From contig DUBX01000042.1 in the NCBI GenBank assembly GCA_012960115.1, positions 23,364 through 87,363 on the forward strand: a stretch of DNA of 64,000 nucleotides. The letters run 5' to 3'. The notes beneath the pieces are model-generated. The model saw only the letters and a list, made by a program, of their open reading frames with translations. It searched no databases and was not told the DNA's origin. This document shows, piece by piece, positions 1 through 64,000 of this stretch. Source of the stretch: Porticoccaceae bacterium (GTDB lineage Bacteria > Pseudomonadota > Gammaproteobacteria > Pseudomonadales > Porticoccaceae). How positions within the stretch are numbered: position 1 is the first letter of the stretch; each line of letters begins with the position of its first letter. The translations under genes were made by a program, and so were the position numbers.

Positions 1-63
1 TGGCTGAAATAGCCCCAGGCTATCATCTTTTGTGACGGTAGGCTCAGAGGCACAGCTATACAT

Positions 64-699
64 GTGTTCACCCCCTTACATAACTCTCTGACGTCCGGGT
101 CAATTATCGTAACGGCGGCGCATGTTTTGTATGACCAAAAAACTGCTAAACCCTTCAATAAATGCGTCTATCGGCCAGAGAACAAGCGTCTCACAAAGGT
201 CGGTTTTGCCAATATTTCGCTTCACCAATTCAACCCAAAATCAGGGGACAAACTGCAGCAGGCAGAAGATGATATTGTTTTTATTAGACTGAAAAAGATA
301 TTAATACAGCCGACTTTAACCTTTCGCGCGGGTAATGCAATAGGCCGTGAACTGCTACTAATAGGTTACAACAGTGACGAAAACAACATTAGCCAAAGTG
401 AGGGTTGTTATCAATTTCGCTCGCATTATTTTGTCAGTGAAAAACTTCTGCTACATGACTGCGATGCCAATAGTGGCGCCTCAGGCGGAGCTGTGTTAGA
501 CGCTCTTACCGGCGGGCTAGTGGGAGTTCATGGGGGCACATTATTGGTTAATAAATCACAGTCAGGGGGGGGTGGCATACTAAAGGGGTCGAAATCCGAC
601 CCAGAAATGTTAATCAATCAAGCCCGAAAAATAGATCACAAGGTAATAGAGTCTCTCAATCAGTTTTCTGCATATCCTTCCAAGAATTTTCAAGATTAA
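64..699 (+). CDS. Trypsin-like serine protease; N-terminus probably incomplete or frameshifted
   Basis: VTAAHVLYD (His), DDIVFIRL (Asp) and NSGASGGAV (Ser) triad motifs; homologous-looking residues continue upstream of the GTG at 64 to a stop at 10-12. Confidence 0.7.
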   Translation: MFTPLHNSLTSGSIIVTAAHVLYDQKTAKPFNKCVYRPENKRLTKVGFANISLHQFNPKSGDKLQQAEDDIVFIRLKKILIQPTLTFRAGNAIGRELLLIGYNSDENNISQSEGCYQFRSHYFVSEKLLLHDCDANSGASGGAVLDALTGGLVGVHGGTLLVNKSQSGGGGILKGSKSDPEMLINQARKIDHKVIESLNQFSAYPSKNFQD

Positions 700-2557
700 A
701 CTGAACCTCGCGCTCAAACCCCGGGATGGACATGCCTGTCTCTGACATCTGAACCCCAGCCTCATCGATTAGAGATTCTCCGAAACGATAAATAACGTTA
801 AGTTCTGCTGCATCTGCTCGAGCCGAATATTTAGTAGCTTCGGAGCGAGTGGTTTCTCTCTTTTTAAGGTAGTCTGAAAAATCATTACTGTGCCGATTGG
901 CAAGCATAGCGCTGGCTTTTTCTGCCGACAAAACTACCGCTGTCGCATTGTTCCCCCCAAATCCTTTTGAGTTAATAAAGGCAACTTCCATTGATTTTGA
1001 GCTCACATCAAGGTCAGTCAGCGGAAAATTAAGGCCGTCTTGAAATACATCTGAGGCGACGGTGGAAATGGTTTTAATACCGGGAATCAACCCATGTTTA
1101 AACGTTCCTAAGGCGGCGATTAACTGGTCCCCACTGGCAGCACTAAGACTGTGTCCAACATAAGCTTTTACGGCGGTAACTGGCCAATCTTCTATTCCAA
1201 AGGTTTGAGCAACTCGGCTGATTAATTCTGACTCGGTCACTCTATTAGCTGGCGTGCTAGACCCGTGGGCATGAACAAAACTGCGCTTTTGAACACCCTC
1301 TTTACCAACGATATTAACGGCAGCAGCAACAGCTTTAGCAAAGGAAATATAGTTTCCAACGCCAGGAGCAGAAATTGATTTTTTAACGCCATCAGCATTA
1401 ATGAACACTTCCGGTACAGCTCCATGAACATCCGCTCCTAGTTCTAGGGCTAAACGATCCTCCATCAAAACAATGTACTGGGTGCCTTCGGACAGCGTGA
1501 AGCCACAGTTCTCGCCAAAGGGTCTGCTGGCTTTGCGCCAGTTAGGACTGTCAGAGTTGTCTAGTTTACAAAGGTTTTCATCGCTGGCAAGAGCACTCAT
1601 ATTTGAAAATCCTTCCGAACATTCCGGCGTGACCGGCGCTTCCGCATTACCCACGATGGCTACTCGGCGACGGCCGCTACGGATGTCTCTCACTGCAGCT
1701 TGCAGCACATAGAGAAAACTTGCGCAGGCTCCAGTAATAGCCTCCGTATGGCCAACACTACCTAAAATATAGGCGTTGATGAAATCAGCGGGCATAGTGT
1801 TCAGCCCTAATGCCAACTGCTTAGCCGTCGTTCTGTCGCCCCTTAATCGAGCCTGCAGAAGACCACCATTCCCCTCTTCAGTTACCTGACCAAAAACACT
1901 CGATGAATAGACACCAACCTGATCAGGATTTACCTTTGCCGCTACTACCTCCCAAGGAATCCCCATTGAATGTATGGCGTCACTCGCACCCAGCAAGGTC
2001 ATTTGCAATCCACGAGGGTGAAATCTAGCGTTATAGTGGTCTGCTGGATTAAACCCTGTTGGCAATTGTCCCGCCGCTTTTGCGGCCAATTCATAATTAG
2101 AAGTCACCAAATATTCGCTAGCAGAAGATGTTTTGACCTCGACCAGGCCGTCTTTAGCATCACTGACGAGCCAGTCCGCTGGTAGCACTTTAGGCAAGTC
2201 TCGCTTAATCATTGTAAAGTGGGGGGACTGGTCACCATCAAATGAAATCTTTTTATTTCCGGGTATCTGAGACGGATCAAAATGCTCAATCTTACGGACT
2301 AAGGTTCCCTCAATCACAGCTGTTCTATACTGCTCGACAACCCTAGATAGACTCAGACCGGTATTATCAGCGTCACTAAACTCTTCGCCCTCTGCTTTCA
2401 CATAACCCATCAGGCAAGCCAGGCTAGCAATAGTCTTATTCTGCTCATCCACGGGTAAAGATTCCAGCACCATGCGTCGGAAGGCCTGATGAGAGGAGCT
2501 GCGGCCAGCGGCATTAAATCCACCAAATCCAACGATAAGGGGCAGAGCTTCAGACAT
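656..2557 (-). CDS. fabY: Large beta-ketoacyl synthase, FabY-like
   Basis: Start MSEALPLIVGFGGFNAAGRSS; GACASFLYVLQAA, HAHGSSTPANRVTE and VKAYVGHSLSAASGDQ ketosynthase motifs; ~630 aa. Confidence 0.7.
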   Translation of the reverse strand: MSEALPLIVGFGGFNAAGRSSSHQAFRRMVLESLPVDEQNKTIASLACLMGYVKAEGEEFSDADNTGLSLSRVVEQYRTAVIEGTLVRKIEHFDPSQIPGNKKISFDGDQSPHFTMIKRDLPKVLPADWLVSDAKDGLVEVKTSSASEYLVTSNYELAAKAAGQLPTGFNPADHYNARFHPRGLQMTLLGASDAIHSMGIPWEVVAAKVNPDQVGVYSSSVFGQVTEEGNGGLLQARLRGDRTTAKQLALGLNTMPADFINAYILGSVGHTEAITGACASFLYVLQAAVRDIRSGRRRVAIVGNAEAPVTPECSEGFSNMSALASDENLCKLDNSDSPNWRKASRPFGENCGFTLSEGTQYIVLMEDRLALELGADVHGAVPEVFINADGVKKSISAPGVGNYISFAKAVAAAVNIVGKEGVQKRSFVHAHGSSTPANRVTESELISRVAQTFGIEDWPVTAVKAYVGHSLSAASGDQLIAALGTFKHGLIPGIKTISTVASDVFQDGLNFPLTDLDVSSKSMEVAFINSKGFGGNNATAVVLSAEKASAMLANRHSNDFSDYLKKRETTRSEATKYSARADAAELNVIYRFGESLIDEAGVQMSETGMSIPGFEREVQFNLENSWKDMQKTD

Positions 2558-2682
2558 AAGGACTTCCTTCGTTATATGATCATATTTAGTCACACAGTGT
2601 AAAATAGCATAGAACACTATTCTTTAGTATTTACGCCATTTAATAGTGCAATTTAGCCATATTATGGTAAATTTACCTTATT

Positions 2683-3666
2683 ATGGCGTTTAATCTTACT
2701 CTAATGCTTTGCGATAACATGCTTGTGTCTAGCAGCACCTTAGCGGCCGAAATATTTTATTTTGCGGAAGCTATGGCTCGGGCCAATAAAACCCCAATGC
2801 CCGAAGTTGAAATTCGTAGAGTTAGCTCAAACGGTTTACCGGTGCACACGTCCGCGGGCTTTGAATTGACGCCGACTCATTCCATCAATGAAGACTTTAC
2901 TAGCGACTTAATACACATTCCCGCACTGTGGCGAAACCCACGCCCTGCCGTCAAAAAGCATCAAGCGTACATTCCATGGCTTCAACAGCAACATCATCGT
3001 AACTGCGCCATCACCGCCGTTGGTACCGGTGTTTGTTTTTTAGCTGAGGCGGGTCTTTTAGACGGAAAACCAGCAACGACACACTGGCATTATTTCGATC
3101 AATTACAAAAATATTACCCAGCAGTGCACTTAGATCGTCAGCACTTTACGACACAGACAGGCAACATCTATTGTGCGGCCAGCATAAATGCGATGGCTGA
3201 ATTAATCATGTATCAAGTGGAGCGGCATTTTGGTCGGATAATCGCGCATCAGGCGCAACGTAATTTTTTCCATGAAATTCGCAATATTACCAGTCCTGTT
3301 GGCTTTAGCGATCAGCACGACCGCGCGCACCACGATGAATCAATTGCTCAATCCCAAATATGGATCCAAGATCATTTAAGTAAATCACTCTCTATGCCAG
3401 ATTTAGCTGCACAATTTGGCATGTCTACACGCACATTCAATCGACGATTCATAGCCGCGACGGGTAGCACGCCTAATAGTTATCTTACCGAGACCCGCAT
3501 GGCTTTTGCCTGTGACTTACTTAAGAATACTGACTTGTCCATTGTCGACGTAGCCAGTTATAGCGGCTACCCAGAACCGAGCTGGTTTTCTTCACGCTTC
3601 AGTCAATGGTCGGGGAATAGCCCCAGCGCTTACCGCAAAACAGTTCGCGCCAAACTATTTAATTAA
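2683..3666 (+). CDS. GlxA-type AraC-family transcriptional regulator (DJ-1/PfpI-like N-terminus plus AraC HTH)
   Basis: C-terminal MPDLAAQFGMSTRTFNRRFIAATGSTPNSYL...DVASYSGYPEPSWFSSRFSQWSGNSPSAYR. Confidence 0.85.
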   Translation: MAFNLTLMLCDNMLVSSSTLAAEIFYFAEAMARANKTPMPEVEIRRVSSNGLPVHTSAGFELTPTHSINEDFTSDLIHIPALWRNPRPAVKKHQAYIPWLQQQHHRNCAITAVGTGVCFLAEAGLLDGKPATTHWHYFDQLQKYYPAVHLDRQHFTTQTGNIYCAASINAMAELIMYQVERHFGRIIAHQAQRNFFHEIRNITSPVGFSDQHDRAHHDESIAQSQIWIQDHLSKSLSMPDLAAQFGMSTRTFNRRFIAATGSTPNSYLTETRMAFACDLLKNTDLSIVDVASYSGYPEPSWFSSRFSQWSGNSPSAYRKTVRAKLFN

Positions 3667-3673
3667 ACCTTTA

Positions 3674-4846
3674 CTAACTTAGAATTCGCACTCGCATCAC
3701 ACCCTCAACATCGCAAATATTTTGGTGCACATCACCGCTGATATCCCCCTCGAGGTCAATAATGTTGTAAGCAATCTCCCCACGGCTTTTATTCACCATA
3801 TCAACCACATTAAGTTCTGCATCGGCTAATATTGACAGTACACTACCTAAAACTTTAGGCACATTGTTGTTGCTAAATGTTACTCGGGTTCCACCATTGC
3901 GACCCATTTTGGTCGGCGGATAATTGACAGAATTATGGATATTGCCATTTTCAAGGAAATCCATCAGCTGATTGGCTGCCATAACTGCGCAGTTTTCTTC
4001 CGCTTCTTCTGTACTCGCTCCAATGTGAGGCATCAACAGCACATCTTTACGACCGAGTAATGCGGGCGCCGGGAAATCACTAATATAGCCCGCAATAATC
4101 CCTTTATCTAAGGCTGCTACCATATCTTCAGTACACACGATTTCTTCTCGAGCAAAATTAAGAATCTTAGCGGTACTTTTCATTCCGGATAAGGTTTGAG
4201 CGTTAATGAGATGTTTGGTGGCCGGAATCGCGGGAACGTGCAAAGTCAGAAAGTCTACCTCTGCTAGCAACGCCTCTATACTATCCATGCGTTTAACTCG
4301 GCTGGACAACTGCCATGCCGCTTCTACCGAGATGGCAGGATCATACCCGATGACATCCATGCCGAGATCCAAAGCCAAATTAGCGATAATAGAACCGATG
4401 GCGCCAAGACCAACCACGCCCAAGGTTTTACCAACAATTTCAGTGCCCGCAAAACGTTTTTTCTCTTTTTCCAGCAGCTTTCCCATCTCAGTAGGATCAT
4501 TCATATGACCAAGCTCTTGGACATAGCTCATACCACCAAAGATATCGCGGGAACCCAACAGCAACCCAGCGACGATTAATTCTTTTACCGCATTGGCATT
4601 GGCTCCAGGCGTATTAAAGACAACAATACCTTGTTTGGTGTAATCTACCACTGGAATGTTATTAACACCTGCACCGGCGCGAGCTACTGCCAGTAAACTC
4701 TCAGGGACGGGCTCAGTATGCAGTTTTTGACTACGCAAGATGAACCCCTCTGGAGCAGAACAGTCGTCGCTGACGTTATAACTATCAGCAGAAAATCGCT
4801 CCAATCCTTTGGAGGAGATAGCGTTATAGGTGCGTATGTTATGCAT
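3674..4846 (-). CDS. serA: D-3-phosphoglycerate dehydrogenase with C-terminal ACT-like domain
   Basis: GKTLGVVGLGAIGSIIANLALDLGMDVIGYDP NAD-binding motif; LLMPHIGASTEEAEENCA. Confidence 0.9.
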   Translation of the reverse strand: MHNIRTYNAISSKGLERFSADSYNVSDDCSAPEGFILRSQKLHTEPVPESLLAVARAGAGVNNIPVVDYTKQGIVVFNTPGANANAVKELIVAGLLLGSRDIFGGMSYVQELGHMNDPTEMGKLLEKEKKRFAGTEIVGKTLGVVGLGAIGSIIANLALDLGMDVIGYDPAISVEAAWQLSSRVKRMDSIEALLAEVDFLTLHVPAIPATKHLINAQTLSGMKSTAKILNFAREEIVCTEDMVAALDKGIIAGYISDFPAPALLGRKDVLLMPHIGASTEEAEENCAVMAANQLMDFLENGNIHNSVNYPPTKMGRNGGTRVTFSNNNVPKVLGSVLSILADAELNVVDMVNKSRGEIAYNIIDLEGDISGDVHQNICDVEGVMRVRILS

Positions 4847-4897
4847 GGTCTGGTCTCAGTAATAAAATCTATTTAAGGTAATTATTGTGTCTTTTAA

Positions 4898-6025
4898 CTA
4901 TTTGCTAACTTGGCCGTAGGCCCAGTCAATCCATGGCATCAAGGCGTCCAAATCAGATTGCTCAACTGTGGCACCGCACCAAATTCGCAACCCTGCTGGC
5001 GCATCGCGATAGGCTCCAATATCAAAAGCGACCGCCTCTGTATCAAGTAACTTAACGATCTTCTTTACTTGCTCCGCCTCTAAATCCAAGGTCAAGCAAA
5101 CACTGGTATTAGAAATTTGATCTGGTTCTTGAGCGAGAAAGTGAATCCAAGACCGCTGGGCGACAAAGGATTTAATCACCTCCAGGTTAGCTTCGGACTT
5201 AGCAATCGCTGCGTCTAGACCACCTATCGAACCAACCCAATCTAAAGCATCAAGGTAATCAGCAACACAAAGCATAGACGGCGTGTTGATGGTTTCCCCA
5301 CGGAAAATACCCTCTATTAACTTACCGCCCTTAATCATACGAAAAATCTTAGGCATCGGCCAGCTGGGCGTGTAAGACTCTAATCTCTCCACTGCTCTCG
5401 GACTCAAAATCAACATGCCGTGTGCGCCCTCACCACCAAGTACTTTCTGCCAGCTGTAAGTCACAACATCAAGTTTTTCCCACGGTAATTGCATAGCAAA
5501 AACGGCCGAGGTCGCATCACAAATAGTGAGGCCGTTACGATCATCGCTGATCCAGTCAGCGTTAGGCACCTTAACACCAGACGTTGTTCCATTCCAAGTA
5601 AACACAATATCGTGATTTGGATTAGTCTTTGTCAGATCCGGTAGCAAACCATAGTCAGCAACATGTGTACTAACATCGCTAAGTTTTAATTGCTTAACGA
5701 CATCAGTCAACCAACCGCTGCCAAAAGATTCCCACGCACACACATCGACCGGGCGTGCTCCTAACACTGACCACATAATCATTTCCACTGCGCCTGTATC
5801 CGAAGCGGGAACCACACCAACGCGATAGCCTTCAGGCAGCCCTAAAAGCTTAGCGGTATCAGAGCAGGCGCGCGCCAGCGCGAGCTTCCCAATTGATGAT
5901 CGGTGGGAGCGACCAAGCGTCGTTATGTCGAGATGAGTCACATCGTAGCCAGGCCGTTTTGCACAAGGGCCAGAAGAGAAATTGGGATTAGCCGGTTTCA
6001 AGCTGGGTTTCACAGTAATGCTCAT
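4898..6025 (-). CDS. serC: Phosphoserine aminotransferase
   Basis: [13 protein letters not shown] start; [24 protein letters not shown]-lysine region; adjacent to serA. Confidence 0.88.
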
Positions 6026-6162
6026 AGTTGTTATCAGTTTAAATCGTGTCTAGAAAGGTCGCACATTTTACTGTTTGGGTCGCATTAAAGAAAGTGGTTT
6101 CACAGTATGACTGTATAGCTTAAAGTTATAGTGAACACATAGCCCTAAATCATAGACAAAAA

Positions 6163-6186
6163 AATACGCGGTTATCTCCGCGTATT
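6163..6186. terminator. Rho-independent terminator-like hairpin between serC and dsbA
   Basis: AATACGCGG-ttatct-CCGCGTATT, 9 bp perfect stem, A-run on one side. Confidence 0.65.
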
Positions 6187-6213
6187 CATCAGTGTCTTAC
6201 AAAAGTCGCTAGA

Positions 6214-6852
6214 CTAAAGGGCTGCCTTGCGCTCTTTTTCTATCAAAAATGTTGCAACTTTTAACATGCCATCAAAATTTTTGCTCATCCGTGTGGTCAC
6301 CCTATATTTGCCATTCACAACCAGCTCTGGAGTGCCCTGAGTTCTATAGCCGATGGCTCGAGCCTTAGCCTGGCCTATCATACTGTTTACGCCAAAAGAG
6401 TTATAAACCTTAGCAAATTTAGCCTCGTCCACACCTTGCTGACCGAAGAACGCAACCAGATCTTGCTCTGACCGAATTGGTTGCCTGTTAACATGAATTG
6501 CTTCAAATAGAGGCACATGCGTCTTATCTAAAACCTTTAATAATTTTGCCGTGTAGTAGGCTCTTGCATAAGGCTCCAAGGCAGACTGCCAAATAGCCGG
6601 GGTACGCTGAAAATCAACGTCATCAGCCAATTTTTCTGTCCAAGGATGAATTGTCTTCTCAAAATTAAAGCAGTGTATGCAGCCGTAATGGAACACTTCA
6701 TTGACTTCAATTTTACTTGGATTTGCTGTTCTTATGGCCTGAGGTAAAACCTCATAGTCGATACCGGCTTGGTACTGCTCAGTCTGCGCCTGGCACATAG
6801 CCATCGGGGCTACTAAGGCAATAAACATGAGTCGTTTAATCCACTTTGACAT
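6214..6852 (-). CDS. dsbA: Thiol:disulfide interchange protein DsbA (CIHC active site)
   Basis: Signal peptide, FHYGCIHCFNFE motif, adjacent cytochrome c4. Confidence 0.85.
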   Translation of the reverse strand: MSKWIKRLMFIALVAPMAMCQAQTEQYQAGIDYEVLPQAIRTANPSKIEVNEVFHYGCIHCFNFEKTIHPWTEKLADDVDFQRTPAIWQSALEPYARAYYTAKLLKVLDKTHVPLFEAIHVNRQPIRSEQDLVAFFGQQGVDEAKFAKVYNSFGVNSMIGQAKARAIGYRTQGTPELVVNGKYRVTTRMSKNFDGMLKVATFLIEKERKAAL

Positions 6853-6897
6853 TTCCATCTCCTGCTTTTCCCAACCCACAAATGACATAGACTATCA

Positions 6898-7539
6898 TTA
6901 ATTTAGGCCTGCAATGTAGTTGGCCACGGCTTTAATTTCTTTATCACTTAAATGAGCAGCAACACCTCGCATTATGAGCGCATTCGCCCCGCTAGTTCTC
7001 TCTCCACGCCGATAACTAAAGAGCTGTTTTTCGGTGTATCCAGCGTACTGCCCACCAAGCGCTGGATAACCAGCAGGATTATTGCCACTACCCGAAGGTG
7101 AGTGACATCCAATACAGGCAGCTACACCGGTCTTCATATTACCGGCGCGATAGATATTTTCACCATAGGCAAGAGCTTCCTCGGGGCCACTAACTCCTAT
7201 CAAGTCGATATTTGAAGCCCCTGAAATCAGCCTAGTTTGGCTGTCATAATAAGCTGCCATGTCCTGCAGATCTTGGTCTGAGGAAAAGCTTAAGATACCC
7301 GTCATTTCAAGAATAACCCGCTCCCCTGATTTAACATTACGTAGCTGCTCAGTCATATATTTTTCGCCCAAGCCAGCCAGCTTCGGGAAGGACGGCACCA
7401 TACTATTGCCGTCTGTTCCGTGACATCCAGCACATACAGCAACCTTAGCTTTTCCTGCTTCCGGATCACCTGCCGCAAGCGCATGAGTTGCGACCAAACT
7501 CGCTAGAATACAGAGAATACTTAAAAAAGATTTTTTCAT
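6898..7539 (-). CDS. Dihaem cytochrome c4-type protein
   Basis: Two CxxCH motifs (CAGCH, CIGCH), signal peptide. Confidence 0.88.
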   Translation of the reverse strand: MKKSFLSILCILASLVATHALAAGDPEAGKAKVAVCAGCHGTDGNSMVPSFPKLAGLGEKYMTEQLRNVKSGERVILEMTGILSFSSDQDLQDMAAYYDSQTRLISGASNIDLIGVSGPEEALAYGENIYRAGNMKTGVAACIGCHSPSGSGNNPAGYPALGGQYAGYTEKQLFSYRRGERTSGANALIMRGVAAHLSDKEIKAVANYIAGLN

Positions 7540-7676
7540 GGTTAATACGGTTCTCGCAATACGTTAGAATAAGCCCCTGGGCGTTCTTGTGGCCCCCGAG
7601 CATTAGCCTTATTGAGTAAGGCCGTGCATTATATACCAATAAATTCAGTTTTTAAGCCAGTAGTGTCGATTTTCCT

Positions 7677-8336
7677 ATGCATATACAGACAATTAAATTT
7701 CAATCAGCCGAATTCACCACGAGTGCGCCCTCACTGAAACAGTGTCCCGAGGATACGGGTTGTGAGGTAGCCTTTGCGGGAAGATCCAACGCGGGTAAGT
7801 CAAGTGCCATTAACACGCTCACCAAAAATAAGGGTTTAGCGCGGACAAGTAAGACGCCAGGCAGAACTCAGCTAATTAATTTTTTCCAGCTTAGCCCAGG
7901 GAAAAGATTAGTGGATTTACCAGGTTACGGCTACGCAAAAGTCCCCAAGGCCATGAAGGTAGAGTGGGATAAGCACCTAGCCGAATACCTTCGTTTGCGT
8001 AAAAGTTTAGGCGGCTTGATTCTACTCATGGATATCCGTCACCCGCTCCAAGACTACGACCAGCAGATGCTGAACTGGGCAGCAGAAGCAGGGTTACCAG
8101 TACATATTCTACTGACAAAGTCTGACAAACTAAAACGTGGGCCAGCACAAAGCACGCTATTGAAAGTAGATAAATTGCTCCGTGAAATGGATCCCCAGGC
8201 GACTTTATTTACAGCTCAAACATTTTCCGCTTTGAAGAAACAGGGCTTGACCGAACTTGAGGAGCAGCTGAGTCATTGGCTCAGTGCAGGCTTTAGCGTT
8301 GCTGAAGTGTCAACGGTAAGTGACGACATCTCTTAA
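7677..8336 (+). CDS. engB: Ribosome biogenesis GTP-binding protein EngB/YihA
   Basis: [47 protein letters not shown] motifs. Confidence 0.95.
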
Positions 8337-8338
8337 GC

Positions 8339-8372
8339 AAAAAAACCTAATCCAGTTTCTGGATTAGGTTTT
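8339..8372. terminator. Perfect intrinsic terminator, probably bidirectional (engB and the minus-strand sRNA candidate)
   Basis: aaaaaaa-CCTAATCCAG-ttt-CTGGATTAGG-tttt. Confidence 0.88.
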
Positions 8373-8441
8373 CCTTTACTACTTGGGAGTCTTACCTTTA
8401 CTTCTTTATCTCGGGGGAGATTATATGCAATCATCACTTGC
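8339..8441 (-). ncRNA. Candidate trans-acting sRNA in the polA-engB interval (Spot42/ErsA position)
   Basis: Minus strand: GAACTT (8468-8473)-N15-TCAAA (8448-8452) sigmaE-like promoter; ATCTC-CCCC-GAGAT hairpin (8408-8421); 10 bp terminator stem (8346-8368) followed by T7. The 5' end is estimated. Confidence 0.55.
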
Positions 8442-8574
8442 CTAGTCTTTGACAGGGTTTAAACAAGAAGTTCAATTTATTTTTCATAATTTAGTATTTT
8501 GCAATTTTTAATTTCCTTAGCTATTGTTAATACCTACAAATTAACAGCTATTCTCGAATTAGAGAGGGGTAAAT

Positions 8575-8976
8575 ATGCTCGGTAGCTGCCTATGTGGCCA
8601 GATAAAATACGAAGTTGCTTGTTTTGATCCTGAAATCTCTAATTGCCACTGTGCTATGTGTCGAAAATTTCATGGTGCCGCCTTCGCAACCTACGGCAAA
8701 GTGCAGAGGCAAGATTTTAGATGGCTTCAGGGTCAGGCCCTAATACTCACTTATCAATCATCAATTACAGCCGAACGGGGCTTCTGTAGATGCTGTGGAT
8801 CAAGCCTTTACTATAAATTCGTAGGACAAGATGATCAAATTTCCATCGCCATTGGCACGCTAGACGAAGAGCCGTCTCGTTCGGTAGACAACAGTATTTT
8901 TTGTTCATCAAAGCCACTCTGGTCAGTTTGCAACACGGATATTCCTGAGTATCAAGAGTGGCGAAACCCTGCTTAG
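8575..8976 (+). CDS. GFA/CENP-V-like zinc-binding protein
   Basis: [42 protein letters not shown] cysteine motifs. Confidence 0.85.
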
Positions 8977-11741
8977 TGCGCTTCATCCCAGTTATCGCCA
9001 ACGCCCACATCAACCACTAAGGGTACTTTTAGGCTAGTCGCTTGCTCCATTCGCTGGGCAAGCCCAGCCGAGACTATTTCCAACTCTTGCTCTGGCACTT
9101 CGAGAACCAATTCATCATGCACTTGCATGATTATGACGCTCTCCAAATCGCTGTTCTGCAGCCAATCATCTACGGAGATCATGGCTAGCTTAATAATATC
9201 TGCCGCTGTTCCCTGCATCGGCGCATTAATCGCTGTACGCTCAGCAGCTTGACGACGCATACCATTGGAAGAACTAATTTCTGGCAAGTAAAGCCTGCGT
9301 CCAAAATAGGTTTCGACATAGCCGAATTCGGCCGCGTTGTGCCGAATATTGTTCATATAATGTTGTACACCGGGGTAGCGTTGAAAATAGAGCCCAATAT
9401 AGTCAGCTGCTTGCTTACGGCCAATATTCAATTGCCTTGCCAACCCAAAAGCCGACATACCATAAATCAGCCCAAAGTTAATCGCCTTGGCACTACGCCG
9501 TTGATCTACTGTTACCGAATCAGTGTCTGTGCCAAAGATCTCTGCAGCGGTTTCGCGATGAATATCTTGTCCGGCGGCAAAAGCCGCTAGCAGGCTTGGA
9601 TCCTCAGACAAATGAGCCATAATACGCAACTCAATCTGAGAGTAATCCGCAGCAACTATCTTGCATCCAGGAGCAGCAATAAATGCTTGTCGTACTCGCC
9701 GGCCTTCGGCGGTCCGTACTGGAATATTTTGCAAATTGGGATCTGAAGACGAGAGTCGACCTGTGGCTGTGCCAGCCTGATGGTAAGAGGTATGTATACG
9801 CTTCGTCGTAGGATTAATCATGGTTGGCAGCTTATCGGTATAGGTCGACTTGAGCTTTGCCAGTCCACGATGCTCCAATAACACCTTAGGCAGAGGATAA
9901 TCGAGAGCTAGCTCCTGAAGTACCTCTTCTTTGGTTGAAGGCGCTCCCTTGGCGGTTTTCTTCAACACCGGAAGCTCTAACTTGGTAAACAAAATTTCCC
10001 CAAGTTGCTTTGGTGAAGCCAAGTTAAATTCTTGCTCGGCCAATGTCCATGCCTGGCGCTCGAGCTCTGCAATACGCTCAGAAAGTTCTTGGCTTTGATG
10101 AAACAATAGCGTGTCATCCACAAGTGCGCCAGTACGCTCGATTCGTGATAAGACAGGGATTAGTGGCAACTCAATATCTGTGAGTACGCTTGCCAACGTC
10201 GCCTCAGCGGAAACCTTAGGCCACAGCGCTTGATGCAGCCGCAAGGTAATATCAGCATCTTCAGCGGCATAGGGCCCAGCTTCTTCTAGAGCAACTTGAT
10301 TAAATGTCAGCTGCCCGGCTCCTTTGCCCGCAATGTCGGTGAATTTAATAGTCTGCTCACCAAGGTATTTGTCTGCCAAGCTATCCATGTCGTGCCGTGT
10401 CGCGACCGAGTCCAAAACATAAGACTCAAGCATGGTGTCAAATTCAATACCTTTTAACGCAATACCATGCTGCGCAAAGATGCTCATATCATATTTTAAA
10501 TTCTGTCCTACTTTTTTAATGCTGGGATTTTCTAATAGCGGCTTTAAATGTGCCATTACCCTGTCACGTGATAATTGCTCAGGGACGCCTAGATAGTCAT
10601 GCCCAAATGGGATATAAGCAGCCTGACCAGCAACAACGGCTATGGAAATACCCACCAAATCGGCGACCATGTAGTTCAAGCTGGTTGTTTCTGTGTCCAC
10701 AGCAACCAAATCTGCGGCTTTTATTCTTTCTACCCAGGCAGACAACTGGACTTCTGTTAAGACCGTTTCATAATCCTTGACGATATCAACTGGGGCAATT
10801 TCAACTTCTGGTAATGTTAGTTTGGCTTGAGCTGAACTTGCAGGCCCAGCGACTTTAGGACTGTTGCTTTTGTCGCTCTCTGCAACCCATGTCTTAAATT
10901 CCATATCCGCAAACAGCGCAGCTAATCCTTGCTCATCGGCGGGACTATTATGAAGTTGGCTAATGTTTAACGGCATTTCAACATCAGTTTTAATCGTTGC
11001 CAACTGATAAGACAAATAGGCTAGATCTCTATGCTCTTCTAATTTAGGTGCCATGTTTTTGGCCCCCCGAAACTCCAACCCAGATACCTCGTCCAATCGG
11101 GAGTAAATAGCGTCAAGCCCGCCAATCCCTTGCAACAACCCAAGGGCTGTCTTTTCGCCGACTCCCGGCACGCCCGGGATATTGTCAGATTTGTCACCCA
11201 GCAAGGCTAAGTAATCAATGATTAATTCTGGGGGAATTCCAAACTTTTCAATCACCCCCTCTCTGTCAAGAACCGTGTTAGTCATGGTATTCACTAAGGT
11301 GATGTACTCATTGACCAATTGAGCAATATCTTTGTCCCCCGTGGAGACAACCACTGGCTGTTTAGCGAGCGTAGCCTGAACAGCTAGGGTGCCAATGACG
11401 TCGTCAGCTTCAACACCATCGATAATTAGCATAGGCAAGCCCATGGCCTGAATGATTTGATGAATAGGCTCAATTTGCAGCCGAAGGTCATCCGGCATCG
11501 GTGGCCGATTGGCTTTGTACTCACTGTACATGTCATCACGAAATGTTTTTCCTTTGGCATCAAACACCACCACTAATGTGCTTTGAGGGTAATCTTTTTG
11601 TAGCCGACGCATCATGTTAATGACGCCTTTAACCGCACCCGTGGGCATGCCTTTGTTATTGGTCAGTGGCGGCAACGCATGATAGGCTCGGTAAAGATAA
11701 GAAGATCCGTCAACTAAGACTAGCGGATGTTGTTCAGTCAT
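8973..11741 (-). CDS. polA: DNA polymerase I
   Basis: 5' nuclease, 3'-5' exonuclease and polymerase domains; [56 protein letters not shown]. Confidence 0.97.
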
Positions 11742-11790
11742 AATTTCGCTACTTTTTAAACGCTATAGAGTTCAACAGAGAATACAGTAT

Positions 11791-12687
11791 TTAGCTGAAA
11801 CAGGCTTTAAATTGCGCGACTATTCGCTGCATAAATTGTTCATAACCCTCATCTATTAGTGACTGAGTCATTCCCTGAGGATCAATACTAATAATGGGTA
11901 AATTAAGCGTCTCAGCAATGCCTTGTGCGTCTTTATTGCCATATTGTGGCTCAACAAAAACACACTGAACACGACTTTGTAATGCATCCTTGCGAAGAAG
12001 ATATTGGCTTCTAGCGCCTTTTTGGCCGCCACTCGCATCCCTAATCGAGAGCCCTGAGTACAGCCCAAACCCGCGGGAAAAATGGCTAAAGGCATCGTGA
12101 TGGGTCAAATAACGGCTGTTAGCATAGGGCGCAAGCATGTTGCGCAACCTCTTGATTTCTAGTTCACTAATAATGTTGTGAGACTTTACTCCAAGCTGGT
12201 CTTGGATTGCGCGGCCAATTACGTTGCCATTGTGCGGGTCAAGCCAAACATGGGGATCACGCTGATGATCGTGACTAAGCTGGTCAGACTCTGCATGAAA
12301 CCTTAGAGCCGGCAGGTCTAGGACTCTAATGACGCGATTTTGGGGCAGGGCCGACACCGCTTTGGCGACTCGGGGCTCAACTTGGTCACCGAGCAGAACA
12401 ACTAATTGGGCTTTTTGGATTTTCCCCAAGGCCGAGATCGAGAGCGTCAGATCATGAGACGATTTACTAGTAGACTGCAAGAATTCCACCTTTACGTTAT
12501 CGCCTAGCGCGGCTCTTGCAATAATGGCTAACGGCTTATTAGTAGTCACCACTAAGGGCCCAGATGCAATTACAGCCTTGCTGTATTTAGGACTGTCAAT
12601 GCTGGCCCCAGCGACATTTAAAGCAAAGAAGAGCATTAAAATGCCAAAAATGTTATAATGTATCTTTTTCAAACCAGCACCCAACAA
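11791..12687 (-). CDS. znuA: Zinc ABC transporter substrate-binding protein
   Basis: DPHVWLDPHNG, YLTHHDAFSHFSRGFGL; divergent from zur-znuCB. Confidence 0.85.
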   Translation of the reverse strand: MLGAGLKKIHYNIFGILMLFFALNVAGASIDSPKYSKAVIASGPLVVTTNKPLAIIARAALGDNVKVEFLQSTSKSSHDLTLSISALGKIQKAQLVVLLGDQVEPRVAKAVSALPQNRVIRVLDLPALRFHAESDQLSHDHQRDPHVWLDPHNGNVIGRAIQDQLGVKSHNIISELEIKRLRNMLAPYANSRYLTHHDAFSHFSRGFGLYSGLSIRDASGGQKGARSQYLLRKDALQSRVQCVFVEPQYGNKDAQGIAETLNLPIISIDPQGMTQSLIDEGYEQFMQRIVAQFKACFS

Positions 12688-12714
12688 AAGAAGAGAAGGA
12701 AATATTTTATTTAT

Positions 12715-12731
12715 ATGTTATATTATAACAT
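12715..12731. promoter_or_regulatory. Zur operator
   Basis: Perfect 17 bp palindrome ATGTTATA-T-TATAACAT between divergent znuA and zur, matching the known gammaproteobacterial Zur box pattern. Confidence 0.8.
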
Positions 12732-12753
12732 AACATAATGAAAAAGACCGCTT

Positions 12754-13272
12754 ATGCTAACTAATTCTCGTTTAGTGCACCAACCTCATGATCACGGACG
12801 CTGCATCAATGCCGCCTTGTCTAGAGCCAACAACCTTTGCTTAGAAAAAGGCGTGCGGTTAACGCCTACTCGCGAATCCGTTTTGCGACTACTATGGCAA
12901 AGTCACCAGCCTCTGGGCGCATACCAGGTCCAGGACCAACTATCCAAGCTTACAGGGAAATCAATCGCTCCCCCGACGGTTTATCGCGCTATCGAGTTCC
13001 TCTCTGATCTTGGCTTGGTACACCGACTGGCATCCTTAAATGCTTATATTGGTTGTCCTTTCCCGAACAGCGAACACAGCAATCTATTTATGATATGTAA
13101 TGGTTGCGGCAGTGCCGCCGAGGTCGCACACAGTGCTCTAAATGATGTGTTGCAAAATGCTAGTGAGAAGGCCCAATTTAAGCTCGAGTCGCAGAGTATC
13201 GAGCTTTTTGGTCGCTGCCCTCAATGCTCCCAAGACTCGATCCAAGCTTCGGAGCCTACGACACATGGCTAA
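12754..13272 (+). CDS. zur: Fur-family zinc uptake regulator
   Basis: [45 protein letters not shown], Cys pairs; adjacent znuCB. Confidence 0.9.
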
Positions 13273-14017
13273 ACTAATAGTATCACTGGATAAAATCAAC
13301 AAAAGGTTCGCAGGCAAATTGGTGTTAGAAGACGTCAGCCTACAGCTTAAACAAGGCGAGATAACCACCTTGATCGGGCCCAACGGGGCGGGTAAATCAA
13401 CCCTAGTGAGAATTGTTCTTGGATTGCTAAAGCCCGACTCGGGAGATATCAAGCGGACGTCTGATCTTAAAGTCGGATACATGCCGCAAAAGCTAGCTAT
13501 TGACCCAACACTACCCATTTCAACATGCCGGTTTTTACAATTGGCCAACACATCTCATCAGGCGTGCCATGAAGCACTGGAATCAGTAGGGATTGCACAC
13601 TTAGCCGCTACGCCCATTCAAGAGCTGTCTGGAGGGGAGGTGCAGCGCGCCCTGCTGGCAAGAGCTGTGTTACGAAAACCAAACCTGTTGGTCCTAGATG
13701 AGCCAGTGCAAGGAGTGGATGTAAATGGTCAAAACACCCTCTATCGAATGATTAACGACTTGGCCAAAACCCTTAACTGCGGCGTATTAATGGTCTCCCA
13801 TGACCTACATCTAGTCATGTCTGCCACAGACCAAGTGGTCTGTTTAAATCGGCATATTTGCTGCCAGGGCCACCCAGAGCATGTTACCCAAGACCCTGCC
13901 TATATTGATATTTTTGGCCAAACCACGGCCCCTTATTCACACCATCACGACCATGATCATAGCTTACATGGTGATGTTCTGGATGATGGGCATGGGGAGC
14001 ATTGTGACCATGGCTGA
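13265..14017 (+). CDS. znuC: Zinc ABC transporter ATP-binding protein with His-rich C-terminus
   Basis: [15 protein letters not shown] Walker [17 protein letters not shown] signature, LLVLDEP; tail [25 protein letters not shown]. Start chosen at MAKLIVSL. Confidence 0.92.
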
Positions 14018-14795
14018 TTTCTTGATTTATGCTTTGTTGGCAGGACTTGGCGTTGCCCTTGTGGCAGGGCCCTTAGGTTGCTTTGTGGTTTGGCGGCGTA
14101 TGGCATACTTTGGCGACACTCTAGCTCACAGCGCCCTGCTTGGCGTTTCGCTTGGCGTCATGCTCGACATTAATCTCAATATAACCGTCACAGCAGTGCC
14201 ATTGGTTATGGCACTCGGCCTTGTCTACCTAGAGCAACGAGGATTTTTGGCATTAGATACCGTGCTAGGGATTTTGTCTCACTCTGCCCTAGCAGCAGGT
14301 CTAGTCATTATCTCTTTGTTGCCTGATGTGCGAGTTGACTTGATGTCTCTGCTATTTGGCGACTTACTGGCCGTCACTAAAAACGATCTATGGGTTATTT
14401 ATGGATTGTCAGCAGTAGTTTTGACCCTCCTGACATTGCTATGGCAACAGCTTATTAATATTACCGTGGACCCTGAACTAGCTACGGTAGAGGGAACAAA
14501 TGTCGCCCTAGTGCGGACCGCACTCATGTTAATCACCGCGTTGGTCATCGCGCTGGCTATGAAAGTAGTTGGAGTTTTGTTGATTACTGCTCTATTAATT
14601 ATTCCTGCCGCGACTGCCCGACGACTGACAAAAACGCCAGAGCAAATGGCGGTGATGGCCAGCATTATTGCCATGCTGACTGTGGTTATGGGCCTTGTAA
14701 TGTCTTGGTATAGCGACGCACCGGCGGGGCCATCAGTGGTGATCTGTGCGGCATTTCTATTTAGCGTGTCGCTTTGTCGCCGTCAGAGAACATAA
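14010..14795 (+). CDS. znuB: Zinc ABC transporter permease
   Basis: [46 protein letters not shown]; 8 bp overlap with znuC. Confidence 0.92.
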
Positions 14796-14797
14796 AC

Positions 14798-15442
14798 TCA
14801 AAAAGTGCCGTAGATTGAACGCCAGGTCTTGCGCAGCATAATCGCGCTGTGGGGCGATTTAAAAAAGCCATGATAGTGGCCATTGGGGTTAACTAATACA
14901 ATCTGGGAGCTGTGATCAACCGTGTAATCATCCCCATCCAAAGGCACCTGGTTATAGGCGATGTTGATCTCAGTAGTAAAGCGCTTAATAAAGTGTTTAT
15001 TGCCTGTAACACCAACAAATTCAGTATTAAAATAAGGCATGTATTGGCCTAATTTATCTACCGTGTCTCGCTCAGGATCGAGAGACACCATGATAATCTG
15101 GAGATTCTCCTTCTCACTGTCTTTTAGCTTGCTATACGTTTCATTAAGCGTGGCGAGTGTAGTTGGGCAAACATCAGGACAATTGGTAAAGCCAAAGAAA
15201 ATCATACTCCACTGGCCTTTCAATCTCTGTAGAGTAAAGGCATCCCCACGGTGATCTACAAGATCAAAATCACTAAATTTTCGTGGCGTGTTTAGAACAA
15301 TCGCGCCATTAATTCGAAGATCTTGCACACTCATGATAACCGGCTGGTTCATACGCCAAATGAATCCGAAAATCACCAAGACAATAAAGCAAACAATAAT
15401 AATAATAGTACGGCGAATGCCAACCTGCTGATCTGCCATCAA
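14798..15442 (-). CDS. SCO1/SenC copper chaperone
   Basis: FFGFTNCPDVCPTTLATLNE, SLDPERDT. Confidence 0.9.
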   Translation of the reverse strand: MMADQQVGIRRTIIIIVCFIVLVIFGFIWRMNQPVIMSVQDLRINGAIVLNTPRKFSDFDLVDHRGDAFTLQRLKGQWSMIFFGFTNCPDVCPTTLATLNETYSKLKDSEKENLQIIMVSLDPERDTVDKLGQYMPYFNTEFVGVTGNKHFIKRFTTEINIAYNQVPLDGDDYTVDHSSQIVLVNPNGHYHGFFKSPHSAIMLRKTWRSIYGTF

Positions 15443-15450
15443 GTAACTCC

Positions 15451-16371
15451 CTATGTGGCTGGTAAATAAGTCACTGGTTCTATGAGGTAATGGTCTATCA
15501 ACATAAGACCAAATAACACCATCAAATAAAAAATCGAGTACTGAAACGTTTTCATACCTGAATTTCCGCCCTCACTAAGCAACATGACCACCGCCCAATA
15601 TAAAAACCCCGCCCCTAAAAGCAACGAGCCCGCTAGGTATAACCAGCCAAACATGCCGGTGAGATATGGCAGGGTGGTTACTACCACTAGCAACAAGGTG
15701 TACAAAAGGATATTGATTTTCGTGTATTTTTCACCATGCGTCACTGGTAGCATAGGAATTTTCGCCTTTGCGTACTCGTCTTTACGGTGCACCGCTAAAG
15801 CCCAAAAGTGCGGCGGCGTCCAAGCAAAGATAACTAGCACTAAAAGCAATGCGTTGTAGTGAACCTCTCCCGTCACCGCGGTCCACCCTAGCAGCGGGGG
15901 TGCCGCTCCAGCAAGACCACCAATAACAATATTCTGCGGCGTTGCACGTTTTAAAAACATGGTATAGACGAAGGCATAGCCCACTAGAGCCGCCAAGGTT
16001 AGCCAAGCCGTTAGGACGTTAGTAAAAATAAGAAGGAACGCCATACCAAATATGCCGGTGACTAAAGCAAAAATAGTTGCTTGCTGCGGCTTTAGCCTGC
16101 CCTGCACGAGCGGTCGGTTAAGTGTACGCGCCATTTTATCGTCAACATGACGATCCACAATGTGGTTAACCGCGGCGGCTGAACCGGCGACAAGAGCTAT
16201 ACCTAGATTACCAAAAATAAAAACGCTTAGAGGTATTGATTGATCGGTGGCTAACAACATGCCGATCACCGAGGTGAGCATCATCAGCGCCACGACATTG
16301 GGCTTGCACAACTCAAGGTAGTCACGCCAGCTAACGGCAGGGTTATTGAGTTCGGTGTTAGGCATGAACAT
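15451..16371 (-). CDS. cyoE: Haem O synthase (protohaem IX farnesyltransferase)
   Basis: NHIVDRHVDDKMARTLNRPL, WTPPHFWALAVHRKDEY. Confidence 0.93.
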   Translation of the reverse strand: MFMPNTELNNPAVSWRDYLELCKPNVVALMMLTSVIGMLLATDQSIPLSVFIFGNLGIALVAGSAAAVNHIVDRHVDDKMARTLNRPLVQGRLKPQQATIFALVTGIFGMAFLLIFTNVLTAWLTLAALVGYAFVYTMFLKRATPQNIVIGGLAGAAPPLLGWTAVTGEVHYNALLLVLVIFAWTPPHFWALAVHRKDEYAKAKIPMLPVTHGEKYTKINILLYTLLLVVVTTLPYLTGMFGWLYLAGSLLLGAGFLYWAVVMLLSEGGNSGMKTFQYSIFYLMVLFGLMLIDHYLIEPVTYLPAT

Positions 16372-16416
16372 TCACTCCAGAATTTTCCGGGTAACTATAA
16401 TTTAACTCGCCGTTCA

Positions 16417-17034
16417 TTATCGGTCTGGAGAATATTTTAGCAGATGTTTAAGGTCATGGAGTAATCCGCTGCCATCATGATCTTTGGTGTAATAGAGAAT
16501 TGCCCGATGGTCTGGTGTCACCACGAAATATCTGGGTTCTTGCATGTCCCAATCAGAAGAGCTTCCTGAGATTATCTGAGTAACCAACTTAGGGGCTGTC
16601 GGTATAATAGTAAGAAATGGATGAACAACCTTAAGTGCATCTATCTGCTGGGGATCGACAGAACCCACATCTGGCAGATAGACTCTTTCAACGCGACCTG
16701 TCAGCTTACCCATCAGCATATGCACCTGCCGACTATTAAACAACATATCTTCACAGATCCGATCGCAGCCAATACCACCGACCGTAACTACCTTCCACTT
16801 TGCTTTATCAGTTGCAGGCAAATCAACTAGGACTGGCGAAAAGTCCAGCGTAGGCTTAACCAGCTCCCCAAGATTGGTGGTTCCAAGCAACTCAATCATC
16901 TGCTGTCGCTGCTCTTCCGTCTTAGGCACCATAATAAAACCAGCCAAAATAACGCCCCCGACGATAAATAGCATCAACCAAATTTGATACCTAAACCCGC
17001 GCTGCTTAACGGTTATTGCGCTGCTATCAGTCAT
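16417..17034 (-). CDS. Conserved membrane-anchored protein of the oxidase cluster
   Basis: N-terminal TM; position between SURF1 and cyoE in the cox cluster. Confidence 0.6.
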   Translation of the reverse strand: MTDSSAITVKQRGFRYQIWLMLFIVGGVILAGFIMVPKTEEQRQQMIELLGTTNLGELVKPTLDFSPVLVDLPATDKAKWKVVTVGGIGCDRICEDMLFNSRQVHMLMGKLTGRVERVYLPDVGSVDPQQIDALKVVHPFLTIIPTAPKLVTQIISGSSSDWDMQEPRYFVVTPDHRAILYYTKDHDGSGLLHDLKHLLKYSPDR

Positions 17035-17060
17035 ACACTTCTATCCTTTTATGCGGACCC

Positions 17061-17837
17061 TTAGGGCCTTCTAAACTGTTTCATCCAACTGCCAACGTTA
17101 GAGTTGGCGATCAATGTCATAATCAATACTACCGCAGCCATCATAAACCACTGAACAGCATAGGCTGTATGCTTTTCAGGCTGCACAGCAACGGTCACCC
17201 AGCCGGTTTCTAAGGCTCCTATAGAGTCACTATCGAGCCGTAATTGGTACTCATAAAAAGACTCTCCAAATAACTCTTCGGCACGCTCTACCGAAATCCA
17301 CCCGACCCGACTCGGCCATTGCGTCACCACTGTGATTTGGTCGTCTAATCGATAACCACCACGTAGGTTATGATACAAAAACCCACGCAATTGAACCTCA
17401 CCAGTAACTGGCTCTACCTCAGGCAGCTGACTTCTGTCTAATGAGGCTGGCACCCAACCACGATTTACTAACACCGCTTGTGATTGGCCAGCCACCTCTA
17501 ACCCTTCAATGCTCATCGGCTCTAGTATCTCGTAGCCAGGCCGGCCATTTTTAACACGATTATCCAACACTATCTGGCGCGACGAATCGAGGGTCCCCGT
17601 CAGCCAAGCTGGCCTGTATTGTTGATTGCCACCTTCTAACAGCGCATTTACGTCAGCTGGTGCCGCTTGTTGATTGGCACTAAAAGCAGTAACAATAGCG
17701 CTTTTTTCATCGGCTCGGTCCAACTGCCAAAACCCCAAGAAAATCAGCAATGGCAACAAAAAAAACACTAGTACCAACAGTTTTTTATTGGGCTGCCAGT
17801 GAAATTGTTGCACAGAAGATTGGGTGTCTTGGTCCAT
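17061..17837 (-). CDS. SURF1-family cytochrome oxidase assembly protein
   Basis: FLGFWQLDRADEK, ILDNRVKNGRPGYEILEP-like core, LVNRGWVPASLDRSQLP, two TMs. Confidence 0.88.
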   Translation of the reverse strand: MDQDTQSSVQQFHWQPNKKLLVLVFFLLPLLIFLGFWQLDRADEKSAIVTAFSANQQAAPADVNALLEGGNQQYRPAWLTGTLDSSRQIVLDNRVKNGRPGYEILEPMSIEGLEVAGQSQAVLVNRGWVPASLDRSQLPEVEPVTGEVQLRGFLYHNLRGGYRLDDQITVVTQWPSRVGWISVERAEELFGESFYEYQLRLDSDSIGALETGWVTVAVQPEKHTAYAVQWFMMAAVVLIMTLIANSNVGSWMKQFRRP

Positions 17838-17877
17838 TTGTGTTTAAATTCACCTTTGTTGAAGAGCAGTTAATCCC

Positions 17878-18150
17878 ATGGTGTTAAAAGTAATAATCAT
17901 TGTTCTATTTATTGCTGTTGTCGTTAGTCTTTTTGGCGGGCTTCGATTTTTGGTCAAAGACCTCGGAGACTCTCAGCGCCGGCTGTTCAACAGCTTGGGG
18001 GTGAGAGTTACATTAGCGACGATGTTATTAGGCACAATTGTTTATGGTGCCTATACCGGACAGATTACCAGCAAGGCCCCTTGGGATCGACAATTACATC
18101 CAGAAGCGACAGTGCCAATACAACAACCCTCCAACCCCGCCGACGACTAA
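17878..18150 (+). CDS. DUF2909-like twin-TM protein
   Basis: Small protein with two TM segments next to SURF1. Confidence 0.6.
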   Translation: MVLKVIIIVLFIAVVVSLFGGLRFLVKDLGDSQRRLFNSLGVRVTLATMLLGTIVYGAYTGQITSKAPWDRQLHPEATVPIQQPSNPADD

Positions 18151-18169
18151 AATAATACTCCTAAGATAA

Positions 18170-18196
18170 AAACGGCCAGGAGTTACCTAGCCGTTT
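18170..18196. terminator. Terminator-like hairpin between convergent genes
   Basis: aaACGGCCAGG-agtta-CCTAGCCGTtt. Confidence 0.65.
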
Positions 18197-18214
18197 ACGT
18201 GCCTGACTCAATCC

Positions 18215-19183
18215 CTAACCAAGCACATATACGATAAGAAATAAGCCGATCCAAATAACATCTACAAAGTGCCAGTACCAAGCTGCCATTTCAAATCCGA
18301 AGTGATCTTGATGGGTGAACTGGCCCTTAGCCCCACGAAGAAAAGCGATCAAGAGCATGATGGTGCCCAACGTTACGTGAGCACCATGGAATCCGGTTAA
18401 CAAAAAGAAGGTCGTGCCATAGATACCCGACTCTAAGGTAAGCCCTAATTCCTGATAAGCGTGAATATACTCTTCTGCCTGCAGGAACAAAAAGATAACG
18501 CCTAACAAGACGGTCAAACCCAACCATGTTACGAATTTTTTTCGGTTGCCCTCTTTTAAGGCGTGATGGGCGATATGCACCGTTCCGCTGGATGTCAGTA
18601 GAACAATCGTATTCCAAAGCGGTAACCATCCCAATAACTGACTAAAGCTCCACCCCGGAAAACTCATCGCATGCTCAGGGCCTTTAAATTGAAACTCAGT
18701 CGCATCTGGATTAGCAGCCAAGGTAACCACCTGATCAGGAGTCACTAATGGAGGCCAGGTCGCATCATAACCAGGCCATAAATGTGTTGCATTAGCTATA
18801 GCCGCATCGGTGGCCGTATCATCAAACCATCCAACAGCTGCTTCACCATCAAGCCAAGGACCGACCAAGACTCGAACGTAAAATAAGGACCCAAAGAAGC
18901 AAACGAAGAACATTAGCTCAGAAAAAATAAACCAGTACATCCCCAATACGTAAGAGTGCTTTAACTGATCACTCACGATGCCCTGTGTGTTTTCTTCGAT
19001 AACTAGGCTCCACCACCTATACATGACCACAGCCATGATAAGCGAACCGATCAAAAATATCGTTGATGTGCCGCCATCGATTACCCAGCTAGCCGCTCCG
19101 TAGCCCATCACGCCCATACCCGTCGCCGCCGCAAGGGGCAGTTTACTTTGCTCGGGTACGTAATAAGAACCTTCAGATGACAT
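18215..19183 (-). CDS. ctaE: Cytochrome c oxidase subunit III
   Basis: YWFIFSELMFFVCFFGSLFYVR, GFHGAHVTLGTIML, AWYWHFVDVIWIGLF. Confidence 0.95.
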   Translation of the reverse strand: MSSEGSYYVPEQSKLPLAAATGMGVMGYGAASWVIDGGTSTIFLIGSLIMAVVMYRWWSLVIEENTQGIVSDQLKHSYVLGMYWFIFSELMFFVCFFGSLFYVRVLVGPWLDGEAAVGWFDDTATDAAIANATHLWPGYDATWPPLVTPDQVVTLAANPDATEFQFKGPEHAMSFPGWSFSQLLGWLPLWNTIVLLTSSGTVHIAHHALKEGNRKKFVTWLGLTVLLGVIFLFLQAEEYIHAYQELGLTLESGIYGTTFFLLTGFHGAHVTLGTIMLLIAFLRGAKGQFTHQDHFGFEMAAWYWHFVDVIWIGLFLIVYVLG

Positions 19184-19196
19184 AATTAATCTCCAT

Positions 19197-19751
19197 TTAC
19201 TGTATTTGTGAAACCTGCATCGGCATGCGGTCGGTTATATCAAAAAGTGTGTATGACAAAGTAACGGTATTGACGCTGACGGGTAAGTCAGGATCAAGAA
19301 CAAACACAACGGCTAGTTCGGCCTGCTCACCAGCGCTCAGCGGCTGATTGTTAAAACAAAAACATTCTGTCTTGTGAAAGTAGTCTGCAGCATTATTGGG
19401 CAACACATTAGGTATTGCCTGCGCAACCATGTCATTACCCGTTTTATTACGCGCATAAAATGTGATCTCGCGTGACTCACCGGGATGAACAAACACCTTG
19501 TGCTCTGTGGGATAAAAGTCCCAAGGCATGGTGGCATTGTTGGTCGCCACAAACTGTACTTCCACCTTGCGAGAAGTATCTATCGTTACTTCATTGACAG
19601 TGTAGGCGCCGCCAGTCTTGCCTCCAATCCCTGTGATCTCACAAAAAAGGTCATAGATCGGAGGCAACACAAATATTGCAAAGGCAAACATTGCCCCAGC
19701 ACCCATCAACAGCTTAATTAGTAAGCCACGATGTATTGATGTTCTACTCAT
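19197..19751 (-). CDS. ctaG: Cytochrome c oxidase assembly protein CtaG/Cox11
   Basis: VEVQFVATNNATMPWDFYPTEHKVFVHPGE, KTECFCFNNQPL. Confidence 0.93.
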   Translation of the reverse strand: MSRTSIHRGLLIKLLMGAGAMFAFAIFVLPPIYDLFCEITGIGGKTGGAYTVNEVTIDTSRKVEVQFVATNNATMPWDFYPTEHKVFVHPGESREITFYARNKTGNDMVAQAIPNVLPNNAADYFHKTECFCFNNQPLSAGEQAELAVVFVLDPDLPVSVNTVTLSYTLFDITDRMPMQVSQIQ

Positions 19752-19769
19752 CTTTACCCTTAACCTCTA

Positions 19770-21326
19770 CTACTTGACAACAGGTGGTGTTGAGAAAGTA
19801 TGAAATGGTGCCGGAGTAGGTACTGTCCATTCCAAACCTTCGGCGCCTTCCCAAACTTGAGGGTCGTCAATTGGCTTACCCCAACCGATGGTTCGGATAA
19901 CGTTGTACAAGAACAACAACTGGGCTCCGCCATACAAAAAAGCACCAATGCTTGACACCATATTCCAATCCGCAAATTGCAGGCCATAATCAGAATATCG
20001 GCGCGGCATGCCAGCTAAGCCCAAAAAGTGCTGAGGCATAAAGGTAATATTAAACGCGATAAAGGCAATCCAAAACTGCACTTTGCCCATGGTTTCATCG
20101 TACATTCTGCCGCACCATTTAGGCAGCCAATAATAGACTGCAGCCGTGCCACTAAACACCGCGCCGGCTACCATAACGTAGTGGAAATGAGCCACGACGA
20201 AGTAGGTGTCATGGTACTGAGTATCAGCAGCCGCAATCGACAGCATCACCCCGGTAAATCCACCGAAGGTAAACAAAATCACAAAAGCAATACTAAACAG
20301 CATCGGTGTTTCAAAAGTCAGAGCACCTTTGTACATGGTGGTGATCCAATTAAACACTTTGACGCCTGTTGGAACCGCAATCAGCATCGTCGCGTACATA
20401 AAGTACAGCTCGCCAGCAATCGGCATGCCCACAGTAAACATGTGGTGAGCCCAAACTATAAATGACAGAAAGGCGATGGAGGCTGTGGCATAAACCATTG
20501 AAGAATAACCAAACAGCGGCTTGCGGCTAAAGGTTGGAATGATCTGCGAAACCACACCAAAAGCAGGCAAGATAATAATATAGACTTCAGGGTGACCAAA
20601 GAACCAGAACACATGCTGGAACAGAACCGGATCGCCGCCGCCAGCAGCGTCGAAGAAGCTAGTGCCAAAGTTGATATCCATCAGCATCATAGTGACAGCG
20701 CCTGCCAACACGGGCATTACCGCGACTAACAAAAACGCAGTGATCACCCAAGTCCAAACAAACAACGGCATCTTCATATACGTCATACCCGGTGCGCGCA
20801 TATTCATCACGGTAGCAATAATATTAATCGAGCCCATGATTGAAGAAGCACCCATCATATGAACACCAAAAATGAAATAATTAACCGTGTCGGGTGCGTA
20901 GGTTGTCGATAGCGGGGCGTAGAACGTCCAACCAAAGTTGGGCCCACCGCCTTCCATAAACAATGTAGAGGTCAGCATGGCAAACGCAAAAGGTAAAATC
21001 CAAAAGCTTAGGTTATTCATCCGCGGCAAAGCCATATCCGGAGCGCCGATCATCATCGGAATCATCCAGTTAGCTAATCCAACAAAGGCCGGCATAATCG
21101 CGCCAAAAACCATCACCAGCCCATGCATGGTGGTCATTTGAACGAAAAACTCTGGCTTAATCAACTGCATTCCTGGCTGGAATAATTCCGCCCGAATAAC
21201 CATTGCAAAAAACCCGCCAAGCAGAAACATGGCAAAACTAAACCACAGGTATAGGGTGCCTATATCTTTATGATTGGTACTGAAAAGCCAGCGACTAAAA
21301 AAGTTTTGTGAGGGACCGTGAGCCAT
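19770..21326 (-). CDS. ctaD: Cytochrome c oxidase subunit I
   Basis: FWFFGHPEVYIIILPAFG, HDTYFVVAHFHYVM. Confidence 0.97.
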   Translation of the reverse strand: MAHGPSQNFFSRWLFSTNHKDIGTLYLWFSFAMFLLGGFFAMVIRAELFQPGMQLIKPEFFVQMTTMHGLVMVFGAIMPAFVGLANWMIPMMIGAPDMALPRMNNLSFWILPFAFAMLTSTLFMEGGGPNFGWTFYAPLSTTYAPDTVNYFIFGVHMMGASSIMGSINIIATVMNMRAPGMTYMKMPLFVWTWVITAFLLVAVMPVLAGAVTMMLMDINFGTSFFDAAGGGDPVLFQHVFWFFGHPEVYIIILPAFGVVSQIIPTFSRKPLFGYSSMVYATASIAFLSFIVWAHHMFTVGMPIAGELYFMYATMLIAVPTGVKVFNWITTMYKGALTFETPMLFSIAFVILFTFGGFTGVMLSIAAADTQYHDTYFVVAHFHYVMVAGAVFSGTAAVYYWLPKWCGRMYDETMGKVQFWIAFIAFNITFMPQHFLGLAGMPRRYSDYGLQFADWNMVSSIGAFLYGGAQLLFLYNVIRTIGWGKPIDDPQVWEGAEGLEWTVPTPAPFHTFSTPPVVK

Positions 21327-21338
21327 TTAAGTTACTCC

Positions 21339-22496
21339 CTATTGGCTTTGTTTGAAGTTAAGAACGTCGATTGGCTGAACGATATCACCGACATCGTTAC
21401 CCCAAGCATTACGCTCATAATGCACAACAGCGGCAATCTCAACTTCTGAGAGCTGCTCTGCAAAAGACTGCATGGCAGAACCGGCGACACCGTCAATAAG
21501 AATACCGATATGTCCTTCTGCTAGCCCTAATGCGATAGGACTATCTTTCAGTGCGGGGAATACTCCCTCAATGCCTTCGCCGTTGGCTTGGTGACAGCCT
21601 GCACAGGAGCGGCCATAAACTTCTTCGCCTTTGACCATTAGCTCGTCAAAAGTCCATTGCTTACCAATAGTAGAAGCGTAGAGCGCTGCCTCTTCTTTCT
21701 TCCCTGCCAGCCATGCCTCATATTCAGCTTCTTCTTTGACCTCAACGACTACGGGCATGAAAGCGTGGCCCAAGCCACACAGCTCGGTGCACTCACCAAC
21801 ATAGGTTCCGGGTTGGTCAGTCTTAGCCCAGGCCGCGGTAAAAAGACCTGGCACAGCGTCTCTCTTGACGCCAAAATCAGGCACCCACCAGCTATGGATA
21901 ACATCGTTACCCGTGATTAAAAAGCGAACTTTTTTATTGGTAGGAATAACTAGGGGCTGGGTTACTTCACGGAGATAATGCTCACCCTTTGGAGCGCGCC
22001 CATAAATCTCGTCCTGCGATGTGCGAAGCTCACTCATGAACTTAACGCCCTCACCGATATACTCATACTGCCATTTCCACTGATATCCAGTCACTTTTAT
22101 GTCAATATCAGGATTTTCAGTGTCATAAACTTTGAGGAGCGCCGTCGTAGCTGGCACTGCCATCACAATCAGAATGAGCGCAGGTATGACGGTCCAAAGT
22201 ACCTCAACCACCAGATTCTCATGGAAATTTGCGGCCGTGACGCCTCTGGATTTGCGGTGGGCATACATAACATAGAACATAAAGCCAAACACAAGAACAC
22301 CGATGACCGTACAGATCCATATCATGATCATGTGAATGTCATAAGCCGCCTGGCTAACTTCGGTAACTCCTCGGGGCATATTAAGTTGCCGCGTCGCGCT
22401 CTCTGCGCTAACGCTTCCCGCGAGTAACAAACTCGAGGGACTCAGCAAACCCAAGAAAAGCGCTTTCGCTCTTTTCATCATCACTTCATTCTCCAT
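21339..22496 (-). CDS. ctaC: Cytochrome c oxidase subunit II fused to a cytochrome c domain (caa3 type)
   Basis: YVGECTELCGLGHAFMPVVV CuA motif; C-terminal YGRSCAGCHQANGEG. Confidence 0.95.
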   Translation of the reverse strand: MENEVMMKRAKALFLGLLSPSSLLLAGSVSAESATRQLNMPRGVTEVSQAAYDIHMIMIWICTVIGVLVFGFMFYVMYAHRKSRGVTAANFHENLVVEVLWTVIPALILIVMAVPATTALLKVYDTENPDIDIKVTGYQWKWQYEYIGEGVKFMSELRTSQDEIYGRAPKGEHYLREVTQPLVIPTNKKVRFLITGNDVIHSWWVPDFGVKRDAVPGLFTAAWAKTDQPGTYVGECTELCGLGHAFMPVVVEVKEEAEYEAWLAGKKEEAALYASTIGKQWTFDELMVKGEEVYGRSCAGCHQANGEGIEGVFPALKDSPIALGLAEGHIGILIDGVAGSAMQSFAEQLSEVEIAAVVHYERNAWGNDVGDIVQPIDVLNFKQSQ

Positions 22497-22676
22497 GGTA
22501 ATTCACAAAATACGGTTATTTCATACTTTTAACGCAGGCCTTCCATCTAACCCATCTGCTCGCGCGGCGCGATTGTACCAAACAAAGGTACGTTTCACTA
22601 GCGTGAATGGGGTCAAATTTAATAGAACGTGACTGCGTCGTATTACTCTTCAACTTGGGATTGATTATCCGCCGCC

Positions 22677-22919
22677 TCACTCCTTAAGGTCGAGAATTTT
22701 TACCGGACTAATCTGTTGGTCAATTTCATCTTTACTGAGATTAACTCGCGTTTGAATTTCTCTTGGCGACGACGAAATCCGCATTTCATCTTTAAAGCCG
22801 CAGCTAACACACTCCCGAAAATTGACTCCGCCCTCAGAAAAAGCCTGAAGTTTATCCATAACAGCGCACTTGGGGCAGGTAACACCGGCAATAAATCTTT
22901 TTTTAGTTGAAAAAACCAT
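22677..22919 (-). CDS. YheV-like zinc-ribbon protein
   Basis: CPKCAVMDKLQAF...FRECVSCGF. Confidence 0.8.
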   Translation of the reverse strand: MVFSTKKRFIAGVTCPKCAVMDKLQAFSEGGVNFRECVSCGFKDEMRISSSPREIQTRVNLSKDEIDQQISPVKILDLKE

Positions 22920-22953
22920 CACATTATCTTCACAATAGGGAACTCTATTATAT

Positions 22954-23517
22954 ATGGCATTGTTCAATATGGATCACTCTATTCGCTCTCACAGGGGAAT
23001 TTCTCCTAATCTCGGCCTTCGAGTTTATGTCGACCCCGCTGCAACTGTTATTGGTAACGTTTGTTTGGGAGACGACGTGTCTGTTTGGCCTGGGGCAGTT
23101 ATTCGTGGCGACATGCACTCTATTAGTGTTGGCGCACGATCCAATATTCAAGACAATGCGGTGCTACATATTACGCATGCCTCTGATTTCAATCCTGCAG
23201 GCTGGCCGCTAAGTATTGGTGAGGACGTTGTTGTCGGTCATCGAGCAATCCTTCATGGCTGCACTTTAGGTAACCGGATTTTGGTGGGTAACGGCGCTAT
23301 TGTAAATGATGGGGCAATCGTAGAAGACGAAGTAATCATTGGCGCTGGATGCATGGTGCCGCCAGGAAAAACACTCACTAGTGGTTTCGTCTATGTTGGC
23401 AATCCTTGCAAACCGCTACGTGAGATCAACGAAAAAGAGAAGTCCTTTTTTAGCTACTCTCCCTCCAATTACGTGAAATTAAAAAACCAGTATTTACTAG
23501 AGCGTGAGCAAGGCTAA
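22954..23517 (+). CDS. Gamma-carbonic-anhydrase-like hexapeptide-repeat protein (YrdA type)
   Basis: VSVWPGAVIRGDM, IGEDVVVGHRAILHGC left-handed beta-helix. Confidence 0.88.
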   Translation: MALFNMDHSIRSHRGISPNLGLRVYVDPAATVIGNVCLGDDVSVWPGAVIRGDMHSISVGARSNIQDNAVLHITHASDFNPAGWPLSIGEDVVVGHRAILHGCTLGNRILVGNGAIVNDGAIVEDEVIIGAGCMVPPGKTLTSGFVYVGNPCKPLREINEKEKSFFSYSPSNYVKLKNQYLLEREQG

Positions 23518-23520
23518 ATG

Positions 23521-24351
23521 TCAAAGCGTGTTTCGTAAAGCCTTAAGCACCTCGGTGGTGCTCGGTCGCACTCCCCGCCATGAGTAGAACGACTCAGCGG
23601 CCTGCCCAACTAACATTCCCAAACCGTCTGACGCTATCGCGCCGCCGTTTAACGCCCACTGAACAAAGGGCGTTGGCGAAGAACCGTACATCATGTCATA
23701 GCAGGCAGAACCTTCAGCCCCAATTAAACTCTTCGGCAAACTAAGCTCCGATCCATGAAGGCTCGCGCTGGTGCCATTAATAATCAGATCAAACTCTTGC
23801 CCATCTAGCATCTCCAGACTACAGCCCAATAAATAGCCCAACTCGGCAAAATCTTGGGACAGCTTAAGCGCCTTGCTCAGCGTTCTATTTGCAATCACAA
23901 CATGCTGGGGCTGCTGCGCTAAAAGTGGCTCCAAAATACCTTTAACGGCACCTCCGGCGCCTAACACCAGAACTCGCTTAGCTTTTATTGGCCAGTTCAG
24001 CTGATTTACAATATCTCCCACTAGGCCAACACCATCAGTGTTATCTCCAAGCACAGTGCCACCAGGTTGCATGGTCAGCGTATTTACCGCACCCGCTAAT
24101 GACGCTCTTTTGGTTTTATTGGGCGCATAATCAAAGGCGTCCAGCTTGAACGGAACCGTAACATTTAAGCCCTTGCCGCCATTAAGAAAAAAATCGTCTG
24201 CTGCTACAGTGAAATTATTTTCCTCGACCAACTGAGAAGCATACTCCATCTGTTGGCCAGCCTGCTCAGCAAACATTTGATGAATCATAGGCGATCGAGT
24301 GTGGGCAATAGGGTTTCCAAAAACCGCGTATTTATCTATCATCAAACCCAT
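23521..24351 (-). CDS. aroE: Shikimate dehydrogenase
   Basis: [40 protein letters not shown]. Confidence 0.95.
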
Positions 24352-25247
24352 TCCTGCTGAATTAAATATTTATCATAAAGCTCCGCTTCATCGGAGCCCG
24401 GCTCTGGTGACCAGTCATAATCCCAGCGCACCAATGGCGGTAGGGACATTAAAATTGACTCTGTGCGGCCGTCACTTTGAAGACCAAACAAGGTGCCCCG
24501 ATCATGAACCAGATTAAACTCCACGTACCTGCCACGGCGATAAAGTTGAAATTTTCGCTCTCTTTCCCCATAAGCCTCCTTTCGTCGACGTTGGAAAATA
24601 GGCATGTAAGCGGATGAAAAGCTGTCGCCAACGCTACGCATAAGAGCAAAGCTCTGATCAAATCCAAGCTCGTTAAAATCATCAAAGAATAAGCCGCCAA
24701 TCCCCCGCGGCTCCCTTCGGTGAGGCAAGTAAAAGTAATCGTCACACCATCTCTTTAACCGAGGATAGAGCTCCATCGAAAATGGATCACAGGCTTTCTT
24801 GGCTGTGCTGTGCCAATGCCGACAATCCTCATCGTTTCCATAATAGGGGGTAAGGTCGTAACCCCCGCCAAACCACCATACCGGATCAGCGCCCTCTTTC
24901 TCTGCAATAAAAAACCGGACATTAGCATGCGCGGTCGGGACGTAGGGGTTTTGTGGGTGTATGACTAAAGAGACGCCCATGGCCTGCCAGCTTCGCCCCG
25001 CTAGTTCGGGCCTGCTCTGGCTGGCTGTAGGAGGTAATTGATCACCATACACATGAGAAAAGTTCACCCCTACTTTCTCAAAATCAGTGCCATCCGCAGC
25101 GACCCTGCTCCGGCCACCGCCACCCTGGTCACGTGTCCAGTTATCTTCACGCCAGGCAACACTATCCTCAGCCTGCAATGCCGAACAAATGTCGTCTTGC
25201 AACCCGAGTAAATAGTCCTTCACTTTTTGTTTGTCGATTGTGTCCAT
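24342..25247 (-). CDS. hemF: Oxygen-dependent coproporphyrinogen III oxidase
   Basis: [43 protein letters not shown]. Confidence 0.97.
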
Positions 25248-25248
25248 T

Positions 25249-25818
25249 CTATCCTAGCCGAATTACCCCTCCAGTTAGTAAGTCTCTGATCTCACTTTCT
25301 TTCGTTGCCAATCCAATCTCGCCGGCAGTCTGAAAATCTATGTCTTTGCCAAAATAATCTTGTACTTTATGCCCTGTGGCGGCCGCCGGCAAACTTTGCG
25401 GGTTTGCCGAGGTTGAGACAATCGGCCCACCAAATAAATCACAAAGTGCCGCCGCCAGTGGGTGCTTAGTCACGCGCAGAGCAATGGTATTATGTCGGCC
25501 AACAATCCAACGCGGGGCGGAGCCATTATGAGGTACTAGCCATGTCGTCGGCTTAACTCGGTTGTCGCTGAAACGATCGAGCTGGTGTTGGTTCAGTCCC
25601 TGGAGTAGAGACTCAAACTGAGGGGCCTCGCTGGCGATCAAGATCAGTCCTTTATCGACATGACGGTTCTTTAAACGAAGGATTTTTTCTACGGCTACTT
25701 CAGACCAAGGGTCACACCCCAAGCCCCAGACAGCTTCCGTAGGATAGGCAACTACACCCCCTTTTTTAAGGACCTGTGTCGCCTGGACGATTTGAGCGTG
25801 GTCGCTCCATTCACTCAC
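25249..25818 (-). CDS. tsaC: Threonylcarbamoyl-AMP synthase (YrdC/TsaC)
   Basis: [36 protein letters not shown]. Confidence 0.93.
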
Positions 25819-25825
25819 AAGGTAA

Positions 25826-26332
25826 TCAACTGTTTTTCAGCTTTTCCTGAAGGGCGACATCTTTTGCGATAATCGCCGCAGCGTTAGCTGCACGTTCATC
25901 AATCAATTTTTGATGCATTTCAGGATCAGAAGCGCCGATAATTTGAGCTGCCAAGTAGGCTGCGTTTTTTGCCCCCGCCTTACCAATAGCTACCGTTGCT
26001 ACAGGTATGCCACCCGGCATTTGCACCGTTGAGAGGAGCGCGTCGAGGCCATCTAGCGACCCGTTAATAGGAACACCAATAACTGGCTTTAATGTCGTCG
26101 CGGAAACCGCTCCAGCTAAATGTGCGGCCATTCCCGCCGCACATATAAAGGCAACACATCCTCGAGCATCAGCGTCTGTTACAAAGCTGTGGGTGGCTTC
26201 GGGCGTACGATGCGCGGAAGTCACTTTAACCTCAAAAGGAATATCAAACTTTTTCAAAATCTCAAAGCTAGCTTCCATAACCGGCAAGTCGGAATCAGAG
26301 CCCATTAAAATCGCAACAAAAGGTTTGTTCAT
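25826..26332 (-). CDS. purE: N5-carboxyaminoimidazole ribonucleotide mutase
   Basis: LMGSDSDLPVMEA, VTSAHRTPEATHSF, QMPGGIPVATVAIGKAGAKNA. Confidence 0.94.
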   Translation of the reverse strand: MNKPFVAILMGSDSDLPVMEASFEILKKFDIPFEVKVTSAHRTPEATHSFVTDADARGCVAFICAAGMAAHLAGAVSATTLKPVIGVPINGSLDGLDALLSTVQMPGGIPVATVAIGKAGAKNAAYLAAQIIGASDPEMHQKLIDERAANAAAIIAKDVALQEKLKNS

Positions 26333-26471
26333 AACGTTATTCACTTTACTAATAATTCCGCAGACTACCGCAACCACTGGCGATGTGCAACCATATGAGG
26401 CGCGCTATTCTGCTGTAGGTGACTGAAATTTTGGCAACCTCGAGCTCTGGTGAATCCAATTGCCCTAGGAA

Positions 26472-26702
26472 TTAAACTAGCCTCTGGTAAAACCCATTTT
26501 CATTGGCTATTGTATTTTTCAATTCCAGGGCAACCAAAATTTGAGAGAGCTTTGCTACCGACCACGGGCTAAAATGCATAAGCTCATCCAAAACAATAGG
26601 CTCGTACCCTAAAATTTCAAGGGCTTGATGCTCCTCATCTGTCAATATTTTGGACGCAACCGGAGGCGCAGCTATGGGGCTTTGAATTGAAGTCATGCCC
26701 AA
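26472..26702 (-). pseudogene. dprA: DprA/Smf remnant: only the C-terminal winged-helix domain remains
   Basis: EEHQALEILGYEPIVLDELMHFSPWSVAKLSQILVALELKNTIANENGFYQRLV resembles the DprA C-terminal domain; syntenic position next to the LysM gene; no Rossmann domain upstream. Confidence 0.7.
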
Positions 26703-26706
26703 AGAT

Positions 26707-27750
26707 TTAGTCTTCTGGACTTTTCAAGATGTCTCCTGCCTGAACTGGACTTACCGCTTTCATTACTATGGCATAGGCCATTTTTTTGTAAATAGAAAGT
26801 ATGACGGCAAGGCCAATGCGCCTATCAAGTAACTGAACAGTTAGAGATCCTTGATCATCCTGCACTGCTTTCCCTGGACTAAATATATTCAAGATATCTC
26901 CAACTTGGACTCCCGACTGCTTGCTCTTATTAATCGCAATAATGTCCATTTGCCCGGCAAACAGCGTCATGTTTTCAACGGCTACAACGTGCCCTTCAAT
27001 GCTTTGAACAGGCGCTTTAGGAGAAATCTTTTCCAGCAGGATGGTTTGTTGCGTCCCCAGAATTTTATCTCCCCGGGGGAAAGCTTGTTTTGCTGAAATG
27101 GCCTTTAAAGTCGCGATCCCCTCATCTTGTCTGGCCAGATGAGCCTCACCGAGATGCGACAGCCTCACTCCAAGAACATCTCTGGTAATAGGGTCTAGGT
27201 AGTCATCCTCTTGGCGAAAGACGCCATATTCGGCGTCCTGCATCGTGGCCAAAGTATAAAATTCGTCATTCAAGCCAATCAACATTTGATCTTCAGCACC
27301 TGACAAAATAGAAGGCGCGGTGTTTACTTCAGAAAATGACCTAAACTGAGCGTAAGTTAAGAAACGGTTGATTACTGCTAAGGGCACTACCTCGTTAGCA
27401 GACACGTGCGGCAGATATTTAATTTCAGGCGAAAGCTTACGGTTGCGCACCAGCGTAAGGCGAGGGGCGCCACCCACAAATTGAAGGATAATTAAATCCC
27501 CTGGATAGATCAGGTGGGGGTTCTCGATTTGTGCGTTTTCATGCCATATTTCTGGCCACTTCCATGGGTGCTTTAAAAATTGACCCGATATGTCCCACAG
27601 AGTATCCCCCTTAACAACAGTGTATTGTTGCCGTGCAGTCTCTTTTATCAAATCACTTTCTAGTTTTGCCGCGACTACATCTTGTCCAACCGCTGTCACC
27701 AAGGATGAAAGGAAAAGGAAATATATAAATAAACTTCGATGAGCCTTCAC
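26707..27750 (-). CDS. LysM-domain protein
   Basis: YTVVKGDTLWDISGQFLKHPWKWPEIWHENAQIENPHLIYPGDLI; divergent from def. Confidence 0.88.
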   Translation of the reverse strand: MKAHRSLFIYFLFLSSLVTAVGQDVVAAKLESDLIKETARQQYTVVKGDTLWDISGQFLKHPWKWPEIWHENAQIENPHLIYPGDLIILQFVGGAPRLTLVRNRKLSPEIKYLPHVSANEVVPLAVINRFLTYAQFRSFSEVNTAPSILSGAEDQMLIGLNDEFYTLATMQDAEYGVFRQEDDYLDPITRDVLGVRLSHLGEAHLARQDEGIATLKAISAKQAFPRGDKILGTQQTILLEKISPKAPVQSIEGHVVAVENMTLFAGQMDIIAINKSKQSGVQVGDILNIFSPGKAVQDDQGSLTVQLLDRRIGLAVILSIYKKMAYAIVMKAVSPVQAGDILKSPED

Positions 27751-28027
27751 AGTTGTGGCCTTAGGATTTAATGAGTACGTTAGACGGTTTCCGAAACGGT
27801 AGCATTAATAACGCTTTATTTTTGTGAACTGCGTCACTTCCCAGATCTAAGCGTTTTCAGCCCTACAGCACATGGATCCGCGAGCCCCTTTCCAACCAAC
27901 CGCCCCAGGTATTAGTACCCTCGCAATAGATTTTCAATGTGCTTTCATCTTCATTTTAGTGCTAATCATGTATACTAACGGCGGTAACCCTATCAACAAA
28001 TGTAGTGGCACTCAGAATAGTGAATTC

Positions 28028-28525
28028 ATGGCTATACTAGACATTCTTCAGTATCCAAATCCACGATTGCGCATTAAGGCCTCGCCGGTAAAAGGGGTAG
28101 ATGACTCGATCCGTTGTCTGGTGGACGATATGCTGGAAACGATGATCGCTTCTGATGGTATTGGCTTAGCAGCCTCTCAGGTAGACGTGCATCAGCGTGT
28201 CATCGTCATGGACTTGACTGAAGACCGCTCTCAACCTAGAGTCTTCATTAATCCTGAAATCGAGGTCCTAGATGAAAGTACAGGATCGTATGACGAAGGC
28301 TGCCTCTCTGTTCCAGGCTTTTATGAAACTGTAGACCGTCCAATTCATGTCATGATTTCTGCTTTGGATCGTGACGGGAATGCCTTCAAAGAAGAGGCTT
28401 CCGGACTTTTAGCCATTTGTATACAGCACGAAATTGATCACCTAGAGGGAAAATTGTTCGTCGACTATCTTTCCCCTTTGAAGCGACAAATGATCCGTAA
28501 AAAGATGAAGAAACAGCTGGCATAG
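28028..28525 (+). CDS. def: Peptide deformylase
   Basis: [35 protein letters not shown]. Confidence 0.96.
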
Positions 28526-28537
28526 GATGTATGTAAA

Positions 28538-29479
28538 GTGAGAATTATTTTCGCTGGAACACCAGATTTTGCTGCATCTCATCTCCAGTCTATTATCAAT
28601 GATAATAGGCATCAGATCTTAGCAGTCTATACCCAACCAGATCGTCCTGCGGGTCGAGGGAAAAAGCTTTCAGCAAGTCCAGTAAAAAAACTAGCTGAGG
28701 CTAATGGTCTTAAGGTATTGCAACCCGCTTCTCTCCGAGAACATGGACAACAAGAATTGATGGCCGATCTGCAAGCAGATCTCATGGTGGTTGTAGCCTA
28801 TGGCCTAATGCTTCCACAGGCTATCTTAGACACTCCGCGGCTCGGCTGCATTAATGTTCATGGGTCAATACTTCCACGATGGCGCGGGGCCGCTCCCATC
28901 CAGAGAGCCATTGAAGCAGGCGATACCGCGAGTGGTGTCACCATCATGCAAATGGATTCAGGTCTAGACACCGGTTCGATTCTCTCAACCTCTAGGTGCT
29001 CTCTAGCTAACGGAGAAACTAGCGGGACTTTATATCAGAGGCTCGCAGTCTTAGGTTCTTCGTCACTAACTGCCATGCTTGTCAAACTTGAAGCGGGCAA
29101 TGCGGTTAGCATCGAACAGGATAATAGTCAGAGTACCTACGCTGCCAAAATTGACAAAGCTGAAGCGCTTATTAATTGGAGTCTACCAGCGACTACTATA
29201 GATCGTTGCGTTCGGGCTTTTAATCCTTCGCCAACCGCTTTTTCATTAATTGAAGGGCAACGATTTAAAGTCTGGGATGCAACTGTTATAGCGGGGTCTA
29301 ATAGCGCGGCGGCGGGACACATAAACTCCTTTGATGCCAATGGCCTATTAGTTGGCTGTGGCCAAGATGCATTATTGCTAAAGGAAATTCAGTTGGCCGG
29401 GAAACCACGAATGCCGATTGGAGAACTACTGAAGTCACGTTCAGAGTTGTTTGCTAGCGGGAAATTACTTGGCCTATAA
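28538..29479 (+). CDS. fmt: Methionyl-tRNA formyltransferase
   Basis: IFAGTPDFAASHL, NVHGSILPRWRGAAPIQRAI. Confidence 0.96.
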   Translation: MRIIFAGTPDFAASHLQSIINDNRHQILAVYTQPDRPAGRGKKLSASPVKKLAEANGLKVLQPASLREHGQQELMADLQADLMVVVAYGLMLPQAILDTPRLGCINVHGSILPRWRGAAPIQRAIEAGDTASGVTIMQMDSGLDTGSILSTSRCSLANGETSGTLYQRLAVLGSSSLTAMLVKLEAGNAVSIEQDNSQSTYAAKIDKAEALINWSLPATTIDRCVRAFNPSPTAFSLIEGQRFKVWDATVIAGSNSAAAGHINSFDANGLLVGCGQDALLLKEIQLAGKPRMPIGELLKSRSELFASGKLLGL

Positions 29480-30830
29480 ACCAAAAAATACGAGGCAACT
29501 GCCTATTCGCGTCGCGGCCGCAGAAGTTGTCGCTCAGGTGCTTCGGGGCCAGTCGCTATCAATGCTACTCCCCGAATATGCCGCTCGCGTTGATGAAAAG
29601 GATCGCGCGCTATTTAAAGAAATATGCTTTGGCTCTCTGCGCTGGTACCCACAGATTTCAATATTGCTAAAGCAGCTGATCCAAAAGCCGCTGCGTGAAA
29701 AAGATTTGGAAGTTCAAGGTCTGATCACCTGTGGTATTTATCAGCTGTTGTATATGCGAATATCAGAGCATGCTGTGGTCAATGAAACTGTTTCCGCCGT
29801 CAATGGTCTTAATCGCAAATGGGCAAAAGGATTAGTTAATGCTGTATTAAGGAGTTTTCAACGGCAAAAAACGGATTTGCTAGCAGAGCACGCTAACAAT
29901 ACAACATTTCAATCTGCTCATCCAAAATGGCTAGTGACCAAGCTCGTTCACGCTTGGACTCAAACCACAGCTGACGATATTATCGCGGCCAATAATGATC
30001 GTGGCCCAATGACTTTGCGGGTTAATCGGCGGCATGGTTCACGCAGCGACTATATACAGCGCCTAGAAAAAGCGGGTATTAGTGCAGTTAAAACAAGGCA
30101 TAGCGCAGACGGCGTCATCCTAGATTCACCCGTCGATGTTACCTCTCTGCCTGGCTTTGCTGAAGGCGATTCAAGCGTGCAAGACGAGGCAGCACAGCTT
30201 GCTGCTGGGTTGCTGTGTTTAAAACCAGGCCTGTCCATATTAGATGCCTGCTCTGCACCGGGAGGCAAAACTTGTCATATTCTTGAGGCGGAGTCCAATC
30301 TCGGCTCTGTTTTAGCACTCGATTCTGAATCTCGACGTATGCCCAGAGTAGAAGAGAATCTATCAAGGCTGAAGCTCGGCGCGGAGCTAAAAGTTGCTGA
30401 TGCTGGCGATCTCGATAGCTGGTGGGATAAACAACCTTTTGACCGCATTTTATTGGATGCTCCCTGTTCTGCAACTGGCGTTATCCGGCGCCACCCAGAC
30501 ATCAAAATACTGCGCAAACCCGCAGATATTGATAAGCTAGCAATTATTCAGGCAAGGCTATTAGAAATACTCTGGCAAACTCTGAGCAATGAGGGTATTT
30601 TAGTCTACGCAACCTGCTCAATCTTGCCGGAGGAGAACGATCAGGTAGTAAAGGCTTTTGTGGCTGGCCACAAAGACGCAGAAATAATGACCATTAAGGC
30701 TAGTTGGGGGGTGGCTACAGATTGCGGCCGACAATTGTTCCCAACCATAAATGGCTCTGATGGGTTTTACTATGCAAGACTTCGTAAAAAACCATCTGTC
30801 GGCAAAGGCGCCGATAAAGGCCCGGAATAA
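29451..30830 (+). CDS. rsmB: 16S rRNA m5C967 methyltransferase
   Basis: DACSAPGGKTCHILE, LLDAPCSATGVIRRHPDIK, ATCSILPEEN; exact start uncertain. Confidence 0.93.
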   Translation: MLAGNYLAYKPKNTRQLPIRVAAAEVVAQVLRGQSLSMLLPEYAARVDEKDRALFKEICFGSLRWYPQISILLKQLIQKPLREKDLEVQGLITCGIYQLLYMRISEHAVVNETVSAVNGLNRKWAKGLVNAVLRSFQRQKTDLLAEHANNTTFQSAHPKWLVTKLVHAWTQTTADDIIAANNDRGPMTLRVNRRHGSRSDYIQRLEKAGISAVKTRHSADGVILDSPVDVTSLPGFAEGDSSVQDEAAQLAAGLLCLKPGLSILDACSAPGGKTCHILEAESNLGSVLALDSESRRMPRVEENLSRLKLGAELKVADAGDLDSWWDKQPFDRILLDAPCSATGVIRRHPDIKILRKPADIDKLAIIQARLLEILWQTLSNEGILVYATCSILPEENDQVVKAFVAGHKDAEIMTIKASWGVATDCGRQLFPTINGSDGFYYARLRKKPSVGKGADKGPE

Positions 30831-30832
30831 CG

Positions 30833-32215
30833 ATGAAAATAATCATAGTGGGTGCTGGTCAAGTTGGTGGAACGCTCGCCGAAACTCTAGCTCGTGAATA
30901 CAACGATGTAACCTTGATCGATATTGATGAAGGTGTGTTACGTGGTCTGCAAGATCGCCTCGACGTTCGAACGGTAGTAGGCATAGGCAGCTACCCAGAT
31001 GTGCTGGTGCAAGCCGGAATCGAAGACGCCGATATGCTGGTTGCGGTCACGAGCAGCGATGAAATTAACATTACCGCCTGCCAAGTTGCCTACTCTTTAT
31101 TCCAAACGCCGACTAAAATAGCGCGTGTGCGAGCACATAATTACACTAACCCAAAATATAAAAGCATTCTTTTTAATGATAAGAATATGCCCGTGGATGT
31201 GATGATCGCTCCGGAGCAGGCCGTCACTCATTACATTCGTAGACTGATTGAACAACCTGGGGCTCTGCAGGTCTTGGATTTTGCGGATGGCGTTCTTCAG
31301 TTAGTGGGCTTGCGTGCGGTCAAAGACAGCCCCCTGGTCGGACAAGAGTTACGGACCCTAAAAGAGCATATACCTAAAGCCGATGCGCGCGTTGCCGCAC
31401 TCTACCGAAAAGATCGAGCCATTTTCCCGGTCGGTGATACAGTCATCGAAGATGGCGACGAAGTGTTTTTTATAGCGGCCAAGAAAAATATCCGTAAGGT
31501 CATGAGCGAGCTTCGCCGTCTTGAAAAGCCTTATCACAGGCTAGTGATTGCGGGTGGTGGCAACATTGGCTTTAGGCTGACCAAAGCCCTTGAAGAAGAT
31601 TACAGTATTAAAATCATCGAGTTTTCTCCCAAACGAGCGGAGTATCTATCTGAAAAGCTAAATCGCGCCGTGGTTTTAAACGGCTCAGCAACAGACCAAG
31701 AACTGCTGTTGGATGAAAATATTGATAAAACCGACGTATTCTTAGCCTTAACCAATGATGATGAGGTTAATATCATGGCCTCTCTTCTAGCCAAGCGACT
31801 TGGTGCAAAGAAAGTCATGACACTTATAAGCAACCCAGTTTATGCCGATCTAATGCAGGGTGGGGAAATTGATATCGCCATCTCTCCACAACAGGCGACA
31901 ATAAGTTCGTTGCTGACCCATGTTCGCCAAGGCGATACAGTTAGTGTGCACTCGCTGCGCCGCGGGGCTGCTGAAGCTCTGGAATTCATTGTTCATGGTG
32001 ATGCAAAATCTTCCAAAGTGGTGGGTCGCGCCATTGGCGATATTAAGTCGCCCCCAGGATCTACACTAGCGGCCTTAGTCCGCAACGGAGAGGTGCTTAT
32101 TGCCCATCATGACACCGTCATAGAGACCGACGATCACGTGATAGTGTTCGTCGTCGACAAAGAAAACACTAAGGCCGTTGAAAAACTCTTTGCGGTCGGA
32201 TTCACTTTTTTCTAG
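30833..32215 (+). CDS. trkA: Trk potassium uptake protein TrkA
   Basis: MKIIIVGAGQVGGTLAETLA; duplicated RCK domains. Confidence 0.96.
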   Translation: MKIIIVGAGQVGGTLAETLAREYNDVTLIDIDEGVLRGLQDRLDVRTVVGIGSYPDVLVQAGIEDADMLVAVTSSDEINITACQVAYSLFQTPTKIARVRAHNYTNPKYKSILFNDKNMPVDVMIAPEQAVTHYIRRLIEQPGALQVLDFADGVLQLVGLRAVKDSPLVGQELRTLKEHIPKADARVAALYRKDRAIFPVGDTVIEDGDEVFFIAAKKNIRKVMSELRRLEKPYHRLVIAGGGNIGFRLTKALEEDYSIKIIEFSPKRAEYLSEKLNRAVVLNGSATDQELLLDENIDKTDVFLALTNDDEVNIMASLLAKRLGAKKVMTLISNPVYADLMQGGEIDIAISPQQATISSLLTHVRQGDTVSVHSLRRGAAEALEFIVHGDAKSSKVVGRAIGDIKSPPGSTLAALVRNGEVLIAHHDTVIETDDHVIVFVVDKENTKAVEKLFAVGFTFF

Positions 32216-32228
32216 GACACGGGCCTTT

Positions 32229-33677
32229 ATGCATATTGCTGTTATAGCGCGAGTTTTAGGCATGCTGATGATGATTTTCAGCCTGACCATGCTCTCGCCA
32301 ATCATAGTCGCATCCATCTACGAAGAAAATACGACCCCGATGTTCTTGCTGGCTTTTGCCATCACACAGTTCGTTGGTCTAGCATTTTGGCTACCCTCTA
32401 GAGGGCGCATCGGGGAGCTAAGGACTCGCGATGGTTTTTTTGTGACAGTGTTTTTCTGGCTGGTCCTTAGTACTTTTGGCACCTTACCGCTAATTTTTTC
32501 CGAAGCAACGAACCTATCATTTGTTGATGCTTTGTTTGAGTCAGTCTCAGGATTAACCACCACCGGGGCAACCGTTTTGTCGAGTCTCGATGAATTACCC
32601 AAGTCAATCCTCTATTATCGACAGCAACTACAATGGCTCGGTGGCATCGGCATTGTGGTCATTGCAGTCGCGATTTTACCGATGTTAGGTATCGGTGGCA
32701 TGCAAATATATCGCGCTGAAACGCCTGGGCCGATAAAAGATGCCAAGCTAACCCCCCGTATTGCTGAAACAGCTAATGTATTATTTAAAATTTATCTCAC
32801 TCTCACCATCGTCTGCGCCCTAGCGTACTGGTTCGCGGGAATGAGCGGCTTTGATGCCATCGGCCATAGCTTTTCAACCGTTGCTATTGGTGGATTTTCT
32901 ACTCATGACGCCAGCATTGGTTTCTTCGATAGCGATTTAATTATGGCCATCTGTACTTTTTTTATGATCATCTCAGGGCTGAACTTTGCACTGCATTACC
33001 ACGTATGGCATAACCGCCGGCTCAATTTCTACTGGAAAGACCCAGAAGCTCGGATGTACATTTATCTCCTGTTATTCGGAATATTGGTGACATGTTCTTA
33101 CCTCTATTTTAGCGGCACTTATGGCTGGGAGAACAGCTTCAGTATCGGTGTGTTTCAGTTAGTCTCAATGCTAACCACCACTGGATTTACCACCACTGAA
33201 TTTAATAGCTGGCCAACCTTTTTGCCCTTTTTCTTAATCTTCTTAAGCTTTTTCGGCGCTTGTGCTGGGTCTACGGGTGGTGGCATCAAGATTGGTCGAA
33301 TGTTAATTATGGCTCAGCAAGGCATTCGTGAGGTTTATAGGTTGGTGCACCCTAATGCGCTGCTACCGATTAAAATTCGCAATCGTCGCGTTCCCGAACG
33401 GGTGGTTGATGCGATCTGGGCGTTCTTTGGAGTTTACCTAGCCATTTTTTATCTAATGGTGCTACTACTGTTGGCGTCAGGGTTGGACTATGTAACTGCC
33501 TGGTCAGCCACTGCAGCTGCACTAAACAACCTTGGTCCTGGCTTGGGAGGCGTTGCAACTAACTACGCAGACATTAGCAGTTTTGCCAAGGTGGTGCTGA
33601 GTTGGGGCATGCTCTTAGGGCGACTGGAAATATTTACACTACTAGTATTATTTACACCCACCTTTTGGAGAAATTAA
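32229..33677 (+). CDS. trkH: Trk potassium transporter membrane subunit
   Basis: SVSGLTTTGATVLSSLD, LTTTGFTTTEFNSWP, GGCAGSTGGGIK-like filter motifs; follows trkA. Confidence 0.95.
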   Translation: MHIAVIARVLGMLMMIFSLTMLSPIIVASIYEENTTPMFLLAFAITQFVGLAFWLPSRGRIGELRTRDGFFVTVFFWLVLSTFGTLPLIFSEATNLSFVDALFESVSGLTTTGATVLSSLDELPKSILYYRQQLQWLGGIGIVVIAVAILPMLGIGGMQIYRAETPGPIKDAKLTPRIAETANVLFKIYLTLTIVCALAYWFAGMSGFDAIGHSFSTVAIGGFSTHDASIGFFDSDLIMAICTFFMIISGLNFALHYHVWHNRRLNFYWKDPEARMYIYLLLFGILVTCSYLYFSGTYGWENSFSIGVFQLVSMLTTTGFTTTEFNSWPTFLPFFLIFLSFFGACAGSTGGGIKIGRMLIMAQQGIREVYRLVHPNALLPIKIRNRRVPERVVDAIWAFFGVYLAIFYLMVLLLLASGLDYVTAWSATAAALNNLGPGLGGVATNYADISSFAKVVLSWGMLLGRLEIFTLLVLFTPTFWRN

Positions 33678-33718
33678 ATAGCGGCCCTCACCCTCGGAGC
33701 CGCTTTAGTTTGCAGTAA

Positions 33719-34807
33719 CTACTCCTTACGGGCTTGGTAATAGGCTTCTTCAGAAATAGTGTGGTAGGCCGTTGCCTGCCGCTGGAAAGCTTTAACTGAC
33801 TCGGCAATACGTCGAGAAATGTCTGAATCATCAGCCAACTCTTCAAGCATCTCTGCAGAGATACTACGCAGCTCAGTAATCACTTCATCGGGAAGCTTTC
33901 TCAACTGCACTCCATGGGTTTCCACTAAACTAATTAATGCCTCGTTATTTCGCGCCGTGTATTCATCGAGCATGTCTTGATTAACGGCCCTAGCCGCTGT
34001 TTCGACAATTGCCTGCAAATCATCCGGCAAAGTCGCTAAAGCGTCTTTGTTAACAATTAACTCCAAGGTCGGACCTGGTTCATGCCAACCAGGGTAATAG
34101 TAATATTTGGCCACCTGATGAAAACCAAGCGCGATGTCGTTGTAGGGGCTCACCCATTCAAGAGCATCAATAACCCCGGTCTGCATGGCGGTATAAAGCT
34201 CACCTCCGGCGATGGTCACCGATACCCCCCCAGCGCGCGTAATAACATCTCCGCCCATGCCCGGGATCCGCATTTTTAATCCCTTTATATCATCCATGGA
34301 GTTTATTTCTCGATTGAACCATCCAGCCATTTGCACGCCTGTATTGCCCGCGGCAAAGGGAACTAAGTTAAAATCGCTGTAGAGCTCTCGCCACAACTCC
34401 AACCCACCTCCATAGTGCAGCCATCCGTTCATCTCTTGAGCGTTAAGCCCAAAGGGGATCGAGGTAAAAAATGCAGCGGCCTTCGACTTTCCCGTCCAGT
34501 AATAGGAAGCGCCGTGTCCCATCTCGGCAGTGCCTTGAGACACGGCATCAAACACTTCAAATGCCGGAACTAATTGGCCTGCACCGAACACCTTAATTTG
34601 CAGTCTGCCGTTGCTCATTGCATCGATTTTTTTAGCAAAATTTTCGGGCGCCGTACCTAATCCGGGATAATTTTTGGGCCATGTGGTGACCAGCTTCCAT
34701 TTAAAGTATTGCTGTTTCTCCACTACGCCAGAGGCGACCGTCTTATCGTCGCCCCCGCTGCAGCTAACCAAAAACAAAGCTAACAGTACCGTTACTATAA
34801 TGCGCAT
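33719..34807 (-). CDS. TRAP-type substrate-binding lipoprotein (DctP/TakP family)
   Basis: Lipobox LFLVSC; KWKLVTTWPKNYPGLGTAPENFAKKI; no DctQ/M nearby. Confidence 0.88.
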   Translation of the reverse strand: MRIIVTVLLALFLVSCSGGDDKTVASGVVEKQQYFKWKLVTTWPKNYPGLGTAPENFAKKIDAMSNGRLQIKVFGAGQLVPAFEVFDAVSQGTAEMGHGASYYWTGKSKAAAFFTSIPFGLNAQEMNGWLHYGGGLELWRELYSDFNLVPFAAGNTGVQMAGWFNREINSMDDIKGLKMRIPGMGGDVITRAGGVSVTIAGGELYTAMQTGVIDALEWVSPYNDIALGFHQVAKYYYYPGWHEPGPTLELIVNKDALATLPDDLQAIVETAARAVNQDMLDEYTARNNEALISLVETHGVQLRKLPDEVITELRSISAEMLEELADDSDISRRIAESVKAFQRQATAYHTISEEAYYQARKE

Positions 34808-34841
34808 TTTTTTCCCTCTTTGATGGTGCTTTCTGTTCTTT

Positions 34842-37001
34842 TTATATAGCGGCCAAATTGGCAGACGCCAAAATTAAAATTTTAGTTCCAGCCATCTCAA
34901 AGCTCACATGTACTCTTGCTCTTGGGCCATTACCTTCAAAATTCAAAATCACGCCTTCGCCATAAACATTGTGATTGACCGACTGACCCAACTGAAAACC
35001 GGTTTCTTCTCCCTGATCGCTGCGCATAGCACCCGCAGCATAGCTTGTCGGTCGCGCTATGGTGTTTTGCAGTCGAACCTCTTCTATTACCTCTTTTGGA
35101 ATATCCCGCACAAACCTAGAAATTAAATTAAATGATTCGCTTCCATAAATAGATCGACTCTCTGCAAAAGTTATATAGAGTTTTTGCTTCGCTCTAGTTA
35201 TGCCCACATACGCCAGCCGCCGCTCTTCCTCTAGTCTTCCAGGTTCATCCAGCGACATTTTGTGGGGAAATAGATTCTCTTCCATTCCTGCAATAAACAC
35301 CAGCGGAAATTCCAAACCCTTAGCACTGTGTAAGGTCATCAACTGCACCGCGTCTTGGTCTTCGTCCGCTTGGCGATCGCCAGAATCTAACGCGACCTGA
35401 TCTAGAAATTGTGGCAGTACAGGCAAGTCTCTATCTTCCGCTTCAAAGTTTCGGCAGGCACCAACCAGTTCCTCGAGATTCTCAACGCGAGCCTGCCCTC
35501 GTTCGCCTTTTTCCCTCCGATGCATTTCTATCAGCCCGCTATGTTGTATCGCGTTTTCTGCCTGTTCAGCTAATGGTAACTCATCGAACTGCCCACTCAT
35601 TTCATTGACTAGCTCAATAAAAGCAGCAACAGCGTTCGTTGCCCGTGCCGCCATGCGCTTCTCACTGACCACCGAAACTGAGGCTGTCCACAGAGAGGTT
35701 TTGTTGTCTCGGGCTAATTCTCGCACTATCTCTAAGGTACGGTCACCAATGCCACGCGGCGGTACATTGACCACTCGCTCAAAGGCCACATCGTCATGGC
35801 AGTTCAACATGAGTCGCAGATAGGACAGAGCGTTTTTAATTTCCATTCGCTCATAAAAGCGCTGCCCACCATAGATACGGTACGGGATTTCAGCCTGTAA
35901 TAACGCGGCCTCTAGCACCCTTGATTGCGCGTTAGAACGATAAAGAATTGCCGCGTCCTCACGCCGATTCCCATCCGTGCTCCAGCTATGTAATCGATCT
36001 GCAATATAACGGGCTTCGTCGTGTTCATTGAAAGCTGAGTACAGCGCTATGGCTTCTCCTTCTCCCGCATCGGTCCAAAGATTTTTCCCAAGGCGGCCGG
36101 AATTCTTTGCGATCACCGCATTAGCAGCCTGTAGAATATTTGAGGTCGAGCGATAGTTTTGCTCTAGTTTTACTGTTTCAGTAGCAGGAAAGTCGCGCTC
36201 ATAACTAAGAATATTTTCTACCTTCGCTCCGCGCCAACCATAAATTGATTGGTCGTCATCGCCTACCGCAGTTACGGCACTCACTTTCCCGGCAAGCAAT
36301 CTCAACCAGGCATATTGAACCGCGTTAGTATCTTGAAACTCATCCACTAAAATGTGCTTAAAACGCTGTTGATAATGCTCTAGTACCGACGGGTTATGCT
36401 TCCACAGCTCTAGCGCTCGAAGCAGCAGTTCGGCAAAATCAATCACGCCTACACGTTCGCAGGTTTCTTCATAACCTCGGTAGATCCGTAACATGGTGGC
36501 CAAATAAGGATCTCCACCTTCTTGAATGTGGGCAGACCGCAAGCCCTCATCTTTTTGGCCGTTTATCCACCATTGAGCCTGCTTTGGCGGCCATCTTTGC
36601 TCATCCAAATCCATACTACGCATAACGCGCTTAACTAAGCGCAGTTGATCATCAGAATCTAGAATTTGAAAATTTTCTGGCAATTTGGCATCGCGCCAGT
36701 GCGCCTTTAATAGCCGATGCGCCAAGCCATGAAACGTTCCGACCCACATGCCTCTCAATGACATGCCCAGCAACTCATTAATTCTCTCTCGCATTTCGCG
36801 AGCCGCTCTATTAGTGAAGGTGACCGCAAGGATTCCGTAAGGGGACACATTATCTACCTGAATTTTCCAGGCGATACGATGCACCAGAACTCGCGTTTTC
36901 CCGCTGCCAGCACCAGCTAACACTAAAAGGTGCTGTTTATCGCTAGTAATTGCCTGTTCTTGAGGTGCGTTGAGATTATGTAATATTGAGGTAACGTCCA
37001 T
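34842..37001 (-). CDS. uvrD: DNA helicase II
   Basis: LAGAGSGKTRVLVHRI, VDEFQDTNAVQYAWLR, GDDDQSIYGWRGA, LMTLHSAKGLEFPLVFIAGMEE. Confidence 0.92.
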   Translation of the reverse strand: MDVTSILHNLNAPQEQAITSDKQHLLVLAGAGSGKTRVLVHRIAWKIQVDNVSPYGILAVTFTNRAAREMRERINELLGMSLRGMWVGTFHGLAHRLLKAHWRDAKLPENFQILDSDDQLRLVKRVMRSMDLDEQRWPPKQAQWWINGQKDEGLRSAHIQEGGDPYLATMLRIYRGYEETCERVGVIDFAELLLRALELWKHNPSVLEHYQQRFKHILVDEFQDTNAVQYAWLRLLAGKVSAVTAVGDDDQSIYGWRGAKVENILSYERDFPATETVKLEQNYRSTSNILQAANAVIAKNSGRLGKNLWTDAGEGEAIALYSAFNEHDEARYIADRLHSWSTDGNRREDAAILYRSNAQSRVLEAALLQAEIPYRIYGGQRFYERMEIKNALSYLRLMLNCHDDVAFERVVNVPPRGIGDRTLEIVRELARDNKTSLWTASVSVVSEKRMAARATNAVAAFIELVNEMSGQFDELPLAEQAENAIQHSGLIEMHRREKGERGQARVENLEELVGACRNFEAEDRDLPVLPQFLDQVALDSGDRQADEDQDAVQLMTLHSAKGLEFPLVFIAGMEENLFPHKMSLDEPGRLEEERRLAYVGITRAKQKLYITFAESRSIYGSESFNLISRFVRDIPKEVIEEVRLQNTIARPTSYAAGAMRSDQGEETGFQLGQSVNHNVYGEGVILNFEGNGPRARVHVSFEMAGTKILILASANLAAI

Positions 37002-37168
37002 AGGTGTGCAGTCTAGCAATTTAACAGGCAAAAATCGGGATCAACTGAATTTCTTTTTAGTTTTAACCGAGATCTAAGACCTTAACGCTCATCCCTCGCT
37101 AAAATAGTCACAATAACCCCCAAATGACTCTTTTTTTACTACAAAACTGGCAATGTAGACCGTTTTCT

Positions 37169-37183
37169 TGTAAATTTTTTACA
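37169..37183. promoter_or_regulatory. HexR-like operator
   Basis: TGTAAA-TTT-TTTACA inverted repeat 21 bp upstream of the hexR-like start; resembles the known TGTAAT-N3-ATTACA type site. Confidence 0.5.
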
Positions 37184-37203
37184 TAACTTACTTTGGACGA
37201 CTC

Positions 37204-38052
37204 ATGAAACCTGCTCAATTGACCCAAACCATCAGTGACACCTTGCCAGCGCTTCGAAAATCGGAGCGCAAAGTAGCTGATTTTGTTCTCAAATCACCGC
37301 TGAATGTAATCAGGATGCGCATCGTGGATTTAGCCCAACAGGCTGGAGTGAGCGAGCCTACCGTTGTCCGGTTTTGTCGCGCTGTCGGTTGTCGTGGTTT
37401 TCAGGACTTTAAAATGGCGCTAGCTCAACAACTGGCCTCCAGCCCAAGCTATGGGCAAATCGCCGTGACTGATACTGACTCCACAAAGGAGTATACCTAC
37501 AAGGTTTTCGACTCAACCGTTGATGCGCTACTTAAAGTTCGCGACAGTTTGGTCCTAGCAAATCTCGAGGCTGCTGTGGCTGCAATTTGCGCTGCCGGCC
37601 GCGTTGAGTTCTATGGTTTTGGCGCCTCGGCCGCGGTGGCCTTTGACGCGCAGCACAAATTCTTTAGACTTCAAATAACCTCTGCAGCGTACTCTGACCC
37701 CCACCTTCAAAATATGTCTGCAACCTCTCTAAGTGCTGGCGATGTGGTCATTGCTATTTCTCAGTCAGGGCGTTCTCAGGCGCTGCTCGATTCTATGGAT
37801 CTCGTTAAGCAAGCAGGTGGGTTGGTCATTGGCTTAGCCCCCAGCGGTTCTCCGGTTGCTCTTCGCGCATCAATCCCTATTGAGGTAGACGCTAAAGAAG
37901 ATATTCAAATTTATACCCCTTTATCGTCCCGAATTGCTCATCTTGCTGTAATTGATGTTCTCGCGATTGGTATTGCGCAAAAGAAAGGCCCTAAACTCCA
38001 TGAGCACTTGCAACAATTACAAGCTGGCCTGTCGTCTTTACGCAGCCAATGA
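37204..38052 (+). CDS. hexR: RpiR/HexR-family regulator with SIS domain
   Basis: SERKVADFVLKSPLNVIRMRIVDLAQQAGVSEPTVVRFCRAVGCRGFQDFKMALAQ. Confidence 0.82.
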   Translation: MKPAQLTQTISDTLPALRKSERKVADFVLKSPLNVIRMRIVDLAQQAGVSEPTVVRFCRAVGCRGFQDFKMALAQQLASSPSYGQIAVTDTDSTKEYTYKVFDSTVDALLKVRDSLVLANLEAAVAAICAAGRVEFYGFGASAAVAFDAQHKFFRLQITSAAYSDPHLQNMSATSLSAGDVVIAISQSGRSQALLDSMDLVKQAGGLVIGLAPSGSPVALRASIPIEVDAKEDIQIYTPLSSRIAHLAVIDVLAIGIAQKKGPKLHEHLQQLQAGLSSLRSQ

Positions 38053-38082
38053 CGGTTAGGATAGTCTTGGGTCTGCCACCAA

Positions 38083-39198
38083 TCAGTCTATCTGACTGTC
38101 AGCAAACACCCTCATTATTTTCCCTTCTGCGCCATCAGTGGCGAGAATCAAGCTTCCGTCTGGGGCGGTAATGACATTTCGAATCCTGCCCAGCTCAGAA
38201 AATAAGATTTCTTCGCCAACTACTTTTTCACCGTTAAGCTCAAGCCGCCTTAAATCGCCGGGGACCAGAGCTGATATAAATAAATTACCCTTCCAGCTTG
38301 GAAACATATCTCCCTGATAGAGGGCCATGCTTGAAGGGGCTATTGAAGGCACCCAATATTTTATCGGTTGCTCCATACCCGCTTGCTGAGTAAACGGTGA
38401 AATGACTGCGCCACTGTAATCAATCCCATAAGTGATGGCCGGCCATCCATAGTTGTTGCCCGGCTCTATGATGTTAAGTTCATCGCCACCCTTCGGGCCA
38501 TGCTCGTGCTCAAAAACAGTACCGTCCTCTTTAATAACCAACCCCTGTAAATTGCGATGCCCATAAGACCAAATTTCAGGCAGCGCTCCCGGGGAGGTAA
38601 CAAAGGGATTATCCGTTGGTATGCTACCGTCGTCATTAACCCGCAGGATTTTGCCAAAGTGGTTATCTAGCTGCTGGGCTTTTTCTCGGTAGTTGAAGCC
38701 ATCACCAGATGTGATCAGCAAACTTCCGTCAGCCATAAAGGCTAGCCGCGCGCCGTAGTGAGCCGCAGCCTTACGTGGCGGATTCGACTTGAAAATCGTT
38801 TTATGCTCAACAAGCGCCTCGCCCTCTAATCGTGCTCGAACAACATTTAAGCGATTTAGCTTGGGTTCATCAGCGTCGGGAGCTGAAAAGGACAGGTAAA
38901 TAAAGCCATTCTCTTCAAAATTTGGGTGCACAAGTACTTCAGACAACCCTCCTTGACCAGCAAACAAAACCTCGGGCACACCCTTTATGGCTGTTGCGCT
39001 CAACTCTCCATCGGTAACCAATCGTAGGTTGCCGGACAGTTCTGTCACCAACATTTGACTGCTAGAAATAAAGACCATGCTCCACGGGTGGTCTAAGCCC
39101 TCGACCATGGTCTCAGTTTTATACTGAACTTCGGCGCTAGAAAGTGAACTTAGAGCGAGGAGCCCGCTCAGTAGGGTTAAACACTTAGCGACTTTCAT
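38083..39198 (-). CDS. PQQ-dependent sugar dehydrogenase (YliI/soluble aldose dehydrogenase-like)
   Basis: LDHPWSMVFISSSQMLVTELSGNLRLV, GHRNLQGLV, HEHGPKGGDELNIIEPGNNYGWP. Confidence 0.88.
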   Translation of the reverse strand: MKVAKCLTLLSGLLALSSLSSAEVQYKTETMVEGLDHPWSMVFISSSQMLVTELSGNLRLVTDGELSATAIKGVPEVLFAGQGGLSEVLVHPNFEENGFIYLSFSAPDADEPKLNRLNVVRARLEGEALVEHKTIFKSNPPRKAAAHYGARLAFMADGSLLITSGDGFNYREKAQQLDNHFGKILRVNDDGSIPTDNPFVTSPGALPEIWSYGHRNLQGLVIKEDGTVFEHEHGPKGGDELNIIEPGNNYGWPAITYGIDYSGAVISPFTQQAGMEQPIKYWVPSIAPSSMALYQGDMFPSWKGNLFISALVPGDLRRLELNGEKVVGEEILFSELGRIRNVITAPDGSLILATDGAEGKIMRVFADSQID

Positions 39199-39646
39199 CT
39201 GTACTATTCTCCGTTTGACGAGTGCCAAAGTAGTAGCCGGCAATCATGCCTGTAAAAATTAAATAGCCCTTGCCGCCAAAGGTTCTAGCGCCTGCAATAA
39301 GCTCAAGGTTGTAAAAGGCCAAAGGCATCAACCCTACAATGGCAAAGATCGCCATTCCCCCAGCCAAGGCATAAAGATACCTTTTATCGATGTTCACCCA
39401 AATAAGTACAATTCGCGTGACAATAAAAGCTATGAGCATTCCCACTAAAACAAGTCCACCCACCGGGAACGCGCCATTGACATTCATGCCAATCAGATCA
39501 CCCACTATCATCGAAATAACAACCGGGGCATCAACCGGCATGTCCATGCTGAATAACCAAACTATATTGGTGACTGTTGTTTGTGTAATTAATAAAACAG
39601 TTGCGATGATCACCGCGGCTAAAAATGAGATGCTTTGCTTAATCAT
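39185..39646 (-). CDS. Small integral membrane protein, unknown
   Basis: ORF with 4 predicted TM segments; short overlap with the following gene. Confidence 0.6.
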   Translation of the reverse strand: MIKQSISFLAAVIIATVLLITQTTVTNIVWLFSMDMPVDAPVVISMIVGDLIGMNVNGAFPVGGLVLVGMLIAFIVTRIVLIWVNIDKRYLYALAGGMAIFAIVGLMPLAFYNLELIAGARTFGGKGYLIFTGMIAGYYFGTRQTENSTDESR

Positions 39647-39710
39647 GCTTTCCGACCCTTTTATTATTTTGAGGCAACGACCTAGATGGTGTTCTTTTTA
39701 TACAGCACTT

Positions 39711-40013
39711 TCAACCTGTTTTCCTTAAGATCCAAAATCCCAGCCAGGTGCTAACCAGAGCCTTAAAAGCTTGAGCAAAAATTAGCGGAAGACCAAAAAT
39801 AAAATCAAGGTAAGGGGACCAAATCCAAACATATAGCCAATTGATGACCACCATAAAAACAGGCATGTAGTCGACGAAAAATGCTTTATGCGTGAGCGTC
39901 AAAACCCCGTAATCAGTTGTAAGGACAATAAAGCTGCCCCAGATCACCAATAATAATTGGATTGGCGTTGTCAATATTAATGTATACGCAAAAATACGCA
40001 GCCCAGTTTGCAT
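39711..40013 (-). CDS. Small integral membrane protein, unknown
   Basis: ORF with hydrophobic segments, same strand as neighbours. Confidence 0.55.
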   Translation of the reverse strand: MQTGLRIFAYTLILTTPIQLLLVIWGSFIVLTTDYGVLTLTHKAFFVDYMPVFMVVINWLYVWIWSPYLDFIFGLPLIFAQAFKALVSTWLGFWILRKTG

Positions 40014-40053
40014 GATTCACTCCCAGACAGAACAGTGTTAGCTTACCCCCTCA

Positions 40054-41142
40054 TTAACGGCTAATGTGAATAAAATCTGACAAAACCTGTGTAAGCTCCT
40101 TGGCTTTGGTCCATTGGAAAAAGTGGCCACCGCCAATCATTTGATGGGGCTGATCTTTTGTTCCCGGCACCTTAGCTAGAAAAAGCTTTTCAAACCCATT
40201 GGTCACTGGGTCATCGCCAGCACCAACACACAAAAAGGGGTTTTCAAATGCAGAGAAGAACTCCCAAGCTTTCGCTTGCGCATCTAACGACTGATCAGGG
40301 ATGGACGGCACCTGGCTGGGCATCGCTCGTACTGCCATTTTAAAGGCTGGGCTTGGAAAGGGCGCCTCGAATGCTTTGCTAACCGCCGATCGAAATGGAG
40401 AAATACTTCGCATGCCCAACTTCCCCATCAGTAACTCTAATGCCACAACTAGTTTATGGCGTTTTTCCATCATAGATGAGGCAATAACCCCCGCTGGAAC
40501 ATCGACAGTGTCCCAGGTGTATTTCTGCCAATAGGCAAATTTACGCACTCCCTCATAAGCGTCTTTATTGCCTCCAAAGCCTTCCATTTTACTAACTTGT
40601 TGCATCATCGATGCCATAGTAACCCTCTGTGAACTGGCTCTAAACGCTAAAATTTCTTCAACAACGCTGTCTGGAACATCTGGGCTATAAGGTAATCCAG
40701 TATTGCCCATCGCTACGCGATCAAAGCGATCGCCATTGTCGGCGACCATGCGAAGGCCAATTAACCCGCCCCAATCTTGACCGAAAAAAGTTAGGTTTGA
40801 AAAATCATTTTTCACTAGCCATTGGTTCATCCAATCTACTTGGCGCTGATAGCTGTAGTCTTCTCTTGCGGCCGGCTTATCAGATTTACCATACCCCGGC
40901 AGATCTGGCGCAATTACACGTATCCCAGCTTTTACTAGGAGGGGAATCATTCTGGCGTACAAATAACTCCACACTGGCTGGCCATGCATGGCTAATAAAA
41001 TTGGACCATCTGCTGGGCCCTCATCGAGGTGATGAATACGTAAATCAGAACCATCGTGAGTTTTGATCACGGTATAATGCGGCTCAAATGGGTAGTCTTT
41101 GATACCCTCAAAACAGTGATCTGGCGTTCTTAAGATTTTCAT
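40054..41142 (-). CDS. Haloalkane dehalogenase-like alpha/beta hydrolase
   Basis: LAMHGQPVWSYLYARMIPLL, FFGQDWGGLIGLRM nucleophile elbow, IGGGHFFQW catalytic His. Confidence 0.8.
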   Translation of the reverse strand: MKILRTPDHCFEGIKDYPFEPHYTVIKTHDGSDLRIHHLDEGPADGPILLAMHGQPVWSYLYARMIPLLVKAGIRVIAPDLPGYGKSDKPAAREDYSYQRQVDWMNQWLVKNDFSNLTFFGQDWGGLIGLRMVADNGDRFDRVAMGNTGLPYSPDVPDSVVEEILAFRASSQRVTMASMMQQVSKMEGFGGNKDAYEGVRKFAYWQKYTWDTVDVPAGVIASSMMEKRHKLVVALELLMGKLGMRSISPFRSAVSKAFEAPFPSPAFKMAVRAMPSQVPSIPDQSLDAQAKAWEFFSAFENPFLCVGAGDDPVTNGFEKLFLAKVPGTKDQPHQMIGGGHFFQWTKAKELTQVLSDFIHISR

Positions 41143-41350
41143 ATTGGTCTTATTCTCATAATTAGGCGCTGTATATATTGGCATTATAGCTGCCAATATA
41201 TAGCTCATGCAATAGCGCCGCTTCTCAGACCAGCACAACCGTTTTCCCCGCCAAGGTTTTTAATCCTTAGGAATTATCTCGCAACGCGTTAGGCGCGCGG
41301 CATTTGACTCGCCCTAGCAGCGCGTGCTTTTTCGCTGAAAACAAAAAGTT

Positions 41351-42502
41351 TTATTGCCTTTTCCATGTCCAGTTCGAATTAATTAGATAATTTACGATCG
41401 CCGCCGCGCCAATACCTAACAAATTAGCAAAAATATCATTAATCATTAAGTATTTATACGCTAGGAAAAATATAGCGTAATTGATGATGCCGGACATGCC
41501 CGCCACCAGGTGGAACTGCAATAAACGGGATAAAACTCCGGTGCGAGTCGACCTCCGTTTAAAGGTCCAAAAGTTATTAAACCAGAAGTTTGAAAGTAGA
41601 GCCGCTTCGATAGACAAAAGTGGCGCAACCTCCTGCGCCATTCCTAAATATCGCGTCAGAAAAACATATCCTCCCAAATTAATAAGCACACCAGAAAACC
41701 CAACAATTGAGTACTTAATAAAATCTTTATTACTATGAAAGCCTAGTTTAGGTATATTCAACAAAAACTCTATCTGGTCTTTAAGCGATAATTTTGATTC
41801 GCCGGCATTTCTTGGTGTAAACACAATTGGGATTTCTTTGCTCTTTGCACCCTGTGCGACAAGCTCACATATGAGCGAAGACTGAAATGAGTAGCCCCGA
41901 GTTGAAAGGAAGTCGAGATTGCATTTCTCTACATAAGAAGCAGCGACGCACCTGTAGCCAGAGGTACAGTCTTTGATATGTCGGACCCCCCCAACATAGC
42001 GAACCAAGAAGTTGCCGAGCTTACTTATCATCTTTCTTCGCAAAGAAAACTCTGGCGTAGAGCCGCCTTTTACAAATCGAGAACCAACCACAAGGGAAAA
42101 ACCTTGCTGTATCTGTTGGATAAAGTCAGGGATTAAAGTAGGGTCATGTTGCCCATCTGAGTCCATTTGGAAAATTACATCTGGCTTGAACATAGTTAAA
42201 GCATGATGGAAGCCGCGCTTGTAAGCATCGCCAAGGCCAACCTTATTGCCTGTTATCATGTGTAAAAAGTCATGGTGCTCAATCAATTTATTAACTGTTT
42301 CTTGAGTTCCATCAGATGAATTGTCGTCAACAACCAGAATCCTAAATTTGTAACCAGAGACCCGAGTTTGTTGCTCAAATATTGCTTCAATGGTGCCCTG
42401 TATATTTGCCTGCTCATTGTAAGTTGGCAAAATGAAGCATGCCTCGGCCTGAGTTGCGTTTTCGCACTCATATTTATCGGTTAAATCCAAGACTGACTCC
42501 AC
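41351..42502 (-). CDS. Dolichyl/polyprenyl-phosphate mannosyltransferase-like GT2 fused to a GtrA-like membrane domain
   Basis: ILPTYNEQANIQGTIEAIF, VVDDNSSDGTQE, FQMDSDGQHDP; C-terminal 4-TM GtrA-like IKYSIVGFSGVLINLGGYVFLTRYLG. Confidence 0.85.
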   Translation of the reverse strand: MESVLDLTDKYECENATQAEACFILPTYNEQANIQGTIEAIFEQQTRVSGYKFRILVVDDNSSDGTQETVNKLIEHHDFLHMITGNKVGLGDAYKRGFHHALTMFKPDVIFQMDSDGQHDPTLIPDFIQQIQQGFSLVVGSRFVKGGSTPEFSLRRKMISKLGNFLVRYVGGVRHIKDCTSGYRCVAASYVEKCNLDFLSTRGYSFQSSLICELVAQGAKSKEIPIVFTPRNAGESKLSLKDQIEFLLNIPKLGFHSNKDFIKYSIVGFSGVLINLGGYVFLTRYLGMAQEVAPLLSIEAALLSNFWFNNFWTFKRRSTRTGVLSRLLQFHLVAGMSGIINYAIFFLAYKYLMINDIFANLLGIGAAAIVNYLINSNWTWKRQ

Positions 42503-43851
42503 ATCATTTGATAAAAACGCTCTCTCTCAATGTCCAGGCCCAGTTGAAAGGGAAGCCAATAAATTGAAGCGGCTATAATCAAGATAAGAGCACCCCTGTA
42601 TAAAACCTCAAATTTTTTCCCTTGCCTTTGGCTAGTTTTATACAAAACAAAGCCTAAAGCCATGAATGCAAACCCTGACGCTGGCTGGTAGTGGTACAAA
42701 AATGCCGATCTAGAAACCAGGGCCCAAGGCAAAAAGTTGGCGTAAAATCCGATTAGAACAAAAGAAATCACTAAGAATTCTGATTTATAGGTTTTGGTTA
42801 CTATGGCCTCATATGCTCTTATCATCCAAGTCAAACTCACCACAAATATCGCCAAAAATGAGAATAAATAAAGCGCAGGGTTAGGAAATAGATGTACATT
42901 GGTGAAAATGGTTTGTTTCGCTCCACCCGGAAGAAGAACATCATGTGAAGCAAAGTAATAGCCTATCGGCTTTATCATTATCGGCCATGTATACCAGTCC
43001 GAGCGATAAGGGTGAGGAGTTTCCTCAATACTATTTGAATGGAAAGAAACCATTTGCTGGTGTTTTTCAAAATATGAAAATTGATCCATAAAGACAAAAT
43101 CTGGAATCCAAACTAAGGCATAAACTAAAAATGGTACAACCAATAAAGCCCATAGAGAACCACTATTTAATAGACCCTCAGGGTCAAACAAACCCGTCTT
43201 TTGTTGCATCCTTGAATTTATTTTGGACAATAGAAAGATGAGTATCATACTCGCAAGACAAACACCCCAAAAGCCCAAGCCATTCCATTTAACCGAAACT
43301 GTTAGCCCCAAGAAAATTAGTGCCCACGCGATATTTTGCTGCTGATTGTTCTTGTTTTTAAATGCCTTCACGATGAATAACATTGCTATGAAACCGAACA
43401 AGCTGAGATAAATGTTGATTAACCCAAATCTTGAATCAACAAGTAATGACCCGTCTAAGCAGAAAAAAAGTGCGACCAAAAGAGCAAACCCCTTTTGGTT
43501 AAGAAGTTGCATGCTAAGCTTGTAAGCAACCAAAATAAGCGTCGATCCCGCAACAGCGTTAAGCCAGCGGTAACTTATTGGATCTAAATTAGCTATTTCA
43601 AAGGCAGTTGAAGCTAACGTATCGGTCCAAGGCATCAGGTAGTATAAATATATGCTTAAAGAAATAAGATAGGTGCCAAGAGGAGGGTGGACTGAAAAGA
43701 ACTTTACGCCCGAAAGATAATTCAACCCATAAAGGGGGTAAAAAATTTCATCAAAGGTCTCTCCTGGGATCACGCCCAAATTATAAAATCTTAGCGCTAT
43801 CCCCAAGATCAAAATCAAAAGAATTGGATAATGTGAAAGTACTCTTTTCAT
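42481..43851 (-). CDS. GT39 protein O-mannosyltransferase (PMT)-like membrane glycosyltransferase
   Basis: N-terminal GETFDEIFYPLYGLNYLSGVKFFSVHPPLG (DE plus HPPLG as in PMTs), multiple TMs. Confidence 0.82.
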   Translation of the reverse strand: MKRVLSHYPILLILILGIALRFYNLGVIPGETFDEIFYPLYGLNYLSGVKFFSVHPPLGTYLISLSIYLYYLMPWTDTLASTAFEIANLDPISYRWLNAVAGSTLILVAYKLSMQLLNQKGFALLVALFFCLDGSLLVDSRFGLINIYLSLFGFIAMLFIVKAFKNKNNQQQNIAWALIFLGLTVSVKWNGLGFWGVCLASMILIFLLSKINSRMQQKTGLFDPEGLLNSGSLWALLVVPFLVYALVWIPDFVFMDQFSYFEKHQQMVSFHSNSIEETPHPYRSDWYTWPIMIKPIGYYFASHDVLLPGGAKQTIFTNVHLFPNPALYLFSFLAIFVVSLTWMIRAYEAIVTKTYKSEFLVISFVLIGFYANFLPWALVSRSAFLYHYQPASGFAFMALGFVLYKTSQRQGKKFEVLYRGALILIIAASIYWLPFQLGLDIERERFYQMMWSQSWI

Positions 43852-43875
43852 TAAAAGTGTCTTATAAAGATATGA

Positions 43876-44010
43876 TTAGCTCAATTCTACCGAGACTGTT
43901 CGAAGTTGACCGGTGCGACACTCTTCTTTGTTATTCTCTTTTAGAATGCCTTTTTCTTTTAGGGTAGTTGTTACCTTTTCTACTCTCACAAATACTGCTA
44001 ACCCTTCCAT
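43876..44010 (-). CDS. Small ORF (44 aa), unknown; not in the supplied ORF track
   Basis: MEGLAVFVRVEKVTTTLKEKGILKENNKEECRTGQLRTVSVELS* with AAAAGGAG ribosome-binding site. Confidence 0.45.
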   Translation of the reverse strand: MEGLAVFVRVEKVTTTLKEKGILKENNKEECRTGQLRTVSVELS

Positions 44011-44012
44011 TA

Positions 44013-44059
44013 TTTTCTCCTTTTAAATCACTGTTCAGATTTAGTTCCCCGTAACGGAG
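44013..44059 (-). repeat. glmS-tail plus leader-like repeat, copy D (degenerate)
   Basis: TTTTCTCCTTTT identical to 45119-45130, followed at matching spacing by a glmS-end-like TTAGTTCCCCGTAACGGAG reading HSVTGN*. Confidence 0.4.
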
Positions 44060-44073
44060 TGTCCGTAGCAAGG

Positions 44074-44625
44074 TTATAAACTAACCTTCTTTTTATCCAT
44101 TTTATTAATCAAAATATAATAAAGCGGCATCAAGATAAGCGTATATGCTGTTACTTCTGGTCCAATTAACTCAAACAAAGAAAATGTGATAATTCCTGCT
44201 ACACATAGCAAGAATAACTCAAGAAAACTTTTCAAAACTCCTTCATTAAATGCTGCTCTAATAATTAAATAATTAATAGGGAGATACAGCAGAACTGCAG
44301 TGATGGCGCCTGGACTGAAAGCATAAAAATAAAAACTAAAGAATATATGAAAGAACGCGTTTACAACTTGAGTAGTCATTAAGAAAAATAAAACAATATG
44401 GGCGCTGCCTCTGTTATTTTTAACCAGATGAACACAGACAGTTATTAATAGAATAGCGATAAGTCTTATCAACACTTCTTCTGTTGGAATAGGGTTATTG
44501 TCAGAAAAATAACTTAGTCGCCATTCTCTAAAATTAAAAATTATATGCTCTTCAAAGTGATGAATTGCATATATTAATGGCCCTAAAACGATAAGATTTC
44601 TAAATTCTTTCAATGTTTCCTCCAC
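44074..44625 (-). CDS. HXXEE-domain-like membrane protein; GTG start lies inside a glmS-tail-like repeat
   Basis: IHHFEEHIIFNFREWRLSYF...FFHIFFSFYFYAFSPGAITAVLLYLPINYLI pattern of the HXXEE family. Confidence 0.65.
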   Translation of the reverse strand: MEETLKEFRNLIVLGPLIYAIHHFEEHIIFNFREWRLSYFSDNNPIPTEEVLIRLIAILLITVCVHLVKNNRGSAHIVLFFLMTTQVVNAFFHIFFSFYFYAFSPGAITAVLLYLPINYLIIRAAFNEGVLKSFLELFLLCVAGIITFSLFELIGPEVTAYTLILMPLYYILINKMDKKKVSL

Positions 44626-44636
44626 TGTGACTGACT
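44615..44636 (-). repeat. glmS-tail-like repeat, copy C
   Basis: GTTTCCTCCACTGTGACTGACT versus copy A GTTA-CTCCACAGTGACTGACT (19/21 plus one gap); reads QSVTVE. Confidence 0.7.
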
Positions 44637-44677
44637 GAGTTCGAGCAGCGAATTAGATTTTCTCCTTCGTTTGAATA

Positions 44678-44815
44678 TTAAGGGTGTTCGGAAGGCGCTA
44701 TCAAACCACCCCAATATTCAATACCCATTGATACTCCAGAAAAGAAGTTATACACCCCTAATATAAAAATATCGACAACATAGTTATGTGGGTAATAAGT
44801 AAAAACTTTTGACAT
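44678..44815 (-). CDS. Small ORF (45 aa), unknown; not in the supplied ORF track
   Basis: MSKVFTYYPHNYVVDIFILGVYNFFSGVSMGIEYWGGLIAPSEHP*. Confidence 0.35.
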   Translation of the reverse strand: MSKVFTYYPHNYVVDIFILGVYNFFSGVSMGIEYWGGLIAPSEHP

Positions 44816-44842
44816 GTTATTTTTTTATGCCCTGTTTTGCTC

Positions 44843-44877
44843 TACTCCACCGTAAGTGAGCGGGTTGGATCATCGAG
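44843..44877 (-). repeat. glmS-tail-like repeat, copy B
   Basis: Minus strand reads ..DDPTRSLTVE* versus GlmS DQPRNLAKSVTVE*; TACTCCAC identical to copy A, 14/18 over the core. Confidence 0.55.
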
Positions 44878-44908
44878 GTATATTTGCTTTTGAATGTAAT
44901 AGTTTTTC

Positions 44909-45115
44909 TCATTTTTTTAGTCTTTGGTAAAGAGTTATTATTCCACCAAAAAACCATACAACTACTACACCCCACCATAATGCAAAGAACCAATCATTCT
45001 TCATTGTTCCGTTCCATTCCAACCATTCAAAAACAATTCCCTCCATGAACAAGTCGAAGGACAAAAGTAAAAAAAACCCAAAAACCCATAAAAGAAAAAA
45101 ATGAAGTGTTTTCAT
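44909..45115 (-). CDS. Small two-TM protein (68 aa) directly downstream of glmS
   Basis: MKTLHFFLLWVFGFFLLLSFDLFMEG..., preceded by AAAAGGAGAAAA. Confidence 0.55.
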   Translation of the reverse strand: MKTLHFFLLWVFGFFLLLSFDLFMEGIVFEWLEWNGTMKNDWFFALWWGVVVVWFFGGIITLYQRLKK

Positions 45116-45146
45116 AACTTTTCTCCTTTTCAATTCACTACTGTAA

Positions 45147-45167
45147 GTTACTCCACAGTGACTGACT
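45147..45167 (-). repeat. glmS 3'-end repeat, copy A (authentic glmS tail)
   Basis: Plus strand GTTACTCCACAGTGACTGACT; encodes KSVTVE* of glmS. Confidence 0.75.
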
Positions 45168-46977
45168 TCGCTAAGTTCCTTGGCTGATCAACATCGGTAC
45201 CTTTCAATAAAGCCACATGATATGAAAGCATCTGAAGGGGCAGGGTATAGATAATGGCCTCAAGACTTTTGGGAACCGGCGGCATATCGATCACGGTAAT
45301 ACCCGGCTCATTGCTAAAGTTCGCGTTGCAGTCAGCAAATACAAATAATTCACCGCCTCGAGCACGCACCTCGTGAAGATTAGACTTGAGCTTATCCAGC
45401 AATTCATTATTTGGGGCAATCGTTACCACCGGCATATCTTCGTCCACCAGCGCCAACGGCCCGTGCTTTAGCTCTCCAGAAGGGTATGCCTCGGCATGAA
45501 TATAAGAAATCTCTTTAAGCTTAAGAGCCCCTTCTAACGCAATAGGGTAGTGCTCACCACGGCCTAAGAAAAGTGCATGGTCCTTATTGGCGAAGGCCTC
45601 TGACATCTTTCTAATGACCGGGTCGAGGGCTAACACGCGCTCACAAAGCCCCGGAAGTTGATGTAGATTTTTAACCAACTCGGCCTCCATGTGTGGCGGC
45701 AAACCAGTGTGCCTGCCCAAAGATAGTGTCAAGAGCTGCAAAGCCACTAACTGTGTTGTAAATGCTTTGGTCGAGGCTACTCCGATCTCAGAGCCCGCCA
45801 TTGTCAGCAACGCAATATCAGACTCTCGGACAAGAGAGCTGTTAGCCGAGTTGCAAATAGCCACAAAGCCAAGGTAACCACTTTCTTTGGCCTTGTGAAG
45901 TGCGGCCAGAGTATCTGCAGTCTCTCCTGATTGGGAGATAGTGACAAATAAGGTTCCTTCGGGCACTGCAACTTTGCGATAACGGTACTCACTAGCGACT
46001 TCAACCTGGCAGGGTACGCCAGCCATATCCTCAAGCCAATACTTTGCCACTAATCCAGAATGAAAACTGGTTCCGCAAGCAATAATATGCATATTTTTAG
46101 TCTGAGCAAAAAGGCCCTCAGCTTGGTGCCCGAACACGGCCTCGAGAATATGGTCAGTGCCAATACGGCCGGCGAAAGTATCCGCCAACACGGTTGCCTG
46201 TTCGAATATTTCTTTTTGCATGAAGTGGCGATATTGCCCTTTATCGGCGATCTGGTCCGTTTCACTTAGCTGATGTAGTTCTCGCTTTACCGCTTTACCG
46301 TTAGCGTTAAATACGGTGTACGCCTCGCTGGAAAGCTCTACCACATCACCTTCTTCAAGATAGACAAAACGATCAGTGACTTGGCGTAACGCCATTTGGT
46401 CTGAAGCGATAAAGTGCTCATCTACACCAACACCAATCACTAAAGGGCTGCCGCGCCGAGCGCCTACGATCAGGCCAGGGTACTCGTCAGACATTACTCC
46501 CAAAGCATAGGCGCCCTCAAGACGAGCAATGGTTTTATGTACTGCGTCTCTAAGGTCCGTGCAGGTCTCAAGCTGTTGATGGACAAGGTGCGCGATGACT
46601 TCGCTGTCAGTATCAGACTGAATATCATAATTCGCTGCTCGCAGCTCCTCTCGCAGGGCTTCGTGATTTTCAATGATGCCGTTGTGTACGATCGATATGC
46701 CCATCGATACATGTGGATGCGCGTTTATGCTACTTGGTGCTCCGTGGGTCGCCCATCGCGTATGAGATATTCCGGTATTGCCAGACACAAAGTTGCCTTT
46801 GCAGACAGCCTCTAGGTCAGCAACCTTTCCAATAGTTTTACGTGTCTGCAACACGTTATCGCTGTCTAAAATCGACAGCCCCGCAGAATCATAGCCTCGA
46901 TATTCAAGACGACGCAGCCCTTCAATAAGAATTTTATGCACATTACGCTGAGCAGTAGCGCCGACTATTCCACACAT
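45148..46977 (-). CDS. glmS: Glutamine--fructose-6-phosphate aminotransferase
   Basis: MCGIVGATAQRNV, LEYRGYDSAG, C-terminal DVDQPRNLAKSVTVE. Confidence 0.98.
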   Translation of the reverse strand: MCGIVGATAQRNVHKILIEGLRRLEYRGYDSAGLSILDSDNVLQTRKTIGKVADLEAVCKGNFVSGNTGISHTRWATHGAPSSINAHPHVSMGISIVHNGIIENHEALREELRAANYDIQSDTDSEVIAHLVHQQLETCTDLRDAVHKTIARLEGAYALGVMSDEYPGLIVGARRGSPLVIGVGVDEHFIASDQMALRQVTDRFVYLEEGDVVELSSEAYTVFNANGKAVKRELHQLSETDQIADKGQYRHFMQKEIFEQATVLADTFAGRIGTDHILEAVFGHQAEGLFAQTKNMHIIACGTSFHSGLVAKYWLEDMAGVPCQVEVASEYRYRKVAVPEGTLFVTISQSGETADTLAALHKAKESGYLGFVAICNSANSSLVRESDIALLTMAGSEIGVASTKAFTTQLVALQLLTLSLGRHTGLPPHMEAELVKNLHQLPGLCERVLALDPVIRKMSEAFANKDHALFLGRGEHYPIALEGALKLKEISYIHAEAYPSGELKHGPLALVDEDMPVVTIAPNNELLDKLKSNLHEVRARGGELFVFADCNANFSNEPGITVIDMPPVPKSLEAIIYTLPLQMLSYHVALLKGTDVDQPRNLAKSVTVE

Positions 46978-46980
46978 TCT

Positions 46981-48357
46981 TTAATCTTCCTTTTTGCTTT
47001 TGGTTGGCCGCTTCCAGCCGTCAATATTTCGTTGCTTGGCTCGACTTACCGCTAAGGCATCTTTGGGGACGTCGCCGGTGAGGGTGGAGCCGGCACCAAC
47101 AAACCCGCCGTCAGCGACCGTTATTGGCGCCACTAGCGTGCTGTTAGAACCAACAAATACATTGTCCCCTAAATTAGTCTTATGTTTGTTAACACTATCG
47201 TAGTTGCAGGTAATGGTGCCCGCACCAATATTCACGTTTTCTCCCAGCTCGGCGTCTCCGACATAACTGAGATGATTAATTTTGCTTCCTTTGCCAATCT
47301 GTACTTTTTTAGTCTCTACAAAGTTACCAACCTTTGTGTCGCTGGCAAGAACAGTACCCGGGCGGAGTCGCGCGAAAGGTCCCACTATGGCGCGGTCTCC
47401 GACGATAGATCCTTCAACGATCGTGTTCGCCTTAATGTTAACCCCGTCACCGATCGTGCTATCAGTGATAATACAATTGGGTCCAATGGATACTCCGCTA
47501 CCCATCACAACACTACCTTCAAACACGCAGTTAATGTCAATAAAGTTGTCGGTGCCCGCGGTTAACTCACCACGCTGGTCGAAGCGCTGTGGATCAGCAA
47601 GGCTGGTACCAGACGCCATTAATGTTTCGGCTTGCTGCTTCTGGTGTGCTCGCTCTAACTGGCTCAATTGAATTCTATTATTCACGCCTTCTACCTCAGT
47701 GGCCGACTTAGGATGAATGCTGCAAACCTCAACGTCGTTGTCTCGAGCAATGGCGATTAGGTCTGTCAGATAATACTCTCCCTGAGCATTATTATTAGTT
47801 ATTTTTGGTAGCCAGGCTCTTAATTGGCTCGCCCGCAACGCTATGACTCCCGTATTGACTTCGGTAATCTCTAGCTGTTCTGCTGTCGCATCTTTTTGTT
47901 CAATTATAGACGCTATTGCCCCGTCTTGATCGCGAACAACCCTGCCATAGCCGTCTGGCTTATCTAAATTGATGGTTAAAAGACCCATAGACCGGTCAGT
48001 GACTGCTTTGAGAATATCGGCGATAGTAGATGACAATATGAGGGGAACATCGCCGTATACAATCAACACATTCGCTTGCTCACAAACATGTGGCACCGCC
48101 ATTTGGACAGCATGAGCAGTACCCAGCTGTTCCTTTTGTTGAACAAAAACATGTCCAGCATTGGCAAAGGCTTGCTCTACCATTTCCGCGTGGTGCCCAG
48201 TGACGATGATCCTTTTTGCCTCAGCGATTGTCTCTGTCGCGGCCACCACATGGCTCAGCATTGAACGGCCGGCCAGTTTGTGCAGTACTTTCGGCAGCGA
48301 AGAACGCATTCGCGTTCCCTTTCCTGCGGCCAAAATAATGATGTTGGTGTTTTTCAT
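46981..48357 (-). CDS. glmU: Bifunctional GlcNAc-1-P uridyltransferase/acetyltransferase
   Basis: IIILAAGKGTRMRSSLPKVLHKLAG; C-terminal hexapeptide repeats. Confidence 0.97.
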   Translation of the reverse strand: MKNTNIIILAAGKGTRMRSSLPKVLHKLAGRSMLSHVVAATETIAEAKRIIVTGHHAEMVEQAFANAGHVFVQQKEQLGTAHAVQMAVPHVCEQANVLIVYGDVPLILSSTIADILKAVTDRSMGLLTINLDKPDGYGRVVRDQDGAIASIIEQKDATAEQLEITEVNTGVIALRASQLRAWLPKITNNNAQGEYYLTDLIAIARDNDVEVCSIHPKSATEVEGVNNRIQLSQLERAHQKQQAETLMASGTSLADPQRFDQRGELTAGTDNFIDINCVFEGSVVMGSGVSIGPNCIITDSTIGDGVNIKANTIVEGSIVGDRAIVGPFARLRPGTVLASDTKVGNFVETKKVQIGKGSKINHLSYVGDAELGENVNIGAGTITCNYDSVNKHKTNLGDNVFVGSNSTLVAPITVADGGFVGAGSTLTGDVPKDALAVSRAKQRNIDGWKRPTKSKKED

Positions 48358-48364
48358 AGCGGTG

Positions 48365-48511
48365 TCACTTTCCAAAAGATTTAATCAGCGCTCCTATGCG
48401 GTCACGGTACTGTGAACGAGGCTTTAACTCAAGAGCGGCGGGCTTATTGTGTATGCCTTTTCGTATTTCTCCGCCTTTAATCCTATTTTCTGTACCTAGA
48501 AACCATGGCAT
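48365..48511 (-). CDS. Small ORF (48 aa) between the cdhR-like gene and glmU; not in the supplied track
   Basis: MPWFLGTENRIKGGEIRKGIHNKPAALELKPRSQYRDRIGALIKSFGK*. Confidence 0.3.
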   Translation of the reverse strand: MPWFLGTENRIKGGEIRKGIHNKPAALELKPRSQYRDRIGALIKSFGK

Positions 48512-48520
48512 ATCGTTTTT

Positions 48521-49486
48521 TTACTCGTCTCGTGTCGCGTTGCGCTGCGCCTGAGGACTACTGCCGAAATGATTTTTAAAGGCCCTAGAAAACGCTGCTG
48601 GACTTGAAAACCCACAGCGCACGGAAATATCTACGATTGAAATGCTGTCGCTTAATAACAGTCGTCTCCCAACTTGCAGCCGCAACCTAAGATAATAATT
48701 GCCGGGGCTAAGGCCTAAATATTTTTTGCTTAGGAGTTCCAGAGATCGTGTCGATAAATTAATGGCGTCGGCTATGTCTACTATCTTTCTCGGCTCTTCA
48801 ATGCTCAGCTCCATTAAGCTAATTGCTTTTGCAAGTCGAGGCTCCGCCTGTCGTATTCGACCCAGTGAAATGATGGCTTGGGCGTCGCTGGCGGTGGCGT
48901 TTTCGTGATAGATAAACGCGCTTGCTACATCCAGGGCGAGGGAGCGAGTTTGCGAAATTCTTAGGTAGTGTAGCATCATGTCCAGCGTCGGGGACGCGCC
49001 ACCGCTACTCCAGATACGCCCATCAATAACATAGCGCTGTCCAAGCACCTGAAGCTGTGGATAAGCAAAACTTAAATTTTCTAAGTCTTCCCAATGGGTG
49101 GTGACTCGGCTGTTTTTAATAACGCTCGCTTCGGCAAGAATCCAGGTGCCTGCTTCAACGGAGATCACAAGATCATGTAAAGCAGCGGCTCTGCGCAAGC
49201 TGGCCTCCCCCATCACTGGAACGTGCTTTTGATGATTAAAGCCCGCCACAACGCAAATGATGTCGCCGGCATCACACTGACTTAGCGCACTATCCACTGC
49301 GATTTTTATCCCGCAGGTTAATTCAATAGCCTCCCCGCTAAACGAGTAAATGGTCCATTCGAACAAGGGAAGTCGAGATAGTCTATTGGCGGCTCGCAAA
49401 GGATCGATGACCGACGACAAGCTCATCATTGATGATTCAGGCAGTACAAGGATTGATACTTTAGTCGTTTCTTTGTTTTGCGCCAT
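48521..49486 (-). CDS. cdhR: GlxA-type AraC-family regulator, CdhR-like
   Basis: VSILVLPESSMMSLSSVIDPLRAANRL; C-terminal AraC HTH; divergent from carnitine catabolic genes. Confidence 0.78.
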   Translation of the reverse strand: MAQNKETTKVSILVLPESSMMSLSSVIDPLRAANRLSRLPLFEWTIYSFSGEAIELTCGIKIAVDSALSQCDAGDIICVVAGFNHQKHVPVMGEASLRRAAALHDLVISVEAGTWILAEASVIKNSRVTTHWEDLENLSFAYPQLQVLGQRYVIDGRIWSSGGASPTLDMMLHYLRISQTRSLALDVASAFIYHENATASDAQAIISLGRIRQAEPRLAKAISLMELSIEEPRKIVDIADAINLSTRSLELLSKKYLGLSPGNYYLRLRLQVGRRLLLSDSISIVDISVRCGFSSPAAFSRAFKNHFGSSPQAQRNATRDE

Positions 49487-49488
49487 TA

Positions 49489-49519
49489 CGTATATTGTTC
49501 GTTGTATTTCGTATATTGT
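49489..49519. promoter_or_regulatory. Direct-repeat regulator-binding site in the divergent carnitine promoter
   Basis: CGTATATTGT at 49489-49498 and 49510-49519, 21 bp period. Confidence 0.6.
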
Positions 49520-49588
49520 AGTGCATTACTTGCTGGTTTTGCCAAGCTATTAACCTACAAACAATCACTGAGATCTCGGAGGCCATTC

Positions 49589-50497
49589 ATGCCATTAACT
49601 ATCAATACTAACGTTTTTATTACCTGCGCTGTTACTGGTTCGGGCAGCAGTCAAGATCGCAGCTCCGAGGTGCCTCGCTCGCCGAAACAAATTGCAGACA
49701 GTGCTATCAAGGCGGCTAAGGCTGGAGCCGCTGTTGTGCACTGCCATGTGCGTGACCCAGAAACTGGTGTTGGGTCCAGAGACCCTAAACTCTACAGAGA
49801 GCTTACTGAGCGAATCCGTGACTCAGCTACGGATGTGGTATTAAACCTGACGGCGGGAATGGGGGGTGATGTCGTTTTTGGTCCTTCGTCCGCACCGCTG
49901 CCGTTGCAAGAAGGCACTGACATGGGCAGCGCTGAAAGCAGGATAGAACCTATGGCTGATTGCTTGCCTGAAATCTGCACCCTGGATTGTGGCACAATGA
50001 ATTTTGCAGAAGCTGACTATGTCATGACCAATACTCCCGGTATGTTACGGGCTATGGGCAGCATGATGACTGAACTGGGTATTAAGCCTGAAATTGAGGC
50101 CTTTGATACCGGGCACCTTTGGTTTGCAAAGCAGTTAGTGGAAGAGGGAGTTCTCGATAGCCCCGCTTTAGTGCAGCTTTGTATGGGTATCCCTTGGGGG
50201 GCTCCTAATGATCTGAACACTTACATGGCGATGGTGAATAATGTCCCTAGTGATTGGAACTGGTCTTCGTTTTCTATCGGCCGCCATCAAATGCCGTACG
50301 TTGCCGCTTCAGTTTTAGCTGGCGGCAATGTGCGCGTCGGCTTAGAAGATAATATCTGGCTAGAGAAAGGCGTACTTGCGACTAACGAAGCTCTAGTTCA
50401 AAGGGCTGTTACTATTGTCGACGCCATGGGCTCTAGCATTATGACACCACAGCAGGTCCGAGATCAGCTAGACTTAACTAAACGAGCCCCACGATGA
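49589..50497 (+). CDS. cdhC: BKACE (DUF849) family, 3-dehydrocarnitine cleavage enzyme
   Basis: FITCAVTGSGSSQDRSSEVPRSPKQIADSAIKAAKAGAAVVHCHVRDPETG; operon with carnitine dehydrogenase. Confidence 0.82.
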   Translation: MPLTINTNVFITCAVTGSGSSQDRSSEVPRSPKQIADSAIKAAKAGAAVVHCHVRDPETGVGSRDPKLYRELTERIRDSATDVVLNLTAGMGGDVVFGPSSAPLPLQEGTDMGSAESRIEPMADCLPEICTLDCGTMNFAEADYVMTNTPGMLRAMGSMMTELGIKPEIEAFDTGHLWFAKQLVEEGVLDSPALVQLCMGIPWGAPNDLNTYMAMVNNVPSDWNWSSFSIGRHQMPYVAASVLAGGNVRVGLEDNIWLEKGVLATNEALVQRAVTIVDAMGSSIMTPQQVRDQLDLTKRAPR

Positions 50498-51930
50498 TTG
50501 AGGCGCTTGACGCCTCAAAGACTCCCATTAACAAGAAGATGCAGTTTGCCGTCATTGGTGGCGGCGTTATCGGTGGTGGTTGGGTTGCTCGGTTTTTACT
50601 GATGGGTTGTGATGTTAATGTTTTTGACACAGCCCCTGAGGCAAGTAGGAAAATAAACGAGGTGCTCGACAATGCCCGCCGGTCACTGCCTGGTTTGTAC
50701 GAGCATCTATTGCCGAAAGAGGGACGGCTTGTATTTTGTTCGAGCATTGCTGAGGCTGTGAGCCGCGCTGATTGGATAAGCGAAAGCATTCCTGAACGGC
50801 TAGACATTAAACAAGCCGCATATGCAGAAATACAAGGCCACTGCCCAGAGGGTGCAATTATCGCCTCCTCCACGTCTGGCTTTAAGCCCTCAGAATTACA
50901 AGAAGATGCCTCTAGGCCACAACAAATTATTGTTGCTCACCCATTTAATCCAGTTTACTTGCTTCCCTTGGTCGAGCTAGTAGGAGACCCGCAAACCACT
51001 GAGCATGCCGCAATGATTTTGTCTCAACTAGGGATGCACCCACTAAGGGTTCGTAAAGAAATTGATGCTCATATAGCTGATCGTTTATTGGAGGCGGTTT
51101 GGCGGGAGGGCCTGTGGTTGATCAGTGATGGTGTTGCTACAACCCAGGAGATTGATGATGCTATTCGTTATGGCTTTGGCCTGCGTTGGGCACAGATGGG
51201 GATGTTTGAGACCTATCGAATAGCTGGCGGTGAAGCTGGCATGGCACACTTTATTCAGCAGTTTGGCCCCGCCCTAGAATGGCCTTGGACCAAGCTTATG
51301 GACGTGCCTGAACTCACCGATGAGCTCATCAACAAGATAGCCAGTCAATCAGATCAGCAGTCTGGGCAATATTCGATCAGAGAGCTGGAGCGTATTCGCG
51401 ACGACAATTTGGTGGCGATGATGCGGGCCTTAAAAGGCAAGGATTGGGGGGCAGGTAGCTTACTTAACCAGGTTGACCAAACGCTAACCCTAAAATCGGA
51501 TATGCCCTCCACACCTACCGCGCTAGGTGACTCTGTTCGCACCACACACCGTGTTGTTCCGTCTAGCTGGGTGGATTTCAACGGGCATATGAATGACAGC
51601 CACTATGGCGAGGTGTTTTCTACAGCCAGCGATGTTTTGTTGCATGGTATCGGTGCTGATCAGGCCTATATTGCTCAAGGGTGTAGTTATTTTACGGTTG
51701 ATCTGCAAATTAGTTACCTTGCGGAATGCCTAGCCGGAGAGCAAATTAACGTTTTTACATCGATCACGCTAGCCGAGGGTAAAAAACTTCAGCTGTCTCA
51801 TGAGATGAAAAATGCCCAAGGTGATGTTTGTGCAACCTGTTCGCAGTTCCTACTGCACGTTGATTTGAAGTCTCGAAAATCTTGTCCGCCCTTGGCGGCC
51901 GTTGCTGAGGCTTTAGCGAGGTTGAACTAG
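50494..51930 (+). CDS. L-carnitine dehydrogenase fused to a C-terminal hot-dog (betainyl-CoA) thioesterase
   Basis: FAVIGGGVIGGGWVARFLLMG Rossmann, AHPFNPVYLLPLVELVG; C-terminal VVPSSWVDFNGHMNDSHYGEVFSTASD hot-dog domain. Confidence 0.88.
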   Translation: MIEALDASKTPINKKMQFAVIGGGVIGGGWVARFLLMGCDVNVFDTAPEASRKINEVLDNARRSLPGLYEHLLPKEGRLVFCSSIAEAVSRADWISESIPERLDIKQAAYAEIQGHCPEGAIIASSTSGFKPSELQEDASRPQQIIVAHPFNPVYLLPLVELVGDPQTTEHAAMILSQLGMHPLRVRKEIDAHIADRLLEAVWREGLWLISDGVATTQEIDDAIRYGFGLRWAQMGMFETYRIAGGEAGMAHFIQQFGPALEWPWTKLMDVPELTDELINKIASQSDQQSGQYSIRELERIRDDNLVAMMRALKGKDWGAGSLLNQVDQTLTLKSDMPSTPTALGDSVRTTHRVVPSSWVDFNGHMNDSHYGEVFSTASDVLLHGIGADQAYIAQGCSYFTVDLQISYLAECLAGEQINVFTSITLAEGKKLQLSHEMKNAQGDVCATCSQFLLHVDLKSRKSCPPLAAVAEALARLN

Positions 51931-51956
51931 ACAGTTTGCCAACAAAGGGGATCAAA

Positions 51957-53135
51957 ATGAACGCATCTAATCTCATTCCGACGCCAGACAATTGGTACTG
52001 GCCGCCAAGTCAGAGTATTACGTCCGCTATGGTCATCAACAATGCGGTGATGCTACAGTGGGACAATGACAAGCGCTCTAAACTACATCCTTTGTGGTTG
52101 AGAGATAACTGCTGCTGTGCTCTTTGTCTGCATCAGGTTACTCGAGAAAATTTATTAGATTTGCGTGATATTCCTGAAGATATTCAAGCGACCTCTGTTG
52201 AGGTTGATGCTGAAGGCGCACTTTGTATAACCTGGTCAGACAGCAACCATGTGAGCCGCTTTAATCCCGCTTGGCTTTATGCCAATAGTGGCCATCAGCC
52301 ATCAGCCCCTCTTAGTCCTGAGTTTTGGGGTACTGCACAGCTCTCTGAGCCGCCGAGTTTTTATGCCAATGATGGCCTAATCAGTGACGAAATTTTATAT
52401 GAGGTCCTTCTGTCTGTTAGCCGTCACGGTATAGCTCGCTTGAGAGACCTGCCAACGGATATAGAGCTTGTTGAAGCCTTTGCTCTGCGTATCGGCGCTA
52501 TTCGCGAAACTCATTTTGATCGAATTTTCGACGTGATCTCAAAGGCCGACGGCGACAGCAACGCCTATACCAGCGAACACCTAGCCGCTCATACTGACAT
52601 ACCGACCAGAGAATCTCCCCCGGGCATCCAAATACTCCACTCGCGGGTTGCCGACGCCGAGGGCGGCGAAAGCTTGATGACCGATGGCTTCAAGGTGGCA
52701 CAAGATATTGAGCGAGAATTTCCTGAGTACTATAACACGCTCACTACCACAAAGTGGTGTTATGCAAACCGCGCAGGCCCCAAAGACTACCGCTGGGAAG
52801 CCCCAACCATTGGTTTAGATGATGAAGGGAAGTTGCTGGAAATACGAATGCTTCCGTTTTCTCGCGCGCCATTGCAAGGAAGCTTCGAGGACATTGAAAA
52901 GGCCTATGCCGCTTTGAGAAGCTACATGGAAAAAGCCAACTCCCCAGAATATCAAATGCGCTTTTCTTTTAAAGCGGGTGATCTCATCATTTTTGACAAT
53001 CGCCGTATCTTGCATGGCCGTGCAGCATTTTTCCCAAGCACGGGAGACCGAGCGCTGCGCGGTACATACCTTGACCGCGATGATGTTTTTTCTAAAATTC
53101 GACAGCTCCAACACCAATTTTTATTAAATCGTTAG
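51957..53135 (+). CDS. Gamma-butyrobetaine dioxygenase (hydroxylase)
   Basis: LHPLWLRDNCCCALCLHQVTRENL Zn-binding N-terminus; AHTDIPTRESPPGIQILHSR Fe-binding HxD; RRILHGRAAF. Confidence 0.88.
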   Translation: MNASNLIPTPDNWYWPPSQSITSAMVINNAVMLQWDNDKRSKLHPLWLRDNCCCALCLHQVTRENLLDLRDIPEDIQATSVEVDAEGALCITWSDSNHVSRFNPAWLYANSGHQPSAPLSPEFWGTAQLSEPPSFYANDGLISDEILYEVLLSVSRHGIARLRDLPTDIELVEAFALRIGAIRETHFDRIFDVISKADGDSNAYTSEHLAAHTDIPTRESPPGIQILHSRVADAEGGESLMTDGFKVAQDIEREFPEYYNTLTTTKWCYANRAGPKDYRWEAPTIGLDDEGKLLEIRMLPFSRAPLQGSFEDIEKAYAALRSYMEKANSPEYQMRFSFKAGDLIIFDNRRILHGRAAFFPSTGDRALRGTYLDRDDVFSKIRQLQHQFLLNR

Positions 53136-53155
53136 CCGCCCGTATTGCGGGCAAA

Positions 53156-53181
53156 AAAAGGGCGCTTTAAAGCGCCCTTTT
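53156..53181. terminator. Bidirectional intrinsic terminator
   Basis: AAAAGGGCGCTTTAAAGCGCCCTTTT perfect palindrome between convergent genes. Confidence 0.85.
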
Positions 53182-53199
53182 CCCCACTCAACTAAGCTA

Positions 53200-55680
53200 T
53201 TAGAACTTAAAGCTTACCCGAGTACCTATTGTGCGAGGTCTATTGGTCATAACACGGTCATCCCAATTAACCGCATTACGGAACACTTCTCCTCGTTCGT
53301 CAGTAAGGTTGCGCACATACATTTCAGCAACCCAGGAATCACGATCAACGCCAATTGAGGCGTTTAAAATCTGATAGTCTTCCTGCTTGTACCTTCTGGT
53401 TGGAACGCTGCCGCCATCAAACAGATTGTTATACGATGAGCCCGTATAAATATAGCTTGCCTGTACAAACCAGTCTGTGTTGAAACCGTATCGAGTCGAT
53501 AAGTTCCACTTTACCTCTGGCACTCGAGGTAACTGGGTGCCGTTTACAGCAGTAGGTGCAGCGAGGCCGTCGCTCGCGTAGTAATCTTGACTCAACTCAG
53601 CCTGGATATAAGAGCCGGCACCGGTAAGACTCCACGTCTCCGACAGCATCACGCTAAAATCAACTTCAAAGCCGTCACTCTTAGCTTGGCCAATATTATA
53701 GGTTAAGGTCACCGGCGATATTGACGTGTCTAACCGCGAAAATTGGAAATTATCCCAGTCTTGCAGAAAGGCTGCCGCATTAACCTGCATACGCCCATCC
53801 ATTAGGGTCGCCTTTATGCCGACCTCATATGAGGTTAAGAAGTCTGGAGTAAAGTCACATTGAGCCCCTGTCGTGTCGTCTCGACCCTGTCCACCATAAT
53901 CCGCAGTGTTCCCAACAGAGCAGAACCGATTAAGACCTCCAGGGCGATAACCCTCTCCCCAGGCGCCATAGACCATTAGGTCTTCGTTCACCGTCCACTC
54001 GGCAGTCACACGATACACTTCATCCTTTGACGCCGTTATACGATTTGAATCCGCACAGTCAGCTCCGTAGTTATTAAGTGGCCGATAGACTCCTGAGGCC
54101 TCTTGTGCTGCAGCACTAGGTCCGCCTCCGCAAGGCCACCAGACCGTGCCAGAGAAACCATCCAAATAGCTCTCAGCATCGAATTGCCGCATGCTGCCCG
54201 AGACCGTTAGATTGTCTGCGATATCATAGGTGATCTCACCAAAAATGGCAGTCTCTTCATAGCTACGACGGAAATCTGTTGTCCAATAGATATCAGGCGC
54301 ATCGATGGCAGTGACCATGCCCAAATCAGCAAGTCCTAAAACATGCCATTCTGCGTCATCTCTGTTTTTCACGTCAACCGAGTAGTATCCCAGCTGCCAG
54401 CGCAAGGGCTTACTTGGATCAGAAGCAAAGCGCACTTCCATTGTTTCACGCTGATAATTGGCATGATCCTCATACAGTTCACGCGGATCAGAACAGCCGT
54501 AATAGGCCGCATAGCAAGAATAATATGGCTGTACGTAACCATAAGAAACGTAGTAGTCGCTATACAGTGAGTAGTCTGCATCCACCTCATAATCACGGTC
54601 GAGGTCGCCATAGTTGAAGGTAAAAGTACCCCCAGCTATTTCACCTTCTACCTTAAGAGAATACTGAGTCCACTCATCATCCAGACTGTCCGGCATCATA
54701 CGGAAAACCTGTAAGTCACCTACCTCTGGATCGTGGTCCCAAACACCATTAGCCTCTAGATCTTGATGCATAATTCCTGCTGTGGCTGTCCAGCTGTCAT
54801 TCAAGTCAACCCGCAAAGCGGCTCGAAACCCTAGTGTCGTGGCCTCGTTGAAGTTATCGCCGGCCACATTACCAATGTCGCCCTCAGTATAGTTGTTATA
54901 GGTAAAATCAGGCGCCATTACTGCGGCCTGCTCTGCTGTCGCACCACCGGCTACTAGCCCATCTCGAATATAACCATGAGAGAAGGTATGCTCGCCGCGC
55001 ACATTATCAATAAAGCCAGCGTCACGCTTCGAATAACCAACAAGCCTTAGCGCCACAGAATCTGATATTGGGAGGTTTATAAAGCCTTCAATGGTGTTAC
55101 CAATGTCTCCGCTTTTCGGAGAATTGATATCCAAATCAAGTCCTGCTGAAAATTCACTAGTATCGGGCTGATTTGTAATAATCCGCATAGCACCCGACTG
55201 TGCATTAGCGCCAAACAGTGTTCCTTGAGGACCCGCAAGGACCTCAATGCGTGATACATCGTAGATGTGTGGATTCAAATAGGCGCCGGTAGCTGTAACA
55301 GGTTGGTCATCCAAATAAACGGCTACACTGGGGTTTGCGCCCAGAGAGCTCTCGCCACCAGAGGAAATGCCGCGAATATAAACGTTGCCGCTGCCTGGCC
55401 CTAATCCGATGTAACTGACGTTGGGTAGCATAGTCACATAATCTTCAAGATCAGTGATATTTAGGTTTCCAAGGGTTTCTTCCCCAAGAACAGAAATGGC
55501 CATAGGAATGTCTTGCGCGCTTTCTGCTCGCTTCGTCGCAGTTACTATTATCTCTTCTAGTTGCTGCGCGGCGGCGGCGGGCGCAAGGCCTACTGTCAGC
55601 GCCGCAATGATTGCTGCAAGTGGTTTTGGCGAGTATCGCCGTGCTTGTGTGGCTTTTAAATTACCGGAAAATCGGGTCAT
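53200..55680 (-). CDS. TonB-dependent receptor
   Basis: LEEIIVTATKRAESAQDIPMAISVL TonB box/plug; RIEVLAGPQGTLFGANAQSGAMRIIT; C-terminal VSFKF. Confidence 0.95.
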   Translation of the reverse strand: MTRFSGNLKATQARRYSPKPLAAIIAALTVGLAPAAAAQQLEEIIVTATKRAESAQDIPMAISVLGEETLGNLNITDLEDYVTMLPNVSYIGLGPGSGNVYIRGISSGGESSLGANPSVAVYLDDQPVTATGAYLNPHIYDVSRIEVLAGPQGTLFGANAQSGAMRIITNQPDTSEFSAGLDLDINSPKSGDIGNTIEGFINLPISDSVALRLVGYSKRDAGFIDNVRGEHTFSHGYIRDGLVAGGATAEQAAVMAPDFTYNNYTEGDIGNVAGDNFNEATTLGFRAALRVDLNDSWTATAGIMHQDLEANGVWDHDPEVGDLQVFRMMPDSLDDEWTQYSLKVEGEIAGGTFTFNYGDLDRDYEVDADYSLYSDYYVSYGYVQPYYSCYAAYYGCSDPRELYEDHANYQRETMEVRFASDPSKPLRWQLGYYSVDVKNRDDAEWHVLGLADLGMVTAIDAPDIYWTTDFRRSYEETAIFGEITYDIADNLTVSGSMRQFDAESYLDGFSGTVWWPCGGGPSAAAQEASGVYRPLNNYGADCADSNRITASKDEVYRVTAEWTVNEDLMVYGAWGEGYRPGGLNRFCSVGNTADYGGQGRDDTTGAQCDFTPDFLTSYEVGIKATLMDGRMQVNAAAFLQDWDNFQFSRLDTSISPVTLTYNIGQAKSDGFEVDFSVMLSETWSLTGAGSYIQAELSQDYYASDGLAAPTAVNGTQLPRVPEVKWNLSTRYGFNTDWFVQASYIYTGSSYNNLFDGGSVPTRRYKQEDYQILNASIGVDRDSWVAEMYVRNLTDERGEVFRNAVNWDDRVMTNRPRTIGTRVSFKF

Positions 55681-55962
55681 AATCTCAATCCTCTAATCGA
55701 CAAGTGATGTTTTATTCTTTGTTTTTATGTCTTTCTCGGCGTCCCTCCTCTGCCACAAAATCGGCAGCAAGAAATGCCCTATAGACATCCCTCCAATCCA
55801 GCGAGGTTTAAGTCGCTTTTACCTTACCATAGCTTGGTGGGGTTTTGTATGGGTTATTCAAAAACAATGTGTGTGTAAAATAGAGCCGGTAAGACTAAAA
55901 TAAACCGCGTCCTTATCACTGCCTGCCTACACAAAAGACGGCCACACCTATACTTGGCGCTT

Positions 55963-57978
55963 TCAGCCTATGTTCAGGCCGCGACTGTTAAGCGTGTTTT
56001 TGAGCGCCCCTAATTTGTCTTCATAATGTCGCCACTGCTCTAAGCCGCCTCGAAAAATTGGCTGACGAACCTGCTCGGAGCTTGCCGAACGCACAGCTCT
56101 ATCGTTCTCATGAAATTTTATACAGGCGTCTTCAAAAGGCAGGCCGCAGTGCTCAAGTAGCCGTGCTACTTGTCCCTCTAGGTCTGTAACAATATTTTCA
56201 TAATGTACGGTAAGACTTTGCTCTGGGATAACCCTCTGCCAATGCCCCATCAAGCGATGGTAATCGGCATAGTAATGGCCAATGTCCTCTAGGCTGTAGG
56301 TGAACGGTTGGCCCTCGGCAAATAGCTGCTTGAAATTGGCAAAACATGCCGCCATTGGCGCTCTTCGTGCGTCAATGATCGTGGCATTAGGCAAAATTGC
56401 ACGGATGAGTCCAATATGCATAAAATTATTAGGCAGCTTATCAATGAAGTATTTCCCACTGTTTCTGTAGACCGCGCAGGCATCGAGATATTGCTGGCCT
56501 AGTGCAAATCGCTCTTCATTGCTTAAGTCAGTTAAAAGCCTTGGATACCGCCGGGTCTCACCACGCTTGCGGCTACCCTCAAGTTGGGCTGCAATACGGC
56601 TAATAAAATGCAGCTCTGCGGTTGCCTCTACCTGTGAATGGCTTGCCAGTATCTGCTCAAGCAACGTTGACCCGGATCGCGGCAGCCCGACAATAAAAAT
56701 TGGGCTCTTATCTGGATGCCCTCCAGACGTAAACTTACCCATAAATTTATCATCACATACAGCAATGGCGTCATTAATTCTCTGCGTGTTATCGTCCGCA
56801 TCATAGCCGCTATAGCGCCGCTTTATTTCATTGCCCATCTTGTAGGCCTCATAGGACCCAGAGTAATCCTTCAAATCTTCGCGCGCTTTGCCTACAGCAA
56901 AAGCAAGATGATATTTATCAGGACTATCGGCATCTAAGGTCTCTAGCTGATTGGACATATCCTGAACTTCAGCAGGCGTAAACTTAACCGTTTTTAGATT
57001 GGCCAAACTCCAATAAGCATCGCCGTGGCCAGAGTCAATGGCGATAGCTCGACGGTAAATAGTCGCGGCTTTTTCTCCCTGCCCAGAATAACGCAAAGAG
57101 TGCCCGTAGCTAGTCAAAATGGTGACGGCATCTGGTACCCGCGTTAGCACATCTTCATAAACAACATGTGCTTCATCGAAGTGACCGGCGCTTGAGGCCA
57201 CAGCAGCATGTAATGTTTTATAGGCGATATTGTCAGGGTCAACTTTAATCAGGCGGCTAACTTCAGCCATTGAGGCATCAAATTTATCCTGCCGAGAGAG
57301 TGCCAGCGCGTATTTGTGTCGTGCCATATGATAGTCAGGCGCCAGCTCTAAGCATCTCTTATAGAGCTGCACGGCTTCTTCCATAATGCCAAGCTTGTAG
57401 CCAATATCTGCTAGCAGCCTAATACCATTCACATCGGTAGGGTGCCCTCGTAAATATTCTCGGCAAATCCCCTCGGCCACCCCAACTCTACCCGTAGCAA
57501 ATAATTCCGTGGCTTGTCGCAACGCAGGATCTACCTCCCGAGTTAGTCCGGCTCTGGCATGCGCTTTAGCCGCCGCGCTCTCATCTCCTTGGACTAAAAG
57601 AACCTCACTTAGTGTTCGCCAGGCCGCCGCGAACCCAGGATCTATCTCCACCGCTTTCTGTAATTCCGCAACAGCAGGCGATATTTGTCCACTAGAATAC
57701 CAAGCCAATCCTAGCTCATACCGCCCTTGTGCAACATTTGGCGCCAATAGCAAAAATTCAGACAATCTTTGAATAGCCTCGCCTAGAGACCCGGTAAGCC
57801 TCAATGCAACACCAAGTAAAAACAACGCCGGAGGATGGCTTGAATCCGCGCTCACTGCCTGTGTCGCCTCTTGGAGTGCTTGCTGTTTATTGCCTGCCTG
57901 TAAGTTAACTCGAGCGGCCTCAACAAGCGTTTTAACATTACCTTCATTGTTCATATTTACAATCGCCTTACTGTTCAC
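55963..57978 (-). CDS. TPR-repeat protein with C-terminal sulfotransferase domain
   Basis: Tandem TPRs; PIFIVGLPRSGSTLLEQILASHSQV PAPS-binding motif. Confidence 0.9.
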   Translation of the reverse strand: MNSKAIVNMNNEGNVKTLVEAARVNLQAGNKQQALQEATQAVSADSSHPPALFLLGVALRLTGSLGEAIQRLSEFLLLAPNVAQGRYELGLAWYSSGQISPAVAELQKAVEIDPGFAAAWRTLSEVLLVQGDESAAAKAHARAGLTREVDPALRQATELFATGRVGVAEGICREYLRGHPTDVNGIRLLADIGYKLGIMEEAVQLYKRCLELAPDYHMARHKYALALSRQDKFDASMAEVSRLIKVDPDNIAYKTLHAAVASSAGHFDEAHVVYEDVLTRVPDAVTILTSYGHSLRYSGQGEKAATIYRRAIAIDSGHGDAYWSLANLKTVKFTPAEVQDMSNQLETLDADSPDKYHLAFAVGKAREDLKDYSGSYEAYKMGNEIKRRYSGYDADDNTQRINDAIAVCDDKFMGKFTSGGHPDKSPIFIVGLPRSGSTLLEQILASHSQVEATAELHFISRIAAQLEGSRKRGETRRYPRLLTDLSNEERFALGQQYLDACAVYRNSGKYFIDKLPNNFMHIGLIRAILPNATIIDARRAPMAACFANFKQLFAEGQPFTYSLEDIGHYYADYHRLMGHWQRVIPEQSLTVHYENIVTDLEGQVARLLEHCGLPFEDACIKFHENDRAVRSASSEQVRQPIFRGGLEQWRHYEDKLGALKNTLNSRGLNIG

Positions 57979-58181
57979 AAGAGCACAGTGCCTACCTAAA
58001 TTTCTGCCGCCGATTAACCGTCATCTTAATAAGCATTAATGTTGCTCTTGTTCTGCCAGAATAGCGCGATGCCTTTTGTGGCATCTTGCCTGTTAAGTAA
58101 TTAAGTATACACATGAACCTTTTTACAAGTATATGCCGAACGGAGGAGGGGATTAGAAAACGTTGGCTTTTTATTGCGAGC

Positions 58182-58212
58182 AAAAAAAAGAGCAGCTAGA
58201 CTGCTCTTTTTT
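58182..58212. terminator. atp operon intrinsic terminator
   Basis: aaaaaaaaGAGCAG-ctaga-CTGCTCtttttt. Confidence 0.85.
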
Positions 58213-58225
58213 GTGTTTGATAATC

Positions 58226-58651
58226 TTAACCACCCAGCTTTTTACGCAGTGTCTGTACTGTCCTTAACTGAGCTGTCGCCTCTGCTAGCATTGCTGCCGC
58301 CTTAGCATATTCAATCTCACCAGTTTGGTTGGCGATAGCCTGTTCGGCTGCCTTGACTGCCTCAGCAGCGGCAGCCTCATCTATGTCCCCAGCGCGCACA
58401 GCGGTGTCTGCTAGAATCGCAATGCTGCCCGGTTGTGCTTCTAAATAGCCGCCGGAAAGGTAGTAAACTTCCTCTTCGCCGTTTTCTTTGACCAGCCTTA
58501 CTGGTCCAGGCCTCAAATCACTGAGCAATGGTGCATGGCCAGGAGTGATTCCCAACTCCCCCAATGATCCTGTGGCAACGACCATTGCAACCGCCCCTGA
58601 AAACAAGGATTCGTTTGCACTTACGATGTCACAATGAACGGTTATAGCCAT
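58226..58651 (-). CDS. atpC: ATP synthase epsilon subunit
   Basis: [49 protein letters not shown]. Confidence 0.97.
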
Positions 58652-58676
58652 TTTTACAGCCCTTGCTTACTCAATG

Positions 58677-60116
<1,440 letters not shown>

Positions 60117-60977
60117 TTATACTGCCGCCGCGCCGCTAACAATTTCCGACAGCTCTTGGGTAATCGCTGCTTGGCGCGCTTTGTTATAAAGCAGTTGCAA
60201 TTCATCTATCATGTCACCGGCATTCTCGGTGGCATTTTTCATTGCGAGCATTCTCGCTGCTTGCTCACAGGCCTTGTTTTCAACAACACCTTGGTAAACT
60301 TGGGACTCGATGTATCTAATCAAAAGACCGTCTAACAATTCCTGAGCATCTGGCTCATAAATGTAATCCCAATGATGAGACAGTCTTTCCTCACCAGCTG
60401 GTGCGAGAGGCAATAACTGATTAATACACGGATTTTGGGTCATTGTGTTAACAAATTCGTTGCTAACGACAAATAATTTGTCGATGCGGCCCTGATCGAA
60501 GGAGTCGAGCATCACTTTGACACCACCAATCAAATCCTGAGCAAGAGGTTCATCACCAACGTCTTTAATCGCCGCAACCACGTTACCACCAACAGCACCA
60601 AAAAAACTCGTCGCTTTGTTTCCTACCACACAGATATCAACTTCGACATCCTGATCAGACCACTCTTTCATCGATCGCAGGGCCGTCTTAAATAAGTTAA
60701 CATTTAGGCCTCCACAAAGTCCGCGGTCAGTCGATACAATAATGTAAGCAACCCGCTTAACGTCTCTTTGTTCTAAGTACTGATGTTTGTACTCGGACAC
60801 AGCATTGGCGATATGGCTAACAACATCTCGGATGCGCTCAGCATAAGGCTTTCCCAATGACATGCGTTCTTGGGCTCGGCGCATTTTACTCGCCGCAACC
60901 ATTTCCATGGCGCTGGTGATTTTTTGCGTGCTACCAATGCTAGCAATTTTGGTTTTAACTTCTTTGCCAATCGCCAT
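60117..60977 (-). CDS. atpG: ATP synthase gamma subunit
   Basis: [26 protein letters not shown]. Confidence 0.98.
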
Positions 60978-61004
60978 CTCTTATGCCTATTTACCCTAGC
61001 CGAC

Positions 61005-62549
61005 TTACCACGTTTGAGTTGAGACGAACTTTTCCAATGCCGCTTTAAATCCCGCAGCTACATCGTCGTTGTAGTCGCCAGACTGATTAATCTGATCCAT
61101 GAGATCACCATGCTCAGCTTTCATATAAGAGAGCAGGGCAGATTCAAAATCACCAATCTTATTAACTTCAATCTCTTTCAAAAAACCCTGATCAGCAGCA
61201 AATATCATGACTCCCATTTCCGCAATGCTCTGAGGAGAGTACTGCTTCTGCTTCATCAGCTCGGTTACGCGCTCACCATGATCTAGCTGTGCTTTAGTCG
61301 CCTCATCAAGATCAGATGCAAACTGGGAGAAGGCCGCTAATTCACGATACTGTGCCAATGCGGTACGAATACCGCCAGAAAGCTTCTTAATAATTTTAGT
61401 TTGCGCTGCTCCACCTACACGTGAAACGGAAATGCCCGCGTTCATCGCTGGTCGAACACCGGCATTAAACATGTCTGCCTCAAGGAAGATCTGCCCGTCA
61501 GTAATCGAAATTACGTTGGTTGGAACAAACGCAGAGACGTCACCAGCCTGAGTTTCAATAACAGGTAATGCTGTCAGAGAGCCCGTTTGCCCCTTGACTT
61601 CCCCGCCAGTAAATTTCTCAACATAGTCAGCATTCACTCGCGCTGCTCGCTCTAAGAGCCGCGAGTGCAAATAAAACACATCACCCGGATAAGCTTCTCG
61701 TCCTGGAGGGCGCTTCAAAAGCAGGGAAATTTGGCGATAAGCCCAAGCTTGCTTGGTCAAGTCGTCATAGATAATGAGTGCATCTTGTCCGCGGTCTCGG
61801 TAGTACTCACCCATTGAGCACCCCGCAAAGGGTGCCAAATATTGCATGGCTGCCGGATCAGCAGCTGTAGCCGCTACGACAATCGTGTGCTCCATAGCAC
61901 CATGCTCTTCAAGCTTTCGAACAACAGCTGCCACAGAGGCGGCTTTCTGTCCGATCGCCACATAGACACACTTAATGCCCGAGCCTTTCTGATTAATAAT
62001 GGCGTCAACGGCAATCGCCGTCTTGCCGATCTGGCGGTCACCAATGATTAGCTCTCGCTGACCACGACCAATCGGCACCATAGCGTCAACCGCTTTCAAA
62101 CCAATTTGCACAGGTTGATCAACGGACTGCCTCTCAATAACACCTGGTGCCACTTTTTCAAGGGCGTCGGTAAGCGCGGCGTTAATCGGCCCTTTACCAT
62201 CGATAGGGTTACCCAAGGCATCAACTACACGACCTTCAAGTTCTGGGCCAACAGGGACTTCCAGTACTCGCCCAGTGCACCGTGCTTTTTGGCCTTCAGC
62301 CAGTGACTGGTAATCGCCCAAAACAACAGCGCCGACAGAGTCGCGCTCGAGGTTAAGTGCCATACCGTAAACTCCGCCATCGAACTCAATCATTTCGCCA
62401 TACATTACATCGGCTAAACCGTGTATGCGAATGATCCCGTCCGATACGGAAACAATGGTGCCCTCATTTTGGGCTTCTGATGAAACATCAAGGTTGTCAA
62501 TACGACTCTTGATAATTTCACTGATCTCTGATGGATTCAGTTGCTGCAT
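61005..62549 (-). CDS. atpA: ATP synthase alpha subunit
   Basis: [19 protein letters not shown]. Confidence 0.98.
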
Positions 62550-62565
62550 GCTTAGGCCTCAATCC

Positions 62566-63102
62566 TTAGGAATTTAGTGACTCGGCGAGTTTGGTCAAAC
62601 GACCGCGAATGGAACCGTCTATAACGGTGTCCCCGGCACGGATAACCGCACCACCCAACAGGCTCTTATCTAAACTAACCTGCATATTTACTTTGCGTTC
62701 TAATTTTTCACTCAGCGCCCCAGACAACATCTGCTGCTGAGCAGCATCCAATGTCTGAGCTGAAGTTACTTCCACATCAATCGCTTTGTCACGATTGGCT
62801 TTCATAATTTCAAACTGATGCGAAATTTGCGGCAATAATGTTAAACGTCTATTTTCAGACAAAATAACCACAAAGTTCTGCCCTGCTACATTAAGGGTAT
62901 CACCGCAAATTTCAATAACGGTTGCCGCCTGTAATGTCGTTGTTGAGCTAGGTGAACCCAACAGCTTAACGACCGCGGACTGTTGCGTTACAACTGCCGC
63001 AGTGGCTAGGCTTTGTGCCCAACCTTGTAGATCCTTAGTATCCACAGCAAATTCAAACGCTGCTTTGGCATAGGGTCTAGCTAGGGTGCTCAATTCTGCC
63101 AT
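62566..63102 (-). CDS. atpH: ATP synthase delta subunit
   Basis: LARPYAKAAFEFA; operon position. Confidence 0.96.
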   Translation of the reverse strand: MAELSTLARPYAKAAFEFAVDTKDLQGWAQSLATAAVVTQQSAVVKLLGSPSSTTTLQAATVIEICGDTLNVAGQNFVVILSENRRLTLLPQISHQFEIMKANRDKAIDVEVTSAQTLDAAQQQMLSGALSEKLERKVNMQVSLDKSLLGGAVIRAGDTVIDGSIRGRLTKLAESLNS

Positions 63103-63114
63103 GGTAAACCTCGG

Positions 63115-63585
63115 TTAGAGTTGCGTAGCCAGCTTATCGACCAACGCACGATTAGCTTTATCATCAATCGACGCCTCGAGAATCTTTTCGGCTCCTGCAA
63201 GCGCTAATCCAGCCACTTTAGAGCGAAGCTCTTCTTTGGCACGATTAATTTCTTGCTCGATCTCTGCTTCCGCCGCAACCTTGAGTCTGTCGCCTTCTGC
63301 CACAGCCTGCTGTTTTGCTTCATCAACAATTTGATTCGCGCGCTTGTTGGCCTGATCAACGATGCCAGCAGCTTCCTGCTTGGCTTCCTTCATCTGGTCC
63401 GTAGCTTCGTTCTTAGCTGCCTCAAGATCACGCATGGCGCGGTCAGCTGCATCAAGTCCGTCAGCGATTTTTTGCTGGCGCTCTTCCATGGCCCCAATAA
63501 TGACTGGCCACACAAACTTCATGCAAAACCACACAAAGATTGCGAACGTCACCATCTGACCAAAAAGCGTTAGATTAATATTCAC
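63115..63585 (-). CDS. atpF: ATP synthase b subunit
   Basis: [29 protein letters not shown]. Confidence 0.97.
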
Positions 63586-63630
63586 GCCATCACCTCATTA
63601 ATTAAGGTTGGTTTAAAAAACTAATTGTTG

Positions 63631-63885
<255 letters not shown>

Positions 63886-63910
63886 TCAATAGTTATAAAT
63901 AAAAACAAAG

Positions 63911-64000
63911 TTAATGGTCTTCTTCATGCGCCATACTAAGATAGACGATCGTAAGCACCATAAAAATAAATGCCTGTAGGGTAATAACCAAAATATGGAA
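63911..64000 (-). CDS. atpB: ATP synthase a subunit, C-terminal part (runs off the window)
   Basis: FHILVITLQAFIFMVLTIVYLSMAHEEDH*. Confidence 0.93.
   Translation of the reverse strand, partial: FHILVITLQAFIFMVLTIVYLSMAHEEDH

Follow-up and report, generated by a model that had tools for sequence, protein, structure and literature searches.

Regulatory RNAs between polA and engB

Spot 42 (spf, RF00021), a catabolite regulator that is controlled by CRP and not driven by sigmaE, is annotated in E. coli between polA and the convergent gene engB/yihA. C-rich loops are the contact sites of sX13 and GsrN, whose promoters, loci and targets differ from those of the small RNA (sRNA) described here. 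In Pseudomonas aeruginosa, the polA-engB interval encodes ErsA (PMC8575079), which is driven by sigma22, uses Hfq and represses the mRNA of the outer-membrane protein gene oprD (PMC8575079, PMC8395346). The role proposed below for the sRNA, to remove or silence omp mRNAs under sigmaE, is that of the enteric sRNAs RybB and MicA, which are encoded at other loci (PMC1804206). In Caulobacter, the stress-induced sRNA ChvR base-pairs with and represses the mRNA of a TonB-dependent receptor (TBDR) (PMC6237742). No sRNA study of SAR92 or the Porticoccaceae was found in the open-licence literature.

The locus studied here lies in a 64,000-nt stretch of DNA (the window, by which we mean the whole stretch analysed) from a 2.43-Mb genome in 54 contigs, which belongs to the SAR92 clade (SAR92/HTCC2207 genus, Porticoccaceae) and not to Pseudomonas. 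Its engB is closest, among named genomes, to those of SAR92-clade, gamma proteobacterium HTCC2207 and Porticoccaceae assemblies. There is little doubt, judging from its sequence, that the element in the polA/engB interval is a conserved and previously uncatalogued sRNA gene. As stated in the original prediction, polA (8973-11741, minus strand) is followed by the sRNA (about 8443-8339, minus strand) and by convergent engB (7677-8336, plus strand), both neighbours being supported by tblastn of relatives. This is the order and orientation of the Spot 42 locus, and the two RNAs are of similar length. With ErsA the sRNA shares the interval and an envelope-stress sigma promoter, predicted here by sequence from the conserved GAACTT-N15-TCAAA and from an rpoE gene with a similar promoter. 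Unlike the sRNA, which has about 105 nt, ErsA comprises 132 nt (PMC5819304), and it pairs with anr via a U-rich unstructured domain (PMC8575079). RybB and MicA have no Rfam match to the window, and the targets here would be TBDRs, reached through an anti-Shine-Dalgarno (SD) loop. ChvR is likened to the sRNA by description and not by sequence; it is alphaproteobacterial, two-component-controlled and Hfq-independent. The features of the sigmaE-dependent class that silences outer-membrane proteins can be read from the locus, namely a stand-alone RNA with an ECF promoter and a Rho-independent terminator, and complementarity to the translation starts of outer-membrane protein mRNAs. We file the sRNA as a new family that, as far as its sequence tells, works like ErsA, RybB or ChvR. 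It would provide a mostly uncultivated marine clade with a new sRNA family that has a named candidate target, add a lineage to the pattern of regulatory RNAs between polA and engB (Spot 42, ErsA), and predict that TBDRs, which are important for marine organic-matter uptake, are under envelope-stress RNA control.

Gene anatomy on the minus strand

Direct reading of the minus strand gives a promoter (8473-8448) and an RNA (about 8443-8339), which we read as a stand-alone sRNA gene about 105 nt long; the 5' end is estimated from promoter spacing (+/- 3 nt) and the 3' end is the T-run. The sigmaE/AlgU-type promoter GAACTT-N15-TCAAA is located exactly as first described, with the -35 element at 8473-8468 (GAACT being invariant in 19 aligned copies) and, 15 nt from it, the -10 element at 8452-8448, which reads TCTAA, TCCAA or TCAAA in relatives. 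The pattern GAACTT-N15/16-TCNRA occurs twice in the window against 0.53 expected and is weak evidence when taken alone. Since it is expected about once per two windows, the case for the gene rests on conservation. The second occurrence, GAACTT-N16-TCGGA (779-805, minus strand), falls within a long ORF (656-2617) and is probably due to chance.

Downstream of the promoter, the RNAalifold consensus contains a possible small 5' stem, GCAA-GTGATGA-TTGC (8441-8427), of which GCAA is invariant in relatives and TTGC nearly so; the stem is absent from the minimum-energy structure predicted for the own RNA. The hairpin AUCUC-CCCC-GAGAU (8421-8408), seen in the sequence and on folding, carries the seed UCUCCCCC at 8420-8413, and the alignment delimits a second anti-SD-like stretch, GACUCCC (8391-8385), in place of which many relatives have GACUCUCC. 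Both the hairpin and the CTCCC within this stretch (8389-8385) had been pointed out before. The intrinsic terminator, AACCTAATCCAG-AAA-CTGGATTAGGTT (8370-8339), has a perfect stem (8370-8344) and a T7 (8345-8339), again as described, although the stem is 12 bp long and not 10 bp. The RNA as a whole folds at -28.4 kcal/mol, whereas shuffles average -16.8 (z -4.2), and it folds better than 200/200 of them. A TATAAT is present at 8425-8420 as reported; the alternative sigma70 start proposed for it is not conserved, relatives having CATAAT, AATAAT, CATATT or TATATT, and was rejected. A CsrA-sponge reading was likewise rejected, as relatives do not keep the AAAGGAAAA found in the own RNA.

Between the RNA and polA lies a GFA-family-like ORF on the plus strand (8575-8976), which is not part of the RNA gene and had not been pointed out before. 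According to tblastn of relatives it is found at the locus in the own clade only (present in L001-L006, absent from L007-L018), and the RNA is therefore conserved independently of it. The ORF and the end of polA share 4 bases.

Conservation across relatives

When the interval was compared by blastn with 58 relatives, engB-polA copies were found in about 18 genus members, and the locus is present in the SAR92 strains H921 and H231. A covariance model, R1, was built from an alignment of 19 copies and matched 48 of the 51 genomes of the genus, including all 31 that are at least 90% complete. Among 394 genomes of the order, only the own family was matched (nine genomes of the genus and two of a second genus). 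With filters off, R1 additionally found the engB-polA loci of five more assemblies (L231, L232, L234, L238 and L241; E 1e-4 to 0.03), which share the promoter and the C core with the own RNA. The 19-copy alignment shows no variation in GAACT of the -35 element, in TGTC-n-AA around the -10 element or in the core of the C-rich seed. Kept in nearly all copies are the GAACTT/A-N15-TCnAA promoter (with a spacing of 15 in nearly all copies and 16 in the second genus), the unpaired UCUCCCC core, which usually sits inside a hairpin, and the terminator; this recurrence in nearly every relative speaks for the candidate sRNA as originally proposed. Compensatory changes were found at 6 of the 13 consensus pairs, all six within the terminator. 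The stem of the C-loop hairpin is out of register between clades, and for this reason no covariation is claimed for it.

Lying 3 nt past the stop codon of engB, the terminator is nearly symmetric, as would suit an element that is simply the engB terminator and has no RNA of its own. However, the long T-run lies on the minus strand, just four T following the stem on the plus strand, the upstream promoter and the C core are conserved equally with the terminator, and copies comprising promoter, core and terminator exist away from engB. We regard this reading as most improbable; engB transcripts could also end at the terminator. The original prediction would have assigned the element to engB only if the terminator alone were conserved. 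Because promoter and loop are both kept across genus and family, the sequence comparison yielded a different pattern.

A 33-codon ORF beginning with MIAYNLPRDKEVKVRLPSS (8434-8333, minus strand) crosses the sRNA and stays open in the six nearest copies; a small ORF, SpfP, is likewise annotated in E. coli Spot 42. Other copies, however, have no ORF or have 4 to 57 codons in changing frames, and the changes in loop length are not multiples of three, which makes a small mRNA or dual-function RNA very unlikely. The small-peptide reading was rejected, as the frame is not conserved further out.

Relationship to Spot 42 and ErsA

The link to Spot 42 and ErsA made in the original prediction finds agreement in position and predicted regulation, and no covariance match within the searches made here. 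The covariance search with the Spot 42 model (RF00021) gave no match at E <= 0.001 when run on the own genome, while a match is obtained in E. coli, and the model found nothing in the window at the gathering threshold or in a relaxed scan of the locus. The same holds for Rfam in general, which provided no credible match in the window at the gathering threshold or at the locus at a relaxed threshold. R1, used as the query in a one-way comparison, had no match in Pseudomonas-like engB loci and other families of the order, and with filters off none in the Porticoccus, Pseudomaricurvus, Microbulbifer or Pseudomonas-like engB loci. Thus, the sRNA is by sequence not Spot 42 and is not demonstrably ErsA; the promoter found at its locus is of the ECF type.

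The locus could nevertheless be a direct, diverged descendant of ErsA/Spot 42, a reading that concerns ancestry and is compatible with the TBDR explanation. E. coli Spot 42 occupies the same interval in the same orientation, P. aeruginosa ErsA lies in the same interval (PMC8575079) and is likewise driven by an envelope-stress sigma factor, and a Halopseudomonas engB locus (L277) has GAACTT-N16-TCAGA at the same place. Set against this are the absence of a Spot 42 model match in the own genome and of R1 matches, with filters off, in L276, L277, L278, L280, L281 and the Porticoccus or Pseudomaricurvus loci. Such descent is conceivable, but we hold it to be somewhat short of probable.

Probable control by RpoE and Hfq

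All six genomes examined (6/6) encode the canonical RpoE (TIGR02939, above cut-off) as well as Hfq (TIGR02383). In all six, GAACTT/A-N16-TCT is found about 100-140 nt upstream of rpoE, which is likely an autoregulated promoter of the same type as that of the sRNA. We infer that transcription of the sRNA is very probably under sigmaE control. The sRNA ends in a U7 tail, and its action is probably assisted by Hfq.

TonB-dependent receptors as candidate targets

Short, 92%-identical side matches of the blastn search, located elsewhere in other genomes, are translation starts of TBDR genes. The loop of the sRNA is antisense to the SD region of TBDR mRNAs, which is a new observation; for example, the TBDR start TATCTCGGGGGAGATTTATGAAATCT is the reverse complement of the seed hairpin. 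The exact sequence TCTCGGGGGAGA occurs at 32 sites in 40 genomes, comprising 10 copies of the RNA (paralogues included), 21 sites just upstream of the ATG of a related TBDR and one unrelated site. The leader of the related TBDR gene reads UUCUCUA(A)GGGGAGAAUU-AUG instead in the own genome and those nearest to it, and retains the GGGGAGA core together with a hairpin with a G-rich loop, the stability of which is not above that of shuffles. In 21 genomes that have both the RNA and the TBDR leader, the C core is predicted to be unpaired (0.75-1.0), and the longest perfect complement between the two spans 7-10 nt within a genome. At -17 to -29 kcal/mol, the seed duplex beats 200/200 mononucleotide shuffles in 21/21 genomes. 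These energies refer to the seed, as whole-body RNAduplex gave long spurious duplexes and was uninformative. A fully palindromic RNA and a fully complementary TBDR leader are mostly found in different clades, and hence the pairing that is co-conserved within a genome is the core of 7-10 nt. The sRNA probably blocks TBDR translation through its C-rich loop, and the earlier suggestion that the loop could pair with SD regions now has specific candidate sites, found by pattern searches and in selected genome stretches.

We hypothesize that envelope stress frees RpoE, which would transcribe the sRNA from GAACTT-N15-TCAAA, the transcript being ended by its own terminator. The hairpin would display UCUCCCCC in its loop, and this loop may first touch the TBDR mRNA at the G-rich loop of a small, SD-containing hairpin, the SD having the form AUCUCGGGGGAGAU or UUCUCUAAGGGGAGAA before the AUG. 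The loop-loop contact would then zip to a longer duplex, probably with Hfq, and this duplex would block ribosome binding and reduce the synthesis of bulky outer-membrane receptors under stress.

Specificity of the candidate targets

GGGGAGA-N2-6-ATG was found at 114 sites in 8 genomes, about 30 of which are plausible gene starts by our own start-site criteria, and 15 of these about 30 are starts of TBDR genes, which fall into about five families (Pfam Plug). TBDRs account for about 1% of genes (16-23 per genome, with the gene number assumed to be about 2200), and their excess is strong even by family count (p about 1e-5 to 1e-6 in a rough binomial calculation). In the own genome, GGGG is present in the SD region of 8/16 TBDRs compared with 11/121 other genes (p 2e-4); for the TBDRs of three genomes of the genus, the figure is 18/35 (p 2e-7 against the same 11/121). 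The contrast between these 18/35 and 7/29 TBDRs of outgroup genomes without an R1 match is weak (p 0.024). TBDR starts were called heuristically, which favours strong SDs in all sets.

Because the C-rich loop fits any G-rich SD, other targets besides TBDRs are likely. The sRNA might even be a genuine sigmaE-dependent regulator with other main targets, the TBDR match arising from a C-rich loop that meets G-rich SDs. The loop is indeed a short, C-rich one, GGGGAGA SDs also occur in front of non-TBDR genes, the co-conserved pairing within one genome extends over just 7-10 nt, and ErsA provides a parallel in acting on algC, amrZ and anr. Yet half of the gene starts that have a GGGGAGA SD are those of TBDRs and nearly every exact 12-mer outside the RNA is a TBDR site, and we consider it unlikely that the main targets lie elsewhere. 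A Mur ligase gene, in the own genome (L320:450, plus strand) and in G003 (L293), also has a GGGGAGA SD and is a possible non-TBDR target.

Sibling copies and other engB loci

Several genomes contain more than one copy of the sRNA. A second locus, flanked by an aldehyde-dehydrogenase-like ORF on one side and by another conserved ORF on the other, recurs in L037, L138, L140, L141 and L142, with two copies in tandem in L138. On contig C43, near 39.8 kb (minus strand; L208 near 19796, which is G000:C43 from about 39795 downwards; also L322), the own genome has a shorter sibling of about 78 nt, which consists of GAACTT-N15-TCTTA, a hairpin with UUCUCCCCC and a terminator. It is conserved in G003 (L327 near 627, minus strand) with a compensatory change in the terminator. 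Tentatively, the sibling sigmaE sRNAs of the polA, aldehyde-dehydrogenase and third own-genome loci may share the UCUCCCCC loop and its loop-loop contact with the G-loop hairpin at TBDR starts as a dedicated TBDR RNA code. If true, a sibling-sRNA code for nutrient receptors would operate in an abundant marine clade. In G291, which belongs to a sister genus, two neighbouring sRNA copies lie at engB. ECF-type promoters followed by CU-rich stretches are also found at other engB loci (L256 end +189, L277 +288 and L280 +261), which suggests a wider use of this interval for sRNAs.
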